Of a stretch of DNA of 64,000 nucleotides, positions 1 to 64,000 are shown in pieces. Position 1 is the first letter of the stretch, and every line of letters begins with the position of its first letter. This DNA comes from Fodinibius salsisoli (GTDB taxonomy: Bacteria; Bacteroidota; Rhodothermia; Balneolales; Balneolaceae), in assembly GCF_026229185.1 (NCBI RefSeq), contig NZ_JAGGJA010000006.1, positions 62,001 through 126,000 on the forward strand, given 5' to 3'. Below the pieces are notes generated by a model. That model saw nothing but the letters and a program-made list of their open reading frames with translations, searched no databases and was not told where the DNA came from. The translations under genes were made by a program, and so were the position numbers.

Positions 1-4
1 GGTT

Positions 5-463
5 ATGCCCTTTTCCGAGCAGGATTTTATAATGAGACAGATTCAATATCTGACTCAACTGCTACAGCAAATTATCTTCAAAAAGAAGAACAATCAGCAT
101 AAAGAAGCCCAACAGCAGCTGCAGAATGCCTTTCAAAGGCTTACAAAAGAACATCCTAAACAGTTTAATGAACTGACACTTCAGGAAACGCTGCAGCTAT
201 TTATGAAGGATGGGAAGTTTGCTTCCGAGCTGGCACTGGCCGTAGCGGATCTTCTGGTGGAAGAGGGCGAACTATTAGAAAAACAATCGTTTAGCAAATC
301 ACAAAAAAGCTATTCACAAGCTCTTTTGCTGTATAAGAAAGCCAAACAGGATCAGTCTGCAGCTGTACCGTTGGATATCCATCAAAAGATAAACCGTTTG
401 GAAAACGTAATGTCTTCCAATCAAACGAAAGATATTAATCGTATCTTATCCCCGGATAAGTAA
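5..463 (+). CDS. DUF6483-like helical protein
   Basis: A 152-residue, strongly helical, charged protein with no signal peptide or membrane segment, so probably cytoplasmic. The N-terminal stretch DFIMRQIQYLTQLLQQII resembles the start of DUF6483 proteins, which open with a similar 'D-x-I-M-R-Q-I' helix; that match is from memory of the family. An internal ATG at residue 10 (position 32) is an alternative start, but the preceding DFI residues fit the family, so the longer form is kept. Only four bases precede the start, so the promoter lies outside the window. It converges on the next gene with no gap. Function unknown. Confidence 0.6.
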   Translation: MPFSEQDFIMRQIQYLTQLLQQIIFKKKNNQHKEAQQQLQNAFQRLTKEHPKQFNELTLQETLQLFMKDGKFASELALAVADLLVEEGELLEKQSFSKSQKSYSQALLLYKKAKQDQSAAVPLDIHQKINRLENVMSSNQTKDINRILSPDK

Positions 464-1522
464 TTACAGTTGGCATCCCCAACCTGAATGAGTTACTCGA
501 TTAGCTTGCGGACCAAAAGCCGGGGCTTTGAAAAGGACCTCTACTCCTTCCCAATTGCCGGAATCATCATCCCAGAATGGTAGCGTAGCACAATCAGTAT
601 TTTCTTGTTCAACCGATAGATCTGCTTGCCCGGCACTGTATCTTTGATATCCCGTTAATAAATGTTCAGCGGTACTTTGGATACCATCCATATCATAAAT
701 AGTGATCGTAACTACTGTTTGTAGGAAATTCGTCAACCGGTCATAGGTTTCTTCTGCAATAGTGCGGCTTATTTCTGCTATGGAATTATCCGGCTGCTCC
801 AATTGTAAGAGGCCACCTGAATCAATATGAGAAAGGTGCAAATTCTCTGGAGAAGCAAGCAAATACTCCGTTTTTCCCTGAAGTGCCGAAACTACTTTCG
901 GTGTTCCATTGTCACAGGTGGAGAGCACCGTCAGGTCAAATTTGCCGTTATCCTCAAGAAATAAACCCAAGCCAGCAGAAAAATGCTCGATATCAAAGTT
1001 TACTTGGGGGCGGGATTGGAAATAGCCCTTATATTTCCGGCTGGGGATTTCATGTCCATAGTACAGGAAAACGCTCTTTGAGGTGGTACTGCTCCGAAAC
1101 TGATGATAGAACGCGGCTTCTTTCTCAAAGTGCCGTTGATTGTTCTCAGGGGAGTATTTCTTACTTTTTATGTGCTTCCCGTTCTTAAAATAGAGAAACC
1201 GACGATCTTTCTTGGGAAATAACCAAAGAAACCGCTCCTCCGGCTGCTGGTGAAAGATAAATACTTCCCCTTGCTTTGCCTGCCTGGCTACCGAAATAGC
1301 TTCCTCCAGCTGCTGTTGGTCAGCCTGCAAACGCTTACCCTCCTGATCGTGGTAAAGGTAATTCCCATCCCCATGAATTACATAGATAAGGCTGTAATCA
1401 ACTTCCGATGCATCTGTACCCAAAGCTGATTCGGGGGACCTCGACTTATCCATCGTCTTGCATCCCCAGACGGTAAAGAAAACAATTACTGCAATTAAAC
1501 AGCGCAGAATGATAGTATTCAA
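464..1522 (-). CDS. Clostripain-like (C11 / caspase-fold) lipoprotein
   Basis: The N terminus is a lipoprotein signal (hydrophobic residues 4-20, lipobox ending at Cys21 in VWGC), so the mature protein should sit in an envelope membrane. The body looks like a clan CD cysteine peptidase of the clostripain (C11) type. His157 in YYGHEIP and Cys203 in LSTCDNGTP sit after hydrophobic strands, where the catalytic dyad is expected. The sequence after the Cys (YLLASPENLHLSHID) matches the usual 'ASqe..p..G' region of the family. At 352 residues it is a compact version without extra domains. Substrate unknown. It could be an inactive relative, but both presumed catalytic residues are present. Confidence 0.6.
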   Translation of the reverse strand: MNTIILRCLIAVIVFFTVWGCKTMDKSRSPESALGTDASEVDYSLIYVIHGDGNYLYHDQEGKRLQADQQQLEEAISVARQAKQGEVFIFHQQPEERFLWLFPKKDRRFLYFKNGKHIKSKKYSPENNQRHFEKEAAFYHQFRSSTTSKSVFLYYGHEIPSRKYKGYFQSRPQVNFDIEHFSAGLGLFLEDNGKFDLTVLSTCDNGTPKVVSALQGKTEYLLASPENLHLSHIDSGGLLQLEQPDNSIAEISRTIAEETYDRLTNFLQTVVTITIYDMDGIQSTAEHLLTGYQRYSAGQADLSVEQENTDCATLPFWDDDSGNWEGVEVLFKAPAFGPQANRVTHSGWGCQL

Positions 1523-1539
1523 TAATTTTGAACCGGAAG

Positions 1540-1998
1540 TTACAGTAGTAACAGCAAGATGATAATCAGTACAAGCAAGGTTGCACTGAGGCTAAACGTG
1601 ATCGTATCGGCCTGCTCAAGATCTTGCTGCACATAATTGGCAAAATTATTCAGGTTATTATTTGCCACTCGTTTATACCCCTTTAAACCCTGAAGTTCAT
1701 TCTTCTTCTCCTGTATGCTCTTCTTGAGTGCAGCCACCGCTTTTTGGTCCTTTTGAGATACAATACCCATACTCACCGCTTCATCAAGGGCCGTAATGAT
1801 GTTATCAAAAGAGTCATTCATAATTTCCCTTTTTAGATCAGGATCTTCAACCTTTTCAACCTTTTGAACCATATTATTGACATACCCTTTAAAAAGATCC
1901 AATGCTTCGTCACGATCAGGCAAATCCGGGGTAGCTACAGCAGGTTGTGCAATAAATAGCAACGAAAGAAAAACGGTAGCAATTTTTAATAGCTTCAT
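1540..1998 (-). CDS. Exported helical protein with C-terminal membrane anchor
   Basis: A 152-residue protein of unknown function. Residues 1-22 form a Sec signal peptide ending in AVATP. The middle (about 25-130) is charged, helical and coiled-coil-like. The last 17 residues are almost all Leu/Ile (LLVLIIILLLLL) and form a C-terminal transmembrane anchor. The likely topology is a periplasmic helical domain tethered by its C terminus. It lies 17 bases upstream of the clostripain-like lipoprotein on the same strand, so the two are probably co-transcribed and may act together in the envelope. No family recognised. Confidence 0.6.
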   Translation of the reverse strand: MKLLKIATVFLSLLFIAQPAVATPDLPDRDEALDLFKGYVNNMVQKVEKVEDPDLKREIMNDSFDNIITALDEAVSMGIVSQKDQKAVAALKKSIQEKKNELQGLKGYKRVANNNLNNFANYVQQDLEQADTITFSLSATLLVLIIILLLLL

Positions 1999-2090
1999 AA
2001 TAGTTGCGGTAATAATTAGGGTGATGAGGTTTTGAATATCATGACAACCTTCATCAGTATTTCAATTTCCTATTCCTAACTAACAATTTT

Positions 2091-3383
2091 TTATATATCA
2101 ATCAATTTAATAATTCCCTGGTACATCGTTTCAAGCTGTGCCCTGGTGGTGCAGTATGGGGGCATCAAATAGATGGTGTTTCCAAGGGGACGTAGCAGTA
2201 ACCCTTCATCAACACATCTTTCCTTAATGCGATTAGCCACAGGATTTAAATAACCGTCCTCACCGGTATTAATAATATCAACCGCAGCTATGGTCCCCAT
2301 CACTCTATGATTCTTAAGCTTAGGGTGATCGCGCAGCTTGTGCAGTTCTTCCTGGTGCCACTGCTCCATCTGGGAAAATATAGGCTCATTTTCATGCATG
2401 AGCTTGAGGGTAGCCAGTCCTGCTGCACAGCCGATTGGGTTTGCAGTATAACTGTGTCCGTGCCAAAATGTTTTCCGTGGATCGGAACTGTTGAAAGCCT
2501 CATATATTTTATCAGAGCAAACGGTGGCAGAAAGGGGTAAAAATCCCCCCGTCAGTCCTTTGGCAAGAGCGATAAGATCGGGTTCTACCTGGGCTCTTCG
2601 GCTGGCAAACCAATCCCCGGTTCGCCCAAAGCCGGTCATCACCTCGTCAAAAATAAGGAGCGTATCAAATTGGCGGTTTACCCAATGGAGCTTCTGCAAA
2701 AAGTCTTCGCGGCACATCCGCATGCCTCCTGCTCCCTGAACCAACGGTTCTATCATGATGCCTGCGTACTCCTCCGGATTGGCATCCAGAAGTTTCTCCA
2801 GTTTGGCAATGACTTGGTCCTCCCGCTCTGCCACGGTTGTATCCCCAATCCAGGTATCCGGATAGGGTACAAATTCCACATCAAACAGCAGATCTTTGAA
2901 AATCTCATTAAAAGGAGAACTTCCCCCGGCCGACATCGCTCCAAAGGTGCCCCCGTGGAACGCCCCTTCAAAACAGATAAACTTTGTTCGTTTTTGGCCT
3001 TTATTCTGCCAGTACTGGTAGGCCATTTTCATAGCAATTTCCACGGCCGTGGAGCCATCATCCGAATAAAAAATTCGGTTGAGATCTCCGGGAAGTTCAT
3101 CCGTTAACTTTTCAGCCAGTTGCTCAGCAGGATCGTGGGTAAAGTTAGCAAAAATAACCTGCTCAAGTTCTTTGGCTTGATCAGCAATGGCCCCAGCTAT
3201 TTCTGGATGCCCATGACCGTGAATATTAACCCACCAACTGGAAATACAATCCATAATTCGGCGGCCATCTTCAAGCTCCAACCACAGCCCCTCCCCCTTT
3301 TTGACTTTAAGAGGGGTTGGCGCTTCCTGCAAGATGGTAAAGGGATACCATATGTTAGGGTGAAACTTAGACATATTGGGCAT
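2091..3383 (-). CDS. bioA: Adenosylmethionine-8-amino-7-oxononanoate aminotransferase (BioA)
   Basis: PLP-dependent class III aminotransferase that converts 8-amino-7-oxononanoate (KAPA) to 7,8-diaminononanoate, using S-adenosylmethionine as amino donor, in cytoplasmic biotin synthesis. Visible hallmarks are the N-terminal WYPFT and SSWWVNIHGHGHP blocks, the cofactor-binding aspartate in LIFDEVMTGFGRTG and the Schiff-base lysine in ALAKGLTGGFLPLS. Length (430) is normal for BioA. It is the last gene of the leftward biotin cluster, starting 12 bases after the bioD stop, so it is translated from the same message. Confidence 0.95.
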   Translation of the reverse strand: MPNMSKFHPNIWYPFTILQEAPTPLKVKKGEGLWLELEDGRRIMDCISSWWVNIHGHGHPEIAGAIADQAKELEQVIFANFTHDPAEQLAEKLTDELPGDLNRIFYSDDGSTAVEIAMKMAYQYWQNKGQKRTKFICFEGAFHGGTFGAMSAGGSSPFNEIFKDLLFDVEFVPYPDTWIGDTTVAEREDQVIAKLEKLLDANPEEYAGIMIEPLVQGAGGMRMCREDFLQKLHWVNRQFDTLLIFDEVMTGFGRTGDWFASRRAQVEPDLIALAKGLTGGFLPLSATVCSDKIYEAFNSSDPRKTFWHGHSYTANPIGCAAGLATLKLMHENEPIFSQMEQWHQEELHKLRDHPKLKNHRVMGTIAAVDIINTGEDGYLNPVANRIKERCVDEGLLLRPLGNTIYLMPPYCTTRAQLETMYQGIIKLIDI

Positions 3384-3395
3384 TATTTAATTTTG

Positions 3396-4019
3396 TTAGA
3401 ATTGTTCCCGGAACAAACGGTTCAAGCAATTTGCATTCAGCTGTTCCTGGTGTTCAATTTCAGCTAAAATATCGACCTCTCCATACGCCTTAATTGCATC
3501 ATAGTTGCTTTCATTTTTGGGGCCATTCATCACCACACCCAGGATGGGGATTGAGCGACTTCGCAAGGCCTCCAGGGATAAAAAAGTGTGATTTAACGTT
3601 CCCAACTCGCTTCGAGCCACTAAAACCACGGGTATGTGCAGTTTTTCTATCAGATCAATGATCATAGTGTCATCATTTATAGGGACCATCAGTCCTCCTG
3701 CTCCCTCTACAACCAGATGTTCTTTTTTATAGGCGGGTAGGTGGAGCCCATCAAGACTAATTTGAACATCATCAATAGCCGCAGCAGCATGCGGCGACAT
3801 TGGGGTTTGCAGGCGATATCGTTCTGGTAATATATCACAGTCTTCACCTGTCACTCTTTTGAGAAACTCAGAGTCGGTTTCTTCTTCGAGCCCGGCCTGT
3901 ATCGGCTTCCAATAAGAGGCCTTTAAACCTTCTGTAAAAATTGCCGATACTACGGTTTTACCAATACCGGTATCCGTTCCGGTTACAAATATCTGATGGG
4001 GCCATTCTCTATTCGACAT
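3396..4019 (-). CDS. bioD: Dethiobiotin synthetase (BioD)
   Basis: ATP-dependent enzyme that carboxylates and closes diaminononanoate to dethiobiotin. The P-loop GTDTGIGKT near residues 14-22 is the BioD signature, and VVEGAGGLMVPI (about residue 100) is the second family motif. Length 207 is typical. It lies between bioC and bioA in the leftward cluster with short gaps (52 and 12 bases), consistent with co-transcription. The next step, biotin synthase BioB, is not encoded in the window. Confidence 0.95.
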   Translation of the reverse strand: MSNREWPHQIFVTGTDTGIGKTVVSAIFTEGLKASYWKPIQAGLEEETDSEFLKRVTGEDCDILPERYRLQTPMSPHAAAAIDDVQISLDGLHLPAYKKEHLVVEGAGGLMVPINDDTMIIDLIEKLHIPVVLVARSELGTLNHTFLSLEALRSRSIPILGVVMNGPKNESNYDAIKAYGEVDILAEIEHQEQLNANCLNRLFREQF

Positions 4020-4071
4020 CGAAATAGATTCGTTTATTTATGACAATTTATGCTTAACAAAAGAATAAGCT

Positions 4072-4881
4072 CTAAAAATCTTTTTTCACGGCAAGAAAAA
4101 CGACATGATAATCCACTTTTACAGGTCCTTCGGACTGGGAGTCCCAGTGATCGATAAGTAACGACAGTTCGCTCGGAGAAAGTGCTCTGCCCTCTTTCTG
4201 TGTTGAAGCTCCTATATTCTTAAGACTTCTGAAAAAGTCTAAGGCACTACTAAAGGTTTCCGTTACCGTATCTTCATAGTAATCAACCTGCGATGGCTCA
4301 ACCGACATTTTTATGACTACCTCTTCCACATCTGGCAATGTATTACCGGTATAAGGCAAACCCAACTCACGGCAATATTTCTTCCAACGCGGAAAACTTT
4401 CATTGCCTGGAAAAGAGATGAGTAACAATCCCCCGGCTTTGGTTGCACGCAACCATTTACCCAAGGTTAGAGCAGGATCATCAAACCATTGGGCGGTAAA
4501 TCCACTTACCGTTAATGCATAATGGGGATCCTCGTGAGGCGGGTATTCTGCATCCATCTGGGAGAATCTAAGATGTGGGGTGTCTGGAAATTTTTGGCGG
4601 CAGCATTCTATCATCTTCTGCGATAAATCCGTTACTTCGATCTCGCGGTTGGAATATAATTCAGCCAGTCCCTCGGTAACAAAACCCGTGCCGCAACCCA
4701 GCTCAATAATAGGCCCCTCAGGAATAATGGCTTTCCATGGTTCCAGTGAAGCTATAAGTCGGTCTGCTATCTGACGTTGAAGGTTGGCATTCTTATCGTA
4801 GGATGAAGAAGCCTTACCAAAATGATGCTGGATTTCCTGTTTCTTGGAGGTCGTTAGCTTACCTTGATCTTCTGTCATCAA
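4072..4881 (-). CDS. bioC: Malonyl-ACP O-methyltransferase (BioC)
   Basis: Class I SAM-dependent methyltransferase that starts pimelate-moiety synthesis by methylating the free carboxyl of malonyl-ACP. The SAM-binding glycine motif is IELGCGTGFVTEGL (about residues 59-72). It is preceded by the BioC-like N terminus with HFGKASSSYDKNANLQRQIA, and followed by the ALTVSGFTAQWFDDP block typical of BioC. Length 269 fits. The position in a bio cluster next to bioF, bioD and an esterase supports BioC over a generic methyltransferase. Confidence 0.9.
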   Translation of the reverse strand: MMTEDQGKLTTSKKQEIQHHFGKASSSYDKNANLQRQIADRLIASLEPWKAIIPEGPIIELGCGTGFVTEGLAELYSNREIEVTDLSQKMIECCRQKFPDTPHLRFSQMDAEYPPHEDPHYALTVSGFTAQWFDDPALTLGKWLRATKAGGLLLISFPGNESFPRWKKYCRELGLPYTGNTLPDVEEVVIKMSVEPSQVDYYEDTVTETFSSALDFFRSLKNIGASTQKEGRALSPSELSLLIDHWDSQSEGPVKVDYHVVFLAVKKDF

Positions 4882-4890
4882 AATATATCT

Positions 4891-5589
4891 TTACAACTGG
4901 TCTACTTTATTCTTTAACAACTCAATTTCAGGATAGATAAATTCCAAACATTGGGTGTGATGTGTGATAGGAATTGCATGACCAGCTTTCTTTATTTCAA
5001 AATAACGCGCATTTTGGGGAAGCTGATTAAAAAGCTCCCGCCCCTTACTCTTGGGCACAATATGATCATCAGACCCATGGATGATACATATTTTATTGAC
5101 ATTTTTCAGCTGCTTTGCTGCCACAAAAGATTCATCCAGCCATTCTAAGTCTTCGGACAATAACTGATGATTCAATTCACCAATTTCATCGTTCTCAACT
5201 TCTTGCGGAGCATAGCAGTCGGCATAGAAATTACTTAAAACCTTCTCCGGATAAGCCTCAAATTGCTTCCTCATCTGCTTTAAGATCGTACGAGATCGTC
5301 GTTTATATTGTGCAGCGACCGGGTGGAATTGAAGGAAACCTCCCAGGATGACCAACAAATTTGCCCTTTCAAGAAGTGTTTCATCTATCCAGTGGAGACC
5401 AAAAGAATGAGCAATTAGTACGGTTTTTCGGTCAGTGGACGGTAAGGGAATTTCCCCGTTTGAAGATCCAAAATATCCCCTGTTGTAAGATTGAAAGGTT
5501 CCAAAATTTGAAAGACCTTTTTCCCAAGACTTCCAACATCGAGGTCCAAAGCCCCATCCGTGGAAAGCAATAATGTCGCAATCAGTCAT
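4891..5589 (-). CDS. bioH: BioH-like pimeloyl-ACP methyl ester esterase
   Basis: Alpha/beta-hydrolase of 232 residues. Visible elements are an oxyanion-hole HGWGF (residues 10-14), a nucleophile elbow AHSFG with Ser62, a catalytic acid in HGSDDHIVP (Asp174/175) and a catalytic His204 in KAGHAIP. In the biotin pathway such an esterase removes the methyl group added by BioC, freeing pimeloyl-ACP for BioF. The start overlaps the end of bioF by eight bases and its stop is nine bases before bioC, so it belongs to the operon. Several non-homologous esterases can do this job (BioH, BioG, BioJ, BioV and others). The exact subgroup is inferred from context, so the symbol is provisional. Confidence 0.75.
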   Translation of the reverse strand: MTDCDIIAFHGWGFGPRCWKSWEKGLSNFGTFQSYNRGYFGSSNGEIPLPSTDRKTVLIAHSFGLHWIDETLLERANLLVILGGFLQFHPVAAQYKRRSRTILKQMRKQFEAYPEKVLSNFYADCYAPQEVENDEIGELNHQLLSEDLEWLDESFVAAKQLKNVNKICIIHGSDDHIVPKSKGRELFNQLPQNARYFEIKKAGHAIPITHHTQCLEFIYPEIELLKNKVDQL

Positions 5590-6757
5590 AATTCCAATCG
5601 TTCAATACAGTTAAAAAGTTCGCAATTTGTTTCTCGGTGTGTTGAGCCGTCAATGTTACCCGAATGCGGGCCTCCCCTTTGCTAACGGTAGGCGGACGTA
5701 TGGCTACTGCCAGGAATCCATTTCCTTTAAAATGGTCTGCCAGTAAAATTGTTCCACGATCATCGCCAATTATCGCAGGTATAATCTGGGACTGAGATAG
5801 CCCGGTTGAATAACCTGCCTCTTCAATACCCAACTTCATTAACTGAATATTTTTCCGCAGCTTTTTGCGTGCTGTATCCAGTGTGGGAATAACGTCAAGC
5901 GCCGCTTCAATGCTGCCAATCACCGGGGGCGGGAGAGCCGTGGTATAGATAAATCCGGGACAAAAATTAATCAAGAACTGCTTCATTTTTTTACTACATA
6001 GTGCAAAGGCTCCAAAACTGCCAAACGCTTTTCCACAGGTCCCCAATACGAGATCAACACCCGGAACACCATATGCCAAACCCAAGCCTTGCGGTCCCCA
6101 TACCCCCACGGCATGAGCATCATCGATAAACAAAAACGCACCATATTGATCAGTGAGTTGCCCCAAGGCTTCAACATCACTGCGATCGCCATCCATACTG
6201 TACAATGTTTCAGCAATCACGATGATACGTGAATAACTTTCATCTTGAGCCTGCTCCAGCCTGTCTTCCAAGTCATCTAAGGAATTATGCTCGAAACGAC
6301 GAAAAGTGGCCCGGCTTGCAATACTGCCCTGTAATAAACTGTTGTGGCTCAGCTTATCTGCCAGAATTAGAGCATGCCGATCGGCCAGCGTACTAATAAT
6401 GGTACTATTAGCCTGAAACCCACTGTTGAATACCAGGGAAGCTTCCCAACCAAAAGTGCGCGCGACTTTTTCTTCCAACTGCTGGTGGATATGATAGGTA
6501 CCACTGACCAGGCGAGAAGCCGTTGATCCGGCTCCATATTTTTGGGTGTACTCCCGGGCTTTCTCAATAATTTGAGGATGCTTGGAAAGCCCCAGGTAAT
6601 CGTTACTGCTAAAATTGACTAACGTTTGACTTCCATTATTTATACAGACTTCATTAACGGGTTCAATCGGCTCCAGTCCTCGAAACCGATTGGCCCGCTT
6701 GCGTTTCTTAAGTTCCTTATCTATGAAAGCGTGCTTGGAAGGGTTGTTAGTCGACAC
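5582..6757 (-). CDS. bioF: 8-amino-7-oxononanoate synthase (BioF)
   Basis: PLP-dependent alpha-oxoamine synthase that condenses pimeloyl-ACP with L-alanine. Landmarks are VNFSSNDYLGLSKHP near residue 50, GSTASRLVSGTYHIHQQLE, FIDDAHAVGVWGPQG and the Schiff-base lysine in GTCGKAFGSFG. Length 391 is typical. The start is GTG at 6755-6757, directly abutting the TAA of the upstream DUF4837 gene (TAAGTG), which suggests translational coupling. The downstream esterase start overlaps its end. Confidence 0.93.
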   Translation of the reverse strand: MSTNNPSKHAFIDKELKKRKRANRFRGLEPIEPVNEVCINNGSQTLVNFSSNDYLGLSKHPQIIEKAREYTQKYGAGSTASRLVSGTYHIHQQLEEKVARTFGWEASLVFNSGFQANSTIISTLADRHALILADKLSHNSLLQGSIASRATFRRFEHNSLDDLEDRLEQAQDESYSRIIVIAETLYSMDGDRSDVEALGQLTDQYGAFLFIDDAHAVGVWGPQGLGLAYGVPGVDLVLGTCGKAFGSFGAFALCSKKMKQFLINFCPGFIYTTALPPPVIGSIEAALDVIPTLDTARKKLRKNIQLMKLGIEEAGYSTGLSQSQIIPAIIGDDRGTILLADHFKGNGFLAVAIRPPTVSKGEARIRVTLTAQHTEKQIANFLTVLNDWNYD

Positions 6758-7882
6758 TTAGTTTTCCACCCTGGCCTGTGTTGCCCCTGCCTGCCAAGTC
6801 GAATCACTGGTAAAAGTTCGTAACATGGTCCTGAACTGGCGTACAAACCGACGTTTCTTAAACTTGGGAGCATGTTGACCAAACTCCAAGATAAATAGCC
6901 GATCGGCTTCTTCATCATAAATGGTGAAATTTACAAAAGGTCCCCCCATTGCATCTTTTGTCATCCTCCAAGTCCCAAGTGTTTCATGGGTCAAGTCGCC
7001 ATCCATTTCAAAAACTTCTGTCTCCACCGGTCGACCATATTCGGTTGTCACGTAGGAACTGTCGCGTGAACCGCGAATCCACTTTTTCATAAGCGAGTCG
7101 CGCTTCGAATTAATCCAATTATCATCAAGGTAAGAGATATCCTGTACATCATCTTTCCACCAGGCCCAGAACCAGCGATTATTTTCCGGCAATACCCTTC
7201 GCATCGTTAGAAAATGGCTCTCTTCACCATTTTCGGTATAGGTAGTGTCAATGTTTTTGATCCAGTCGTGCTGAATGCGGATTTTCCAGCCGTGGTTGGT
7301 CCACAAGCTGTCAGATAATTCTACCTGCTCGCCCTGTCCATAGACTTCTTCATTCCAGCGCTGGAACTCCTTTTCAAATAAATTATCGGTCAGGGTCTTT
7401 TCTGAGTTCTGGATTTGTCTGGCCAACGCCGTATCAGTTGGAGCCGTCAGAATCATCGTCCACTGATCCTTGTACCATTTATTTTGTAATGGAAAAGCGA
7501 AGGATTCGCCATTGCGAACCTGGTTTTCCACCTCATCGCTGAGCAACGCCCGTACCCATTCGGCGGTGTTCGTGCTGTCATCAATAGGGGCCGCAATAAT
7601 TATATTTTTAAATCTTTTCAGCTGCTCCAGCTCATCATTATTTTTAAAATCGCGGAATTGTAAATCAAAGAGAGGTTCAAGGGGTAAGGTTGGAAGGGTA
7701 GCAATGCCCTCTCCGTAGGTTTGGCGCAGGGCTTCAGCAGTCTCACTCTTCCACTCGGTGGAATCCATAATTACCACTGCCTCTCCAAAACCGCCCCGGG
7801 CTTTTTGACGATAATCTCCATCACATGAAACCCAGATAGTGGCTATCAGCAATAAAATACTAAGCTTGCAAAAAGTCTTCAT
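6758..7882 (-). CDS. DUF4837 family lipoprotein
   Basis: A 374-residue lipoprotein (lipobox ending WVSC at Cys20) that resembles the Bacteroidota DUF4837 family. After the signal come GEAVVIMDSTEW, a LEPLFDL block and a 'FKNIIIAAP' strand characteristic of that family; the second half is Trp-rich. The function of the family is not known to me. It is the first gene of the leftward set that continues into bioF with zero spacing, so it probably shares the promoter with the biotin genes. Nothing in it points to a biotin role. Confidence 0.7.
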   Translation of the reverse strand: MKTFCKLSILLLIATIWVSCDGDYRQKARGGFGEAVVIMDSTEWKSETAEALRQTYGEGIATLPTLPLEPLFDLQFRDFKNNDELEQLKRFKNIIIAAPIDDSTNTAEWVRALLSDEVENQVRNGESFAFPLQNKWYKDQWTMILTAPTDTALARQIQNSEKTLTDNLFEKEFQRWNEEVYGQGEQVELSDSLWTNHGWKIRIQHDWIKNIDTTYTENGEESHFLTMRRVLPENNRWFWAWWKDDVQDISYLDDNWINSKRDSLMKKWIRGSRDSSYVTTEYGRPVETEVFEMDGDLTHETLGTWRMTKDAMGGPFVNFTIYDEEADRLFILEFGQHAPKFKKRRFVRQFRTMLRTFTSDSTWQAGATQARVEN

Positions 7883-8001
7883 AAAATATCTAAATCATTG
7901 TTTGGATGCTTTGCATAACTCGCCCGCCTTATCGTTCTAACCTCGTTTCCAGACTTGATTCAGGATGAAAAGTCAAGCTTTGCAAAGCCCATTGTTAATA
8001 A

Positions 8002-8814
8002 TTAAGACTTATCATACTTCAAGGAATGAACAAAAGCAAACACTTCATCTTTCCACCCTTCGGCAGGATAATGTTCCCGAATTGTATCGATGAGCGCGCT
8101 TCCTACAATAAAGCCGTCCATATCGGCGGCGATACGCTGGGCATCATCATACGATTTAATACCAAACCCAACCATCTTGGGATTCTGCGTTATATTTTCC
8201 TTCACACGGCTGATAAACCGCTGTACTGAACGCGCCACTTCATCACCTTCACGAGCCCCGGTAACCCCCGTAACGGATACACAGTATACAAATCCCTTTG
8301 ACTGGGCATCAATCTGTCGCATGCGTTCATCAGAAGTATTCGGTGCTACCAGATAAACAAGCGAGAGGCCATTGTCATCGGCATGATCGGTTATAATTTG
8401 GGATTCTTCGATGGGAATATCCGGGATAATAAGTCCATCTACCCCCGCTTCCCCTGCCTCTTTGCAGAAGCGTTCAATACCGTACCGCATCACCGGATTA
8501 ATGTAGCCCATAAGTATGATGGGAATCTCGGATTGTTTACGCACTTCGCCTACCATCTCAAAAATAGCGTTCATCGTAATGCCATTTTCAATCGCCACAT
8601 TACTGGAATGCTGGATCGTAGGACCGTCGGCCAGTGGATCACTGAACGGCATTCCCAGCTCAATTAGCTCTGCCCCGTTTTCCTCCAGTCCTAAAATTAA
8701 ATCAACCGTCGATTCCAGATCGGGATATCCAGCCGTCAGAAAAAGGCTCATCACCTTTGAGGAATCATCGCGTTCTTCAAAAAGTGTCGCTATTCTATTT
8801 TGTGTCTTAATCAT
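8002..8814 (-). CDS. trpA: Tryptophan synthase alpha chain
   Basis: TIM-barrel subunit that cleaves indole-3-glycerol phosphate to indole and glyceraldehyde-3-phosphate and passes indole to TrpB. Catalytic Glu52 (LIELGMPFSDP) and Asp63 (LADGPT) match the conserved pair of the family, and the phosphate-binding GFGIKSYDD and GFIVGSALI loops are present near the C terminus. Length 270 is typical. It is the last gene of the leftward trp operon, 34 bases after trpB. No clear intrinsic terminator is seen downstream. Confidence 0.95.
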   Translation of the reverse strand: MIKTQNRIATLFEERDDSSKVMSLFLTAGYPDLESTVDLILGLEENGAELIELGMPFSDPLADGPTIQHSSNVAIENGITMNAIFEMVGEVRKQSEIPIILMGYINPVMRYGIERFCKEAGEAGVDGLIIPDIPIEESQIITDHADDNGLSLVYLVAPNTSDERMRQIDAQSKGFVYCVSVTGVTGAREGDEVARSVQRFISRVKENITQNPKMVGFGIKSYDDAQRIAADMDGFIVGSALIDTIREHYPAEGWKDEVFAFVHSLKYDKS

Positions 8815-8848
8815 CAGTCGTAGTTTCTAAATTTAGTACAGCGTTATC

Positions 8849-10045
8849 CTATAAATTTTTTGAGATAGTACCCATATCCTTGTCTCCCCGCCCCGAACAG
8901 TTCAGAACAACAACTTCATCCTTCGAGGTTTTGGGCATCAGTTCATCCAGATAGTTAACCGCATGCGCGGTCTCCAGCGCCGGAATAATACCTTCGAGCT
9001 CAGAAAGCAGCTTCACCCCCTCCATGGCCTGTTTGTCCGTAATACCCACATAGGTTACACGACCAGAATCTTTCAAGTGAGCATGCTCAGGACCAATTCC
9101 GGGATAATCGAGTCCGGCGCTAATGGAATGGGCCAGCTGAATCTGACCTTCTTTATCATGCAGCAGATAGCTCAGTGAGCCGTGCAAGACCCCCGGTTCA
9201 CCAATGGTAAGCGTGGCCGCTGTTTGGTCGGTATCGGCTCCCAGGCCGGCCGCTTCCAGACCGTACATTTTGACAGATTCATCGTCCACAAAGGGATAAA
9301 AAATGCCCATCGCATTTGATCCACCGCCCACGCACGCCAGGAGGTAATCCGGGTTGCGGCCTTCTGCTTCTGTCAGTTGGTTCTTAGTTTCATCCCCAAT
9401 AATTCTGTGAAAGTTTCGTACCATCTTGGGGTATGGGTGCGGCCCCACCACCGAACCGATGATGTAAAAGGTATCTTCAACATTGGTTACCCAATCGCGA
9501 ATCGCTTCGTTCGTGGCATCTTTGAGGGTTTGAGAACCGCTCTCTACGGAACGGACTTCCGCCCCCAGCAAGCGCATCCGCTCGACGTTGAGCTTCTGCC
9601 GCTCCATATCTTCGGCGCCCATATACACAATACATTCAACACCAAATTTTGCACAAGCTGTAGCTGTTGCTACCCCATGTTGACCGGCCCCTGTCTCCGC
9701 AATAATACGATCTTTGCCCATCCGACGAGCCAGCAGAATCTGCCCAATGGCATTATTTATTTTATGGGCTCCGGTATGACAGAGATCTTCGCGTTTGAGA
9801 TATATTTTGGCCCGCCCATAATGCTCGGTTAACCGATTGGCAAAAGTCAACTTTGTTGGTCGGCCTACATAGTTGTGTAACAGGTCGAGATATTCGTCCC
9901 GAAATGATTCATCCTGCCATGCTTCATCATAGGCTTCTTCCAGTTCCTCAAGTACGGGCATCAATATTTCGGGAACAAATTTTCCTCCAAACCTCCCAAA
10001 GTAACCACTTTTTGTTGGTAAATCGTAGTTCATATTATCCTTCAA
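8849..10045 (-). CDS. trpB: Tryptophan synthase beta chain
   Basis: PLP enzyme joining indole and L-serine to make tryptophan, in an alpha2-beta2 complex with TrpA. The Schiff-base lysine is Lys95 in [13 protein letters not shown]; the phosphate-binding glycine loop is [18 protein letters not shown] and [14 protein letters not shown] are TrpB1-type blocks. Length 398 is standard. The gap to trpF upstream (63 bases) is the longest among trpG-trpA genes and shows no obvious hairpin. Confidence 0.96.
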
Positions 10046-10108
10046 ATGTTTTAAGTAAACTTACTAAGTAATTGGTATGTAATATTATAAATAAATCATT
10101 TAGATAAT

Positions 10109-10783
10109 TTACAACTCTCCTATCTCCTGTTTATCCCAGATGTCTCGCATCGTTTCCATAAAGGCTTCAACCTTATCAAAATCTTTAACACCGGGCGCGC
10201 TTTCGAGTCCGCTGGCTACATCTACAGCGTAGGGGTGTACTTCTTTACAAGCCTGCTGAATATTATCAGGATTTAGCCCACCGGATAAGAAATACGGAAC
10301 ATGGTTGGTTATATCATCCAACAGCGACCAGTCAAAAACCTGTCCTGTGCCTCCCCATTTGCCATCAACTTTGGTATCGAAAAGCAGGTAATCAACCACA
10401 TCCAGGTAGGGTTCAATACGATCGGTAAGTTCATCCGCATCTGTATCTTTTGTTATGTGGATGACCTTGATAATGGGCTTCTCCACGAGCTCGCAATAAC
10501 TGGGATTTTCATTGCCGTGCAGCTGCACATAATCGATGCCTGTCTGTCGGCTAATCATGTTGACGTCGTCCAATGGCTGATCAACAAACACGCCCACGCA
10601 TTCCGGACCCTCCACCCAGTTGATGATTGCTCCAGCCTTGGCAGGGGTTATGTGACGGGGACTATCTTCATAAAAAATGAATCCCACATAATGGGCCAAA
10701 GCCCCAGATACAAACCGAGCGTCTTCAAGGCTTGTCAGTCCACAAATTTTAACTTTTGTTCGTTCTTCCGGATCTGCAAACAT
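10109..10783 (-). CDS. trpF: Phosphoribosylanthranilate isomerase
   Basis: TIM-barrel isomerase converting phosphoribosylanthranilate to CdRP, the third step of tryptophan synthesis. The N-terminal strand VKICGLTSLEDA carries the general-base cysteine (Cys14), and LFDTKVDGKWGGTG contains the general-acid aspartate. FLSGGLNPDNI and AVDVASGLESAPGVKD are the phosphate-binding loops. Length 224 is slightly long for TrpF because of a short C-terminal tail. It follows trpC by six bases, so it is a separate gene and not a trpCF fusion. Confidence 0.95.
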   Translation of the reverse strand: MFADPEERTKVKICGLTSLEDARFVSGALAHYVGFIFYEDSPRHITPAKAGAIINWVEGPECVGVFVDQPLDDVNMISRQTGIDYVQLHGNENPSYCELVEKPIIKVIHITKDTDADELTDRIEPYLDVVDYLLFDTKVDGKWGGTGQVFDWSLLDDITNHVPYFLSGGLNPDNIQQACKEVHPYAVDVASGLESAPGVKDFDKVEAFMETMRDIWDKQEIGEL

Positions 10784-10789
10784 AGTTGT

Positions 10790-11599
10790 CTATTCTGTCT
10801 CCGTAATTAACTTTTGTAATTGCTTTTTCATATTGCTCACTGCTTTCCCTGGATTAGGCTGACGCATAAAATATTCGCCAATAAGAGCCGCATCTATTTT
10901 TTCATCAAAAAGAAACTTCAGATTCTCGGCACTACTCAATCCACTTTCGGATACAAGTACGGTTCCCTCGGGGGCCTGCTGCAACAACTCAACGCCCCGG
11001 TGCAGGTCAACTTCAAAATTACGCAAATCACGATTATTCACGCCTAAGATATCAACTAACTCAAAGGTAACATTCTTTAAATCATTCTCCGAATAACACT
11101 CCACCAAAGCTTGCACACCAAACTCGCGGGCCGCATGCAATAACTCATCAAGTTGCTGCCCTTCGGTGACGGTAGCGATCAATAGCACAGCATCTGCCCC
11201 ATAAGCCTTAGCTTCTTTTACTTGGTATGGATCAATTATAAAATCCTTGCGCAACAATGGGATAGAAACTTCTCGTGAAGCTTCTTCTAGATATTCAAGC
11301 TTCCCCTTAAAGGCTGGTTCATCCGTTAGTACGGAGATGGCCGAAGCTCCTCCCTCCTGGTATTGACCGGCTATTTCTCGAGGATTAAAATCCTTTCTTA
11401 TAAGCCCTTTGGATGGCGAAGCTTTTTTGATTTCCGCTATGATAGCCACATCAGGAGATGAGGACAACGCTTTTTTAAAATCGCGTGCCTCCTGCTCATA
11501 GCATTCAAAGGATTCAAAATCCTTAAAGCTGATTTTCTTCTTTCGCTTGCCAAGATCCCGGGCCGTCTGTTCTACGATTTCATCAAGTATGGTTGGCAT
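10790..11599 (-). CDS. trpC: Indole-3-glycerol phosphate synthase
   Basis: TIM-barrel enzyme that closes the indole ring from CdRP with loss of CO2. Family motifs are AEIKKASPSKGLI (about residues 55-67), LRKDFIIDPYQV, DAVLLIATV, LGVNNRDL and VSESGL. Length 269 is typical. It starts four bases after the trpD stop and is followed closely by trpF, so translation is probably coupled along the operon. Confidence 0.96.
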   Translation of the reverse strand: MPTILDEIVEQTARDLGKRKKKISFKDFESFECYEQEARDFKKALSSSPDVAIIAEIKKASPSKGLIRKDFNPREIAGQYQEGGASAISVLTDEPAFKGKLEYLEEASREVSIPLLRKDFIIDPYQVKEAKAYGADAVLLIATVTEGQQLDELLHAAREFGVQALVECYSENDLKNVTFELVDILGVNNRDLRNFEVDLHRGVELLQQAPEGTVLVSESGLSSAENLKFLFDEKIDAALIGEYFMRQPNPGKAVSNMKKQLQKLITETE

Positions 11600-11603
11600 C
11601 CGA

Positions 11604-12638
11604 CTACTCCTCCAGGGCGGCTTCGTTTGTCGCTTCTACGTATTGCTCAAGGGCTTTCTGCGCAGCTCCTGAATCCAGGCTCTCTTCTGCCAGCTCTTTG
11701 GCCTCCGTCAGATGATCTACTTTCCCTGCGGCATGAATACCAAATGTAGCGTTAAGCAAAATAATGTTTCGTTGAGCCTCTTTTGCTTTCCCTGCCATTA
11801 TGGATCGAATAATCTCAGCATTTGTTTCAGCATCGCCTCCTTGCAGGTCCTCCATCTCAACCCAATCAAACCCAAGGGAGCGGGGATCAAACGTAGTGGC
11901 CTTCTTAACCAACTTTCTATTAAGTTCAAAAATTTCCGTCTGCGCATTCAGGCTTACTTCATCCAGCCCGTCATGAGCATTCAGCGTATAGGCAAAGTCA
12001 GTATCCAAATTCGCTAAAATACGAGCGATTTTCCACGCTATATCTTTACTGTAGGCCCCAATCATCTGCCGCTGTACACCCGCAGGGTTTAGCAAAGGCC
12101 CCAAAATATTGAAAAAGGTCCGAATGCCCAGCGTGCGACGTGCTTTCATCACATGCTTCATAGCCGGATGAAAATTAGGGGCAAACATAAAGACCAGCCC
12201 AATTTCTTCAAAAACCTGCTCTACCTGTTCTTTATGGAGATCAACAACACCACCTAAAACTTCTAAGACGTCTGCACTACCACTTTTACTGGAGACGCTG
12301 CGATTCCCATGCTTCAACACCGGCACTCCCGCCCCGGCAACAACAAACATAGAAGCCGTTGAAATGTTGAATGTACCCGATGAATCACCACCGGTTCCAC
12401 ACAGGTCGATAGCACCGTTCACCTCAACTTCCGGCTTGATGGATGCTTCTCTCATCACTTTGACAAATGCTGTGAGCTCTTCAATGGTTTCTCCCTTCAT
12501 ACGCATACCGGTTAAAAATCCGGCCACACGTTCATCCTCTACCTTGCCAGAGATAATCAGCTGCAATGCTCTCTCGGCTTCTTCCGAAGATAGATCGCCA
12601 TGGTAAATCAGCTTATCTAAAATTTCACTAAAACCCAT
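11604..12638 (-). CDS. trpD: Anthranilate phosphoribosyltransferase
   Basis: Transfers the phosphoribosyl group of PRPP to anthranilate. The glycine-rich PRPP loop LCGTGGDSSGTFNIST (about residues 79-94), KHGNRSVSSKSGSADVLE and FMFAPNFHPAMKHV are diagnostic. Length 344 is standard. It is free-standing, not fused to TrpG, although trpG lies 43 bases upstream. Confidence 0.96.
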   Translation of the reverse strand: MGFSEILDKLIYHGDLSSEEAERALQLIISGKVEDERVAGFLTGMRMKGETIEELTAFVKVMREASIKPEVEVNGAIDLCGTGGDSSGTFNISTASMFVVAGAGVPVLKHGNRSVSSKSGSADVLEVLGGVVDLHKEQVEQVFEEIGLVFMFAPNFHPAMKHVMKARRTLGIRTFFNILGPLLNPAGVQRQMIGAYSKDIAWKIARILANLDTDFAYTLNAHDGLDEVSLNAQTEIFELNRKLVKKATTFDPRSLGFDWVEMEDLQGGDAETNAEIIRSIMAGKAKEAQRNIILLNATFGIHAAGKVDHLTEAKELAEESLDSGAAQKALEQYVEATNEAALEE

Positions 12639-12681
12639 AATCTTTTATATACTATGAAGTTAATTGTTTTATCTAAATTTA

Positions 12682-13269
12682 TTATACCCTTTGCTTTGGA
12701 TGTACTTTCTGTTCAAGCCAGTTTTTAATGATGTTTACTCCTTCGACCGTGAGTATACTTTCCGGATGAAACTGTATCCCTTCGATAGGGTATTTATGAT
12801 GCCTGACTCCCATGATAATCCCGTCATCACTCCGTGCTGTTACTGCCAGCTCATCAGGTATGCTATCGGGATCCAGAATTAAAGAATGGTAACGTGTAGC
12901 CGTAAAATGATTAGGAATGCCTCTAAAAACAGACTGATTGTCGTGCTCAATAGTAGATGTTTTTCCATGCATCAACTTGGGGGCATGAATTATCTTACCG
13001 CCAAACACTTCGCCAATAGCCTGATGCCCCAGGCAAACGCCTAAAATTGGGATCTCAGTGCCCAACTCTTTTACGACGGGCTCAGTAATGCCGGCATCAG
13101 CTGGACGCCCCGGACCAGGCGAAATCAGGATCTTATCCGGATTTAACTGCCGAACTCCCTCCACCGTTAGCGCATCGTTGCGCACCACCCGATAGTCGTC
13201 GGTATGCCGCGCCACGATGTCAACCAGGTTATAAGTAAAAGAATCGTAGTTGTCGATGATCAATATCAT
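12682..13269 (-). CDS. trpG: Anthranilate synthase component II (glutamine amidotransferase)
   Basis: Class I glutamine amidotransferase that supplies ammonia to TrpE. The triad is visible: Cys79 in LGVCLGHQAIG, His168 and Glu170 in IQFHPE; the oxyanion block is SPGPGRPADAG. Length 195 is typical. In some bacteria the same subunit also serves para-aminobenzoate synthase; the trp operon position supports the anthranilate role here. It starts 13 bases after the stop of trpS. Confidence 0.94.
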   Translation of the reverse strand: MILIIDNYDSFTYNLVDIVARHTDDYRVVRNDALTVEGVRQLNPDKILISPGPGRPADAGITEPVVKELGTEIPILGVCLGHQAIGEVFGGKIIHAPKLMHGKTSTIEHDNQSVFRGIPNHFTATRYHSLILDPDSIPDELAVTARSDDGIIMGVRHHKYPIEGIQFHPESILTVEGVNIIKNWLEQKVHPKQRV

Positions 13270-13282
13270 AATACTGCCTTCA

Positions 13283-14275
13283 TTAATTACTGGAATAGGT
13301 ATAGCTTTTCATGAGTCCTGTAACCTCACGGATAGGCTCCATGACCTCCTCGGCACGTTCCCGGGCTTTTTGGCCGCCTTCTTTTAAGATATCTCTGACG
13401 GTATCCAGATCATTAGCCAATTCTTTCCGATTAGCGCGTGCTTCAGCGAAATACTCTTCAATCATACCCAAAAGCTCATTTTTTGCATGTCCGTAGCCAT
13501 ATCCACCGGCCCGGTACTTCTCGGCAATCTCTTGCTTTTTGCTTTCATCAGCAAATAGCTTAATAAGCGCAAACACATTACAACTCTCCGGATCTTTGGG
13601 CTCGTCAAGTGGTGTGGAATCAGTTTCTATCGACATCACCTTTTTCTTTAACGTCTTGCCCTCATCAAAAATATCGATGGTATTTCCATAAGATTTGCTC
13701 ATTTTCTGACCATCAACGCCGGGCACCACCGCTACTGATTCAACAATATGCTCTTCGGGAAGCTTTAGATATTCATCCCCGTAATTGTGGTTGAACTTAC
13801 CGGCCAGGTCGCGACAAATTTCAATATTCTGTTTCTGGTCCTGCCCTACCGGCACCAGGTCCGAATGATAAATCAGGATATCGGCGGCCTGCAGAATGGG
13901 ATAAGTAAACAATCCAATATTCGGCTTGGCGCCCTGGGCTACCTTATCTTTATAGGCCACCCCTTTTTCCATCAAGCTCACCGGAGAAAAGGTGCCTAAA
14001 ATCCATGCTAATTCCGTAACCTGCGGTACGTCGCTCTGTGCAAAAAAAGTGCACTTTTGGGGATCAAGCCCCAAGGCAAGGTAATCAAGGGCGATATCAA
14101 TAGTATTATTCCGGATTTCTTCCCCCTCATTTATGGAGGTCAACGAATGGTAATTGGCAATAAAATAAAAGGCATCTCCTTGCTCCTGCATCTGGATATG
14201 CTGACGGAGTGCCCCAAAATAGTTGCCAAGGTGTAATTTTCCAGATGACTGTATGCCCGATAAAATGGTTTTCAT
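13283..14275 (-). CDS. trpS: Tryptophanyl-tRNA synthetase
   Basis: Class I aminoacyl-tRNA synthetase charging tRNA-Trp. The HIGH-like signature is LHLGNYFG (about residues 14-21) and the KMSKS loop is KMSKSYGN near residue 195; GDAFYFIANYHSLT and FAQSDVPQVTELAWIL are TrpRS blocks. Length 330 is typical for bacterial TrpRS. It lies inside the trp operon between trpE and trpG. If the message runs through, the synthetase that makes the attenuator's signal molecule (Trp-tRNA) is itself under that attenuator. A 247-base gap with a palindromic repeat separates it from trpE, so an extra promoter there is possible. Confidence 0.95.
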   Translation of the reverse strand: MKTILSGIQSSGKLHLGNYFGALRQHIQMQEQGDAFYFIANYHSLTSINEGEEIRNNTIDIALDYLALGLDPQKCTFFAQSDVPQVTELAWILGTFSPVSLMEKGVAYKDKVAQGAKPNIGLFTYPILQAADILIYHSDLVPVGQDQKQNIEICRDLAGKFNHNYGDEYLKLPEEHIVESVAVVPGVDGQKMSKSYGNTIDIFDEGKTLKKKVMSIETDSTPLDEPKDPESCNVFALIKLFADESKKQEIAEKYRAGGYGYGHAKNELLGMIEEYFAEARANRKELANDLDTVRDILKEGGQKARERAEEVMEPIREVTGLMKSYTYSSN

Positions 14276-14341
14276 GAGTACAAAATTAACTCTTGGTTAA
14301 TGTTTCAGTATGTATAAACGCGTTTAGTGGTCGATAACAAC

Positions 14342-14462
14342 TTTCTTGTCATCCTGAACTTGTTTCAGGATCTCCTAAAGCTGAGAAACGTTGATATAAG
14401 TTGGAAGCAGATCAATGTACACTACCACCACGAGATCCCGGATCGGAGTCCGGGATGACAAG
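14342..14462 (-). repeat. Palindromic intergenic repeat, copy 1
   Basis: About 121 bases bounded by a perfect 10-base inverted repeat (CTTGTCATCC at 14345-14354 and GGATGACAAG at 14453-14462). Inside are two perfect 8-bp hairpins: ATCCTGAA/TTCAGGAT near the left end and ATCCCGGA/TCCGGGAT near the right. A diverged copy in inverted orientation occurs at 42210-42337. There is no ORF, so this looks like a REP- or MITE-like dispersed element. Here it sits between trpE and trpS, where the hairpins could affect mRNA stability or read-through. Strand is nominal. Confidence 0.65.
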
Positions 14463-14522
14463 AGAGTTATATGTTATTTATTGCCACTGAATTCAATTGG
14501 CAAATGCAATGATAGTTAATTT

Positions 14523-15986
14523 CTAATCCCTTATTGACAACGCCACACTGAGCGCCTCCACCAGCGCGCCGGCTTTATTCTTGGTCTCAATATATTCTTT
14601 CTGGGGATCACTGTCTGCCACAATTCCAGCTCCTGCTTGTATGTAAACTTTCGAGTCTGTTACCAGCATGGTTCGAATCACAATGCAGGTGTCCATGTTA
14701 CCGGAAAAGTCAAAATAGCCCACAGCGCCCGCATAAGGACCACGCTTTGTGGGTTCCAGTTCGTCAATAATTTCCATAGCCCTAATTTTGGGTGCGCCAC
14801 TGACTGTTCCGGCCGGAAAGCACTGCATAAGCGCATCCACCGAAACTTTATCGTCAGCCAGCTTCCCCTTCACATCAGAGACGATGTGCATGACGTGGGA
14901 GTAACGTTCTATTACCTGCTCTCGGACCGGTTTAACCGTGCCCGGCTGACAAACCCTGGACAGATCGTTCCGCCCCAGGTCCACGAGCATCACGTGTTCT
15001 GCAATCTCTTTAGGATCGTTCATTAGGTCTTCCTCAAATGCCCGGTCTTCTTCATCGGTCTGCCCACGGGGGCGAGTACCGGCAATGGGCAGCAGCTGGG
15101 CGGTTTCATCCTGCACGCGAACCAACACCTCCGGTGAGGAGCCTACGAGGGCAAAATCTTCGAAATCCAAAAAGAACAAGTATGGCGAAGGGTTAACCAT
15201 CCGAAGTGCGCGATAAAGCATGAAGCGATCGCCCTCAAAGTCAGTTTCAAAACGCTGTGAAAGCACCACTTGGAAGATATCTCCCTCATAGACATATTCC
15301 TTAGCCTTTTCCACCATCTTCTCAAACTGCGACATTCCCACGTTGCTGTGAAGTTTATCCGGATCAATCGAGAATGACTTAGAAGTTGGTACCGGCTTAT
15401 GGATCAGTTTCTCAAGCTCATCAAGGCGTTTTTGAGCCTGATTATACCGCTCATAAATATCGGAGGAGTCCTCCACAAATACGGTCTTGATAATGATAAC
15501 CTGCTGCTTAACATGATCGAAGGCAAAGACCTCATCATAAAAAGCCCAAATAGCTTCAGGAACATCAATATCCTGCTCAGTGGTTTGGGGCAGATCTTCA
15601 ATTTCCCGAACCGTATCGTAGGATGAAAAGCCAACAGCTCCACCGGTTAATCGAGGCAAATTAGGAAGATCGGGCTCGCTGTGTTGGGTCGTCAGGTCTT
15701 TAAGCGCTTCAAAATATGACTGATCTAGGGTGTCAATTTGTTCATCCTGCTGTAATGTTACTGCAGATCCATCATATTTTAATACCTGATACGGATCACG
15801 CCCCAAAAAGGAATAGCGGGCCAACTGCTCCCCCCCTTCAACCGATTCTAACAAAAAGGGATATTGCCCCTGTTGGCGAAGCTTTAGAAAGAGGGAAACC
15901 GGTGTTAAAACATCGGCCATCAATGGCCGATATACCGGAATTGCCGTATAATTTTTTGCTAATTTTTTAAACTCTTTGATATCCAT
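14523..15986 (-). CDS. trpE: Anthranilate synthase component I
   Basis: Chorismate-utilising enzyme that makes anthranilate with ammonia from TrpG, the first committed step of the pathway. The N-terminal feedback-site motif FLLESVEGGEQLARYSFLG (from about residue 39) is the Trp-binding LLES element, so allosteric inhibition by tryptophan is expected. The C-terminal catalytic blocks IAGTRPRG, FEEDLMNDPKEIAEHVMLVDLGRNDL and FPAGTVSGAPKIRAMEII are intact. Length 487 is normal. The start has a good ribosome site, AAAGGAG seven bases upstream of ATG, unlike most genes here. It is preceded by the trp leader and attenuator. Confidence 0.96.
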   Translation of the reverse strand: MDIKEFKKLAKNYTAIPVYRPLMADVLTPVSLFLKLRQQGQYPFLLESVEGGEQLARYSFLGRDPYQVLKYDGSAVTLQQDEQIDTLDQSYFEALKDLTTQHSEPDLPNLPRLTGGAVGFSSYDTVREIEDLPQTTEQDIDVPEAIWAFYDEVFAFDHVKQQVIIIKTVFVEDSSDIYERYNQAQKRLDELEKLIHKPVPTSKSFSIDPDKLHSNVGMSQFEKMVEKAKEYVYEGDIFQVVLSQRFETDFEGDRFMLYRALRMVNPSPYLFFLDFEDFALVGSSPEVLVRVQDETAQLLPIAGTRPRGQTDEEDRAFEEDLMNDPKEIAEHVMLVDLGRNDLSRVCQPGTVKPVREQVIERYSHVMHIVSDVKGKLADDKVSVDALMQCFPAGTVSGAPKIRAMEIIDELEPTKRGPYAGAVGYFDFSGNMDTCIVIRTMLVTDSKVYIQAGAGIVADSDPQKEYIETKNKAGALVEALSVALSIRD

Positions 15987-16021
15987 ATTGGTGCTCCTTT
16001 AATCAAAACCCGTTGAAAAAT

Positions 16022-16054
16022 AAAAAAACCCACTCCAGTTTCCTGCAGTGGGTT
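16022..16054 (-). terminator. trp operon attenuator terminator
   Basis: Read in the leftward sense, AACCCACTGCAG pairs with CTGGAGTGGGTT around a GAAA tetraloop: 11 base pairs with one G-G mismatch. Seven T residues follow from the last stem bases. This is a Rho-independent terminator placed before trpE (start 15986). Its 5' arm contains CCACTGC (16045-16051), which is exactly complementary to GCAGTGG at 16095-16101 inside the leader-peptide gene, giving a competing antiterminator. Confidence 0.85.
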
Positions 16055-16123
16055 CGTATAAAATTCTTTGTCGTAAATCTAACTCACAATCGTGCCACTG
16101 CCTGTATGTAGTTCAACACAGGC
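16045..16123 (-). promoter_or_regulatory. trp attenuator pairing segments 1-3
   Basis: Three pairing segments precede the terminator. Segment 1 is GCCTGT (16118-16123), directly after the Trp codons. Segment 2 contains ACAGGC (16100-16105), which pairs with segment 1, overlapping GCAGTGG (16095-16101). Segment 3 is CCACTGC (16045-16051). A ribosome stalled on the Trp codons would cover segment 1 and free segment 2 to pair with segment 3, preventing the terminator. A ribosome reaching the leader stop codon would block segment 2 and let the terminator form. The pairings are seen in the sequence; the mechanism is inferred from the enterobacterial trp attenuator. Confidence 0.8.
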
Positions 16124-16161
16124 CACCACCAATTACTGTTTTTATGAGCTGATTTTTTCAT
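16084..16161 (-). CDS. trpL: trp leader peptide with three consecutive Trp codons
   Basis: A 25-codon ORF, ATG at 16159-16161 and TGA at 16084-16086, lying 98 bases upstream of the trpE start. Codons 11-13 are TGG TGG TGG (16123-16131) within NSNWWWPVLNY; the start MKKSAHK is lysine-rich. Three adjacent Trp codons in a short ORF directly before a terminator and trpE are the hallmark of a ribosome-stalling leader peptide. No strong Shine-Dalgarno is visible; AGGAAAAA lies over 20 bases upstream. Its role is translation-based sensing of Trp-tRNA, not a function of the peptide. Confidence 0.85.
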   Translation of the reverse strand: MKKSAHKNSNWWWPVLNYIQAVARL

Positions 16162-16262
16162 GAGGCAAGAAGATAACAGCCGTTTTTCCTAAAAGCAAAA
16201 AAATAAATACTTCCACTTATTCTGTTCAAAATACTTACCCTACCTTAGTACCTCAGGATGTG

Positions 16263-17093
16263 TTAAAAAGGATCTTCTCCGGGTATATCGGGCCCATTAC
16301 TAAATGCTTCCCGGTAAAATAGGATACCACCGATGATGATCCCCTTCAGCACAAAAGCTGAAAAGACAATCATTAATCCAACTTCCTGGAAAAAAAGGAT
16401 AAGGATACCATAAAAAATAAAGAGGGCTAATTTCCCCTTATGCTTTTTGACGGATTTTTTATCAAAACTGGGTATTTTATCAAATGGAATAGTACTTACC
16501 ATCAGGAATGAGAGGAGCACAATCACTGGAATCAATACCGTATTGAGTCCATATTTGAGATCCAGAAACATTTCCAGCCGATTGTAGAACGTAAGGTAAA
16601 AAGCAGATATCATAATGGCCTGCGCCGGAATAGGTAAGCCCTTAAAATAATCCTTGCGGCTTTCCTGGGTATCCACATTATAGCGAGCCAACCTTACAGC
16701 GCCGCAAAGCGGAGGCAATGCACTGAGAATGATGCCCACAAGTGGCATCTCTGCCAGGCCAAAGGTATAAAGTAAAAATCCAGGGGCTACCCCAAACGAT
16801 ACTACATCACTAATAGAGTCAAGCTCAATACCAAACTGGCTGGTTGCATTTGAAAGGCGCGCCATAAAACCATCCAGGGCATCAAAAAGCCCCGCAAAAA
16901 CGATGAGCCAAGCCCCAAAGAAAAGTCGACCTTCCGATATGCTGATAATAGCCAAGAAACCACAAAAAAGATTCATCAACGTAAAAAAGCTGGGTACCAC
17001 GATCCTTGGAATCGGTTTACGTGGCCGCCTTTTTTTCTTCCGTTCTTTCCTGCGACTTCGGAATTTCTTCCATTTCTGTATTGGGTATTTCAT
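16263..17093 (-). CDS. pssA: CDP-diacylglycerol-serine O-phosphatidyltransferase
   Basis: Membrane CDP-alcohol phosphatidyltransferase that makes phosphatidylserine. The signature D-G-x2-A-R-x8-G-x3-D-x3-D is complete in LDGFMARLSNATSQFGIELD followed by SISD (about residues 69-93). A very basic N terminus (about residues 5-28) precedes six or more hydrophobic segments. It starts one base after the psd stop, and PssA followed by Psd forms a pathway to phosphatidylethanolamine. Length 276 is typical for the integral-membrane type II PssA. Confidence 0.92.
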   Translation of the reverse strand: MKYPIQKWKKFRSRRKERKKKRRPRKPIPRIVVPSFFTLMNLFCGFLAIISISEGRLFFGAWLIVFAGLFDALDGFMARLSNATSQFGIELDSISDVVSFGVAPGFLLYTFGLAEMPLVGIILSALPPLCGAVRLARYNVDTQESRKDYFKGLPIPAQAIMISAFYLTFYNRLEMFLDLKYGLNTVLIPVIVLLSFLMVSTIPFDKIPSFDKKSVKKHKGKLALFIFYGILILFFQEVGLMIVFSAFVLKGIIIGGILFYREAFSNGPDIPGEDPF

Positions 17094-17094
17094 C

Positions 17095-17745
17095 TTAGGA
17101 GTTAATCGTAGCTAAAATTGTTTCGCCGGCTACCGCCTTATCACCTTCTTTTACATTAATGGCTATATCAGCCGGGACAAGTATATCCATTCTGGAACCG
17201 AATTTCATCATTCCAAAGCGTTTGCCTGCCTTAAGCTGGTCGCCTTTTTCAATATGATACACAATTCGACGGGCCAGAAATCCGGTAATTTGCCGAAAAA
17301 ACACTTTGGTGCCCGTGACATGTTTAATTCCGAAGTCAGCGCGTTCGTTCAATTCGGAGGCTCTATGATCCCATGCCATAAGATACACTCCGGGATGGTA
17401 TTCCAGAAATTCCAATTCCCCGCTAATTGGCAAACGATTAACGTGTACATCTAAAGGTGACAAAAAAATACTAATCTGTGTTGCAGGCCCCTGTATGTAG
17501 TAAGTCTCTTCAACTTCTTTAACCTGCACAACGTTTCCATCGGCGGGAGAAAGTACCAGGTTATCACCAGGCGTAATATTGCGATCGGGATCGCGGAAGA
17601 AATAAAGGATAAATGCTACCAACAGAATCATGCCTGCATAAATGATGTATGCCGTCCAGTGATCCATGTAGGAAGCCCCTACACTAACGATGACTGCAAA
17701 TAGCGTCGTTACGAATATTGTGGTGTACCCCTCACGTGCAAACAT
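17095..17745 (-). CDS. psd: Phosphatidylserine decarboxylase
   Basis: Pyruvoyl-dependent enzyme producing phosphatidylethanolamine. Self-cleavage is expected at Gly183-Ser184 in KFGSRMDI, generating a long beta chain and a short alpha chain that starts with the pyruvoyl group. Two hydrophobic segments (about 8-25 and 32-50) precede RDPDRNITP and the LSPADGNVV block. The short length (216) and single-segment architecture fit the short Psd type common outside enterobacteria. It sits between rseP and pssA in one leftward operon. Confidence 0.92.
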   Translation of the reverse strand: MFAREGYTTIFVTTLFAVIVSVGASYMDHWTAYIIYAGMILLVAFILYFFRDPDRNITPGDNLVLSPADGNVVQVKEVEETYYIQGPATQISIFLSPLDVHVNRLPISGELEFLEYHPGVYLMAWDHRASELNERADFGIKHVTGTKVFFRQITGFLARRIVYHIEKGDQLKAGKRFGMMKFGSRMDILVPADIAINVKEGDKAVAGETILATINS

Positions 17746-17756
17746 AAATCTGATAT

Positions 17757-19097
17757 TTAGCCGAATTGTCTGAGAATATCATTAAAAGTGGCAAAAATAA
17801 TAATGCCAAGAAGGATCAAAAATCCGATCTGCTGCAGCCACATCCGTACTTTGGGAGACGGCTCCCGACGGGTGACCCCCTCATAGATTAAAAACATCAG
17901 GTGTCCGCCATCTAAAGCCGGAATGGGCAGAATGTTCATAATGGCCAGCGTAACGCTTAAAAAAGCCGTTATATTCCAGAAACCCAGCCAGCCGCTGCGG
18001 TCCGTAGCTTCTTTGGTTACATTGGCAATAGCAACCGGTCCACCGAGGCTTTCGCTCACGGCAAGTTCACCGGTAAACATTTTCTTAAATCCTTTTACAA
18101 TACCCACCAAGGTAGAATTCGTGCGTTCTACCCCTTTATCGACCGATTCAAAGAGGCCATATCTGAAACTCTCAACCTCGAAAAGGCTATCTGTATTATT
18201 TGGGGCATATATACCGAGCTTATTGTCAGCGTCTGGCATTACGGTATAAGAAAGCATTTCTCCATTTCTGTTAACACCCAGAGTGAGCGAGTCTTCAGCA
18301 CTGTTTATCATTTCAACAAGCTGCAACCAGTAACCCACTTCTTGGTTGTTTACTGATGTAATTTGATCTCCCGCTTTCAAGCCTGCTTTTTCGGCCGGAC
18401 TTTCAGAAACTACGCTTCTTACTTTACTCGGCAAGAGGTTTTCCAAACCAATGAGTCCCTCTTTGCCAATATCGTTAATCATGCTATCAGCAATAGCGAT
18501 CTGGGCTTGCTGTCCATTACGCAGAACGGTGTAACTTAAATCGGAAGCCATCACATTCTCCGGGGCAAACAGGTCATTAAAATACGGAACCTCTTCACCA
18601 TTCACGCCCACCAGTTTATCACCAGTTTGGAAGCCCACCTGATCGGCCAAAGAGCCTTCAGCCACATAAATACCATTTATGCTATCCAGTTTTATCTTAT
18701 TCTCTCCCATACTGTAGGTTATACCGGCATAAATAGCTACGGCTAAAATCATATTGAAGATGACTCCCGCTGTAATGACGACAATCCGCTGCCACACTGG
18801 TTTAGAGCGGAACTCCCACGGCTTGGGTTCTTCATCCAGATGATCGGTATCCATGCTTTCATCAATCATACCGGTAATCTTTACGTAGCCGCCCAATGGC
18901 GTAGCACCGATACAATAATCCGTTTCGCCCTTCTGGAAACCAAAGATTCGGGGCGGGAACCCTAATGAAAATCGTTCAACCCGCATACCGAAAAGCTTGG
19001 CTGCTAAAAAGTGACCCAGCTCATGGACAAATACCAGTATAAGCAGGGCCGCTGCAAAAATTGCGAGTGTTGATAATAAACCTAAAATCCATTCCAT
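17757..19097 (-). CDS. rseP: Site-2 zinc metalloprotease RseP family
   Basis: Integral membrane M50 protease that cuts transmembrane segments such as anti-sigma factors. The zinc site HELGH is at residues 25-29 in the first membrane helix, and the second ligand region is NILPIPALDGGHL near the C terminus. Two central PDZ-like stretches are visible: DQVGFQTGDKLVGVNGEEV and EKAGLKAGDQITSVNNQEVG. Length 446 fits the RseP type with tandem PDZ domains. It lies between dxr and psd, a dxr-rseP order found in many bacteria. Confidence 0.93.
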   Translation of the reverse strand: MEWILGLLSTLAIFAAALLILVFVHELGHFLAAKLFGMRVERFSLGFPPRIFGFQKGETDYCIGATPLGGYVKITGMIDESMDTDHLDEEPKPWEFRSKPVWQRIVVITAGVIFNMILAVAIYAGITYSMGENKIKLDSINGIYVAEGSLADQVGFQTGDKLVGVNGEEVPYFNDLFAPENVMASDLSYTVLRNGQQAQIAIADSMINDIGKEGLIGLENLLPSKVRSVVSESPAEKAGLKAGDQITSVNNQEVGYWLQLVEMINSAEDSLTLGVNRNGEMLSYTVMPDADNKLGIYAPNNTDSLFEVESFRYGLFESVDKGVERTNSTLVGIVKGFKKMFTGELAVSESLGGPVAIANVTKEATDRSGWLGFWNITAFLSVTLAIMNILPIPALDGGHLMFLIYEGVTRREPSPKVRMWLQQIGFLILLGIIIFATFNDILRQFG

Positions 19098-19115
19098 GAA
19101 ATATATCTGTACTGT

Positions 19116-20264
19116 TTAAATAGTTCGTGCCAGATCCCTGGCTTGTTTATCAATGTTCTTGAGAGTATCTAACGAAAGAGTTGCCGAATTGTTTAGTTCT
19201 TCCAAACAAGAACTAATAATTTTGGGAATCGTAATATACGAAATTTCGCTATCTAAAAATCGACTTACGGCTACTTCGTTGGCCGCATTCAAGATAGCTG
19301 GTGCCAGTCCGCTGGTTCGGGCAGCCTCAAGAGCTAATCCCAGACAGGGAAATCGGTCGTAGTCGACCGGTTCAAAGGTCAAATCAAAAGCTTGTTGCCA
19401 ATCCAGCCGTGGCACCTCCAGCGGTTCCCGATCAGGATAGGTAAGTGCATATAAAATAGGCACCTTCATCGTAGGTGGTCCCAATTGCGCTTTGCTGGAG
19501 CCATCATTAAATGTTACTACCGAGTGAATGATACTTTGCGGATGAACGACTGCTTCAATGCGTTCCAACGGGATATCGAATAGCCAATGGGCTTCAATAA
19601 TTTCAAGGCCTTTGTTCATCATCGTTGCCGAATCGATGGTAATTTTCGCTCCCATCGACCAATTGGGATGATCCAATGCATCTTCTACCGTTATTTTTTG
19701 CATCTGTTCTTTAGTCCAGGTGCGAAAAGGGCCACCGCTGGCCGTAATCACCAGCTTTTCTACATTTTCCACCTCTTCCCCCACCAGGCACTGCAACATT
19801 GCGCTGTGTTCAGAATCTACCGGAATTAGTTGGTCCTGACGATCTCCGATAATATCTTTGATCAATCCACCACCCACTACCAATGATTCCTTGTTAGCCA
19901 ACGCCACTCTTTTCCCTGACCTCAAAGCTTCTATCGTTGGCGCAAAGCCGCTGAAACCGACTAAGCTATTGAGAATCACATCAGCTTCATCCAGAGAAGC
20001 CAGATCCAAGAGATCACTTCTCTTGCAAAGTAACGTGGTCTCAGAATGAGTTATGGCCTTTTCAAGGTTTTTTAGATGCTTTTTCTGCGCTGCAAAAGCG
20101 TAGGCTGGGCGAAACTCATTGACCTGTTCAGCCAGCTTTTGCCAACTGCTGTTGCAACTGAGCGCCAATACTCTAAATTGATCGGGATGCTGGCGAAATA
20201 TTTCTAATGCCTGCATACCGATCGATCCGGTAGAACCAAGTATGACGATGTTTTTAGGACTCAA
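19116..20264 (-). CDS. dxr: 1-deoxy-D-xylulose 5-phosphate reductoisomerase
   Basis: NADPH-dependent enzyme forming MEP in the non-mevalonate isoprenoid pathway, which would also feed the carotenoid genes of this genome. The N-terminal nucleotide loop is LGSTGSIG, followed by LANKESLVVGG, PVDSEHSAM, ITASGGPFR and the metal/substrate block DSATMMNKGLEIIEAHWLF. Length 382 is typical. The start is TTG (20262-20264), chosen because it places the beta-strand and glycine loop directly at the N terminus. It is the first gene of the leftward dxr-rseP-psd-pssA operon. Confidence 0.94.
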   Translation of the reverse strand: MSPKNIVILGSTGSIGMQALEIFRQHPDQFRVLALSCNSSWQKLAEQVNEFRPAYAFAAQKKHLKNLEKAITHSETTLLCKRSDLLDLASLDEADVILNSLVGFSGFAPTIEALRSGKRVALANKESLVVGGGLIKDIIGDRQDQLIPVDSEHSAMLQCLVGEEVENVEKLVITASGGPFRTWTKEQMQKITVEDALDHPNWSMGAKITIDSATMMNKGLEIIEAHWLFDIPLERIEAVVHPQSIIHSVVTFNDGSSKAQLGPPTMKVPILYALTYPDREPLEVPRLDWQQAFDLTFEPVDYDRFPCLGLALEAARTSGLAPAILNAANEVAVSRFLDSEISYITIPKIISSCLEELNNSATLSLDTLKNIDKQARDLARTI

Positions 20265-20366
20265 AAATCTTGTATTTCAGTTCAAAAGAGTTCCGAAGAT
20301 AGACAAAAACCTATACAAGTCAGAATTGAATTCTGCCCTGTGTCGGACGTTTATCAAAACGTTACA

Positions 20367-21266
20367 TTAATTCAGTAATTGTTGTGCTGTCTCAAACATT
20401 AGTGCGTGTGCCAACACGGTCTTCTTTAAGGTTGGCGCATACCCACCGGAAAGCAGAAGAACCAGCGGCACATCGTGGCTTATTACTTTTCGGATGACGA
20501 TTTCATCACGATTCTGCAAGCCGTTAAGCGTAAGAGCAAGTCGGCCAAAGTGATCACTTTCCAATGGATCTATTCCTCCTAAATAAAACACTAAATCCGG
20601 CTCAAATTCTTCAAAAATATTATCCAGGGCGTCTCCGAGCGTATTTAGATACGTTTCGTCTTTGGTGCCATCCGGCAGACCAATATCCAGAGAAGAAGGC
20701 GGCTTATTAAAGGGATAATTCTTGGCTCCATGCAGTGAAAACGTAAACACATCCGGATTTTCTTTAAAAATTTCGGCCGTCCCGTTCCCCTGGTGTACGT
20801 CGCAGTCTATAACCATAATTTTTTGGGCCCACATCGATTGCCGCAATACCTGGATGGCTACCGCCACATCGTTATAAACGCAAAAACCTTCTCCAAAATC
20901 GGGCATAGCGTGATGGGTGCCACCCGCCAGGTTCCCTGCAATACCATCCTGCAAAGCCATCAAGGCGGCATTGATGGTGCCCTGTACGGCCAGCCGTGAC
21001 CGGAGTGCTAACCGCCTGGACCATGGAAGCCCCAACCGGCGCTTTTCTTTATCATTGAGCGTGCCCTCTTCAATACCATTCGTATATCGATTGGTATGCA
21101 CCGTGCAAAGACTGGTGATATCAACGGGTGAGGGCGCAACGATATCACTTTCATGGATGATATCCTGTTCAATTAGATACCGATGAAGTCCGGTAAACTT
21201 TTTCATCGGGAAAATATGGTCATCCGGAATCGGTGCATAATAGCCCGGTGCAAAGGAAACTCTCAC
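20367..21266 (-). CDS. Histone deacetylase / AcuC-type deacetylase family protein
   Basis: A 299-residue zinc deacetylase of the arginase-HDAC fold. Visible motifs are GGTHHAMPDFGEGFCVYNDVAVA, the metal-binding VIDCDVHQGNGTAEIF, FSLHGAKNYP, FYLGGIDPLESDHFGRL and LLSGGYAP. The tandem histidines and the DCDVH metal ligands are present, so it should be active. The start is GTG (21264-21266). Members act on acetylpolyamines, acetyl-lysine or acetoin-related targets; the sequence alone does not decide which. It lies 24 bases after pgeF in the same direction. Confidence 0.88.
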   Translation of the reverse strand: MRVSFAPGYYAPIPDDHIFPMKKFTGLHRYLIEQDIIHESDIVAPSPVDITSLCTVHTNRYTNGIEEGTLNDKEKRRLGLPWSRRLALRSRLAVQGTINAALMALQDGIAGNLAGGTHHAMPDFGEGFCVYNDVAVAIQVLRQSMWAQKIMVIDCDVHQGNGTAEIFKENPDVFTFSLHGAKNYPFNKPPSSLDIGLPDGTKDETYLNTLGDALDNIFEEFEPDLVFYLGGIDPLESDHFGRLALTLNGLQNRDEIVIRKVISHDVPLVLLLSGGYAPTLKKTVLAHALMFETAQQLLN

Positions 21267-21289
21267 AGTATCTAATCTTCAGGTTATCA

Positions 21290-22054
21290 TTATCTTGAAA
21301 TCTGGATGATGCCCATCATCCGGCCGCTTCTCTCGCCCTCGCGACGATAAGAGTAAAATTTTTGGGCATTCTCGATGGTGCACGCCGGATGAATCTCAAT
21401 ACTTTCCTCATTTAATCCCTCATCCACCAGTTGTGTATGGAGAAAGCCCTTCAGATTGACATGGGGCTTGGTATAACTATCCCAATCCACATACTTATCC
21501 GGAAACTGTTCGGCCACTTCCGGGCCAACTTCAAAATTTTGTAGTGAAATACATGGGCTGATAAACGCTCGCAACTGTTCCCTTTTAGCTCCTTGCTGAA
21601 GCATTAACGCAATGCCTCTCGGCACAATATCTGATACCGTTCCCCGCCACCCTGCGTGAAATGCTCCAATCACATAATTAATAGGATCCCAAATCAAGAC
21701 CGCCGCACAGTCTGCTACCTGTATAGCAAGTGTAAGACCGGGTAGCGTGGTAACAAGACCATCGGTAGATGAATAGGTTCCCCCTTCGCTAACTACCTGT
21801 ACCCTGTTGCTATGTACCTGATCGGCATAGGCCACCCATTCCGAATCGAGGTTCAATTCAGACAACAGCAGTGACCGATTTTGGGTCACTGCCGCCTCCG
21901 AATCAAGAGTGTTAAAGCCCAAATTCAAACCGTTAATTCTACTTTCTGGAAAATAGTGGTGCTCATTTTTAAACGTGAACCAGATGTTAATAGATTCATC
22001 CTGATCCAACATTGAGGGCTGTATAAGCGAAAGTTTAGTGCTGGAACTGCTCAT
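21290..22054 (-). CDS. pgeF: Purine nucleoside phosphorylase / laccase-domain protein (YfiH/PgeF family)
   Basis: Cu-oxidase-like (DUF152, YfiH) protein. The family is now linked to peptidoglycan editing and to purine nucleoside phosphorylase/adenosine deaminase activities. Zinc-site motifs present are ADQVHSN, VADCAAVLI, GAFHAGWRGTV and ISPCISLQNFEVG; the C terminus SYRREGERSGRM matches the family's end. The ORF is open further upstream to 22108. The ATG at 22054 is preferred because the longer form begins deep inside aroE. Even so, it overlaps the aroE stop by 20 bases, which suggests coupling. Confidence 0.88.
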   Translation of the reverse strand: MSSSSTKLSLIQPSMLDQDESINIWFTFKNEHHYFPESRINGLNLGFNTLDSEAAVTQNRSLLLSELNLDSEWVAYADQVHSNRVQVVSEGGTYSSTDGLVTTLPGLTLAIQVADCAAVLIWDPINYVIGAFHAGWRGTVSDIVPRGIALMLQQGAKREQLRAFISPCISLQNFEVGPEVAEQFPDKYVDWDSYTKPHVNLKGFLHTQLVDEGLNEESIEIHPACTIENAQKFYSYRREGERSGRMMGIIQISR

Positions 22055-22895
22055 GTAACAGGTTGCGAATTTTTTCAATGGGAAAAGATCGGCCGGTCCA
22101 ATGTTCAAAGGAGCGGCTGCCTTGCTGTATTAACATTTCTAATCCCCCGATCGTTGTTGCTCCTGCTTCTTCGGCCAACTGCAAAAACTTTGTCTGCAAG
22201 GGATTATAGACGATGTCATAACAGACGCTATCCGATACATAATGCGCTTCCTGTTCATCGACCGGCGAAGTATCTACCTTGGGATCCATTCCTAACGGTG
22301 TAGCATTTACAAAGAGGCTGGTTTCGGAAGCATATGAGGGCCATGCATCATACGAAATGACAGAAACGTGATCGTGAGCAGAAAAAGCATCCGAACGGGA
22401 TGGATTCCTTGAAACGAGATAAACCTCTTGCATCCCGATTTCGCTGAGAGCCGCCACCAAAGCCCGGGAAGCCCCACCTGTTCCAAAAATGATTGCTCTG
22501 CCGCCTTCAAGGGACCCAATATAAGACTGCAGAGGGTCCAAAAAGCCACCTACGTCCGTATTGAATCCTTTTACCCGGTAACCTTCTTTTACAATAGTAT
22601 TAACAGCCCCAATGGCCTGTGCCGTGGGATCCACGGTATCAAGATAGTCGGCTATGAGCTGCTTGTAGGGGATAGTAATATTGGCCCCTAAAAAAGCATC
22701 GTAATTTAAATAGGAAGCCAGCTGGCTTAGCTCATTTGACTGTAACTGAATAGCGTAGTAACGGGCATCAATATTATAAAACTCAAGCGCAGTATTATGC
22801 ATCTGGGGAGACAGACTGTGCTCAACAGGGTTCCCAAACAACACATAATGTGGGTTTTGAGCCTTATTACTCTTCAAGAAAGAAGATAAGGTCAT
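22035..22895 (-). CDS. aroE: Shikimate dehydrogenase
   Basis: NADP-dependent reduction of 3-dehydroshikimate to shikimate in chorismate synthesis, which supplies the trp operon enzymes encoded earlier in the window. The substrate-binding NPVEHSLSPQMHN, the catalytic-lysine block ANITIPYKQL, GAVNTIV, the Rossmann loop FGTGGASRAL, VNATPLGMDP and YDIVYNPLQT are all present. Length 286 is typical. A strong terminator lies just upstream, separating it from the START-like gene. Confidence 0.94.
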   Translation of the reverse strand: MTLSSFLKSNKAQNPHYVLFGNPVEHSLSPQMHNTALEFYNIDARYYAIQLQSNELSQLASYLNYDAFLGANITIPYKQLIADYLDTVDPTAQAIGAVNTIVKEGYRVKGFNTDVGGFLDPLQSYIGSLEGGRAIIFGTGGASRALVAALSEIGMQEVYLVSRNPSRSDAFSAHDHVSVISYDAWPSYASETSLFVNATPLGMDPKVDTSPVDEQEAHYVSDSVCYDIVYNPLQTKFLQLAEEAGATTIGGLEMLIQQGSRSFEHWTGRSFPIEKIRNLLHEQFQH

Positions 22896-22917
22896 GATAA
22901 ATCAAAAATATGTTGAC

Positions 22918-22950
22918 AAAAAAAATGCGCACTTCAAAAAGTGCGCATTT
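22918..22950 (-). terminator. Intrinsic terminator between START-like gene and aroE
   Basis: A perfect 10-bp inverted repeat, AAATGCGCAC (22923-22932) and GTGCGCATTT (22941-22950), with an 8-base loop. Read leftward it is followed by a run of eight T, a good Rho-independent terminator for the START-like gene ending at 22972. The symmetrical ends could also terminate rightward transcription, but no rightward gene ends here. Confidence 0.85.
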
Positions 22951-22971
22951 AAATTATAAAGAAGTTAGTGG

Positions 22972-23475
22972 CTATGCAGCGGCCTCCTCTTCTTCGGCCT
23001 CAGCTTCAATTGCGGCTTCCATTTCAGCAAGCGTCGCATCTACTTTTTCTTTAAAAGTATTAGATTCGGCTTCTTCCTTAAAGCGCTGCAGGTCTTTTTT
23101 CATTTGTGCTGGTAGCCCCTGAATGAACTTAGCCAATTCTTCATCCGGCTCCCCATAGAACGTTCGATAATCAAGGCTGAAATCGACACGTGTACGTTCA
23201 CCGTTATCAAGGGGAGTAAAGCGGATCGTTCCGGTTTGATTTAGATTACCATTAATTGTAATCCATGCAAACCGTGTGTTGCGCAAGTTGTCAATGATAT
23301 TTGTGGTCCAATGGAATTCTTCGCCTCCCATTAGAGTTGCGAACTCAAAAGTTTGAGAATTTACTTTATTAACTCGATCGATTCGTTCAAAGAAGTGAGG
23401 AAAGTAGGTTGGATCACTTAAATATTCATATACTTTGGCTAAGGGCAGGTCAACATCAATTCTTTCGTGCGCCAT
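22972..23475 (-). CDS. START-like / SRPBCC ligand-binding domain protein
   Basis: A 167-residue protein with one helix-grip (SRPBCC, polyketide cyclase-like) domain: MAHERIDVDLPLAKVYEYLSDPTYFPHFFERIDRV is the usual beta-helix start. It ends in a helical Glu/Ala-rich tail (about residues 125-167). The ORF is open to 23601, but the ATG at 23475 is chosen because the domain begins there and the upstream residues do not fit it. Such proteins bind hydrophobic ligands or act as cyclases or chaperones. The role here is unknown. It is monocistronic, with a strong terminator after it. Confidence 0.8.
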   Translation of the reverse strand: MAHERIDVDLPLAKVYEYLSDPTYFPHFFERIDRVNKVNSQTFEFATLMGGEEFHWTTNIIDNLRNTRFAWITINGNLNQTGTIRFTPLDNGERTRVDFSLDYRTFYGEPDEELAKFIQGLPAQMKKDLQRFKEEAESNTFKEKVDATLAEMEAAIEAEAEEEEAAA

Positions 23476-23963
23476 AATTGTATGTACTTCGAGATTGGTT
23501 AAAGTTACTAATTGAAACGATGAAAAAGAAGATTTTTCCAGTTCGAAAGTAGGATTCACCCACAATGCGATAAAATTACACATTTTTTGCCTAATCAGCA
23601 ATTAATTTCGCGTTAAATATCGGGGCGATTTTTTAATAAATTTAGCACATCAAAGAAGTATCAATAAAAATCCTGCCATCACTGCTTTTCCTGCTAAAAA
23701 TTTAATAGGGGTAACCCTTTAAGCCGTGCATCTTTACAGCTGGTGACATCCCAAAATAGATAAATCGTACGGCTGGTTGCAGAATTATAAAACCTCGCGC
23801 TGAATTAGTGATACAGAAAAAAAGACATTGGGGTACCACATTTTTATAGGATGGGAAGCCATAGATACCATTGTTCCGTTTGGATCAAAAATACCAGCTC
23901 TGGGAAATCCGGTTCCGACGCCTATTCCGATATAAAATTACTTACTCATCTTTAGCAAAGGCT
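23476..23963. other. Intergenic region without recognised gene
   Basis: About 490 bases between the START-like gene and the end of the sialidase-like gene. No ORF with coding character, tRNA or clear hairpin was seen. The part near 23476-23650 is AT-rich and should hold the promoter of the START-like gene. Confidence 0.5.
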
Positions 23964-25301
23964 TTATTTATACCTATCCGGATCAACTATAGTGGCGGCG
24001 ATATAGCGATAGGGTTCCGCATCCTCTTGCAGGGCATTATTCCAGTAGTATATCACGACTAATTTGCCGTCCGAACGCTGAATCATCCGGGGATAGCCTA
24101 CATCTTTGGTTGCCCCGTCTCCGCTTCGAAGGGTTATTTCATTGCTCCAGGTTTTTCCTTCATCTTCACTTATCTTCAGGTGAACTCTTGATCCATAGTC
24201 ACTACGATAAATGTAGGCTAAGGCAAATCGACCATCATCCATTTTTACCAGCGCCGGAGGAGAGCCTCCATTACCCGTATCAAAGACGGGATTGGTTTCT
24301 TCCTGCCATGAGTTCCCATTATCCGTTGATCGAAACGCTTTTAAGAAATCGCGGCGTGGCTCTGGTTCCCGGCTTCGCATTACTGTAAACAATTCCGTCG
24401 AAGATAACCGAACGGTAGAAGGCATAATGTCAAAACCTTCTGGTTCTTCCCCAATCCATGAAACACGCTCCCAGGTCAGCCCTCCATCCGTGGTCCTGAT
24501 ATGTGCCACCCGGCCCTCCCGGCCATTCTCTTTGGCAGCATTAACAAAAGTACTCAGTTCTTGCGGCCCATCTACTAAATAGTCTGTACGGGTCCCAATG
24601 CCATGGGTATCAAGATCCGGAAAATTATATGGTCCATGCCATTGATGACCTCTGTTATTCGAATAATAATATATTGAAGGACCATTATGATAGTTATCTC
24701 TCATCCACGTGATGATGAAACCCGGGTTCGTGAAGTCTTCCATCGGTTCTTTAAGATCGACAGGCTCTTCTGACTCTTCATCAGACAAATTATTATCATA
24801 AGCCCAACCTGTTTGGCCAATATCATATGCATCTACAATATCCCATGTGAGTCCTCCATCCAAACTGCGGGCATATTTATTGCGAGTTGTTTTCTTATCG
24901 TAAGTATGAAAACCTTCTGTTTCTTTATGGGCAGCTTCGACAAATCCGACAAGTATTTCATCTCCCCAGCTCCATATTCCATTATTAGCCGGCCATCCGG
25001 CAAACCGTCCCTCCTCATAATAAACTTTTAAATGTTTGATCCCCGTATCTTTTCCTGTTGGAACGGTAAGATCCGGATTGTTATAGCTGAGACGTGTTAG
25101 TGTATCAAGTTTTTTTTCTGATTTTTTCTCCTGCGTACGATCAGTCGTATCCACTTGTAAAATGAAAGGTTCTATACCTTTTCCCAATTCCACATGCTTG
25201 ACAGATTCTGCCTTTACAATCCCTGAAGGTATTAGCAGAAGTGTTATCAAATAGATGTGTATATGCGATAAATATGGTTGCATGTTAATTGATTCAGTCA
25301 T
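23964..25301 (-). CDS. Sialidase-like exo-glycosidase with Asp-box (BNR) repeats
   Basis: A 445-residue exported protein. After a signal peptide (about residues 8-30, ending in VKAES) it forms a six-bladed-propeller-like sequence with at least five Asp-boxes: SLDGGLTWDIV, NNRGHQW, TDGGLTWERV, STDNGNSWQEE and SEDEGKTWSNE. An YYEEGRFAGWPANNG block near the start is reminiscent of the sialidase superfamily (GH33 or related BNR proteins). I cannot identify the full catalytic triad, so it could be another glycoside hydrolase or a binding protein. It is isolated from other sugar-use genes. Confidence 0.7.
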   Translation of the reverse strand: MTESINMQPYLSHIHIYLITLLLIPSGIVKAESVKHVELGKGIEPFILQVDTTDRTQEKKSEKKLDTLTRLSYNNPDLTVPTGKDTGIKHLKVYYEEGRFAGWPANNGIWSWGDEILVGFVEAAHKETEGFHTYDKKTTRNKYARSLDGGLTWDIVDAYDIGQTGWAYDNNLSDEESEEPVDLKEPMEDFTNPGFIITWMRDNYHNGPSIYYYSNNRGHQWHGPYNFPDLDTHGIGTRTDYLVDGPQELSTFVNAAKENGREGRVAHIRTTDGGLTWERVSWIGEEPEGFDIMPSTVRLSSTELFTVMRSREPEPRRDFLKAFRSTDNGNSWQEETNPVFDTGNGGSPPALVKMDDGRFALAYIYRSDYGSRVHLKISEDEGKTWSNEITLRSGDGATKDVGYPRMIQRSDGKLVVIYYWNNALQEDAEPYRYIAATIVDPDRYK

Positions 25302-25552
25302 TATTCTTTTTAGTGATAATTAATTTTTCAATATATCGCTGTTGGTCATCCAAATCCTGGATTTTCTTTACTTTCAAATGGTCAACTTTGAGGGAAGCTT
25401 ACAGCTCCCAGTAGAATAATCGTTCCACGTAGCGGGCGCTCCATTCCACAGCCCCCTGCTCACTTCGAAGGCCATTTACGGTTTTTCCATGAGGCGGCTT
25501 ACATCTATTGCCTATTGTACACTTTCTGATAGGTACATCTTAGTTATAGATC

Positions 25553-26164
25553 TTATCGCTGAGAGAAGTGGGTCTGTACCTGCTTCCAAATTTTCTTCTT
25601 TACTTCCTCTTCGGATTCCATAGCATCAATGGTAAAGAAGCGTTCGTGAGAAGCGGCCATCTCATCAAAACCGGTTATCACTTTCTGAAAGAAGTCATCC
25701 CCTGCCTGTTCCATACGGTCTTTCTGTTTTTTAGCAATCCGTTTTTTGGCCTCCCCTAACGGTACCTTCATATAAATTGTCAGGTCCGGCGTTCGTTTGT
25801 GGCTGGCAATACGATTTAGATAAGCAATTTCTTCCAAGGGAACTGACTGTCGGCCATAGCCCTGGTAAGCCGTGGTAGAATCAAAGAAGCGATCCAATAT
25901 GACCACCGCACCGCCTTCCAATGCAGGCAAGAGCTTTTCAGCGACCAGCTGCGAGCGTGCCGCGGAAAAAAGCAACAACTCCGTTACGGAATCCACCTTG
26001 TAGTCCGGGTTCAATAAAATGTCCCGAACTCGCTCCGAAACCTCGGGCCCACCCGGATCCCGAAAGACCTCAACCCGTGCCCCCTCTCGTTCAAGTGCTT
26101 CCTTCAAATGGCCCATTTGTGTTGACTTGCCACTTCCATCGATTCCTTCAAATGTTATAAACAC
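25553..26164 (-). CDS. tmk: Thymidylate kinase
   Basis: Phosphorylates dTMP to dTDP for DNA synthesis. The P-loop GIDGSGKST is at residues 6-14, DRFFDSTTAYQGYGR is the dTMP-binding DR(Y/F) block, and DLTIYMKVPLGEAKKRI leads into the lid region. Length 203 is typical. It stands alone on the leftward strand. Confidence 0.95.
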   Translation of the reverse strand: MFITFEGIDGSGKSTQMGHLKEALEREGARVEVFRDPGGPEVSERVRDILLNPDYKVDSVTELLLFSAARSQLVAEKLLPALEGGAVVILDRFFDSTTAYQGYGRQSVPLEEIAYLNRIASHKRTPDLTIYMKVPLGEAKKRIAKKQKDRMEQAGDDFFQKVITGFDEMAASHERFFTIDAMESEEEVKKKIWKQVQTHFSQR

Positions 26165-26410
26165 GTAAGTATAATTAGCTCAGATTTTCAATTTTGAGCT
26201 TTAAATATAATAATCATCTTTGGCCCAACGAACTGGAATATTGATTAACCTATTTAGGAATCAACGTTGCATACCTTGTCTATTGATATGCCACAAGGAC
26301 TTTCTTAGATCAAAATAGCTTATCCGAGGAGGGATCTCACACGTTGATATATGCCGTGCCCACCTCCAAGGGGTATTACTCCCGATGCTTTTACTACTGA
26401 TAATCCCTAA

Positions 26411-27130
26411 TTAAAAATCATACCGATACTTCTTTTGATCTTCCGTAGGTTCTTTGTCGAGAGCGAAAGCCAATGCAATATACAATAGTAGCGAGGTTCC
26501 GGAACCAGCAAAAAATGTTACCACAAACAGTAGGCGGACTACTGTTGTGCTGATTCCAAAATATTTAGCTAAACCGCTGCAAACCCCGGAGATCTTTTTA
26601 TCACTTCGGGATTTATACAGCTTCTTCTCTTCGCGATAGCCATAGCGATCAAACTGGTATTTACTGCCCTTGTGTCGTTGTTTACGCTCTTTGTTGCCAA
26701 GATCATTGTTTAATGTAAAATCTCCCTTTTCTGTATCAACATCATCTGCTTCAAAATCATACCGATACGATTTTTGCCGCTGCTCTTCTTGTCTTTTCTG
26801 TCGCTTTTGGGCCTGTTTTTCCTTTTTCCGATCGCCTACAAAAAAGCCAAAACCGACGAGGGTCACCAATACTCCACCAACGAATGGCAATATGGTCACA
26901 AGATTTGTTAAATCCGGACCAATACTTAACCCGATGGTCTGCACCATAGCAAGCATTCCCACAAAAAACATTGCAATCCCTGCAATAGTGGCGAAGTTCC
27001 AGATATTTGGACTTTCCTTCTTTTCATCTTCCAAAAATTCATCCAATGTATTCTGAAGTTCATGCTCTTCAAAATCCATCAGCGAATCGAACGATTGAGT
27101 ACTACTATGTGATCTTGTCTTAGCTGCCAT
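26411..27130 (-). CDS. PspC-domain membrane protein
   Basis: A 239-residue protein. About residues 44-64 and 74-98 are membrane helices. A highly charged cytoplasmic linker follows (about 100-170). Then a PspC domain (LYKSRSDKKISGVCSGLAKYFGISTTVVRLLF, from about residue 172) ends in two more hydrophobic segments. PspC proteins take part in envelope-stress responses. The motif YRYDF occurs twice, in the linker (SYRYDFEADD) and as the last five residues (KKYRYDF). At DNA level the encoding stretch AAAATCATACCGATAC is repeated at about 26415 and 26755. Confidence 0.8.
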   Translation of the reverse strand: MAAKTRSHSSTQSFDSLMDFEEHELQNTLDEFLEDEKKESPNIWNFATIAGIAMFFVGMLAMVQTIGLSIGPDLTNLVTILPFVGGVLVTLVGFGFFVGDRKKEKQAQKRQKRQEEQRQKSYRYDFEADDVDTEKGDFTLNNDLGNKERKQRHKGSKYQFDRYGYREEKKLYKSRSDKKISGVCSGLAKYFGISTTVVRLLFVVTFFAGSGTSLLLYIALAFALDKEPTEDQKKYRYDF

Positions 27131-27349
27131 AATATTGTTTTCTTGTTTTAAGACCTTATACGATGATAAGTCTCCTTTGTTACAAGATAGAGAATAAACC
27201 TTTAAGTGTTACCCAGTCTAAAAAGAATGCTTGCCCTTGCAACTGAACATTCTAATGTGTAGGCTAAGGTGGAATTTTTCAAATTTTATTACTTGGTTCT
27301 TACTACAGAAATTTAACACTAATAAACTACAATAAATAAAGAATACATC

Positions 27350-27970
27350 GTGGCAAACATAGAAGAGCTATTACAAAAAAATGCAACGTGGTCATCGCGC
27401 ATAAAAGAAGAAGACCCCGACTTTTTTAAGCAGTTGGCAGAAGGACAGAACCCCGATATCCTCTGGATTGGTTGTTCCGACAGCCGGGTGCCCGCCAATC
27501 AAATTGTAGATTTACCGCCCGGAGAGCTATTCGTTCACCGTAACATCGCCAATGTTGTTGTGCATACAGATCTTAACTGCTTATCCGTTGTACAGTATGC
27601 CGTTGAGGTATTGGAGGTTGATCATATCGTCGTTTGTGGCCATTATGGCTGCGGTGGTGTTAAAGCCGCTATGGATGACCAGGATCATGGGCTGATTGAT
27701 AATTGGCTGCGTCACATTAAGGATGTGAACCGGTTGAATGCTGAACGTCTGGAAGGACTTTCTCACGATGAAAAAATCAACCTGCTCTGTGAACTGAACG
27801 TTAAAGAACAGGTAATCAATGTTAGCAGTACCACTATTGTTCAAAACGCCTGGAAACAGGGAGCCGATCTCTCCGTTCACGGACTTATTTACGGCCTCGA
27901 AGATGGTCAGCTCAAAAATTTAGATATGAGTGTCCGTTCAGTAGCTGAACTGGAAGAAAAATATTCTTAA
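27350..27970 (+). CDS. can: Beta-class carbonic anhydrase
   Basis: Zinc enzyme interconverting CO2 and bicarbonate. The zinc ligands and Asp-Arg dyad are visible: Cys in WIGCSDSRVPANQI, and His and Cys in VCGHYGCGGVKAA; HRNIANVV is the active-site strand. Length 206 matches the type-A beta-CA. The start is GTG at 27350. It is the first gene of a tight rightward set; TspO starts seven bases after its stop. Confidence 0.94.
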   Translation: MANIEELLQKNATWSSRIKEEDPDFFKQLAEGQNPDILWIGCSDSRVPANQIVDLPPGELFVHRNIANVVVHTDLNCLSVVQYAVEVLEVDHIVVCGHYGCGGVKAAMDDQDHGLIDNWLRHIKDVNRLNAERLEGLSHDEKINLLCELNVKEQVINVSSTTIVQNAWKQGADLSVHGLIYGLEDGQLKNLDMSVRSVAELEEKYS

Positions 27971-27977
27971 TTATTGG

Positions 27978-28445
27978 ATGACTACTTCCAAAAAAATAAT
28001 CGTACTTATCGGCTGGATTACGCTTTGTAGTCTGGCCGGTATTTTTGGTGCTCAATTCGAGCCCGGGCAATGGTACGAGCTGTTGCAAAAGCCGGCCTGG
28101 ACACCCCCCGACTGGGTTTTCCCGGTGGTTTGGCCTATTCTTTATCTTCTTATGGGTATATCTGCCTGGTTTATATGGAAAAAGCCCTCCACATCACTCT
28201 TCCAAAAAGAATTTCGCTGGTTCTACCTGCAGCTTTTACTCAATGCTCTTTGGTCCTGGTTGTTCTTTGGATTGCATCTTATTGGTTTGGCCTTAGCAGA
28301 GATTATGCTCCTTTGGGGAGCTACCTTCACTGTTATAGTACTATTTTATAAAAAAGATCGGATCGCAGGTATTTTGCTCATTCCTTATCTCATTTGGGTG
28401 AGCTACGCATCGGCCCTGACATTTGCTATCTGGCAGTTAAATTAA
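27978..28445 (+). CDS. tspO: TspO/MBR family tryptophan-rich sensory protein
   Basis: Five-helix membrane protein of 155 residues, rich in Trp, that binds porphyrins and other hydrophobic ligands. Family landmarks are FEPGQWYELLQKPAWTPPDWVFPVVWPILYLLMGISAWFIWKK and LLLNALWSWLFFGLHLIG. In photosynthetic bacteria TspO modulates tetrapyrrole and carotenoid gene expression. Here it sits 12 bases before a lycopene cyclase, a pairing that fits a carotenoid-linked role. Confidence 0.93.
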   Translation: MTTSKKIIVLIGWITLCSLAGIFGAQFEPGQWYELLQKPAWTPPDWVFPVVWPILYLLMGISAWFIWKKPSTSLFQKEFRWFYLQLLLNALWSWLFFGLHLIGLALAEIMLLWGATFTVIVLFYKKDRIAGILLIPYLIWVSYASALTFAIWQLN

Positions 28446-28457
28446 CATATACTGCTT

Positions 28458-29630
28458 ATGGACCCTGAATACGATTATATTATAGCAGGTGGTGGCGCTT
28501 CTGGGCTCTCATTGGCCTGGCAGTTGCTTAACTCCCCGTTAAAAGATCGTAAGGTTTTAATCGTCGATGCCGACCTCACACCGAAGAATGACAAGACTTG
28601 GTGTTTCTGGCATCCGGGCATCCCCCCCTTCTCTGATATCATCCATAAAAAATGGTCCTCCATTGAAATTGGAATCTCCAATGACCACTTCTCTCAGCAG
28701 GTTGAACAATACCCTTACTACGGCTTACGAAGCATCGACCTAAAGCAAAAAGTTTTGAAGGCCATAAGAGATCATGCCCATTTCGACCTGTTAGAAAGTT
28801 CGGTCGTAAAATTCACCTCCCTGCCCTCTGAACAATCAGCCCTATTGCATACTGAGGATGCTACCTTTAAAGCTTCTTATATTTTCCAGAGCTGCTTTGC
28901 CCCCACGGAAATTCATAAATCCGATATTTGCTATCCGCTCAAACAACATTTCCTGGGCTGGGAACTGACGATCGATACCCCTCTCTTCGACGATAGCACT
29001 TGTACCCTCATGGATTTTGATGAATCCTTTACCGATGGGGTGGCTTTCATGTATATCCTACCATGGCGTGCTACCTCCGGTCTTTTTGAATATACCGTCT
29101 TCTCGGATCAGCTGCTCTCTAAAGAATTTTATGAAGAAAAAATAAGGCTTTACCTGCACAATCGATATAACCTCAGACCTATTGATTATGAAGTAACACG
29201 TCGCGAATACGGTGTTATTCCCATGCAAGATCAGCCTGTTATTTCCTGGTATAAACCCCGGATTTTAAACATTGGCACACAGGGTGGACTCACCAAGCCA
29301 TCCACCGGTTACACTTTTACCCGTATTCAAAACCAAGCCAAAGCTATTGTGGATCAACTGATCGCTAACGGATCTCCTGAACCTCCCTCCCCCTCTAACT
29401 TACGCTTCAAGGCTTATGACCTGTGGCTTTTGCATATTTTATACAACCATCCAGCGGAGGCACGCCAGATTTTCCATGATCTTTTCAAAGGAAATTCCAT
29501 GGACCAGGTATTCAAATTTCTAAATGAAGACACCACCTTAATGGAAGACTTAAAAATCATGGGGTCTCTTCCCTATCGTCCCTTTCTTAAAGCTCTATGG
29601 GCTACCCGCAAACGCCTCCAGGAAATATAA
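28458..29630 (+). CDS. crtY: Lycopene beta-cyclase (CrtY/CrtL family)
   Basis: FAD/NAD-dependent cyclase that forms beta-rings on lycopene. The N-terminal dinucleotide fold is YDYIIAGGGASGLSLAWQL, followed by the characteristic KTWCFWHPG, YGLRSIDLKQKVL and, in the second half, EYGVIPMQDQP and GTQGGLTKPSTGYTF. Length 390 is typical. It is the last of a rightward set with carbonic anhydrase and TspO. The converging AI-2E gene ends one base away, leaving no room for a terminator. Other carotenoid genes are not in the window. Confidence 0.9.
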   Translation: MDPEYDYIIAGGGASGLSLAWQLLNSPLKDRKVLIVDADLTPKNDKTWCFWHPGIPPFSDIIHKKWSSIEIGISNDHFSQQVEQYPYYGLRSIDLKQKVLKAIRDHAHFDLLESSVVKFTSLPSEQSALLHTEDATFKASYIFQSCFAPTEIHKSDICYPLKQHFLGWELTIDTPLFDDSTCTLMDFDESFTDGVAFMYILPWRATSGLFEYTVFSDQLLSKEFYEEKIRLYLHNRYNLRPIDYEVTRREYGVIPMQDQPVISWYKPRILNIGTQGGLTKPSTGYTFTRIQNQAKAIVDQLIANGSPEPPSPSNLRFKAYDLWLLHILYNHPAEARQIFHDLFKGNSMDQVFKFLNEDTTLMEDLKIMGSLPYRPFLKALWATRKRLQEI

Positions 29631-29631
29631 G

Positions 29632-30687
29632 TTATTCATAATATTTCTGGGAGTCTCCCAACAGGTAACCAAACGGTTTTAGCTGATCTACCTGGTCAAA
29701 CAGGTGTTTTAAGATTCCCACGAAAGGCACAAATAAGATCATGCCGGAAATGCCCCAGAGCTCCCCTCCGATAAGTAAGGCCACCAGGGCAATCATGGGA
29801 TTGATACTTACCCGCGAGCCGATAATATTAGGCGTAATAAAATTACCTTCTAAAAATTGGACTGTGGCAAAGACCGCAATAACTGCTAATGGATCAAAAA
29901 GAGAATCCATAAACAGCAGTGCAAAAATTATGGCCGGCAGGCTGCCTATGATAATGCCGATATAGGGGATTACGGCAAGTAAAGCTGCAAAAATCGCAAA
30001 AAATAGCACATGCGGGATACCAACGATCCACAGGCCGATAGCATTGAGCAGTGCCAGCAAGAAAATCACGGTCATCATGCCAACAATATAATTCTGGGTA
30101 ACACTCTGTATGCCGCTGATGATGGCATTTACAAACTCATCATCTTCATTCCATAGCTTGTGAAAAAAGGTGCGATACATGTTTTTGTAATACATCATAA
30201 AAAACACAAAAATGGGTAATAAACCCATAGTCGCAAACATACTGGTTGTGGCTCCTAATGCGGTACTTAAGTACTCGCCACTTCTATTTACAACGGTAGA
30301 TAGTCCCTGCTCCAGGAATTGAAGCTGACGTTCCGGAGAAATATTAAAAGTGTTCTCGAAAAAAGTCAGGATGTCGTTACTGACCGTTTGTATCTGCTGG
30401 TTGGCTTCGGGCAGACGATCAGCAAACTGGACTAACTGAATGGAGAGCAATGAAATAATTCCCCCCAATACGGCGAATAGCAGTACCATACTGATGATGA
30501 TAGCCAATATGCGGTTAATCTTAACCTTCTCCAGCCATCGGCTTACCGGTTCAAGCAGCATAGCGATGAGTGCTGAAAAGGCTAAAGGCATAAGAATAAA
30601 TTTGCCGTATGATAGTAGTATAAAAAGCAGTACCAGGCCAAATAAAATAATCGTCCCTTTCAACCAAACAGGATAGGTTTTAGTCAT
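29632..30687 (-). CDS. AI-2E family transporter
   Basis: A 351-residue polytopic membrane protein of the AI-2E exporter/PurR-type permease family (PF01594). It has a hydrophobic N terminus, a central amphipathic region (about residues 95-150), then the conserved block YIGIIIGSLPAIIFALL and the C-terminal NFITPNIIGSRVSINPMIALVALLIGGELWGISGMILFVP. Members export diverse small molecules or act as Na+/H+ antiporters, so substrate is unassigned. It converges on crtY. Confidence 0.88.
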   Translation of the reverse strand: MTKTYPVWLKGTIILFGLVLLFILLSYGKFILMPLAFSALIAMLLEPVSRWLEKVKINRILAIIISMVLLFAVLGGIISLLSIQLVQFADRLPEANQQIQTVSNDILTFFENTFNISPERQLQFLEQGLSTVVNRSGEYLSTALGATTSMFATMGLLPIFVFFMMYYKNMYRTFFHKLWNEDDEFVNAIISGIQSVTQNYIVGMMTVIFLLALLNAIGLWIVGIPHVLFFAIFAALLAVIPYIGIIIGSLPAIIFALLFMDSLFDPLAVIAVFATVQFLEGNFITPNIIGSRVSINPMIALVALLIGGELWGISGMILFVPFVGILKHLFDQVDQLKPFGYLLGDSQKYYE

Positions 30688-30792
30688 ATTTCTAATAGTT
30701 ATCTATAGATTGCTATTTGTAAGGCGTTGCCTTTTTATATAAACCTGAGACCATTGTAACTCATTATTGTAGGCTTTTTACAAAGCCTGTGC

Positions 30793-31500
30793 TTAGTCCA
30801 GTTGATCCGTAATATCGCCTAACGGCGGATCAAATTCTTCCTGGAAAATTTCAAAAGGCACACGTTTGCCAACTTCATCTTTTACGTTGCTGTCTTCAAT
30901 AACCTGCTGGTAGGTTTCGTAACAATCCAGCGCATCAAGGAACTTTTGGTAATCTTCATCATTGGCTTCTACCCAGCAATCAATCTCCCCTTCGGCCGAA
31001 GATGAAAGCTTGAACTTTCCCTGGCCTTCCTCCTCATTAAAATGAGTGAAAAAGGCCAGGCGCCTGGGATATTGCTTACCCGCTCGTTTTAAATCACAGT
31101 ACAGGCGTTTCACTACGGCGTGACTAACCAGGTGATCTTCAAATCCGCTGATGCCATGTACCGCGTAGGTGACCAGCACATCCGGCTTTAGGCTTTCTAC
31201 ATGATCCCGGATTACCCCTTCAATACGCTGTGGATCCAATTCCTTAAGACCGCTGTCGGGCAGATCCAATACTTCCATACCACTTAATCCCAGCACTTCT
31301 TCCACACACTGCATTTCTTTAAAGCGTATAGCACCCATCTCTTTTTTGGTTATGCCCAAGCGGAACCGCTGCTTGGTGGCCTCCCCTTTGGTCAGGGTAA
31401 GCAAATAGACTTCATGGCCTTTGCGAAGCTGGGCCGCCATAGCTGGTGCCGGACCAAATGATTCATCATCGGGATGGGGGAAAACATAGAGTATTTTCAT
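30793..31500 (-). CDS. PIG-L family deacetylase
   Basis: Zinc-dependent N-acetylglucosaminyl deacetylase-like protein (LmbE/PIG-L fold). The metal motif is FPHPDDESFGPAPAMAAQL (residues 7-25), and the distal histidine is in HGISGFEDHLVSHAVV. At 235 residues it resembles BshB2/MshB-type proteins. Since a dedicated BshB1 is encoded at 40429, this could be a second deacetylase or a thiol-conjugate amidase. No partner genes adjoin it. Confidence 0.8.
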   Translation of the reverse strand: MKILYVFPHPDDESFGPAPAMAAQLRKGHEVYLLTLTKGEATKQRFRLGITKKEMGAIRFKEMQCVEEVLGLSGMEVLDLPDSGLKELDPQRIEGVIRDHVESLKPDVLVTYAVHGISGFEDHLVSHAVVKRLYCDLKRAGKQYPRRLAFFTHFNEEEGQGKFKLSSSAEGEIDCWVEANDEDYQKFLDALDCYETYQQVIEDSNVKDEVGKRVPFEIFQEEFDPPLGDITDQLD

Positions 31501-31647
31501 AGTTAATTTAGGGACTGGTTAAGATTCTGTAAAAGAAATATTTTCTATCGATAGAATATCATAATATCAGTTGCGCAACAGAGGTAATTTCCTTAAGTAA
31601 GGATAATGAAAATTATAATGCTATTTAAAAGGTTTTAACTGATTCGC

Positions 31648-32298
31648 GTGCACAAAATTCAATCACATTTTTTTACGGAACTATTGCATAAAAGATACCT
31701 TTTTTTATCACTGAGTGTTGTTCTAATAGCCTCCTTATCGCTAGCTGCATGCAATGGATCAGACCAAACAATGTCCAAAGATTCAGCGCCCTCTCAGGAA
31801 CAACAAGCAACAGCATCGGTAACGGCTCAAAACGTACGCGATGCGGCATTCAATGGTAATATTGAGCAGGTTCGCAAGGCCATACAACAAGAGATCGATA
31901 TTAATGAAGCAGATCAGGCCGGACGAACAGCTCTTATGCTGGCATCCTTCAATGGTCACACCCAAATTGTCCAATTGCTTTTGAAGAACGGGGCAACAAT
32001 TGATGACCGCAATACTGATGGACGAACAGCCCTTATCTTTGCAGCCAGCGGCCCTTTTGCGGATACGGTGAAGCTTCTGTTGGAGAACGAAGCAGATCCT
32101 AATGCTACCGACTCCGTTGATGGTTGGTCTGCCCTGATGTTTGCCGCTGCAGAAGGACACCAAGAGGTGGTTCAGGCGCTGCTTGAAGCGAATGCTGATC
32201 CTGCGCTCCAAGATAAAGAAGGCGATACCGCTATCGATTTCGCTCAAAATAATAATCATCCTGAAGTTGCAAACCTCCTCAAAAAAGAAGCTAATTAG
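31648..32298 (+). CDS. Ankyrin-repeat lipoprotein
   Basis: A 216-residue protein with GTG start. The signal has a lipobox SLAAC (about residue 34), so it should be membrane-anchored on the envelope side. From about residue 62 there are four to five ankyrin repeats, e.g. AGRTALMLASFNGHTQIVQLLLKNGA, DGRTALIFAASGPFADTVKLLLENEA and DGWSALMFAAAEGHQEVVQALLEANA. These probably mediate protein binding. It precedes the multihaem cytochrome by 47 bases, so the two may form one operon. Confidence 0.82.
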   Translation: MHKIQSHFFTELLHKRYLFLSLSVVLIASLSLAACNGSDQTMSKDSAPSQEQQATASVTAQNVRDAAFNGNIEQVRKAIQQEIDINEADQAGRTALMLASFNGHTQIVQLLLKNGATIDDRNTDGRTALIFAASGPFADTVKLLLENEADPNATDSVDGWSALMFAAAEGHQEVVQALLEANADPALQDKEGDTAIDFAQNNNHPEVANLLKKEAN

Positions 32299-32345
32299 CC
32301 AAAGCATATAATCCCCTGAAACACGGTTAGCACTACTCAGATATA

Positions 32346-34598
32346 ATGAATCGCTCCTATCTCCTCATTCTTATTATCGGACTTTCTCTGGGAATAGGCA
32401 TCGCCTACAGTTGTACGTACTCTGGCGAAGATTCCGGTTCTCAATCATCAGCAAAGTCTTCTCCGAATCAATTTGTGGGCGATGAAGCCTGTGCTTCTTG
32501 CCATGCCGACCAGACCACTTCCTGGAAAGAATCACACCATGACTATGCCATGAAGAAGGCTACGGAAGTGTCGGTGCGGGGTAATTTTAATAATACTACT
32601 TTTACCCATAATGGAGATCAGTATCGCTTTTTCCAGGCAGATTCGCTTTTCATGGTCGAAGCCCCCGGCCCGGATGGCAATATTAACGAATACCATGTTA
32701 CACACACCTTTGGATGGACCCCCCTTCAGCAATATCTGATCGATTTTGGACAAGGTAAACTCCAGGCGTTAAATATTGCCTGGGATACCCAGAAGGAAGA
32801 ATGGTTTGCCTTAAATCCGGAGCAGGATACCCAGCATGGCGACTGGCTGCACTGGACCGGCGGAGCCATGAACTGGAATACAATGTGTGCCGATTGCCAC
32901 TCCACAAACTTGCAAAAGAATTACATCGCAGAGGCTGATTCCTTCCACACCACCTGGTCGAACATCAACGTAAGCTGTGAGGCTTGCCACGGTCCGGGAA
33001 AGCAACATGTTGACTTTGTGCAATCGGAAGAGGTGAAAGATGCAACCATTGAGCGAATCCGGGAAGACCTTCGCTTAACCCAAAATACCCCCCAGGTTGA
33101 GCAAATCAACCAGTGTGCCCAATGCCACGCCCTGCGCGAAGAAGTTACCGGCGATTACCAACACAGCGGCAATTTTTTAGATCACTATAATCCAACGCTT
33201 CCCCATCCGGATCAGTACTTTGCCGATGGACAAATTCGGAGTGAAGATTATGTTTATGGGTCTTTTTTACAGAGTAAAATGTTCAACGAAGGCGGGGTGA
33301 AATGTAATGATTGTCACGATCCGCACAGCCTGGAACTCAAGGCCAATGTGACTGATAACAGCCTCTGTATGCAGTGCCATGAGCCTCGCTATAACACCAT
33401 AGAACATCACAAACATCAGGTTAATACCGAGGCCTCCCAGTGTATCAACTGTCATATGCCCGGCCGCTATTATATGGAAGTAGATTTTCGACGTGATCAC
33501 AGCTTCCGCGTCCCCCGACCTGATTTAAGCGCCCAATTTGAAACGCCCAATGCCTGTAACAACTGTCATGAAGACGAATCTGCCCAGTGGGCCGCAGACG
33601 CTGTAGAAGAATGGTACGGCCCCAACCGTCCGGATCATTTTTCTGAAACGCTGGTCCGGGCTGATTCCGTGGGCGCTGATGCTATTCCCCAGCTCAAAAA
33701 GCTTATTGGGGATACTGCTCGTCCGGATATTGCCCGGGCAACAGCGGTGTGGTACCTGGGACAATTCCCCGACCAGCAGAGTATGGATATTCTCGAGCAA
33801 ACACTAAACGACGAAAATCCCTTGGTTCGCAATAGCTCCGCCCGGACGCTGGCATCCTTGCCCCCCGAGATGAAGCTACCCATTTTACAAGATGCGCTGG
33901 ATGACTCAGTACGTGCCGTCCGTGTTGCCGCCGCCGAAGGCTTAGCTGAATTTTCTGCTGCTGACATCACCTTCAACTTAAAAAGTCATTTTAATGATGC
34001 CCTCGCTGAATACAAACAATACCTAAATGCCAGTCAATACTTTCCTCAGGGACAGATGAACCGTGGGCAATACTTTGAGAAACAAAATCAACCTCAAAAA
34101 GCCATTGATGCCTATCAAAAGGCGCTGCAGAGGGATCCTTATTTTAATGCCGCCCGGATAAACCTGGCCTATATCTATAATGGTCAGGGTAACAATACGG
34201 AGGCCAAACAATTATTAGAAACCGTCATTAAGCAGGAGCCTCAATACGGGCCTGCCCACTATTCGCTGGCGCTCTTACTGGCAGAAGGAAAACAGCTACA
34301 ACGGGCGCTCTCCCACTTTGAGAAAGCCGCTACCCTGATGCCTGCGAATACAAGAGTTCGCTACAACTGGGCCATCAGCCTGCAACAGCTTAATCGTCCG
34401 GAAGAAGCCGAAGAAATCTATCTTGAAGCCATCAATATTGCCCCGGATAACCCCGAATACCGTTACGGCATTTGTACGCTGTATATCCAGCAAAAACAAT
34501 ATCAAAAAGCCTTACCACACGCCCAGAAACTCGTGGAACTGCAACCTCAAAACAGCCGGTTCCGACAGCTCCTTGAGATGGTTAAGCAACAGAATTAG
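32346..34598 (+). CDS. Eight-haem cytochrome c with HEAT and TPR repeats
   Basis: A 750-residue exported protein; the N-terminal hydrophobic helix ends in AYSC, possibly a lipobox. Eight CXXCH haem sites are visible: CASCH, CADCH, CEACH, CAQCH, CNDCH, CMQCH, CINCH and CNNCH, all before about residue 405. The haem part resembles cytochrome c554/octahaem oxidoreductase-type proteins. HEAT-like repeats follow (about 445-550: AVWYLGQFPDQQSMDILEQTL, ARTLASLPPEMKLPILQDAL), then TPR repeats to the end. The combination suggests a periplasmic electron-transfer protein with a protein-binding scaffold. Substrate (nitrogen or sulfur compounds, or metal) is not determined. Confidence 0.88.
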   Translation: MNRSYLLILIIGLSLGIGIAYSCTYSGEDSGSQSSAKSSPNQFVGDEACASCHADQTTSWKESHHDYAMKKATEVSVRGNFNNTTFTHNGDQYRFFQADSLFMVEAPGPDGNINEYHVTHTFGWTPLQQYLIDFGQGKLQALNIAWDTQKEEWFALNPEQDTQHGDWLHWTGGAMNWNTMCADCHSTNLQKNYIAEADSFHTTWSNINVSCEACHGPGKQHVDFVQSEEVKDATIERIREDLRLTQNTPQVEQINQCAQCHALREEVTGDYQHSGNFLDHYNPTLPHPDQYFADGQIRSEDYVYGSFLQSKMFNEGGVKCNDCHDPHSLELKANVTDNSLCMQCHEPRYNTIEHHKHQVNTEASQCINCHMPGRYYMEVDFRRDHSFRVPRPDLSAQFETPNACNNCHEDESAQWAADAVEEWYGPNRPDHFSETLVRADSVGADAIPQLKKLIGDTARPDIARATAVWYLGQFPDQQSMDILEQTLNDENPLVRNSSARTLASLPPEMKLPILQDALDDSVRAVRVAAAEGLAEFSAADITFNLKSHFNDALAEYKQYLNASQYFPQGQMNRGQYFEKQNQPQKAIDAYQKALQRDPYFNAARINLAYIYNGQGNNTEAKQLLETVIKQEPQYGPAHYSLALLLAEGKQLQRALSHFEKAATLMPANTRVRYNWAISLQQLNRPEEAEEIYLEAINIAPDNPEYRYGICTLYIQQKQYQKALPHAQKLVELQPQNSRFRQLLEMVKQQN

Positions 34599-34626
34599 AA
34601 ATTTACTTCCTGTATAAAGGATGGAC

Positions 34627-34665
34627 ATGTAGGACGGGTTGTCAACCCCTCCAGCTGACCTACAT
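34627..34665. repeat. Nested palindrome after the cytochrome gene
   Basis: ATGTAGG (34627-34633) pairs with CCTACAT (34659-34665), and inside it GGGTTG (34636-34641) pairs with CAACCC (34643-34648). No T-run follows, so this is not a standard intrinsic terminator. It looks like a short REP-like palindromic unit between the cytochrome and DUF2059 genes. Confidence 0.5.
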
Positions 34666-34782
34666 GGATTGATTTTACTTCGCTGTATCAAGCAGCTTTC
34701 AGATATTTGCCTATTTATTGAATAACTCATTTTAATTGACTAAAGTGCTCATCAATTCAATTTAAATCTTGACTATTAGCAA

Positions 34783-35304
34783 ATGAGAACAATGTTGGTG
34801 AATTCTAAGAAAAATTACATTCCAAATATTTTAATTCTGCTGGCGCTCAGTTTCACATTAATTCACTGTTCCAGTACAAAAGAGGCAACATCTGAAAACT
34901 ATATTGGACTTGACTCTACCCTTACCAAAAAAGAAGCGGTGGATGAACTCATGGTTTTGATGAACATGAAAGAGCAGGTTAACAAGAATATGGAAATCAC
35001 GGCTGATATGTTAGCAAAATCAAATCCTATGCTCGCCACTTATAAAGAAGAATTGCAAAATTTTTATAAAAAATATTTGAGTTGGAAAAAGATTGGAGAT
35101 GATATTAAAAAGGTATATTTCGATAATTATACACAGAAGGAACTCAATATGCTTGTAGGCTTCTATCGTACGGATTCAGGCCAAAATATCGCGAAGAAAA
35201 TGCCAGAAATATTTCGCCAAAGTGCAGAAGTTGGACGTAAAGAAGCCATGAAACATCAGGGTGAGCTGCAACAAATGATTATGAAAAAAACACAAAGCCA
35301 ATAA
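34783..35304 (+). CDS. DUF2059 domain lipoprotein
   Basis: A 173-residue lipoprotein (lipobox LIHC near residue 29). The helical C-terminal two thirds resemble DUF2059: KEAVDELMVLMNMKEQVNKNM at the start and FDNYTQKELNMLVGFYRTDSGQNIAKKMPEIF in the centre are the conserved features of that family. Function is not known to me. It is flanked by palindromic intergenic sequences on both sides and appears to be monocistronic. Confidence 0.75.
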   Translation: MRTMLVNSKKNYIPNILILLALSFTLIHCSSTKEATSENYIGLDSTLTKKEAVDELMVLMNMKEQVNKNMEITADMLAKSNPMLATYKEELQNFYKKYLSWKKIGDDIKKVYFDNYTQKELNMLVGFYRTDSGQNIAKKMPEIFRQSAEVGRKEAMKHQGELQQMIMKKTQSQ

Positions 35305-35375
35305 TTCAGGCTATCCGTCGGACGGCAAACCGGCCGCCAGACAGTTTTGTGAGAGCCTCTATTTTCATTCCTGAC

Positions 35376-35401
35376 TGTATCAAGCGTCCACGCTTGATAC
35401 A
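35376..35401. repeat. Perfect 12-bp palindrome
   Basis: TGTATCAAGCGT and ACGCTTGATACA are separated by two bases, forming a perfect 12-bp hairpin in the gap between the DUF2059 gene and the ABC ATPase. It has no T-run. It could be a REP-like unit or an operator-like site; a related but imperfect AAGCGTCCGCTT string lies near 42363. Confidence 0.5.
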
Positions 35402-35580
35402 ATATTAGCGTGGACACTTATCTTAGCAGGGTTATTGGCTATTTTGCGGCCAAGGCACCAATTATTTAGTACAGCTCTGCCATGGCAAGACAACGATCTA
35501 CATCCTCAATTGCAATAGAAGACGAAATTTTGTAATTGTTAGGGTTTAAAAATTAAGGCTAACCTATTTTATCCAAAACT

Positions 35581-36414
35581 ATGAAACATCGGGATGAACA
35601 AGTCCCTATCTTAGAGTTCAATAATGTCATCGCCTATCGGAATGATACCAAGGTCATGGATCAGTTTTCAATGCGGATTGATCAGCTGCAACATACGGCT
35701 ATTCTGGGTCCTAATGGCGCTGGAAAATCCACGTTTATCCAGCTGCTGACCCACCAGCTTCATCCGTTAGCAACGGATGATGACACCCCGCCCATCCGGG
35801 TTTTTGGGAAAGATCACTGGGTGGTTTCCGAACTTCGCAAACGGATTGGCATTGTCTCTCCCGAGATGGAATATGAAATATTGCATAATCTAAAGCACGG
35901 CCGTACCAATGGCCGGGGTGTGGTCATCACGGGTTTCTTCTCCAGCATGCAGTTATTTGCCCACCATAGCATTACCGATGAGATGAAACGCAAAGCCGAC
36001 CGTACCCTGGAAATGATGGATGCCGGATACCTCGCCGATCGGATGTTCAATCGTATGTCAACCGGAGAAGCCCGCCGGGTTCTTATTGCCCGGGCCCTGG
36101 TGACAGACCCCGATGTTCTGGTCCTGGATGAACCCACGACTGCCCTGGACCCGGTAGCACGTGAAAAATGCCTCCAATGGATTCGCAATATAGCCCAACA
36201 AGGAACCTCTGTTATTATTGTGACGCATCATATTGAAGAGATAATTCCTGAAATCAACAATATTGTACTTTTACGGGATGGGAAAACCATTGCCAGCGGA
36301 CCGAAGGACAAAGTACTGACTTCAAAGAAATTGAGTACTGTTTATGGCCACCCACTTAGGTTGAAAGAAAATAACAATGGCCATTATATTGAGCTTAACC
36401 AGGATGCTTCCTGA
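35581..36414 (+). CDS. ABC transporter ATP-binding protein (ModF/YlmA-like)
   Basis: A single ATPase domain of 277 residues. Walker A is GPNGAGKST, the signature is MSTGEARR (variant of LSGGQ), Walker B is VLVLDEPTT and the switch histidine is in THHIEEI. The MSTGE signature and the IGIVSPEMEYE Q-loop region recall the ModF/YlmA-like ATPases. No permease or binding protein is adjacent, so the partner is unknown or it acts as a non-transport ATPase. Confidence 0.85.
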   Translation: MKHRDEQVPILEFNNVIAYRNDTKVMDQFSMRIDQLQHTAILGPNGAGKSTFIQLLTHQLHPLATDDDTPPIRVFGKDHWVVSELRKRIGIVSPEMEYEILHNLKHGRTNGRGVVITGFFSSMQLFAHHSITDEMKRKADRTLEMMDAGYLADRMFNRMSTGEARRVLIARALVTDPDVLVLDEPTTALDPVAREKCLQWIRNIAQQGTSVIIVTHHIEEIIPEINNIVLLRDGKTIASGPKDKVLTSKKLSTVYGHPLRLKENNNGHYIELNQDAS

Positions 36415-36502
36415 CTTACATCAATACGAAGCAATTGCATTATACTTAGAGAATAGACGGCTTATTCCAGCCTTACAGTGGTTAATAGATACGAAAGGAA
36501 AT

Positions 36503-37240
36503 CTATGCTGACTTTGCCGGCAACCTTACCTCAACATCCTCCAACACAGGATTTTCCACTCTCGTATCACTTTCGATATTTCCATCCCGAAGGCGAATAA
36601 TTCGGCGGGCATGATCAGCAATCTCATCTTCGTGGGTGACCAGCAGAATAGTATTACCCATGCGGTAAAGCTCCTCAAACAGCATCATGATCTCTTCACC
36701 GGTTTTGGTATCCAGGTTACCGGTTGGCTCGTCGGCCAGTAATATCGACGGATTGTTGACCAAAGCCCGGGCGATAGCCACACGTTGACGTTGTCCCCCG
36801 GAAAGTTCATTGGGCCTATGATCAATCCGATCGCCAAGCCCTACCCTTCCCAGGGTTTTTGCAGCCCGGCTATGCCGCTCCGACGTCTTTACACCGGCAT
36901 AAATAAGCGGAAGCTCTACATTTGAAATACAATCTGTACGAGGCAGCAGGTTAAAGGTCTGAAAGACAAAACCTATTTCCCGGTTCCGTACTTCCGCAAG
37001 CTCATCGTCTTTGAGTTCACTTACATCCTGGCTGTTCAACCGGTACATTCCTTCAGAGGGCGTATCCAGGCAGCCAATAAGGTTCATCATCGTTGACTTT
37101 CCAGATCCCGAAGGACCCATGATGGCAATATATTCATTCTCTTGCACATCAAAAGAAACCCCATCAAGTGCACGCACTTCCTGGGTTCCCATCTGATAGA
37201 TTTTCGTGAGGTCCTCGACCTTTATGACCGGTTCTTTCAT
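36503..37240 (-). CDS. ABC transporter ATP-binding protein (LolD/MacB type)
   Basis: A 245-residue ATPase: Walker [10 protein letters not shown], signature [15 protein letters not shown], Walker [12 protein letters not shown], and the typical MacB/LolD N terminus [27 protein letters not shown]. Such ATPases drive lipoprotein release or MacAB-TolC efflux. It follows a TolC-like gene by 50 bases in the same direction, which favours an efflux role. No MacB-type permease or MacA-type adaptor is present next to it. Confidence 0.9.
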
Positions 37241-37290
37241 AATATTTTTTATCTGATGTAAGAAAGCGATTTCACAATCTATTTAAACTT

Positions 37291-38643
37291 TTAGTTAAGC
37301 GAAACCGTTTGATCCATCTTTCCGATATAATAATCTAACAGCTTTTTTTGGAAAATGACGCGAAACAGGGCTTGTACCCTGCTGGCCTGGGCCTCAACGT
37401 ACTGGGCGTTGGCATCACTTAATTCGATCAACGTTCCGGCTCCTACTTCGTACCGTTGCTTTTGTGTTACATATGATCGTTCAGCCGCGCGAAGAGCCTT
37501 TTCTGATGATTCAAGCTGCTGCGTATACGACTTATAATCATTATAGGCCTGGTTAACCTCCTGGATAACCTGCAGCTCCGTCTCTTCTAAATTAAGCTTC
37601 GCATTTTTGTAATTAATCTGCTGGGACTGTACACTGGTTCGTGTATTCAGATTTCCAAAAATGGGGATACTCAGCGACAGCCCTATTGAACGCTGGATAT
37701 TCTGGTCAAAGAACTGATCTTGAAAATCAACGGGAATTCCATCTGAGTACCTACTTCCAACAGAACCGCTTAAACTCAACGAGGGATAAAGACTTCCGCG
37801 GGTAGCGCTCAACTGGTGCCTAAGAGACTGTATGTTAAATCGCTCGCTCTGCAAGTCGGACCGGTTCTCCAAGGCGGTGGACACTAACTGGTCAAGCTCA
37901 TAGCCCGCCATATTGGTACGAATCGTTGTGGAATCAATCTCGGGTGTCTCGAACTGGTAATCCTCAAGAGGGTCGATCTGCAGAGTTTGGATTAACTGGA
38001 GCCGACTGGATTGCAGAGCGTTCTCCGAATTTACTACAGCAAGCTCATTATTAGCAACGGTAGCCTCCTGGTTGTAGAGGTCAACCGTAGGCCGAGAGCC
38101 TACCTCTACCTGTGCCTGAACCTGCTCCAACGTTTTTTGGGAGGCAGCCAGGTTTTCACGATCTATTTCCAGGAACTGTTTATTAAGAATAAACTGTAAA
38201 TAGTTGCTTGCTGTATTAAAGATAATATTTTCACGTACACGCTCTTGGTTCTGCTCACTGGATCTTTCATCATATTGACTGCTCCTCAGAGAGTGCAAGT
38301 TTTCAAGTCCGCTAAAAATAGGGAGGTCAGCATTTAAGTTGCCAAAAAGGGAGTTGGTTGTTTCTGTAACAATTTCACCGATATCCTGGTTAAAGTTACG
38401 GCCAATATTTTTGCTGCCAGATACATTAGCTCTTAAAGAAGGCAAATAGTCGGCTTTTTCGCTTAAGACCTGTTTCTTTGCCAATTCAACATTATTACCG
38501 GCTACTTTAAGCTGGCTGCTGTTCTCTAATGCTATGTTGATGGCATCCTGTAACGAAATATTCCGATCATCAGGTACTGTTTGGGCTTGGGCAGCAATGG
38601 AAAGGCTTAACCCGACAATGATTATTAATATCCCTTTTCGCAT
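37291..38643 (-). CDS. TolC family outer membrane efflux protein
   Basis: A 450-residue outer-membrane channel subunit. The signal peptide (MRKGILIIIVGLSLSIAAQAQ) supports the ATG at 38643 over the longer form open to 38688. Two TolC repeats are seen: the first begins ISLQDAINIALENSSQLKVAGNNVELAKKQVLSEKADYLPSL, and the second includes ENRSDLQSERFNIQSLRHQLSATRGSLYPSLSLSG. Long coiled-coil helices lie between. It is co-directional with the LolD/MacB-type ATPase downstream, suggesting a tripartite exporter with parts elsewhere. Confidence 0.92.
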   Translation of the reverse strand: MRKGILIIIVGLSLSIAAQAQTVPDDRNISLQDAINIALENSSQLKVAGNNVELAKKQVLSEKADYLPSLRANVSGSKNIGRNFNQDIGEIVTETTNSLFGNLNADLPIFSGLENLHSLRSSQYDERSSEQNQERVRENIIFNTASNYLQFILNKQFLEIDRENLAASQKTLEQVQAQVEVGSRPTVDLYNQEATVANNELAVVNSENALQSSRLQLIQTLQIDPLEDYQFETPEIDSTTIRTNMAGYELDQLVSTALENRSDLQSERFNIQSLRHQLSATRGSLYPSLSLSGSVGSRYSDGIPVDFQDQFFDQNIQRSIGLSLSIPIFGNLNTRTSVQSQQINYKNAKLNLEETELQVIQEVNQAYNDYKSYTQQLESSEKALRAAERSYVTQKQRYEVGAGTLIELSDANAQYVEAQASRVQALFRVIFQKKLLDYYIGKMDQTVSLN

Positions 38644-38958
38644 GTTAATAAATAACTTAGTTGATTCTTTAATTGCGTGTAAGTACACGAACTATTATAA
38701 AAATAGTTACACTTCCTAACGTATTTTTTATGTAAAAAGATAAAAATCATTTTCTGGCTATACGCTTGTATCACGCTTAGGATTAAAATCCATTCAGCCA
38801 GTCATCACCGAGAGCTTTGCTTAAGAGGCAATAGGTCTGGGCTATAGATCAGGAGACCATTCTTTGAGAAAGCATCTGTATACGGTAAAGAATGGAGGAT
38901 GGGTATACTATTTTACCCCGGGCGTTCAAGAAAAGTCTCCCCTGCATATATTTTTATC
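38644..38958. other. Intergenic region without recognised gene
   Basis: About 315 bases between the TolC-like gene and the end of the YqjD/YqjE-like cluster. I see no plausible ORF or strong hairpin. The bases just right of 38644 should contain the leftward promoter of the TolC-like gene. Confidence 0.5.
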
Positions 38959-39357
38959 TCACTCATCCACGACTCCATTCGTGCTTTCAAATTGTTGGCC
39001 GGCTTTTTCATCAAATTTTTTCTCCATAAAGTCCGTCACAAAAGAAAGGGCCTTTTTGGTAGCCATTCGTTTCAGCTCATAGAGAACCGTATTGGTAAAT
39101 TTATGGTCCGAAGAAGAAGTCCCCGAGGTTGATGTAGCACGCCTATCGTCTTCATGGCCTAACAAAAAGCCCAAAAGCACCGCTCCCCCTACAACCGGAA
39201 GTGGGTGCTTGCGGATAAAGGCTTTGGGATCCAGCTTATCACTTACTTCCGTTCGTACCTGGTCTATAGAGTCATCCAGTTCATCCTGGATATTATGAAG
39301 TTCTGCTTCCAGCTCTTTTTTCTTCTGTTCAAGCTTATCAACTTTATCTTGTGCCAT
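38959..39357 (-). CDS. Small membrane protein with N-terminal coiled coil
   Basis: A 132-residue protein. Residues 1-45 form a highly charged coiled coil (KVDKLEQKKKELEAELHNIQDELDD). A short hydrophobic helix follows (LPVVGGAVLLGFLLG, about 52-67), then a polar tail. It is the third gene of a tight leftward cluster, eight bases after the holin-X-like gene. The RKHPLPVVGGAVLLGFLLG segment resembles the REHPIKSVAVGLFAGYVIG helix of the first gene, so the two may be related. A role in membrane or ribosome anchoring under stress is inferred only from the E. coli yqjDEK analogy. Confidence 0.65.
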   Translation of the reverse strand: MAQDKVDKLEQKKKELEAELHNIQDELDDSIDQVRTEVSDKLDPKAFIRKHPLPVVGGAVLLGFLLGHEDDRRATSTSGTSSSDHKFTNTVLYELKRMATKKALSFVTDFMEKKFDEKAGQQFESTNGVVDE

Positions 39358-39365
39358 AATAATAT

Positions 39366-39806
39366 TTATACTTCGTTATTAAATGGTTGCTCGAATTCGG
39401 GGGCTTTTAATTTTTTCTCTGTAGAAGTCCGCTCCTGCTCTTCAACGGCTTCTATCACTTCTGCTTCGAAACGCTCTTGTAGCTCATGGAGCAAGCTCTG
39501 CGGCTTTAACGACATAAACAGCCCGCCCAAGATTAATAGCGGAATAGAAACAAGCACATATCCGAGGCTTTCACTGCCCAGTAGGTTACCCAGATAAATA
39601 GCCAGAGCAAAAAGCAAAAAGCAGATCCCTCCTACCAGTAAAAGAGCGCCCGCCGACCGCTGGACGGAAATAGCCATCCACCTCGAAAAATGTTCACCGG
39701 CATTGAGCATCACCAGCTCCAGGCGTTTTTCGACATACCTCTTGAGATCAGTCGTGATGCTGCGAAGCTTCTGTCCCACTTGGTCTGTAACCTTATCTGA
39801 TTTCAT
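39366..39806 (-). CDS. Phage holin-X / YqjE-like membrane protein
   Basis: A 146-residue protein with two membrane helices (about 50-75 and 80-103) between charged ends, matching the layout of YqjE/superfamily III holin-X proteins: a helical N terminus (LRSITTDLKRYVEKRLELVML) and a tight helical hairpin. Despite the name these are usually chromosomal membrane proteins and not lysis proteins. It is the middle gene of three, starting five bases after the first. Confidence 0.7.
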   Translation of the reverse strand: MKSDKVTDQVGQKLRSITTDLKRYVEKRLELVMLNAGEHFSRWMAISVQRSAGALLLVGGICFLLFALAIYLGNLLGSESLGYVLVSIPLLILGGLFMSLKPQSLLHELQERFEAEVIEAVEEQERTSTEKKLKAPEFEQPFNNEV

Positions 39807-39811
39807 CTTAA

Positions 39812-40024
39812 TTATTTATCGGAACTTAATATCTTGCCGATTACATATCCCGCAAATAATCCCACTGCAACGCTTTTGATGGGATGCTCACGAATGATAC
39901 CTTCGGCCCGACCTTTTAATTCTTCTACCTGTTGAGGAAGTTCATCGTTTTCTACCATCTCTCGCCCTCGCTCCAGGGCATCATCCAAACGCCTGTTGAC
40001 GTTATCAAGTATCTCTTCATTCAT
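39812..40024 (-). CDS. ElaB/YqjD/DUF883-like membrane-anchored protein
   Basis: A 70-residue protein: an amphipathic, acidic helix (residues 1-45) followed by a C-terminal membrane helix REHPIKSVAVGLFAGYVIGKIL. This is the architecture of ElaB/YqjD, which tether to the inner membrane by the C terminus and can bind ribosomes in stationary phase. It is the first gene of the three-gene leftward cluster and resembles E. coli yqjD-yqjE-yqjK in order and size. Confidence 0.75.
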   Translation of the reverse strand: MNEEILDNVNRRLDDALERGREMVENDELPQQVEELKGRAEGIIREHPIKSVAVGLFAGYVIGKILSSDK

Positions 40025-40428
40025 AACTGTTGCATTTAATTGGGAATTACAACCTTTCTTTAAACCTAATTATAAGGAAATTATTGCTAAAGTTATGCAA
40101 GAATTAGCCCACTCAATCGTACCACGGGCTTTTAATACCTCCCCATTGTGCAGCCATATTGAGTGACTCACTTTAGCCTATAGCTTCAGTTTTGGATATA
40201 GGCGTCATACGGTTGCTTTTAACAAAGTTCATTGGCATACCATTATCCCAAAAGTGGTCTTCTCATCCGAATGCTGGGGTTTACCTCAGATGAGTGTAAA
40301 GGCACTTGATCTATTCAGCAGAATTTGTTCTACGAAAACCAATAGACAAACGTTGCATCTCAAGGAATTTGATGCAATCTTAAGGCCACTTCTTCAGCAT
40401 TAAGATTTATTGAATCAAATTTATACCT
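40025..40428. other. Intergenic region between divergent genes
   Basis: About 400 bases separating the leftward YqjD-like cluster from rightward bshB1. One frame is open for about 74 codons (ending at a TAA near 40402), but it has no early start codon and an unconvincing composition, so I do not call it a gene. Promoters for both directions are expected here. Confidence 0.5.
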
Positions 40429-41172
40429 ATGCAGCTCGATATTTTAGCTTTGGCCGCCCACCCAGATGATACTGAACTTTGTTGTGGGGGCACGCTTTCC
40501 GCACTGGTCAATCAAGGAAAAAAAGTTGGGGTTGTGGATTTCACCCAGGGCGAAATGGGAACCCGCGGCACGCCCAAACAACGGCTTAAAGAGGCTTCAG
40601 CTGCAGCCGATGTTATTGGCCTGGAAGTACGCAAAAACCTGGGACTGCCGGATACCGATATCCGGAACAGCCGCGAAAATCAGCTTAAAATTATTCAGCA
40701 GGTTCGAAAGTATCAGCCGCATGTTTGCCTCGTTGGCGCCCCTTCCGATCGGCATCCCGACCACGGGCAAGCAACCCAGCTGGCCCTGGATGCCATTTTT
40801 TACAGCGGACTTACAAAAATGGAGACTACCGATGAGCAAGGGAATGTTCAAGAGCGCTGGCGGCCTTCCCACGTCTTGCATTATATGCAGGATCGTCCTT
40901 TTGAGCCGGATGTGATTTTTGACATCAGCGATACGTTTGAGACCAAGAAAGAAGCGATCTTAGCTTTTGAGAGCCAGTTCAATGTTGCGGATCCGGATGA
41001 TGAGCCCGAATCCTACATTTCAAGCACGAAGTTCTTCAAAGGTATTGAAGCCCGTGCCCGCCACTATGGACACTTAATCGGAGCTACTTATGGCGAGGCT
41101 TTTAAATATCACAATGGTCCTATGCCGATGAAGTCTTTTGGGACATTTTTTGAGACGGATCCCTTCAGATAA
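40429..41172 (+). CDS. bshB1: Bacillithiol biosynthesis deacetylase BshB1
   Basis: Zinc deacetylase that removes acetate from GlcNAc-malate in bacillithiol synthesis. The N terminus MQLDILALAAHPDDTELCCGGTL carries the AHPDDxE metal motif. GEMGTRGTPKQRLKEA is the BshB1-specific block, and PSDRHPDHGQA the second metal site. Length 247 is typical. Other bacillithiol genes (bshA, bshC) are not in the window. Confidence 0.92.
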   Translation: MQLDILALAAHPDDTELCCGGTLSALVNQGKKVGVVDFTQGEMGTRGTPKQRLKEASAAADVIGLEVRKNLGLPDTDIRNSRENQLKIIQQVRKYQPHVCLVGAPSDRHPDHGQATQLALDAIFYSGLTKMETTDEQGNVQERWRPSHVLHYMQDRPFEPDVIFDISDTFETKKEAILAFESQFNVADPDDEPESYISSTKFFKGIEARARHYGHLIGATYGEAFKYHNGPMPMKSFGTFFETDPFR

Positions 41173-41246
41173 CAGACGTGAGACGATAAATGGGAAACGG
41201 GAGAAGTGAAGCTGAAAAAAGCCTAAGGTTTCGACTATCTTACTAC

Positions 41247-42071
41247 TCAAGACTGACGGCTTAAAACTAACTCGCTCTCCGTAAACTGCTCCCGGATGTT
41301 ATCCAATAAAAAAGAGTGTACTGTTGGATTTCCGGCAATAATTCGCTTGCCGAAGAGCCAGTCCTGCTCTCCTTTCCAATCGGTTATAAGTCCGCCAGCC
41401 TCTTTTACGATAAGAGCAGCGGCTCCCACATCCCAGGGATTGAGCGAATATTCGTAGAAGCCATCGAGGCGCCCGGCCGCTACGCAACATAAATCGTAGG
41501 CTGCGGCGCCGGCTCTGCGTATGCCTTGTGTGTTATGGATCAGCATGCGAAAAAAAGCGAGGTAGTTATCTACCAGGCTCATGTCATTATACGGGAAGCC
41601 CGTTCCGATTAGCGAAGCCGACGGATCTTCAAGCTTGGATACCGAAATGGGTTTTCCATCCAGGTAAGCCCCCTCGCCGGCCAGGGCCGTAAAATATTCA
41701 TCCCGTGATACTTCCAGCACCAACCCCATTTTAGGCTGACGGTTTTCCCACAAGCCAATAGATACGCAGTAGACCGGAAATCCATGAGCGAAGTTAGTCG
41801 TCCCGTCAATAGGATCGATTAACCAGGTACGTCCTTCGGGCAAAACCAGTTCTTCAGAAGACTCCTCAGCCAGGATATGGTCATCCGGAAAAGCCCTTTT
41901 GAGCACCAAGATAATCTTTTTTTCCGATTGAAGATCCGCATCGGTCACCAGATCGTTCTTGCCCTTAAAGTTAACCGAAAAGCTGTTGGATGATTGAAAA
42001 TCACGAATTATTTCAGCTGCTTCACCAGCTGCCTTTCTTGCGGTATTCAGTTCCGAGGTATATTTCGACAT
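41247..42071 (-). CDS. suhB: Inositol monophosphatase family protein
   Basis: Mg2+-dependent phosphatase of the IMPase fold, 274 residues. Metal-binding motifs are AEESSEE (about residue 60-66), DPIDGTTNFAHGFP, and the C-terminal WDVGAAALIVKEAGG. This architecture is shared by inositol monophosphatase, SuhB and CysQ-like phosphatases; WDVGAAALIVKEAGG and the overall length favour the IMPase/SuhB branch, so the symbol is tentative. Confidence 0.85.
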   Translation of the reverse strand: MSKYTSELNTARKAAGEAAEIIRDFQSSNSFSVNFKGKNDLVTDADLQSEKKIILVLKRAFPDDHILAEESSEELVLPEGRTWLIDPIDGTTNFAHGFPVYCVSIGLWENRQPKMGLVLEVSRDEYFTALAGEGAYLDGKPISVSKLEDPSASLIGTGFPYNDMSLVDNYLAFFRMLIHNTQGIRRAGAAAYDLCCVAAGRLDGFYEYSLNPWDVGAAALIVKEAGGLITDWKGEQDWLFGKRIIAGNPTVHSFLLDNIREQFTESELVLSRQS

Positions 42072-42209
42072 GCTAAATGTTTAAGTATTTCTGATAAAAT
42101 TATCTTCAGCTCATGAATAAATTACTGTGCCTGTACTCGAGCTTACTTTCATAAAAAGAGTACCTGTTTAGCAGTTGGATTCAGTAGCCATTAAAAAGAC
42201 ATATAGCCT

Positions 42210-42337
42210 TCTTCCCATCCTCAGAAAAATTCGGGAAGCCGGGATCTCATGGTGGTAACCAACGTTGACCTACTGCCAGCTCGGCAACGTTCTCTAACTT
42301 TGAGAAATCCTGAAACGAGTTCAGGATGACAAGAAAC
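42210..42337 (+). repeat. Palindromic intergenic repeat, copy 2 (inverted)
   Basis: Diverged copy of the 14342-14462 element, in inverted orientation. Shared blocks, read as reverse complement, include TTTCTTGTCATCCTGAACT, GTTTCAGGAT, TGAGA then ACGTTG, and CCACCA followed by GAGATCCCGG. It lies in the 400-base gap between the IMPase gene and the end of dnaG, which otherwise holds no gene. The hairpin ATCCTGAA/TTCAGGAT is preserved. Confidence 0.65.
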
Positions 42338-42470
42338 CTATTTTCAACCTCCTAACTGGCGCAAGCGTCCGCTTATGCCATAAACCTAACTTTTGGTCCG
42401 AGCGGCGCCCGAACCAGTGATTTTATACACGCTGAGTGTTTTCCATTCAAAACTTAATACTCACTACTTC

Positions 42471-44513
42471 TTACTTATTATTATCCTTCATTTTATATTC
42501 AAACACCTTATCCGACACGCTCTTGGCCGCTTCGGTATCCGGATCGGGAAACAACTCATCAACAGGCGATTGCTGTAGCAACGTCCGCCGGCGCCCGGCT
42601 TCTTTCATGAGCTTCATCACTTTCTTACGCTCCTCTTCACCTTCTGCCGTATTATACTGGCTGTATAAATCCTCTTGTAATCGTTCTATAAAGTGTGCTT
42701 TTAACGCCTTGAGTGCCCCTTTGGCCGTTCTGTAGGGATTTTTATCCTTTTTGTACTGGACCCCTATCTTTTCGTGATGCCGCTCGCTCACCGAATGCTT
42801 TTCGAGCACAATTTCGCCCACCAGCTCCGGATAGGGATGCTCCCGGTTCGCATAAACCTCCACGCTCACTTCCTCTTCCGCTTTGTATTGTTCAATAATA
42901 TCTTCATAAAAAGCACGGATCTCCTCATCCTCAAAATGTTTTTCTGAACAGTATGAGCCGATATAGTCGATCATTTCACGACCATACATCAGCATTAGCC
43001 GGATGAGCTCTTTTTCATAATTGGGACGCTTTTGAGGGGGGGCCGGTCTCTTCTTTTCGGGCCGATCTTCAACCTGCTCGCTAAACCCTACCGTATGGGT
43101 ATGGGGAGGTGGGGTAGCCTGCCCTCCTTCTTGCTGCTGTTGGCGCTGTTCGCGTTCCCTGCGCCGTTGCTCCCGCTTCTTGGCACGCATGCGCTCTTCT
43201 TTGAGTTCTTTGCGAATTTTTCCTAACTCATCGAACAGTGCTCGGTCCCCCACCTTGGCCTTGCTGTTCAAATGTTGTACAAAGGTCTCCCGGGATACCG
43301 GATCCGGCATGTGGGCAATACTTTCCAGGATTTCATTAATCACTTTCTTCTTCTCGGTGGGCGCTTCCCATCGACCTTCGTCTTTGGCCTTATGAATTTG
43401 GTAGGTCAGGAAATCTTCCGAGGCTTCCTGTTTTAACTCCAGGAACGAATCTTTGCCAAACTGGCGGACAAATGAATCCGGATCTTCTCCTTCGGGCAGC
43501 TCCAGCAGCTTCACATCCATGCCTTCGCGAAGCGCAATATTAATGCCTCGTTTCATAGCCCGCTGACCGGCTGAGTCGGAATCATAGATCATCGTAATGG
43601 TGTCTCCATAACGATGCAGCAGGTTCATCTGCTGGGGGGTTAGCGAGGTACCACTGGAGGCCACAATATTATTGACGCCGTTCTGCTGCAGTGAAATGAC
43701 ATCGGTATACCCTTCCACCAGTATCACTTCGTCGGTCTTGCGGATCTCGTTTTTCGCAAAATTGATACCATACAGGACCTTACTTTTATTATAAACCTTG
43801 GTCTGCGGCGAGTTGATGTATTTTGCCGTCTTTTGTTTGCCGAGCACCCGTCCGGCATAAGCAATCACTTTGCCCGATGGATTGAAAATGGGAAACATCA
43901 GCCGTCCTCGAAAGGCATCATAAAATCCGTCCCCGCGGTTACTGGGCTTAATCAGTCCGGCTTCCAGCAGATACTCTTCATTGAGTCCGGAATCCAAGGC
44001 AGCACGATAGAGTTTCTCTCCACCGGCAGGGGCATAGCCGAGTCCATATTTTTTAATGATCGTACGGTCATAGCCTCGTTTCTGCAGGTAATCACGTGCT
44101 TTCTGGGCTTCATCAGTTTCCATCAGGTGACGAAAGAAAAAGACGCCAGCATATTTTAAGGCATGGTAAATACCTTCCCGCAGATGATGATCTTCATCAA
44201 ATTCCTGTTCATCTTCTTCGGGAAGCGATACCCCGTACCGATCGCCCAGCGAGCGCAGCGCTTCCACAAAGCCAACGCCCTCCATCTCCATCATAAAGTT
44301 GAAGACATCTCCTGAGGCTCCGCATCCAAAACATTTGTAGATGCCCAGGTCCGGCGTTACATGAAAAGAAGCCGTACGCTCGTCATGAAAGGGACAGAGC
44401 CCCTTCCAGCTGCGACCGGAACGCTTCAATTTGACGTAGTCTTCGACCACTTCGACGATATCCGCCGCGCCGCGTACTTCTTCTTTTTTTTCATCAGGAA
44501 TCATTGCTGACAT
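42471..44513 (-). CDS. dnaG: DNA primase
   Basis: Synthesises RNA primers at the replication fork. The N-terminal CHC2 zinc finger is CPFHDERTASFHVTPD followed by CFGCGASGDVFNF (about residues 41-72). The RNAP-core region YGLGYAPAGG and the TOPRIM core VILVEGYTDVISLQQNGVNNIVASSGTSL are intact. A low-complexity Arg/Glu/Gln-rich linker (about residues 440-500, including QQQQEGGQATPPPHTHT) joins to a C-terminal DnaB-interaction-like domain. Length 680 is on the long side for DnaG because of this linker. Confidence 0.95.
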   Translation of the reverse strand: MSAMIPDEKKEEVRGAADIVEVVEDYVKLKRSGRSWKGLCPFHDERTASFHVTPDLGIYKCFGCGASGDVFNFMMEMEGVGFVEALRSLGDRYGVSLPEEDEQEFDEDHHLREGIYHALKYAGVFFFRHLMETDEAQKARDYLQKRGYDRTIIKKYGLGYAPAGGEKLYRAALDSGLNEEYLLEAGLIKPSNRGDGFYDAFRGRLMFPIFNPSGKVIAYAGRVLGKQKTAKYINSPQTKVYNKSKVLYGINFAKNEIRKTDEVILVEGYTDVISLQQNGVNNIVASSGTSLTPQQMNLLHRYGDTITMIYDSDSAGQRAMKRGINIALREGMDVKLLELPEGEDPDSFVRQFGKDSFLELKQEASEDFLTYQIHKAKDEGRWEAPTEKKKVINEILESIAHMPDPVSRETFVQHLNSKAKVGDRALFDELGKIRKELKEERMRAKKREQRRREREQRQQQQEGGQATPPPHTHTVGFSEQVEDRPEKKRPAPPQKRPNYEKELIRLMLMYGREMIDYIGSYCSEKHFEDEEIRAFYEDIIEQYKAEEEVSVEVYANREHPYPELVGEIVLEKHSVSERHHEKIGVQYKKDKNPYRTAKGALKALKAHFIERLQEDLYSQYNTAEGEEERKKVMKLMKEAGRRRTLLQQSPVDELFPDPDTEAAKSVSDKVFEYKMKDNNK

Positions 44514-44720
44514 AGGGTAGAAAGGATAACGGTTATTCCCTTTTTTTTCACCTTATTTTTTAAAATTCAGGGAATCAATGACTCCACATCAGAGGCGTGG
44601 AAAATTATCTGTTTATTTAGAAAAAAGAGGTCAATAAAGATGGTGATTGACTTCGCCTTCCTAATAATTCTTCGTGGCTATAAGCCGTTGAATTGCCCTG
44701 GTGGGTGTTAGAACCAAAAC

Positions 44721-44755
44721 AAAAATAAAAAGCGGCTCCCATTGCTGGAAGCCGC
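44721..44755 (-). terminator. Intrinsic terminator after atpDC
   Basis: Read leftward, GCGGCTTCC pairs with GGGAGCCGC around a six-base loop (stem 44732-44755), followed by a T-rich run (44721-44731). It lies about 32 bases beyond the atpC stop and marks the end of the atpDC message. Confidence 0.82.
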
Positions 44756-44786
44756 CCTATATTCCTTAGTAGCTTAGCGCTTACCG

Positions 44787-45206
44787 TTACTGCGTGGAAA
44801 CGCTGATATCTGCAGCTAATTTAATACGATTTTCAGCCCGCTTAAGTGATTTCTGAGCACGTTCCTTGTCGATATCCTCTTCATCAGAGTCTAACCGTTT
44901 GCGTGCCCGTTCCTTTGCTTTCTCAGCTCGCTCAACATCGATTTCTTCAATCGGTTCAGCAGCCTCGGCCAGCAAATTCAGGCTATTATCTACGACCTCT
45001 ACAAAACCACCGGTGATAGCATAATGTTGCTCCTCTCCGGTAGCTTTACGGACCACTATCTCTCCTATCTCAAGCGTCGACATGATGTTGGCGTGTAACG
45101 TCTTAACCTCAAAGCTACCCTCCGTACCCGGCAGCTTAACGCCCGTTACTTCCTCATCAAATAATGACCCTTCGGGAGTAAGAATTTGTGCTTTAAAACT
45201 GGTCAT
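44787..45206 (-). CDS. atpC: F1F0 ATP synthase epsilon subunit
   Basis: A 139-residue F1 rotor-stalk subunit. The N-terminal beta-sandwich is recognisable (FKAQILTPEGSLFDEEVTGVKLPGTEGSFEVKTLHANIMSTLEIGEIVV), followed by the two-helix C-terminal regulatory domain (about residues 88-135, EIDVERAEKAKERARKRL). It follows atpD by nine bases. The epsilon-beta pair stands apart from the other ATP synthase genes, as in other Bacteroidota/Chlorobi relatives. Confidence 0.94.
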   Translation of the reverse strand: MTSFKAQILTPEGSLFDEEVTGVKLPGTEGSFEVKTLHANIMSTLEIGEIVVRKATGEEQHYAITGGFVEVVDNSLNLLAEAAEPIEEIDVERAEKAKERARKRLDSDEEDIDKERAQKSLKRAENRIKLAADISVSTQ

Positions 45207-45215
45207 AGTTTATCG

Positions 45216-47175
<1,960 letters not shown>

Positions 47176-48024
47176 ATGTCGACATATTCTCATCGCTCAA
47201 CCAAGCTGAGCATCCTCAGTGTATTTATTTTTGCCCTTCTGTTTATAACCACCGCTCCCCTGCAGTCCCAGGATCTGGATGTACCGTATGTTCCCACCCC
47301 CAATGAAGTGGTAGAGAAAATGCTGGACTTAGCGGATGTTCAATCCAGCGACTATGTCATTGATTTGGGTTCCGGCGATGGTCGCATTGTCATTGCTGCT
47401 GCCAAACGCGGGGCTTCCGGTCACGGTATCGACCTGGATCCCGAGCGCATTGCCGAGGCCCGCGAAAATGCGCAATCCGAAGGACTTGATGACCGTATCA
47501 TGTTTATGGAAGAAAACCTTTTTGATACGGATTTCACCAAAGCCTCCGTCATAACGATGTACCTGCTCCCTTCAGTTAACGAGAAGTTACGGCCCGAGCT
47601 GCTGGATAAGATGGAACCCGGCACGCGTATCGTATCGCACAGCTTTAGCATGGGCGACTGGAAAGCCGATAAAAAAGCCGAAGTCAGTCCTCCTAATTCC
47701 AGCCGAACTCATGACATCTATTTCTGGATTATCCCCGCAAAAGTAGCAGGTGAATGGAGCTGGTCGAGCAATGGCACCGACTTCGACATGAATATTAATC
47801 AACAATTCCAGGAAATTTCGGTTAGGATCTACGACGGAAACGGGAGCTCGTACAACATCCAGAAACAAGAATTAACGGGCGACCGCATAACGCTGCGGGC
47901 GGTGAATGGAGATCAAAGCTACATTTTAAGCGGACAGGTTACCGATGGATCCATCGAAGGCATCATACAGCACCATAACGGTGATGATAAATCTATTATC
48001 CCATGGTCAGCATCGCTTAATTAA
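47176..48024 (+). CDS. Exported class I SAM-dependent methyltransferase
   Basis: A 282-residue protein with an apparent Sec signal (hydrophobic LSVFIFALLFITTAPLQSQ, about residues 14-32). Next is a methyltransferase domain: PYVPTPNEVVEKMLDLADVQSSDYVIDLGSGDGRIVIAAAKRGA carries the SAM glycine motif, with the acidic end of strand 2 in GHGIDLDPERIAEA. After about residue 185 a C-terminal beta-rich region of about 95 residues looks like a separate domain. A periplasmic location would need SAM outside the cytoplasm. The alternative is that the N-terminal helix is an anchor. Substrate unknown. Confidence 0.75.
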   Translation: MSTYSHRSTKLSILSVFIFALLFITTAPLQSQDLDVPYVPTPNEVVEKMLDLADVQSSDYVIDLGSGDGRIVIAAAKRGASGHGIDLDPERIAEARENAQSEGLDDRIMFMEENLFDTDFTKASVITMYLLPSVNEKLRPELLDKMEPGTRIVSHSFSMGDWKADKKAEVSPPNSSRTHDIYFWIIPAKVAGEWSWSSNGTDFDMNINQQFQEISVRIYDGNGSSYNIQKQELTGDRITLRAVNGDQSYILSGQVTDGSIEGIIQHHNGDDKSIIPWSASLN

Positions 48025-48066
48025 CCTTTATAGCTTTAGCCATAATTTTCCATTGACCGATAGTAT

Positions 48067-49401
48067 ATGAAGGATGCCGGTGGTGATCGACCTGCACAGA
48101 TTTTCACGAACCTGAGCGCCATAGCCGTAATCATCGGTATTGTTGTGGGGATAGGTATTTTTCGACTTCCCTCAATGGTGGCCCAAAATGTCTCTTCGGA
48201 AATCCACTACCTGGCCTTCTGGCTGGCCGGGGGATTGATTTCCATTATTGGTGCGCTATGCTATGCGGAACTGGCTTCTTCCAAACCCGATGCCGGCGGT
48301 GAATACCATTTTTTGACCGAAGCTTACGGATCCACTGTCGGCTTTCTATTTTCATGGGGACGGCTGGCCATTATTCAAACAGGATCCATTGCTCTTGCCG
48401 CCTTCATCTTAGGAGATTATGCTTCGGTCATCTATGATTTAGGGCCTTATAGCTCCTCCATCTATGCCGCTCTCACCATCATCACGCTCACAACTCTTAA
48501 TATTTGGGGCACGCATCCCTCCAAAAACACCCAGAGCTTTTTAACCTCTCTTATCGTACTTATTCTTTTGCTGGCCGGGGTGGCCGGACTGATGAATGGT
48601 ACTTCTACTGATCTCGAACCCCCTTCTGACATTGGCAGCAGCTCAGCCGGGGCAGCCATGATTTTCGTACTCCTGACCTACGGCGGCTGGAATGAGGGCG
48701 TTTACCTTTCAGCAGAACTCAAAGATGTTCGAAAAAATATAACCAAGGTACTGATATCGGCTCTCTGCTGTATTACCGTCCTTTATTTGATGATTAATGT
48801 GGCCTACATACAGGTCCTGGGGCTGGAGACCATCCGGAATTCTGATGTAATCGGAGTTGCACTAAGCAACCAGCTGATAGGCTCCGGTGGTTCTTTTGTG
48901 ATGGCCATCATCGTCATTATTTCAGCCCTCTCAACGGCCAATGCTACCATTATCACCGGTGCACGAACCAACTACGCCCTCGGCCGGGATTTTCAACGGC
49001 TCGGCTTCCTGGGCCGCTGGAATAAAGAATACAACGCTCCTATTAACTCACTGCTGGTACAGGGGATCATTGCCCTGGCGCTGGTGGTGCTGGGCAGCGT
49101 TACCCAAGAGGCCGTCTCGACGATGGTAGATTATACCGCACCGGTCTTCTGGCTTTTTATACTGCTTACCACGGGCTCACTCTTTGTCTTCCGCTATAAA
49201 GAGAAGGAAAGCACATCAACAGAGCCATCATTTCGGGTACCGCTGTATCCCGCAACGCCTATTCTCTTCATGCTTGTCTGCTGCTACCTGTTGTATTCCA
49301 GCATCGCATTTACCGGGAGCGGCGCCCTGCTGGGCGTAGGTATTTTATTACTGGGCTTACCCATTTACCTTTTCGCACGGCCCCGCGCATCCCGCAGATA
49401 G
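48067..49401 (+). CDS. APC family amino acid permease
   Basis: A 444-residue, twelve-helix-like transporter. The N-terminal GIVVGIGIFRLPSMVAQNV is the substrate-binding unwound helix of the APC fold, and CYAELASSKPDAGGEYHFLTEAYG is the next family block. TYGGWNEGVYLSAELKDVRKNI (about residues 205-225) is the helix-6 region. Amino acid exchange or uptake is inferred from the family; the exact substrate is not shown. It follows the methyltransferase by 42 bases on the same strand. Confidence 0.9.
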   Translation: MKDAGGDRPAQIFTNLSAIAVIIGIVVGIGIFRLPSMVAQNVSSEIHYLAFWLAGGLISIIGALCYAELASSKPDAGGEYHFLTEAYGSTVGFLFSWGRLAIIQTGSIALAAFILGDYASVIYDLGPYSSSIYAALTIITLTTLNIWGTHPSKNTQSFLTSLIVLILLLAGVAGLMNGTSTDLEPPSDIGSSSAGAAMIFVLLTYGGWNEGVYLSAELKDVRKNITKVLISALCCITVLYLMINVAYIQVLGLETIRNSDVIGVALSNQLIGSGGSFVMAIIVIISALSTANATIITGARTNYALGRDFQRLGFLGRWNKEYNAPINSLLVQGIIALALVVLGSVTQEAVSTMVDYTAPVFWLFILLTTGSLFVFRYKEKESTSTEPSFRVPLYPATPILFMLVCCYLLYSSIAFTGSGALLGVGILLLGLPIYLFARPRASRR

Positions 49402-49594
49402 CATATCCCAAAAAATCCCCCAGATTCCTCATTCTGTATTAGCAACTCCCCTCCTAAAACTGTATTTTTTGCAACCTTGGTCGGCCGACTTTTTCCTTAA
49501 TCATTGCAATTTATATACCGATGCTATTCATCGGCAGCAAGTGAAGCGCAGGTCGCGACTGATGGTGTATTACCTGTAAAGTTTAACCTAAAAA

Positions 49595-50926
49595 TTGGAT
49601 ATCGCCTTGGATACTGAAGCATCTGCTCGTTCTGTCAGCGTAGAAATATTAATCGATTTTGATGAAAATAATGTCTTAGATTATTCAGTTGCCAATCAAC
49701 TTGATTCGCGCGGCCGCGCTGAAGTACGTGAATATGTGCAAAACATTTTAAGGCGTCGCTCCTATCTCGATTTCCTGATCGATGAGTTTTCCAACGTTAA
49801 GATCGCTGAGATGAAGTCGAGCCTGAAGAACATTCTTCGGCTGGGCATCTATGACATGATCTTCATGGACAGTACGCCCGACTATGCGGCTATCAACGAG
49901 TCGGTGGAAATTGCCAAAATTAAGCTGGGCTCTCGCACGGGCGATCTGACCAACGCTATTATGCGCAACCTGCAGCGCGATATCGATAACTTACCCAAAC
50001 CTTCTTTTGAAGATCGCACCAGGCTCGTTGCCACCACCTTTTCTCATCCGGAATGGCTGGTGAAGCGCTGGACCGAACGTTTTGGCGAGCGCGAGGCCTT
50101 TCAACTGATGCAGGCCAACAACAAACGGCCCGCTTATTTTATACGGGCCAATAACCTGCGCACCAAGACCAAGAATTTTAAGCTCCGGATGACCAAGCAT
50201 GATATTGCCTTTACCGAAAGCGACTGGCTGCCGGGCTATTTTGAAGTGGACAGCGTAGCTCCATTCATCACCAAAGGCTGGCTGCAAAAAGGGTTCTGCC
50301 AGATCCAGGATATCGCCGCAGGCTTTGCTCCTTTTCTTCTGGATCCCCAATCGGGCGAAGATGTTTACGATTTATGTGCGGCCCCGGGAACCAAGAGCGT
50401 GGTGATGTCGGACCTTATGAATGCCGAAGGCAGCATTTTGGCCGTCGACATTTCTTCGGAACGCCTCGATAAGCTGGCAGAAAGCGCCCTCTCCTACCAT
50501 GCAGAAAATATTCGTGTCCGCCGGGCCGATGTGACCGAGCTGGAACTGGATGAAGCCGATGCCGTACTGCTGGATGCCCCCTGCACCGGCACGGGCGTGT
50601 TAAGCAAACGGGCCGACCTGCGATGGCGCCGAGATCAAGAAGGCCTTGACAATGCTGTTGAACAGCAAGCCAAATTGTTAGACTCTGCGGCCAAAATGGT
50701 TAAAGTAGGCGGACGTTTGGTCTATAGCACCTGCTCTCTGGAAGAAGAAGAAAATATGGAGCAGGTCATGAACTTCCTCGACCGCAATGAAAACTTTGAG
50801 ATACAACCAGTAGAAGGCTACGTGCCCGATGAAGTCATCGCTCACGGTGGACTGGCGTACCAGACTTTCCCCCACAAGCACGGCTGCGACGGACACTTTG
50901 GCGTACTGCTCAAGCGAGTGAATTAA
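49595..50926 (+). CDS. rsmB: 16S rRNA (cytosine(967)-C(5))-methyltransferase
   Basis: A 443-residue RsmB/Fmu protein. The N-terminal NusB-like RNA-binding domain (about residues 1-135) is followed by a Rossmann methyltransferase domain with FCQIQDIAAGFAPFLLDPQSGEDVYDLCAAPGTKSV. The two active-site cysteines are in LLDAPCTGTGVLSKRADLRWRR and LVYSTCSLEEEEN. The start is TTG at 49595; no better start keeps the NusB-like domain. A long inverted repeat follows the gene. Confidence 0.92.
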   Translation: MDIALDTEASARSVSVEILIDFDENNVLDYSVANQLDSRGRAEVREYVQNILRRRSYLDFLIDEFSNVKIAEMKSSLKNILRLGIYDMIFMDSTPDYAAINESVEIAKIKLGSRTGDLTNAIMRNLQRDIDNLPKPSFEDRTRLVATTFSHPEWLVKRWTERFGEREAFQLMQANNKRPAYFIRANNLRTKTKNFKLRMTKHDIAFTESDWLPGYFEVDSVAPFITKGWLQKGFCQIQDIAAGFAPFLLDPQSGEDVYDLCAAPGTKSVVMSDLMNAEGSILAVDISSERLDKLAESALSYHAENIRVRRADVTELELDEADAVLLDAPCTGTGVLSKRADLRWRRDQEGLDNAVEQQAKLLDSAAKMVKVGGRLVYSTCSLEEEENMEQVMNFLDRNENFEIQPVEGYVPDEVIAHGGLAYQTFPHKHGCDGHFGVLLKRVN

Positions 50927-50960
50927 CAGCTGGTAGGTTACTACTGGTTAATCGTTAATG

Positions 50961-51029
50961 GGTTATTTGTTATTGGGTTGCGAGTTATGGATTGAAACTC
51001 CCCGATTCCCAATAACGAATAACCTTTTT
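50961..51029 (+). terminator. Long inverted repeat after rsmB, probable terminator
   Basis: GGTTATTTGTTATTGGG (50961-50977) pairs with CCCAATAACGAATAACC (51008-51024) with one mismatch over 17 positions, and five T follow (51025-51029). The loop is about 30 bases, longer than usual, but position 35 bases after the rsmB stop fits a terminator. Confidence 0.65.
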
Positions 51030-51475
51030 CAGTATACTGATCTTTTCCGATTTCTCTCCTACTCATCCTTGCCTAATGAAGGCTTCTCTTATCAGTTCTC
51101 GAACCTTTTCTCTCCATTTTTTTCAGCTTTCCGGGATGATTTTGTGCGCCAATGGGTCCCCGGTCAAGCCTATACCAACGCTACACCACCTCCCCTGCCA
51201 GTAGGAGTTGGTGCCCGGCAGAATAGTTGTTGGCACCCGATAGGATTAGTAAATATTTGCTGGAAAATCAACTTTAGGATCAAAACCTTCTTTACCGCCC
51301 AGGCTGCATTCCCAACGAGCATTAATCAAAAGATATCAATCGGACTTTTACCCCGTTAGAAATTATGGTGGTTAAAATAATCTTTAAGGCTATTTCTTAC
51401 GTATCGCTTTCCCATTCCTGACTTTAACTATTTCTCTCTTGCTATGGCATCATCCAAGATAAACGTAAACGATAC
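51030..51475. other. Intergenic region left of the integron
   Basis: About 445 bases between the rsmB terminator and the end of intI. An open frame covers 50958-51359 but it starts inside the terminator repeat and its composition is not protein-like, so it is not called. No attC-like site is recognised on this side. Confidence 0.5.
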
Positions 51476-52438
51476 TTAAAACTTATCAATAGGACTCTTC
51501 ACCCCTTTGCCGCCCTTATTCAAAACATGCGTGTATATCATGGTTGTTTTTACATTCTTATGCCCCAGCAGCTCCTGTACGGTACGGATGTCATATCCAT
51601 CATCCAAAAGATGCGTGGCGAATGAGTGACGAAAGGTATGGCATGTAGCATGTTTTTGTATGTTTGCCTGACGGACGGCCTTGCGAACCTTTTTTTGTAC
51701 AGACGATGCAGATATATGATAGCGCTGATACATCCCTGATCGTGGATCTTTCCGGCGCTTTCGAGAGGGAAACAGGTATTGCCATTTTTGCTCTTTATTG
51801 GCACTGGGGTATTTTTTATCCAAGGCTTTGGGAAGTATTACCCCGCCCCACCCTCTGGCCAGATCTTTGTCATGAAGCTTTTTAACTTTTCTCACATGCT
51901 CTTTCAATACATCTATTAACCGATCAGGAAGGATTGTTATGCGATCTTTAAGTCCCTTGGAATTACGCACACATACTTGCCGGTACTCAAAATCCAAATC
52001 CTGTACTCTTAACCGTAGTGCCTCTGATATTCTAAGCCCTGAGCCATAAAGTAACTGAACAACCAGCTGTTTTACGCCCTGTAAAAACTGTAATATACGC
52101 TCTACCTCCGCCGGTGTTAAGACAACGGGCAAATGATCAGACTCCCTGGCCCGTTTCAGGTTTGTGAGTTTGGGCGCCTGTTTATCAAGCACATTTTTAA
52201 CGAAGAAGATAATGGCGCACAACGCTTGGTTCTGCGTTGATCCGGCTACCTTTCTTTCGGTTGCCAAATAATTCAGATAAGCCGTGATGCTTTTCTTACT
52301 AATCGTGCCCCCATTCTCCTTTTTGATATAGACTAAAAACCGCTTAACCCATTGAATGTATGATTTTTCAGTGCGATAACTATAGTTTCGGCGCCTTATT
52401 TCTGTTCTCATATCACTCAAAGCTCTCGATTGATTCAT
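51476..52438 (-). CDS. intI: Integron integrase (IntI family tyrosine recombinase)
   Basis: A 320-residue tyrosine recombinase. The N-terminal SAM-like core-binding domain (about 15-85) has [21 protein letters not shown]. Catalytic residues visible are Arg136 ([19 protein letters not shown]), Lys161, His267 and Arg270 ([13 protein letters not shown]), His293 ([11 protein letters not shown]) and Tyr302. The insert [44 protein letters not shown] (about 192-235) is the extra helix region that distinguishes IntI from XerC/D. It should recombine attI with single-stranded attC hairpins. It is intact, so the array may still be active. Confidence 0.95.
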
Positions 52439-52516
52439 AATACCATAATCCTTTATTCCTATATGTTCTACAGGTAAGAGTCTTTTCTCGCCAAATCCTT
52501 ACAGATTTATTTAAGA

Positions 52517-52561
52517 ATATTATCCGGATACATTATCAGGAATCCCTATTCCGGATAATAT
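52517..52561. promoter_or_regulatory. Perfect 12-bp inverted repeat upstream of intI
   Basis: ATATTATCCGGA (52517-52528) and TCCGGATAATAT (52550-52561) are exact inverted repeats 21 bases apart, lying 79-123 bases upstream of the intI start. The position between the integrase gene and the attI crossover suits an operator, a promoter-proximal fold, or accessory integrase-binding sites of attI. No LexA-type CTGT-N8-ACAG box was seen. Function is inferred only from place. Confidence 0.55.
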
Positions 52562-52619
52562 CCGCTGAATGTGCTCTCATGATAAATAACTGGACAAACC
52601 CCGATATTATATGGAAGTT

Positions 52620-52660
52620 GTGCTGAAGCGGGATTCCGCTCAATTATATGTTAGTTTGCC
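52620..52660 (+). other. attI recombination site, crossover at 52650/52651
   Basis: The core GTTAGTT (52650-52656) approximates the GTTRRRY consensus. It is identified because GTTAGTTTG (52650-52658) is the exact reverse complement of CAAACTAAC (52890-52898), the 5' core of the first attC, marking 52651 as the first base of cassette 0. The extent of attI to the left is not defined. An imperfect GAAGCGGGATTCCGCTC palindrome lies just before the core. Confidence 0.7.
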
Positions 52661-52891
52661 CGCCGGCCTTCACGGTTTGTCAAAAAATACAGTTGCGGCT
52701 TAAAAACATCCGTTATTAAGCCGCTTCTCGGTCGCTTTTACAACAACTTTCGTCTGGTTCAGAATGTATCTGCTTTTCCGAAAATCCTAGTTCACATTTT
52801 GTCTTGGCCGGTCGGGGCTAATTCAATTCTGCGTCCGAGTTTCTTCCGTCGTTTTTATCACAATTTTGCTGGCTCCACATTTTTTGCCCCA
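52651..52891 (+). other. ORF-less cassette 0
   Basis: The body of the first cassette has no open frame longer than about 20 codons from ATG on either strand. It contains a 9-bp inverted repeat, GCGGCTTAA and TTAAGCCGC, near 52695-52725. It is next to attI, so it is the most recently inserted cassette if insertion is at attI. It could carry a promoter, a small RNA or nothing functional. Confidence 0.65.
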
Positions 52892-53017
52892 AACTAACCC
52901 GCGCATTAACGCGGACGCCGCTCGCCCATTGTTTCCGGTTTTTGCTTTTGCGGTTCAAATTTTATCATTTATAAACCGTCAATAATCCCGGCGCAGGTTA
53001 TGCGCCGTCCGTTATAC
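52892..53017 (+). repeat. attC site of cassette 0
   Basis: A 126-base site. R'' core AACTAAC (52892-52898), then GCGCATTAACGCGGAC; the 3' part is GCGCAGGTTATGCGCCGTCC ending in the R' core GTTATAC (53011-53017). The L arms pair (GCGCAT-AAC with GGTTATGCGC) with unpaired bases, as in active attC hairpins. Crossover is between 53011 and 53012. Confidence 0.82.
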
Positions 53018-53043
53018 TTAATTAATTTTTCATCAAAAACCAC

Positions 53044-54096
53044 ATGCGACGTTTATTTCTTTTAATCCTTTTTTCTTTTTTTCACTTTGCTATTCAGGCT
53101 CAAGAGGCCGAGCAAGTTTTTTTAAAAAATGGCGAAATTCTTTTTGAAGCTTCTCCTGATTTAAAACAGAAGAATGCTACTCAAAGTGATATGCAGGAGA
53201 TAATGCTTCTTGACCTTTCCAAGGGAAAAATACAACGATTAACATCGGATCGGAGTAAAGATAGTAACCCATCTTTTTTCAGAAACGGATCAATAATATT
53301 CGACTCAAAGCGACCTTGCGAAGGTGGATTAGCAGAAAATTGTCCTTCTAAATTATTCACTGTGTCAGAAGGAAATTCTGTGGATAAACTTAATTTAGCT
53401 CTTGATGATGCTATGCGAAGAGTGCAGGAAGAATCACGTCAGGATTCGTTATATAGCAAACTAAAAAAACTTGGAATTCAGATTTTTAATTCTGAAAATT
53501 TTAGTGTCGAAGAGCCGATATATAACAATGAAAAAAATTACTTGGCATTTATTTACTCAACCCCAAGATCTTTTTTGGTTGTCTACAATTTAAACACAGA
53601 TAAATTACACTACATCGACAAAATTCCTGGCTCATCTTCCAATTTTAAGTGGTCACCTAATGGAAAATATTTGGCCTATTCTTATTCTATTTTAGACGGA
53701 CTATTTCCAAAGGGAAGTAAAAATGTAATTATTGATATAGAAACACTTGAAGTATCAACCCTCGAATTGGATAATGAAGATCTTAGATTTGAAAATTGGT
53801 CTTTAGATGGAAAATACTTGTTACTATCTAACCGATTTGAAAATGAAAAAGGCCATTTTATAACTGATGGATACAAACTCGAATGGCCAACCCAAAAAGT
53901 TCAAAAAATTAATGAAAACCTACTTCCTTTTGTCAGCAGCTGGATTCAAATTGTTTCTGATAATCAGTATTTAGTACAAAAGTTTGATGAGGATAGTAAT
54001 TTTGATCTTTGGATAATTGATTCTGATGGTGCCGATGTACAGAGATTAACTGAAGATGGACGCTTGAAATTTGTTACAGATACCAAGAGTAATTAA
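53044..54096 (+). CDS. Cassette 1: exported propeller-like protein (TolB/PD40-type repeats)
   Basis: A 350-residue protein with a signal peptide (MRRLFLLILFSFFHFAIQAQ). The rest reads as beta-propeller repeats like TolB/PD40: DLSKGKIQRLTSDRSKDSNPSFF, FKWSPNGKYLAYSYS, ENWSLDGKYLLLSN and DLWIIDSDGADVQRLTEDGRLKF. It is probably periplasmic or surface-exposed. The DNA is clearly more AT-rich than the flanking chromosome. The gene starts 32 bases into its cassette and ends at the first bases of its attC. Function unknown; propellers of this type bind proteins or sugars. Confidence 0.75.
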   Translation: MRRLFLLILFSFFHFAIQAQEAEQVFLKNGEILFEASPDLKQKNATQSDMQEIMLLDLSKGKIQRLTSDRSKDSNPSFFRNGSIIFDSKRPCEGGLAENCPSKLFTVSEGNSVDKLNLALDDAMRRVQEESRQDSLYSKLKKLGIQIFNSENFSVEEPIYNNEKNYLAFIYSTPRSFLVVYNLNTDKLHYIDKIPGSSSNFKWSPNGKYLAYSYSILDGLFPKGSKNVIIDIETLEVSTLELDNEDLRFENWSLDGKYLLLSNRFENEKGHFITDGYKLEWPTQKVQKINENLLPFVSSWIQIVSDNQYLVQKFDEDSNFDLWIIDSDGADVQRLTEDGRLKFVTDTKSN

Positions 54097-54225
54097 GTAT
54101 AACAAGCGCGTCAACTCGGACGTGCCTCGCCATTGGCTGTCAAGTTTTAATTCATCAATTACTGTAGTACATTTTTAAATAATAAACGTTGTTCCGCACG
54201 CCGGTTATGCGCAATGTCGTTATAT
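54097..54225 (+). repeat. attC site of cassette 1
   Basis: A 129-base site. R'' GTATAAC (54097-54103) is followed by AAGCGCGTCAACTCGGACGT; the 3' half is GCACGCCGGTTATGCGCAAT ending with R' GTTATAT (54219-54225). The 5' half is nearly identical to that of the next attC, while the middle differs. The stop codon of the cassette gene lies directly before it. Confidence 0.85.
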
Positions 54226-54236
54226 GCACTTAATTC

Positions 54237-54590
54237 ATGAATAGAATTTCATACTCAGATATTGATCCTATACTTAATGAATGGGCTAGTCGGCATGGCC
54301 TTCATATTTCTACCAGATATAAAGATTATGAAGTTCGTGCTGTGACTATTGTCGATGATTCTGGCGATATGTATGGTCTAGGAGTCTGGCCGATAGAGAA
54401 TTCAGGAAAAGTTGAAGTGTCAGTTAATTTGAAAGAACGTTCTCAGCGTCGCACCTCAATTCCAGAGAAGAAGAAATTGCAGGCATCAAAAGAAGTATCT
54501 GTCTCAGATCTGCCAAAAACCTTAGAAGAATTCTACAATTTAGTTGAGGATTGGATCTCCGAAGAAGGCCACACACGAACTACGCCATAA
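54237..54590 (+). CDS. Cassette 2: unknown 117-residue protein
   Basis: A soluble 117-residue protein with no signal or membrane segment. It opens with ISYSDIDPILNEWASRHGLHISTRYKDYEVRAVTIVDD, an alpha-beta pattern, then VWPIENSGKVEVSVNLKER, and ends with an acidic helix LPKTLEEFYNLVEDWISEEG. I do not recognise a family. Size and layout (start 17 bases after the crossover, stop 12 bases before its attC) are typical of cassette genes. No partner gene is present, so a two-gene toxin-antitoxin is unlikely. Confidence 0.7.
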   Translation: MNRISYSDIDPILNEWASRHGLHISTRYKDYEVRAVTIVDDSGDMYGLGVWPIENSGKVEVSVNLKERSQRRTSIPEKKKLQASKEVSVSDLPKTLEEFYNLVEDWISEEGHTRTTP

Positions 54591-54602
54591 ATCCCTGCGT
54601 GC

Positions 54603-54731
54603 ATATAACAAGCGCGTCAACGGCGGACAGGCCTCGCAATCCCTTGCTAGCTTAAGGTTTTATAGTTAACCTTTCACTTGTAAATAGTTCAAGACTTTGG
54701 CGCCTGCCGGTTAAGCGCCAGACCGTTATAG
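54603..54731 (+). repeat. attC site of cassette 2
   Basis: A 129-base site. R'' ATATAAC (54603-54609) is followed by AAGCGCGTCAACGGCGGACA; the 3' half is GCCTGCCGGTTAAGCGCCAG with R' GTTATAG (54725-54731). The arms GCGC-T-AAC and GGTTAAGCGC pair with extrahelical bases. It shares its 5' half with the attC of cassette 1, showing the typical relatedness of sites in one array. Confidence 0.85.
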
Positions 54732-54846
54732 GGCTTCACTCATTCAGACACATCGACTCATAACAATTTTTTCCGCATATATTTGTAACAACTCAAAATA
54801 TTATTCCGTAACGGCTTCTAGTTAAACATTAATCATTTGCAAACGG

Positions 54847-55563
54847 ATGAAGACAGCCCATAGAACAGTTAGCAGAAAAAAAACACTTGTGGTTTTTATA
54901 TGCACGATTGTTGCAGGATTTATTTTATTTGCTCTCCCAAACTTATTCTTCGGTATTACAAAAGTTAACGGTGGTCTTACAGGGATAAATTTATTGATCA
55001 TTGCCCTCTTCCAGCTTACCGCTGTTTGTTCGTTAATTTATTTTTCACTCAGATTATTGCACAAAGATTTCCAGTACATCGGCTGGTCTGGAAAAAACTG
55101 GCAAACAGATAGTCTGCTGGGATTGCTAACTGGATTGGCTTGGACAGCTCTGCAATTCGGATTAATAATCCCGAATACGGGAGGAGCGCAAAGGACTGAT
55201 ATTGCCCAGATGGTCTCGATGTTCGATGGAACACTATTAGGCACACTTTCTTTTATAGCTTTAGGAGTAATTGGAGGCGGCATTACAGAAGAGATTTTTA
55301 ACAGAGGCTACTTCATCAATGTCTTAAAAGACATATTTAACAATCCAAAAACAGGACTTTGGACTGCTGCTGTCATATCAATTGCATTTTTTGCTATCGG
55401 ACATTTACCGGCCGATGCTCTAGGCTGGTTTGATATTTTAATACCAACCACTGCTTATACAGCGTTATTCTTATATACCAAGCGATTAACGGCATCGATC
55501 ATAGCCCATGGAATTTACAACATGTCAGCCATCTTATTGACATACTATATTTATTATCATTGA
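54847..55563 (+). CDS. Cassette 3: CPBP family intramembrane glutamic endopeptidase
   Basis: A 238-residue membrane protein with about six to eight hydrophobic segments. The CPBP (Rce1/Abi) motifs are complete: motif 1 EEIFNRGYF with Glu148, Glu149 and Arg153; motif 2 FFAIGHL with His186; motif 3 HGIYN with His221 and Asn225. Family members cleave within membranes, mature peptides such as bacteriocins, or confer immunity to them. As a cassette it could offer peptide-toxin immunity or phage-related defence, which is inference. It starts 121 bases into its cassette. Confidence 0.85.
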   Translation: MKTAHRTVSRKKTLVVFICTIVAGFILFALPNLFFGITKVNGGLTGINLLIIALFQLTAVCSLIYFSLRLLHKDFQYIGWSGKNWQTDSLLGLLTGLAWTALQFGLIIPNTGGAQRTDIAQMVSMFDGTLLGTLSFIALGVIGGGITEEIFNRGYFINVLKDIFNNPKTGLWTAAVISIAFFAIGHLPADALGWFDILIPTTAYTALFLYTKRLTASIIAHGIYNMSAILLTYYIYYH

Positions 55564-55630
55564 AGCCATTATCAAACTATGGAATACTTGCCTTTTCTAA
55601 ACCTAAAATCCTATCATCCCAATCAAAGCC

Positions 55631-55790
55631 CTATAACGACCTTGCGGACTACTACGCCGAAGTAGCACGGCTACGTAGGCTGTACATAAGCTGCACGCGC
55701 AAGAATGTTGATTAGTTAAATAATTAACGAAGAGCTAAAAAGCCAGAAGTTGGCAGGCCCAGGCGAGGCGTGTCCGCAAGGTCGTTATAG
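55631..55790 (+). repeat. attC-like site of cassette 3, unusual perfect arms
   Basis: A 160-base site. R'' CTATAAC (55631-55637) and R' GTTATAG (55784-55790) sit within 25-bp arms (55625-55649 and 55772-55796) that are perfect inverted repeats, including ACCTTGCGGAC and GTCCGCAAGGT. Unlike the other three sites there are no visible unpaired bases in the arms and no GGTTATGCGC-type L box. The centre contains further short hairpins (e.g. CTACTACGCCGAAGTAG). It ends the array; no later attC was found. Confidence 0.75.
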
Positions 55791-55869
55791 GGCTTTATTT
55801 TTTGCTTAACTAATTCGAGTGCTGTTCGTATAGCAATCTCACATTATAATAACCCCTTGGGAAATACCT

Positions 55870-56679
55870 GTGTTAGATTTTGAAGAGCATATCTTAGAAA
55901 AAGGACAATCTCTTGCCCCGGTATTCACAACCTATCATCTCCAGGGTTTATTGATTGGTATAACGGAATACCCCAATTGGGTAGAAACAGGCCAGTGGCA
56001 TGCCCATAAAAACCCTATGATTAGCTTTGTGCTGGAAGGAGGGAATATTGAAAACAGAAAAAATAAACAACTCCAGCGAAACTGCGGGAGCATTGACTTT
56101 TATCACGCTTTCGAGCCCCACCAAAACATCTATCAGGTATTTCCTTCCAAACATTTCGGCATCGAAATAGATGAGGATTTTCTGGAAAAATATGAACTAC
56201 CGGAAAATAAGATTGAGGTAGCGATTGAAGAAAATCCCTTTAGCAAGTTTATTTTTCTTAAGATCTTAAAAGAAGCCCTCCTGAACGATTCTTTTACTCC
56301 GGAGTCGGTAGAAATGCTTTTCCTTGATTTGGTCAATGACACCCCCTCAACAAACAGACGCGCTTGCCCGAACTGGGTACCTGTACTAAGAAAATTCCTG
56401 AATGAGAATTGGAACCGGAAGCTAACTCTTCAGGAGCTGTCGGATAAAGTTGGAATTCACCCGGTGACTATTTCCAGCAATTTCAGAAAGTATTTTTCGT
56501 CAACCTTTGGGGAATATATGAGGAGAATCAAAATCGACCGTTCGCTAACCATGATCAGGGAATCGAATCAATCTCTTACCCAAATCGCTTATGCATGCGG
56601 GTTTGCTGATCAAAGTCACTTTACCCGAACATTTAAAAGTCAGATAGGCTTTTTACCAAAACAGTTTCAGAACTTATAG
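55870..56679 (+). CDS. AraC family transcriptional regulator
   Basis: A 269-residue regulator with a GTG start. The N-terminal half (about 1-150) resembles a cupin-like sensing domain (TGQWHAHKNPMISFVLEGGNIENR, then GSIDFYHAFEPHQNIYQVFPSKHFGIEI). The C-terminal double helix-turn-helix (about 170-268) is clear: RKLTLQELSDKVGIHPVTISSNFRKYFSSTFGEYMRRIKIDRS and LTQIAYACGFADQSHFTRTFKSQIGFLPKQFQ. It lies just outside the last attC and 82 bases before the erythromycin-esterase-like locus, which it may control. Confidence 0.88.
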   Translation: MLDFEEHILEKGQSLAPVFTTYHLQGLLIGITEYPNWVETGQWHAHKNPMISFVLEGGNIENRKNKQLQRNCGSIDFYHAFEPHQNIYQVFPSKHFGIEIDEDFLEKYELPENKIEVAIEENPFSKFIFLKILKEALLNDSFTPESVEMLFLDLVNDTPSTNRRACPNWVPVLRKFLNENWNRKLTLQELSDKVGIHPVTISSNFRKYFSSTFGEYMRRIKIDRSLTMIRESNQSLTQIAYACGFADQSHFTRTFKSQIGFLPKQFQNL

Positions 56680-56761
56680 AACTGATGGGGGCTAAGATCA
56701 TTCTATTTTTAAACCAATAGCATTACTACGTTGGGATCGAAACATAATTTAACCAGCAGAT

Positions 56762-58490
56762 ATGCGTATAAGATCTCAGAAATTATACACAGCAGTACTA
56801 TTTTTTATCATCCTCTTTTGGGGAGGTCTCGAATCCGCAGAAGCTCAATTTTTTTGGAATACGGATTTTGAATATGGAGTCAATAAATCACAGCCACGGA
56901 AATGGGCCATTGAGGGAGAGGGTGAAGAATATACTGGATACCTGGTTAATGAAATAAGCAAGACAGGCAACAAGAGCCTGTTTATGTCCCTGACAAATTC
57001 CGAGACTTACACCATTTTAAACATTCCCGGTGAGTTGGTCGCCGGAAAAGCGGTTTCGGTCAGTGGTTATATCAAAGCACAAGATGCAGATTCTCTTCAG
57101 GTACAGCTGATGATATTTAATCCCGCAGAAGGAAATGTACTTGCCTCTGCTGATCAGCAATTAGTTAAAAATAGTTGGCAGCCCACCTCACTTAGAACCT
57201 CAGTGAAAGAGAGTAATGGCCCGAATGATATACTATTCGCCCTGGTAGCCAAAGGAAGTGGAAGCTTTTGGTTTGATGCAGTTCAAGTGAAGATCAGTGA
57301 AAAAGTTTTTGGAGATGATGCCCCTGACTTCAGCGAACCCACCAGAGATGAGATAGCCCAGCTGAATAAACAGGCTATTCCTTTTGAAATGCCCCCCCCC
57401 GGGAAGTGAAGCGCATGGTTTAAAGGGGCTTTCTGAAGTAGTAGGAAACGCCCGACTGGTAGCATTGGGAGAAAACTCACACGGGTCATCTTCAATTTAC
57501 GAGCTCAAGCTTCGCATAATCAAACACCTCGTTGAACAGGAAGGATTTTCGGTATTTGCATTAGAAATGCCTGCCGTTGAAGCCGAATATATTAACGATT
57601 ATGTAAAATATGGGCGGGGTAACATCGACCAGGTTCTTCTCAAACTCACTTACCCGAGCTGGCAGACACAAGAGGTGATCGATATCATTCAGTGGATAAA
57701 GAAATATAACAGTCAGCACGAAAACAAAATTGAGTTTCGGGGCTATGACATGCAAAATGGATGGTCGGCCTTGGGAGCAGTTAAAAATTTTGCGACTTCT
57801 AATGACTCGGTCTTATTATCCAAATTAGAAATAATAAGCACCCTCTATGAAAAGTCACTCAATGCCGGGCAACCGGAAGCCTCCCTTCTTAAGAAATCCG
57901 ATGAAGTGGTGCACTATTTAAAGACGAAAAGTTACGGAAGCCTCTCCATTGCCAAGGTGCAAACTATCCGTCATTATATGGATATATTTGTTCAAAGCCT
58001 GGCCTTTCATTTCGGCTTAGAACATGCAAAAAGCCGGGACGAATATATGGCTGAAAATATTCAGTGGATTGTTGAAAACTCACCGGATACGAGCAGGATA
58101 ATTATTTCAGCAGATAACACCCACATTACCGAATCCGGAAGTAAAGCTGGTGCTTTCCTTAACCGCTGGTATGGGAAAGATTATGTGAGTTTCGGTTTTA
58201 CCTACAAAACGGGGACGTACTCCGCATATGGCCCAAAACCATTTTACGAGGTTCACCTCCCCTATGTGGGTACGTATGAGTACTTCTTTTCAAAAAGCCG
58301 ATATAACAACTTCATCCTGGATCTAAGGCTGGTAGAAAGTATCCCGTTATTAAACCAGAGAGCCGGATTTCGTTCAATTGGATCCCGCCCGCAGGAAGTA
58401 ACACAGTTCTATGAAATAGCAATCAAAGATCATTTTGATGTGCTTGTTTATATAGCTACTTCTAAACATACTTCTCCTCTGAAAAAGTAG
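56762..58490 (+). pseudogene. Erythromycin-esterase-like gene split by a nine-C tract (frameshift or phase-variable)
   Basis: Two open frames together make one protein. The first (56762-57409, 215 residues) has a signal peptide ending ESAEAQ and a jelly-roll, carbohydrate-binding-like domain, then stops at PFEMPPPGK. The second (57384-58490) continues in another frame with GSEAHGLKGLSEVVGNARLVALGENSHGSSSIYELKLRII, the start of the erythromycin esterase domain (PF05139-like), with Glu and His of GENSHG and a later ADNTHI. The frames meet at nine C residues (57392-57400). Eight C would join them into one ORF of about 570 codons. This may be a true frameshift, a phase-variation tract or a sequencing error. 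Confidence 0.8.
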
Positions 58491-58639
58491 GTTTATACTT
58501 TCCTTTTTCATATGTACTCTAAAACGATGGTTAAACCTTAAATCCATTAAGAGGATAACCTCAGTCATCATACATTTGAAAAGATAGCCGGGGTACTACC
58601 TTTTCGAAATCTCAGTCGTTATCCAGTTCCATTTAGTGG

Positions 58640-59446
58640 TCAATCCCGGTAAAAGATATTTCGCTTATACCAGTTATCCCGATAAGTCTTTTCAATCCAG
58701 TTTCCATGTTCATCGTAGCGGTATTTCCAGCTTAAATCCACGTCCGTGGCTTTTGTGGCATCAAATTGGAAGCTTGTCGGCGTTCCCCGTTCAGAATAAA
58801 AAATTTGGTGGGTTTGGTACACATCCAGATAAAAAGCCCGGAGCTTGAGAGCTTCATTCCACTCCACAAAATATGCTCTTGTACTTGCTTTGCGATTGCC
58901 GTTTTTAATCACAAAGAGTTTTATATCGGCCCTGTTTTGATCCGCCAAATATTCAAAGTTATACTCAAAAAGTGTTCCATTTTTATCCCTCGTAATGGTT
59001 TTAAGCCGGTTTTCCTGATCGTAACTAAATTCAATTTTCTTCTCACCGGCTATATTTACATGCGACAACTGCCCATACTCGTAATAAAAATCATAATAAT
59101 ACCGAGACAACTCTCCGCCTCCGCGATCTACCTGGTACATAATCTGGCTTAAGCTTCCGGTCTCATCAAACCGATAAGCTACCAATTCATCCTGGCCGGC
59201 GATGTGGGAAGTAACTTCAATACGCTCTGCCTGCCCTTGATAAATCTGCGGGGCGTAATTGAGCAAGGCCTTTAAATTCCAATGCTTTTCGGTCAGCTCA
59301 TAGCTAACGAACAGATCATGAATCAGGATTTGATTTAGTTTCTTCGTCCGCTCAACTTTTTGGGAAAGCTCAACAAGATTTGACATCGAACAGGATGTAA
59401 ACAGCAGACCAAGGAGCAGGAATTGAATATTTGCAAATAGTCGCAT
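58640..59446 (-). CDS. YD-repeat-like lipoprotein
   Basis: A 268-residue lipoprotein: MRLFANIQFLLLGLLFTSCSMS has the lipobox LFTSC, so the ATG at 59446 is preferred to the longer form open to 59500. The rest is mostly beta with YD/RHS-like stretches, e.g. VAYRFDETGSLSQIMY, FSYDQENRLKTITRDKNGTLFEYNFEY and YRYDEHGNWIEKTYRD. These resemble single RHS-type repeats and not a toxin-bearing RHS shell. Role unknown. Confidence 0.65.
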   Translation of the reverse strand: MRLFANIQFLLLGLLFTSCSMSNLVELSQKVERTKKLNQILIHDLFVSYELTEKHWNLKALLNYAPQIYQGQAERIEVTSHIAGQDELVAYRFDETGSLSQIMYQVDRGGGELSRYYYDFYYEYGQLSHVNIAGEKKIEFSYDQENRLKTITRDKNGTLFEYNFEYLADQNRADIKLFVIKNGNRKASTRAYFVEWNEALKLRAFYLDVYQTHQIFYSERGTPTSFQFDATKATDVDLSWKYRYDEHGNWIEKTYRDNWYKRNIFYRD

Positions 59447-59512
59447 GTGTAATAATTTCTGATGATTAATTAAAAAAGGGAACGGCGTCGCCAAAAACAC
59501 TGGACCTTTATG

Positions 59513-60655
59513 TTATCGTTGATTCCGCATCTGATAATGAACAGTCAACGGAGAATCCGGATCTATAAGTTCAATAGCTTTTGGCATTGCTGATATCCCA
59601 CGACTATGGGGCGCGTTGAAGAAGATGAGGAGTCCATCATGCGACTCTGGATAAAAATAGGCCAATGCTACCTCCGACCAATCACTGCCGCCATGCCAAA
59701 CTAACTTATTGTCGCTAAAATCTAGTATACGCCATCCAAGTCCGTACCCCTGAGCCTGTGGACATTGACCGGGAGAAGCCAAATCACAATCAACCCATTC
59801 TGTTTTAGAATGTAATGTATTTCGCTCAGTTTGCATACTGTTTTTATATCCCTTCCCATTCATGATTGAAATCATAAAATTCGCATAGTCCTTCACAGTA
59901 ATTACCATGTCATCAGCGGCTGAATACTCTCCTTCTTCACGGCACCAACCACTTGGCCGGCAATAATATCCATAAAAAGCCCCATCTCTATCCACCGGCC
60001 GCGCAATATTACTAAAATTCTCTTTTTGCACACTAAAGGAGACCCCGACCATACCTATAGGATCGAACACATTCTCTTGCACCAGTTTGTCGAAATCGGT
60101 ATTTAATTTCTGCTCGGCATACCGGGCTACATATTCGAAGCCTTCTCCGGAATAGCCATAGGTAGTACCCGGATCATTTACAAAACGAAGCGTATTATCT
60201 TTTGAAAAAAAGCGCCAATTTCTGAATCCTGTTGTATGGGTAAGAGCCATACGCGGGGTTAATAACTCATGACGGGGATCATCTGTAATATCCGGGTCAA
60301 CCCAATATTCCGACATTGACTCGTCGAGTGACAGTTGTCCATTATCTACAAGACGTAAAATTGTTTCCGTTGATACGGTTTTGGTAATGGAAGCTACGTC
60401 AAACTGCGTTGTTTCTGTTGCCGGTTTTCCCGGTCTTTCATCCCCATAATACCCCTCCCAGACGACTTCCCCATTTTTTACCACGGCTACCCCGGCTGTA
60501 ACCAGATTATGTTCAGCGAGTAATTCAGAAAACGCTTGGTCAAGTTTTTCTGCCCGCTGCCGGGAAACCGGCGGAATATCATGATGAGACAGCGATTGGC
60601 ATCCGCTTAAAGCCATGACAGTTATAAGGCTAATCACAGTGAAAGTTTTTATCAT
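59513..60655 (-). CDS. Serine hydrolase (beta-lactamase class C fold) lipoprotein
   Basis: A 380-residue exported hydrolase. MIKTFTVISLITVMALSGCQ carries a lipobox (LSGC), favouring the ATG at 60655 over the ORF start at 60685. Active-site motifs are S-I-T-K (DVASITKTVS), Y-S-G (TYGYSGEGFEYVARYAE) and HGG (VWHGGSDWSE). This PBP-type fold covers esterases, D-aminopeptidases and class C beta-lactamases; no specific substrate can be named. It lies 66 bases upstream of the YD-repeat lipoprotein and may be co-transcribed. Confidence 0.85.
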   Translation of the reverse strand: MIKTFTVISLITVMALSGCQSLSHHDIPPVSRQRAEKLDQAFSELLAEHNLVTAGVAVVKNGEVVWEGYYGDERPGKPATETTQFDVASITKTVSTETILRLVDNGQLSLDESMSEYWVDPDITDDPRHELLTPRMALTHTTGFRNWRFFSKDNTLRFVNDPGTTYGYSGEGFEYVARYAEQKLNTDFDKLVQENVFDPIGMVGVSFSVQKENFSNIARPVDRDGAFYGYYCRPSGWCREEGEYSAADDMVITVKDYANFMISIMNGKGYKNSMQTERNTLHSKTEWVDCDLASPGQCPQAQGYGLGWRILDFSDNKLVWHGGSDWSEVALAYFYPESHDGLLIFFNAPHSRGISAMPKAIELIDPDSPLTVHYQMRNQR

Positions 60656-60915
60656 ATACGTGATCCTTCCTTTAAGTATACTCATCCGGGACTTTGATTA
60701 TGTTACTGTTGATATATCAAATGAGTAGACGGCTCTGTAAGCATTTTGTTACATTATTGAAGGAATAGTGTTATATAAAGACTATTCAACTTCGGCTGAT
60801 ACCCAACAATTTAAATAACCAGGAAACTTTGTAACCATTTTCTTTTGTAGGAGTAGATTAATAGTGAGATCTATTTATAGTGAAACACCAACTACAGACC
60901 TGCAAATACTTGCCT

Positions 60916-62442
60916 ATGAGTAACACCGCTTTAATCCTGTCATTATTTCTTTTCATTAATTTTTCAGCTGCAGGTCAAGAGGCATCAACATTTTATTGCC
61001 CGCCCTGTGATTGCCAAGCCCATGAAGCAAACGAAGCGTTCAATGAAAGCGGCACGTGCCCCTATTGCGGGATGGTACTGATAGAGACCGAAAGTTCACC
61101 TGTCCCATCTATATCCTATCAAAAGCTACTGGAATACGAAGGCAAATATGAATACGTCTCGGGCTCAACATTAAAAATTATGGCTTCACCAATGGATACC
61201 ACGCTTTATGCAGTTATTAACAATGCTAAATATCCGCTATCCCATGTTGAAAGAGATACCTTTTCCAATGTTCAAAATATCCCCGTGGCCTTTCAGAGAG
61301 ATAACCAGGGCAACATCAGCGGTTATACGGTTAATGGTCAATCCTTTGGGCTAATTACAACTGATATTGAAAAATTGGTGATGTATCCCCGTAAAGAGTT
61401 GTTTGATCATCCTGAGGATTATACCTATCAGACTCCCGAAGAAACAAATGATGGCCTTGAAATCGGGAATATCAACAATGCCTTTAAAAAGCCGGTACTG
61501 CTTAAAGAAATGGTTAAAGAAACCATTAAAGGTGAATATCCCGATGTTCACAGTATTTTAATTTATAAAGACAACAGGCTGGTCCTGGAAGAATATTTTT
61601 ATGGATATGACAAAAATACAAAGCATCAGCTGCGATCAGCAACCAAAGCATTCATCGGATCACTGGTAGGCCTGGCAATAGAAGCCGATGCAATCGGGAG
61701 CGAGCAGGATCAACTCTTGCCGTATTTTAGGGACGAATACGAGAGCTTTGAGCATATGAGCAAGCAGAAAAAAAGTATTACCATTCAGGACTTCTTAACT
61801 TATCGTCACGGGCTGGATTGCGAAAACAACAATCCCGAAAGTGCTGGCAATGAACAACAGATGATGGAAAATGCCGACTGGGTAAAATACACGCTCGACC
61901 TTCCGGTCGTCCATCAGCCCGGGGAATTATCATCATATTGTACGGGAGCGGCATTAACCCTGGGGCGGCTTATTGAGTTGGCAACGGGTCAAACGTTAGA
62001 AGCCTTTGCCAATGAACATCTCTTTACCCCTATGGGCATCACCAACTACGACTGGCGGTTTGCCCCTGACTCCACAAGTCGACAGACCTTTAGTCAAATG
62101 TACCTGCAGCCCCGAAACCTTGTGAAACTTGCAGTAATGTATATAAATGAGGGCCAATGGCAGGGCGACCAAATTCTTCCGGCAAACTGGGTGCAGAAAA
62201 CATTTAACAAACATACGCCCGAATTTGGCTACTTATGGGAACACAAATATGTTGTCATTAATGGAAAACGATATACCTCCTACATGGCATCGGGTAATGG
62301 AGGCCAAAAAATAAATATATGGCCTGCCTACAACATGATTACCGTTTTTACGGGGGGAAATTATAATTCCTATGAACTGTATGGAAAAAGCACACCTCCG
62401 AATCAAATGATCCCGAAATATATATTACCGGCCCTTGATTAA
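60916..62442 (+). CDS. Serine hydrolase fused to a heavy-metal-binding domain
   Basis: An exported protein (signal MSNTALILSLFLFINFSAAGQ; the GTG at 60880 is an alternative start). Right after the signal is a Cys-rich module TFYCPPCDCQAHEA, then ESGTCPYCGMVLIE, resembling the heavy-metal-binding domain usually seen in copper/silver proteins (YTCPMHP, CPKCGM). A beta-rich region (about 80-165 of the long form) precedes a beta-lactamase-fold hydrolase with S-A-T-K (RSATKAFIG), a Tyr motif (SSYCTGAAL) and GNGGQ in place of HxG. The fusion of a metal-binding module with a serine hydrolase is unusual. Confidence 0.8.
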   Translation: MSNTALILSLFLFINFSAAGQEASTFYCPPCDCQAHEANEAFNESGTCPYCGMVLIETESSPVPSISYQKLLEYEGKYEYVSGSTLKIMASPMDTTLYAVINNAKYPLSHVERDTFSNVQNIPVAFQRDNQGNISGYTVNGQSFGLITTDIEKLVMYPRKELFDHPEDYTYQTPEETNDGLEIGNINNAFKKPVLLKEMVKETIKGEYPDVHSILIYKDNRLVLEEYFYGYDKNTKHQLRSATKAFIGSLVGLAIEADAIGSEQDQLLPYFRDEYESFEHMSKQKKSITIQDFLTYRHGLDCENNNPESAGNEQQMMENADWVKYTLDLPVVHQPGELSSYCTGAALTLGRLIELATGQTLEAFANEHLFTPMGITNYDWRFAPDSTSRQTFSQMYLQPRNLVKLAVMYINEGQWQGDQILPANWVQKTFNKHTPEFGYLWEHKYVVINGKRYTSYMASGNGGQKINIWPAYNMITVFTGGNYNSYELYGKSTPPNQMIPKYILPALD

Positions 62443-62953
62443 GCTGGTGTTATACCCCGCACTTTATTAGTGCTATCCCGACCTATCCGGATATGCAAAA
62501 ACGTCTTTCTTATTACAAATACCAGCACGGCGGGAGACAAGCTAGCCCCCCCCTACTTAGGTCACCCCGGCCGCTCACAGTCCTTCTTCGATTCTTCCAA
62601 GATATGATTATTTTACTTCCCTGAATTAATTATATGCACGGTGCTTATACCATATATAATGAACTCTTATATCAAAAAGAGTATGACTCATTAAACAATA
62701 ACAAATACGCAATTAATAAAGAACTCATTCTATACGGCATCAAGAAGTTGGCCCCATTTAATCATGCTGTAACTTTTGAACAGAAGGAAAATGTAAGTCA
62801 TCTATAACAACGATTCCAACACAGACCTGACCGCTGATTGCCATATTAAAAGTTGTAAGCTAACAGAAATTTAGCATTTTAAACTAATACCTGCCTATAG
62901 GATTACGCTGGTTAAACCGTGGGTCGTTATTCTATTAAAACATGCTTAGCTAA
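62443..62953. other. Intergenic region before the sensor kinase
   Basis: About 510 bases. Apart from the short ORF at 62634-62807 there is no convincing gene. The region includes a C-rich stretch near 62550 and AT-rich sequence closer to the kinase, where its promoter should lie. Confidence 0.45.
62634..62807 (+). CDS. Possible small ORF, 57 residues
   Basis: ATG at 62634 to TAA at 62805-62807. The peptide is polar and Lys/Asn/Tyr-rich (YNELLYQKEYDSLNNNKYA, then INKELILYGIKKLAPFNHAV), with no signal or membrane helix. Composition is protein-like but no family is recognised and no ribosome site is evident. It may be a remnant of a larger gene or chance. Confidence 0.25.
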   Translation: MHGAYTIYNELLYQKEYDSLNNNKYAINKELILYGIKKLAPFNHAVTFEQKENVSHL

Positions 62954-63019
62954 GTAAATATTAGTAACAATAAATCCATATCGTCAAAAACACTTTTTGG
63001 CTACAATCGCTTTCAGTGG

Positions 63020-64000
63020 TTGGCAATTATTAGCACCGTCTGGATTGTATTAGGACTCGTCTGTGCTGCACAAATATATTTCAAAAGCGTGTTGGCTGAT
63101 GATGGGGCTGTTACCGTAACCAGAGCATTGAAATATGCATTACCGATTTGGATGATTTGGATTCCAGCTACTTATGGAGTTATTGGCCTTTGCCGAAGGT
63201 ATCATTTCGGAAAGGATAATCGGCTGGAGAGTTTTTTTATTCACTTATTGGGTAGCTTTGGCTTTGCCCTTCTTCATATGGTATTTCATGCTTGGTGGTT
63301 GTTGGTCCGCTATTCTATTTCGGTTGAATTTAAATCAATGTCTGCTCAAACGATCCATTTGTTGGATGATATCTGGCTTCAGCTTGATCTGCTGGTTTAT
63401 TGGGGAATCGTTGGCGCTTATTTTTCACTGAATTATTACGCCCAAAACAGAAAGCGTGAAATTCATAATCTCCAAATGGAATCTCAACTTAATGAAGCTA
63501 AGTTAACAGCCCTGAAAGCGCAGATTCATCCTCACTTTCTGTTCAATACACTCAGTGCCATTCAAACAATGGTAATGAAGAAAGGCACGTCAAAAGCTGT
63601 TGAGATGATCACAAAACTAAGTAATTATCTACGGTTAACACTGGAGGAAAATTCGAAACAGGTAATGACATTGGCCAAAGAGCTCGATTTTGTTAAACAC
63701 TATTTGGCCATTGAGAAATATCGTTTTGGCGATCGACTGGATGTAAAGTACAGCATCGACAAAGAAACGTATGATTTGATACTACCCAGCTTTTTGCTCC
63801 AACCAATCGTAGAAAATGCTATCAAACATGGTCTGGCACCTAAAGAAGGTAAAATGCTGTTGGAAGTTTCTGCTAAAATGAAAGATAGTATGCTGGAAAT
63901 CCGTATTTTGGACGATGGCGCTGGCAAACAGGCAAGTAACAGGCATACCCTTGGCACCGGACTTCAGCATACTGAAGAGCGCTTACAAAAAATGTATGGA
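63020..64000 (+). CDS. LytS/LytTR-type sensor histidine kinase, partial
   Basis: Runs off the right edge. The N-terminal part has four membrane helices (WLAIISTVWIVLGLVCAAQIYF, ALPIWMIWIPATYGVIGL, FFIHLLGSFGFALLHMVFHAWWLL, LLVYWGIVGAYFSL). Next are a short coiled linker and the His_kinase box LKAQIHPHFLFNTLSAIQTM, then the HATPase region LLQPIVENAIKHGL and LEIRILDDGAGKQ. Kinases of this type usually pair with a LytTR response regulator, expected just downstream outside the window. The frame is open from 62954 without ATG/GTG; TTG at 63020 is the first usual start. FGYNRFQW just upstream looks coding, so the true start may be further left. Confidence 0.85.
   Translation, partial: MAIISTVWIVLGLVCAAQIYFKSVLADDGAVTVTRALKYALPIWMIWIPATYGVIGLCRRYHFGKDNRLESFFIHLLGSFGFALLHMVFHAWWLLVRYSISVEFKSMSAQTIHLLDDIWLQLDLLVYWGIVGAYFSLNYYAQNRKREIHNLQMESQLNEAKLTALKAQIHPHFLFNTLSAIQTMVMKKGTSKAVEMITKLSNYLRLTLEENSKQVMTLAKELDFVKHYLAIEKYRFGDRLDVKYSIDKETYDLILPSFLLQPIVENAIKHGLAPKEGKMLLEVSAKMKDSMLEIRILDDGAGKQASNRHTLGTGLQHTEERLQKMYG

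Follow-up and report, generated by a model that had tools for sequence, protein, structure and literature searches.

The window analysed here is a stretch of 64,000 nucleotides, corresponding to positions 62001 to 126000 of contig C40 in a 4.85-Mb genome of 43 contigs (G000). It carries an intact integron integrase gene, intI, on the minus strand, followed by an attI region and a row of four cassettes on the plus strand, so that the integrase faces away from the cassettes, as the original prediction had it. The conserved left neighbour, rsmB, lies outside the integron. The features are collected in Table 1.

Table 1. Features in and around the cassette array (window coordinates)
Feature	Position	Strand	Properties
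rsmB, conserved left neighbour, outside the integron	49595-50926	plus	NF011494 337 bits, cut-off 319
GIY-YIG nuclease gene remnant, then second decayed IntI C-terminus	51326-51460	minus	frame 'DDAIAREK*LKSGMGKRYVRN ... GKSPIDIF*'
intI, integron integrase	51476-52438	minus	320 aa, intact; TIGR02249, IntI4 2a3v, motifs
attI region	52439-52650	plus	cassette start 211 bases from intI; likeness to L066
Cassette 0, without conserved ORF	52651-53011	plus	9-base complementary ends; ORF-less cassette family
attC of cassette 0, canonical	52892-53017	plus	126 bases; R1 68.7 bits, E 1.3e-12
Cassette 1	53012-54219	plus	14-base complementary ends; ORF 53044-54096, 350 aa
attC of cassette 1, canonical	54097-54225	plus	129 bases; R1 80.1 bits, E 4.5e-15
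Cassette 2	54220-54725	plus	11-base complementary ends; ORF 54237-54590, 117 aa
attC of cassette 2, canonical	54603-54731	plus	129 bases; R1 69.3 bits, E 9.3e-13
Cassette 3	54726-55784	plus	12-base complementary ends; ORF 54847-55563, 238 aa
Atypical last site	55631-55790	plus	160 bases; perfect 25-bp inverted-repeat arms 55625-55649, 55772-55796
41-nt REP-like hairpin-forming insert in attC arm of fourth site	55644-55684	minus	8 genome copies
Weak, possibly decayed attC 7 kb beyond the array	62802-62932	plus	R1 34.3 bits, E 3e-5

The intI product scored 434 bits with the IntI model TIGR02249, far above the cut-off of 265, and the XerD and XerC models gave 155.5 bits (cut-off 329.6) and 154.5 bits (cut-off 335.15), respectively, less than half of what they demand. 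Its best solved relative is Vibrio IntI4 (2a3v; E 3e-82), to which it aligned over nearly its full length. Catalytic residues and an IntI-specific insert had been predicted: the motifs, MIYTH among them, are present at residues 132, 161, 266, 291 and 300, with residues that we take to be the catalytic ones, and the IntI-type insert is found at residue 197. The nearest relative of this IntI, with 79% identity, is encoded at locus L066 of genome G001. In a tree that included one XerD-like row, these two formed a clade of their own (support 99/100), and the other two IntIs of the genome fell outside it and clustered with IntIs of G002, G006, G007 and G009. Comparison with L066 gave a pN of 0.14 and a pS of 0.88, which indicates strong purifying selection on the window IntI, with synonymous change saturated. 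A plasmid search with the window IntI returned at least 5000 records, and all 5000 that were kept were less than 60% identical; among the 25 matches listed, the best was Kovacikia at 52%, and intI1 stood at 48%.

Beside intI we found the remnant of a small GIY-YIG nuclease gene (approximately 51360-51460) and a decayed second copy of the IntI C-terminus (approximately 51326-51352). Positions 51346-51455 shared 85% identity with L045:13048-13157 across 110 bases; that segment of L045 overlaps the GIY-YIG ORF by which the genome's third intI is interrupted. We conclude from the remnant and the second C-terminus that the platform has been disturbed.

Searching the window against Rfam gave no match at gathering scores, and we therefore built our own attC model. 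Candidates were collected with a stem finder, the loose first version of which (many false matches) was replaced by a tightened one. From 105 candidate sites beside IntI, 17 with chance-like stems or a misplaced end were dropped by eye and 88 were retained. These span 88-161 bases and were taken next to IntI at 17 loci of this genome and of Balneolales relatives; three are from this genome and none from the window locus. An alignment of 52 of the 88 sites served to make the covariance model R1. In these training sites, which had been picked partly for pairing, arm covariation was 0.310 compared with 0.121 in 500 shuffles, double-changed cells numbered 147 compared with 62.5 in the shuffles, and 88.7% of cells were paired compared with 25.7-38.3% when the arms were slid against each other. 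Column 26 of the left arm is unpaired and is A in 48 of the 52 sites; column 17 is also unpaired. In known attC sites, bulged bases mark the bottom strand, and the two unpaired columns resemble such bases.

The original prediction had proposed four attC sites of 126 to 160 bases. The lengths (126, 129, 129 and 160 bases) hold, and R1, although trained on none of the four, recognized the first three as canonical sites (Table 1), but it gave no plus-strand match at the fourth. The weak match further downstream was also considered as a cassette end and rejected, as its best cassette-start match was 7 bases, which is chance level.

The start and end of a cassette are expected to be complementary because both meet in the circular form. 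In the window this complementarity extended over 9, 14, 11 and 12 bases for cassettes 0 to 3, in agreement with the boundaries that had been predicted on the same grounds; by way of a yardstick, 5 of 400 random TAAC ends reached at least 9 bases when 1.3 kb upstream were searched. Over the wider set, ends of the same cassette paired over a mean of 9.9 bases (74 cassettes; median approximately 11), compared with 5.1 bases across attC (92 pairs); one of the 74 values stands at 0 where 14 is correct, owing to a 3-base misplacement of both ends of the first attC of the window, and one of the 92 is also wrong.

The 9-base pairing of cassette 0 would place the attI insertion junction at G^TTA (52650/52651), 211 bases from intI. 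Using the same cassette-end rule, we obtained a junction 213-252 bases from intI in 12 of 16 further integrons (matches of 6-14 bases). With the window integron counted, this makes 13 of 17 at 211-252 bases, L087 among them with a 6-base match only. The rule pointed elsewhere in L083, L093, L077 and L086, possibly because the first attC was overlooked in these four integrons. The attI region of the window is 71% identical over 203 bases to that of L066. Scanning for the cassette promoter Pc yielded one match compared with 2.0 expected, the promoter type of this lineage lying outside the coverage of the scan.

Cassette 0 contains no frame that is open throughout all its relatives. Copies related to its body (243 bases) occur in 4 of the 58 genomes of the family, the present one included: G003 carried seven matches including two tandem pairs, G004 six, four of them over only about 32 bases, and G008 a single match of 33 bases with a divergent remainder. 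The family also sits between attC sites in these three genomes. A double change occurred in just 2 of 31 predicted pairs, and RNA structure is therefore not claimed for the ORF-less cassette. The protein of cassette 3 is a CPBP/Rce1-like intramembrane protease (PF02517, 60 bits; cut-off 22.4), and that of cassette 1 is weakly TolB-like, resembling a beta-propeller (TIGR02800, 46 bits, well below the cut-off of 343); its signal peptide was judged by eye only. For the cassette 2 protein, no match was obtained in NCBIfam, Pfam or PADLOC. The PADLOC defence-gene search matched none of the three cassette proteins of the window; the TIR and SIR2-like proteins that it brought up are located in the third integron of the genome.

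The fourth site is a real cassette boundary, as the 12-base end pairing demonstrates, and it is not a canonical attC. Here R1 produced a partial match on the minus strand (55690-55777; 24.3 bits, model positions 19-108), and the interior of the site resembles an attC in reversed orientation that is enclosed by symmetric arms. The insert in its arm reads TACAGCC...GTCCGC on the minus strand. At up to 3 mismatches the eight genome copies are those of the fourth site and of seven other attC-like sites, and by eye all eight are situated in the right arm, between the L' arm and the spacer. Akin to the insert are 35-nt cores with 3-4 mismatches that also occur outside attC (L178, L179, L180 and L185). 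The left arms of several other insert copies look abnormal by eye. We infer that the insert-bearing attC was rearranged, e.g. by template switching in its hairpin. In view of this rearrangement, the symmetric arms and the insert, the fourth site would probably recombine poorly or not at all, and cassette 3 has probably become immobile.

We conclude that the locus is very probably a classical chromosomal integron. The intact IntI integron that had been predicted is borne out by the TIGR02249 score, the three attC sites found by R1, the attI junction and the cassette-end pairing. IntI would be produced from its own divergent gene and would act on attC in the form of its folded bottom strand, recombining it with attI at the 52650/52651 junction. 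Circular cassettes would thereby be inserted one after another, all directed away from intI, and may then be expressed; the three cassettes with canonical attC sites would be exchangeable. Judged from its sequence, the integron is probably working, as is indirectly suggested by the purifying selection on IntI and by the presence of the cassette 0 family in G003, G004 and G008, all of the same genus.

The same anatomy could also belong to a recently inactive relic that no longer exchanges cassettes and whose array is decaying from the far end. This is compatible with the integron reading, and the rearranged fourth site, the weak sites beyond it, the GIY-YIG remnant beside intI and the interrupted third intI of the genome would fit it. 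We consider it rather unlikely, however, as the window IntI is under purifying selection and both the attI junction and the three attC sites nearest to intI are intact. In our opinion it is very unlikely that the fourth site works as an attC of another shape, with the 41-nt insert as an accepted part: it does lie exactly at the cassette boundary, with its 12-base pairing, and shares the insert at the same point with the other attC-like sites, but its interior is oriented wrongly, its perfectly symmetric arms leave no space for the unpaired left-arm bases seen elsewhere, and the left arms of several other insert-bearing copies are abnormal by eye. There is practically no chance that a XerC/XerD-type or other tyrosine recombinase stands here beside unrelated hairpins, since the common superfamily and Xer matches of about 155 bits are opposed by Xer scores below half of the cut-offs, an IntI score far above its own, three attC sites found by an independent model and the pairing of the cassette ends.

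We then compared the surroundings of the integron with those in related genomes. The rsmB gene was found in all 12 genomes of the genus, and valS (identified by NCBIfam, 1162 bits) follows it in all 11 relatives, at a distance of 0.1-0.3 kb in eight genomes and of 0.8, 2.7 and 6.2 kb in one each. In the present genome valS is at C40:181562, and 68.6 kb separate the two genes, with the integron at the rsmB end. In the rsmB surroundings of the 11 relatives, 208,893 bases in all, R1 found nothing at E up to 1. The location next to rsmB, to which the original prediction had drawn attention, is thus correct for this genome but is not a feature of the lineage. Within the 68.6 kb, a site at C40:130530 scored 34 bits and had a 13-base cassette-start match 686 bases upstream, which 1 of 400 random ends equalled within 1.3 kb; at least one further cassette is likely in this region. 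Other attC-like sites there were weak by R1.

The genome encodes three IntIs that exceeded the cut-off, and in one of these the gene is interrupted close to its end. R1 found at least 41 attC matches (E up to 0.01), a lower bound, as the scoring covered 150 of the 1159 first-look candidates. The locus is one member of a set that spans the genome, comprising three intI loci and dozens of attC sites.

The original prediction had implied that such an integron is rare in this lineage, which our searches contradict. IntI exceeded the cut-off in 11 of the 12 genomes of the genus (the exception being G011) and in 31 of 58 genomes in the search of relatives. Across the phylum it was present in 85 of 296 sampled genomes (E up to 1e-80), a count that takes in partial genes and the own genus, and in 0 of 14 control genomes. 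All 12 genomes of the genus had R1 attC matches, 11-43 each, with the maximum of 43 in G004. Integrons of this kind have been described before, and they abound in the lineage. In the parts of the literature available to us, intI is reported in the Bacteroidetes/Chlorobi group (PMC2426708), Bacteroidota are listed among integron-bearing groups (PMC8618304, PMC9668308), and a complete integron is described for Salinibacter ruber M1, assigned to Bacteroidetes (PMC9024848). The latter is a different organism, likened here by its description. Bacteroidota are not among the 11 taxa for which attC models were made according to the available part of PMC8352920, and none of six group names searched for occurs in that of PMC7923331, on integrons of hypersaline sites. 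Our search found no publication on integrons of Balneolaceae or Fodinibius, which is weak evidence of absence.

Sedentary chromosomal integrons are known from Proteobacteria such as Vibrio, Xanthomonas and Shewanella, and the core of their cassettes in textbooks is 7 bases long. Like them, the window integron has its intI oriented away from attI and from successive cassettes that carry structured attC sites. In contrast to them, its array is short, its attC sites are of a type of its own lineage (88 sites, 88-161 bases), and cassette ends in this lineage pair over approximately 11 bases.

The locus adds a well-resolved, apparently intact integron to a lineage with few named ones, and R1 could be used for mining Balneolota. 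The attC-arm inserts, the ORF-less cassettes and a gene encoding only an IntI domain raise questions about integron regulation and attC decay. One could imagine a genome-wide multi-integrase cassette system peculiar to Fodinibius, with end matching over about 11 bases, ORF-less cassettes multiplying in tandem and a hairpin element that inserts specifically in attC arms; a conserved protein that stands alone and consists of nothing but the IntI N-terminal domain could modulate recombination in it. We regard this as quite unlikely. Our search returned no literature on truncated or dominant-negative integron integrases.

On the short contigs L009 and L010, the stem finder detected no convincing attC. 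L010 belongs to Fodinibius halophilus and agrees with L064 of G004, a genome of the same genus as the present one, at all of 1838 bases, which makes the genus very probably Fodinibius (Balneolota). The IntIs of F. halophilus and other Balneolaceae are 58-59% identical to the window IntI.

The third intI gene of the F. salsisoli genome (locus L045) is interrupted near its end by a small gene for a GIY-YIG nuclease, which has inverted repeats of CCCCGTTAGAAAT type on both sides. A remnant of this type of GIY-YIG gene, followed by a second IntI C-terminus, sits immediately behind the intact intI of the window. The third integron also holds TIR-domain and SIR2-like genes, similar to anti-phage defence proteins. 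On L045, an IS110-family transposase gene directly adjoins a 39-bit partial match to attC; attC sites are known targets of IS1111-type elements.

Features of the integrons and of related loci in the genus (L, fetched loci; C, contigs of the F. salsisoli genome)
Feature	Location	Strand	Context
GIY-YIG nuclease gene	L045:13058-13327	-	interrupts third intI
GIY-YIG remnant, second IntI C-terminus	window 51326-51460	-	
TIR-domain and SIR2-like genes	L045:15160-17676	+	within third integron
IS110-family transposase	L045:17958-18980	+	immediately adjoins partial attC match
Partial attC match	L045:18998-19099		
IntI N-terminal-domain-only gene	L046:7294-7677	-	
Further copies	L213, L214, L215, L216, L217, L083, L086, L064		genus genomes
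attC rows	C22:25830-43112; C10:54034-61332	single strand	
ORF-less cassettes	L198, L201, L208, L199, L202, L207, L209, L200; window 52651-53011		
41-nt REP-like sequence	L102, L142, L145, L146, L150, L160, L161; window 55644-55684		attC-like right arms

We also observed a separate gene whose similarity is confined to the N-terminal (SAM-like) domain of IntI. It is present in nine genus genomes and measures ~109-136 codons from stop to stop; a 93-codon fragment occurs in G011. The gene order around it is identical in G002, G003, G005 and G008, without an integrase. In G007 the gene stands after the same neighbours on its left, and intI comes next. Given a dN/dS of ~0.1 in the comparison among G003, G005 and G008, it looks like a gene for a functional protein.

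On contigs C22 and C10 of the F. salsisoli genome, attC matches lie in rows on a single strand, and no IntI match above the cut-off was found on either contig; these rows are CALIN-like. Cassettes without an ORF, including one of the window, form one family with two size classes (~250 and ~350 bases ahead of attC), and occur in tandem copies in G003. Eight different attC-like sites, one of them in the window, carry a REP-like hairpin sequence of 41 nt at a constant position in their right arm, and 35-nt cores akin to this sequence are also found outside attC.
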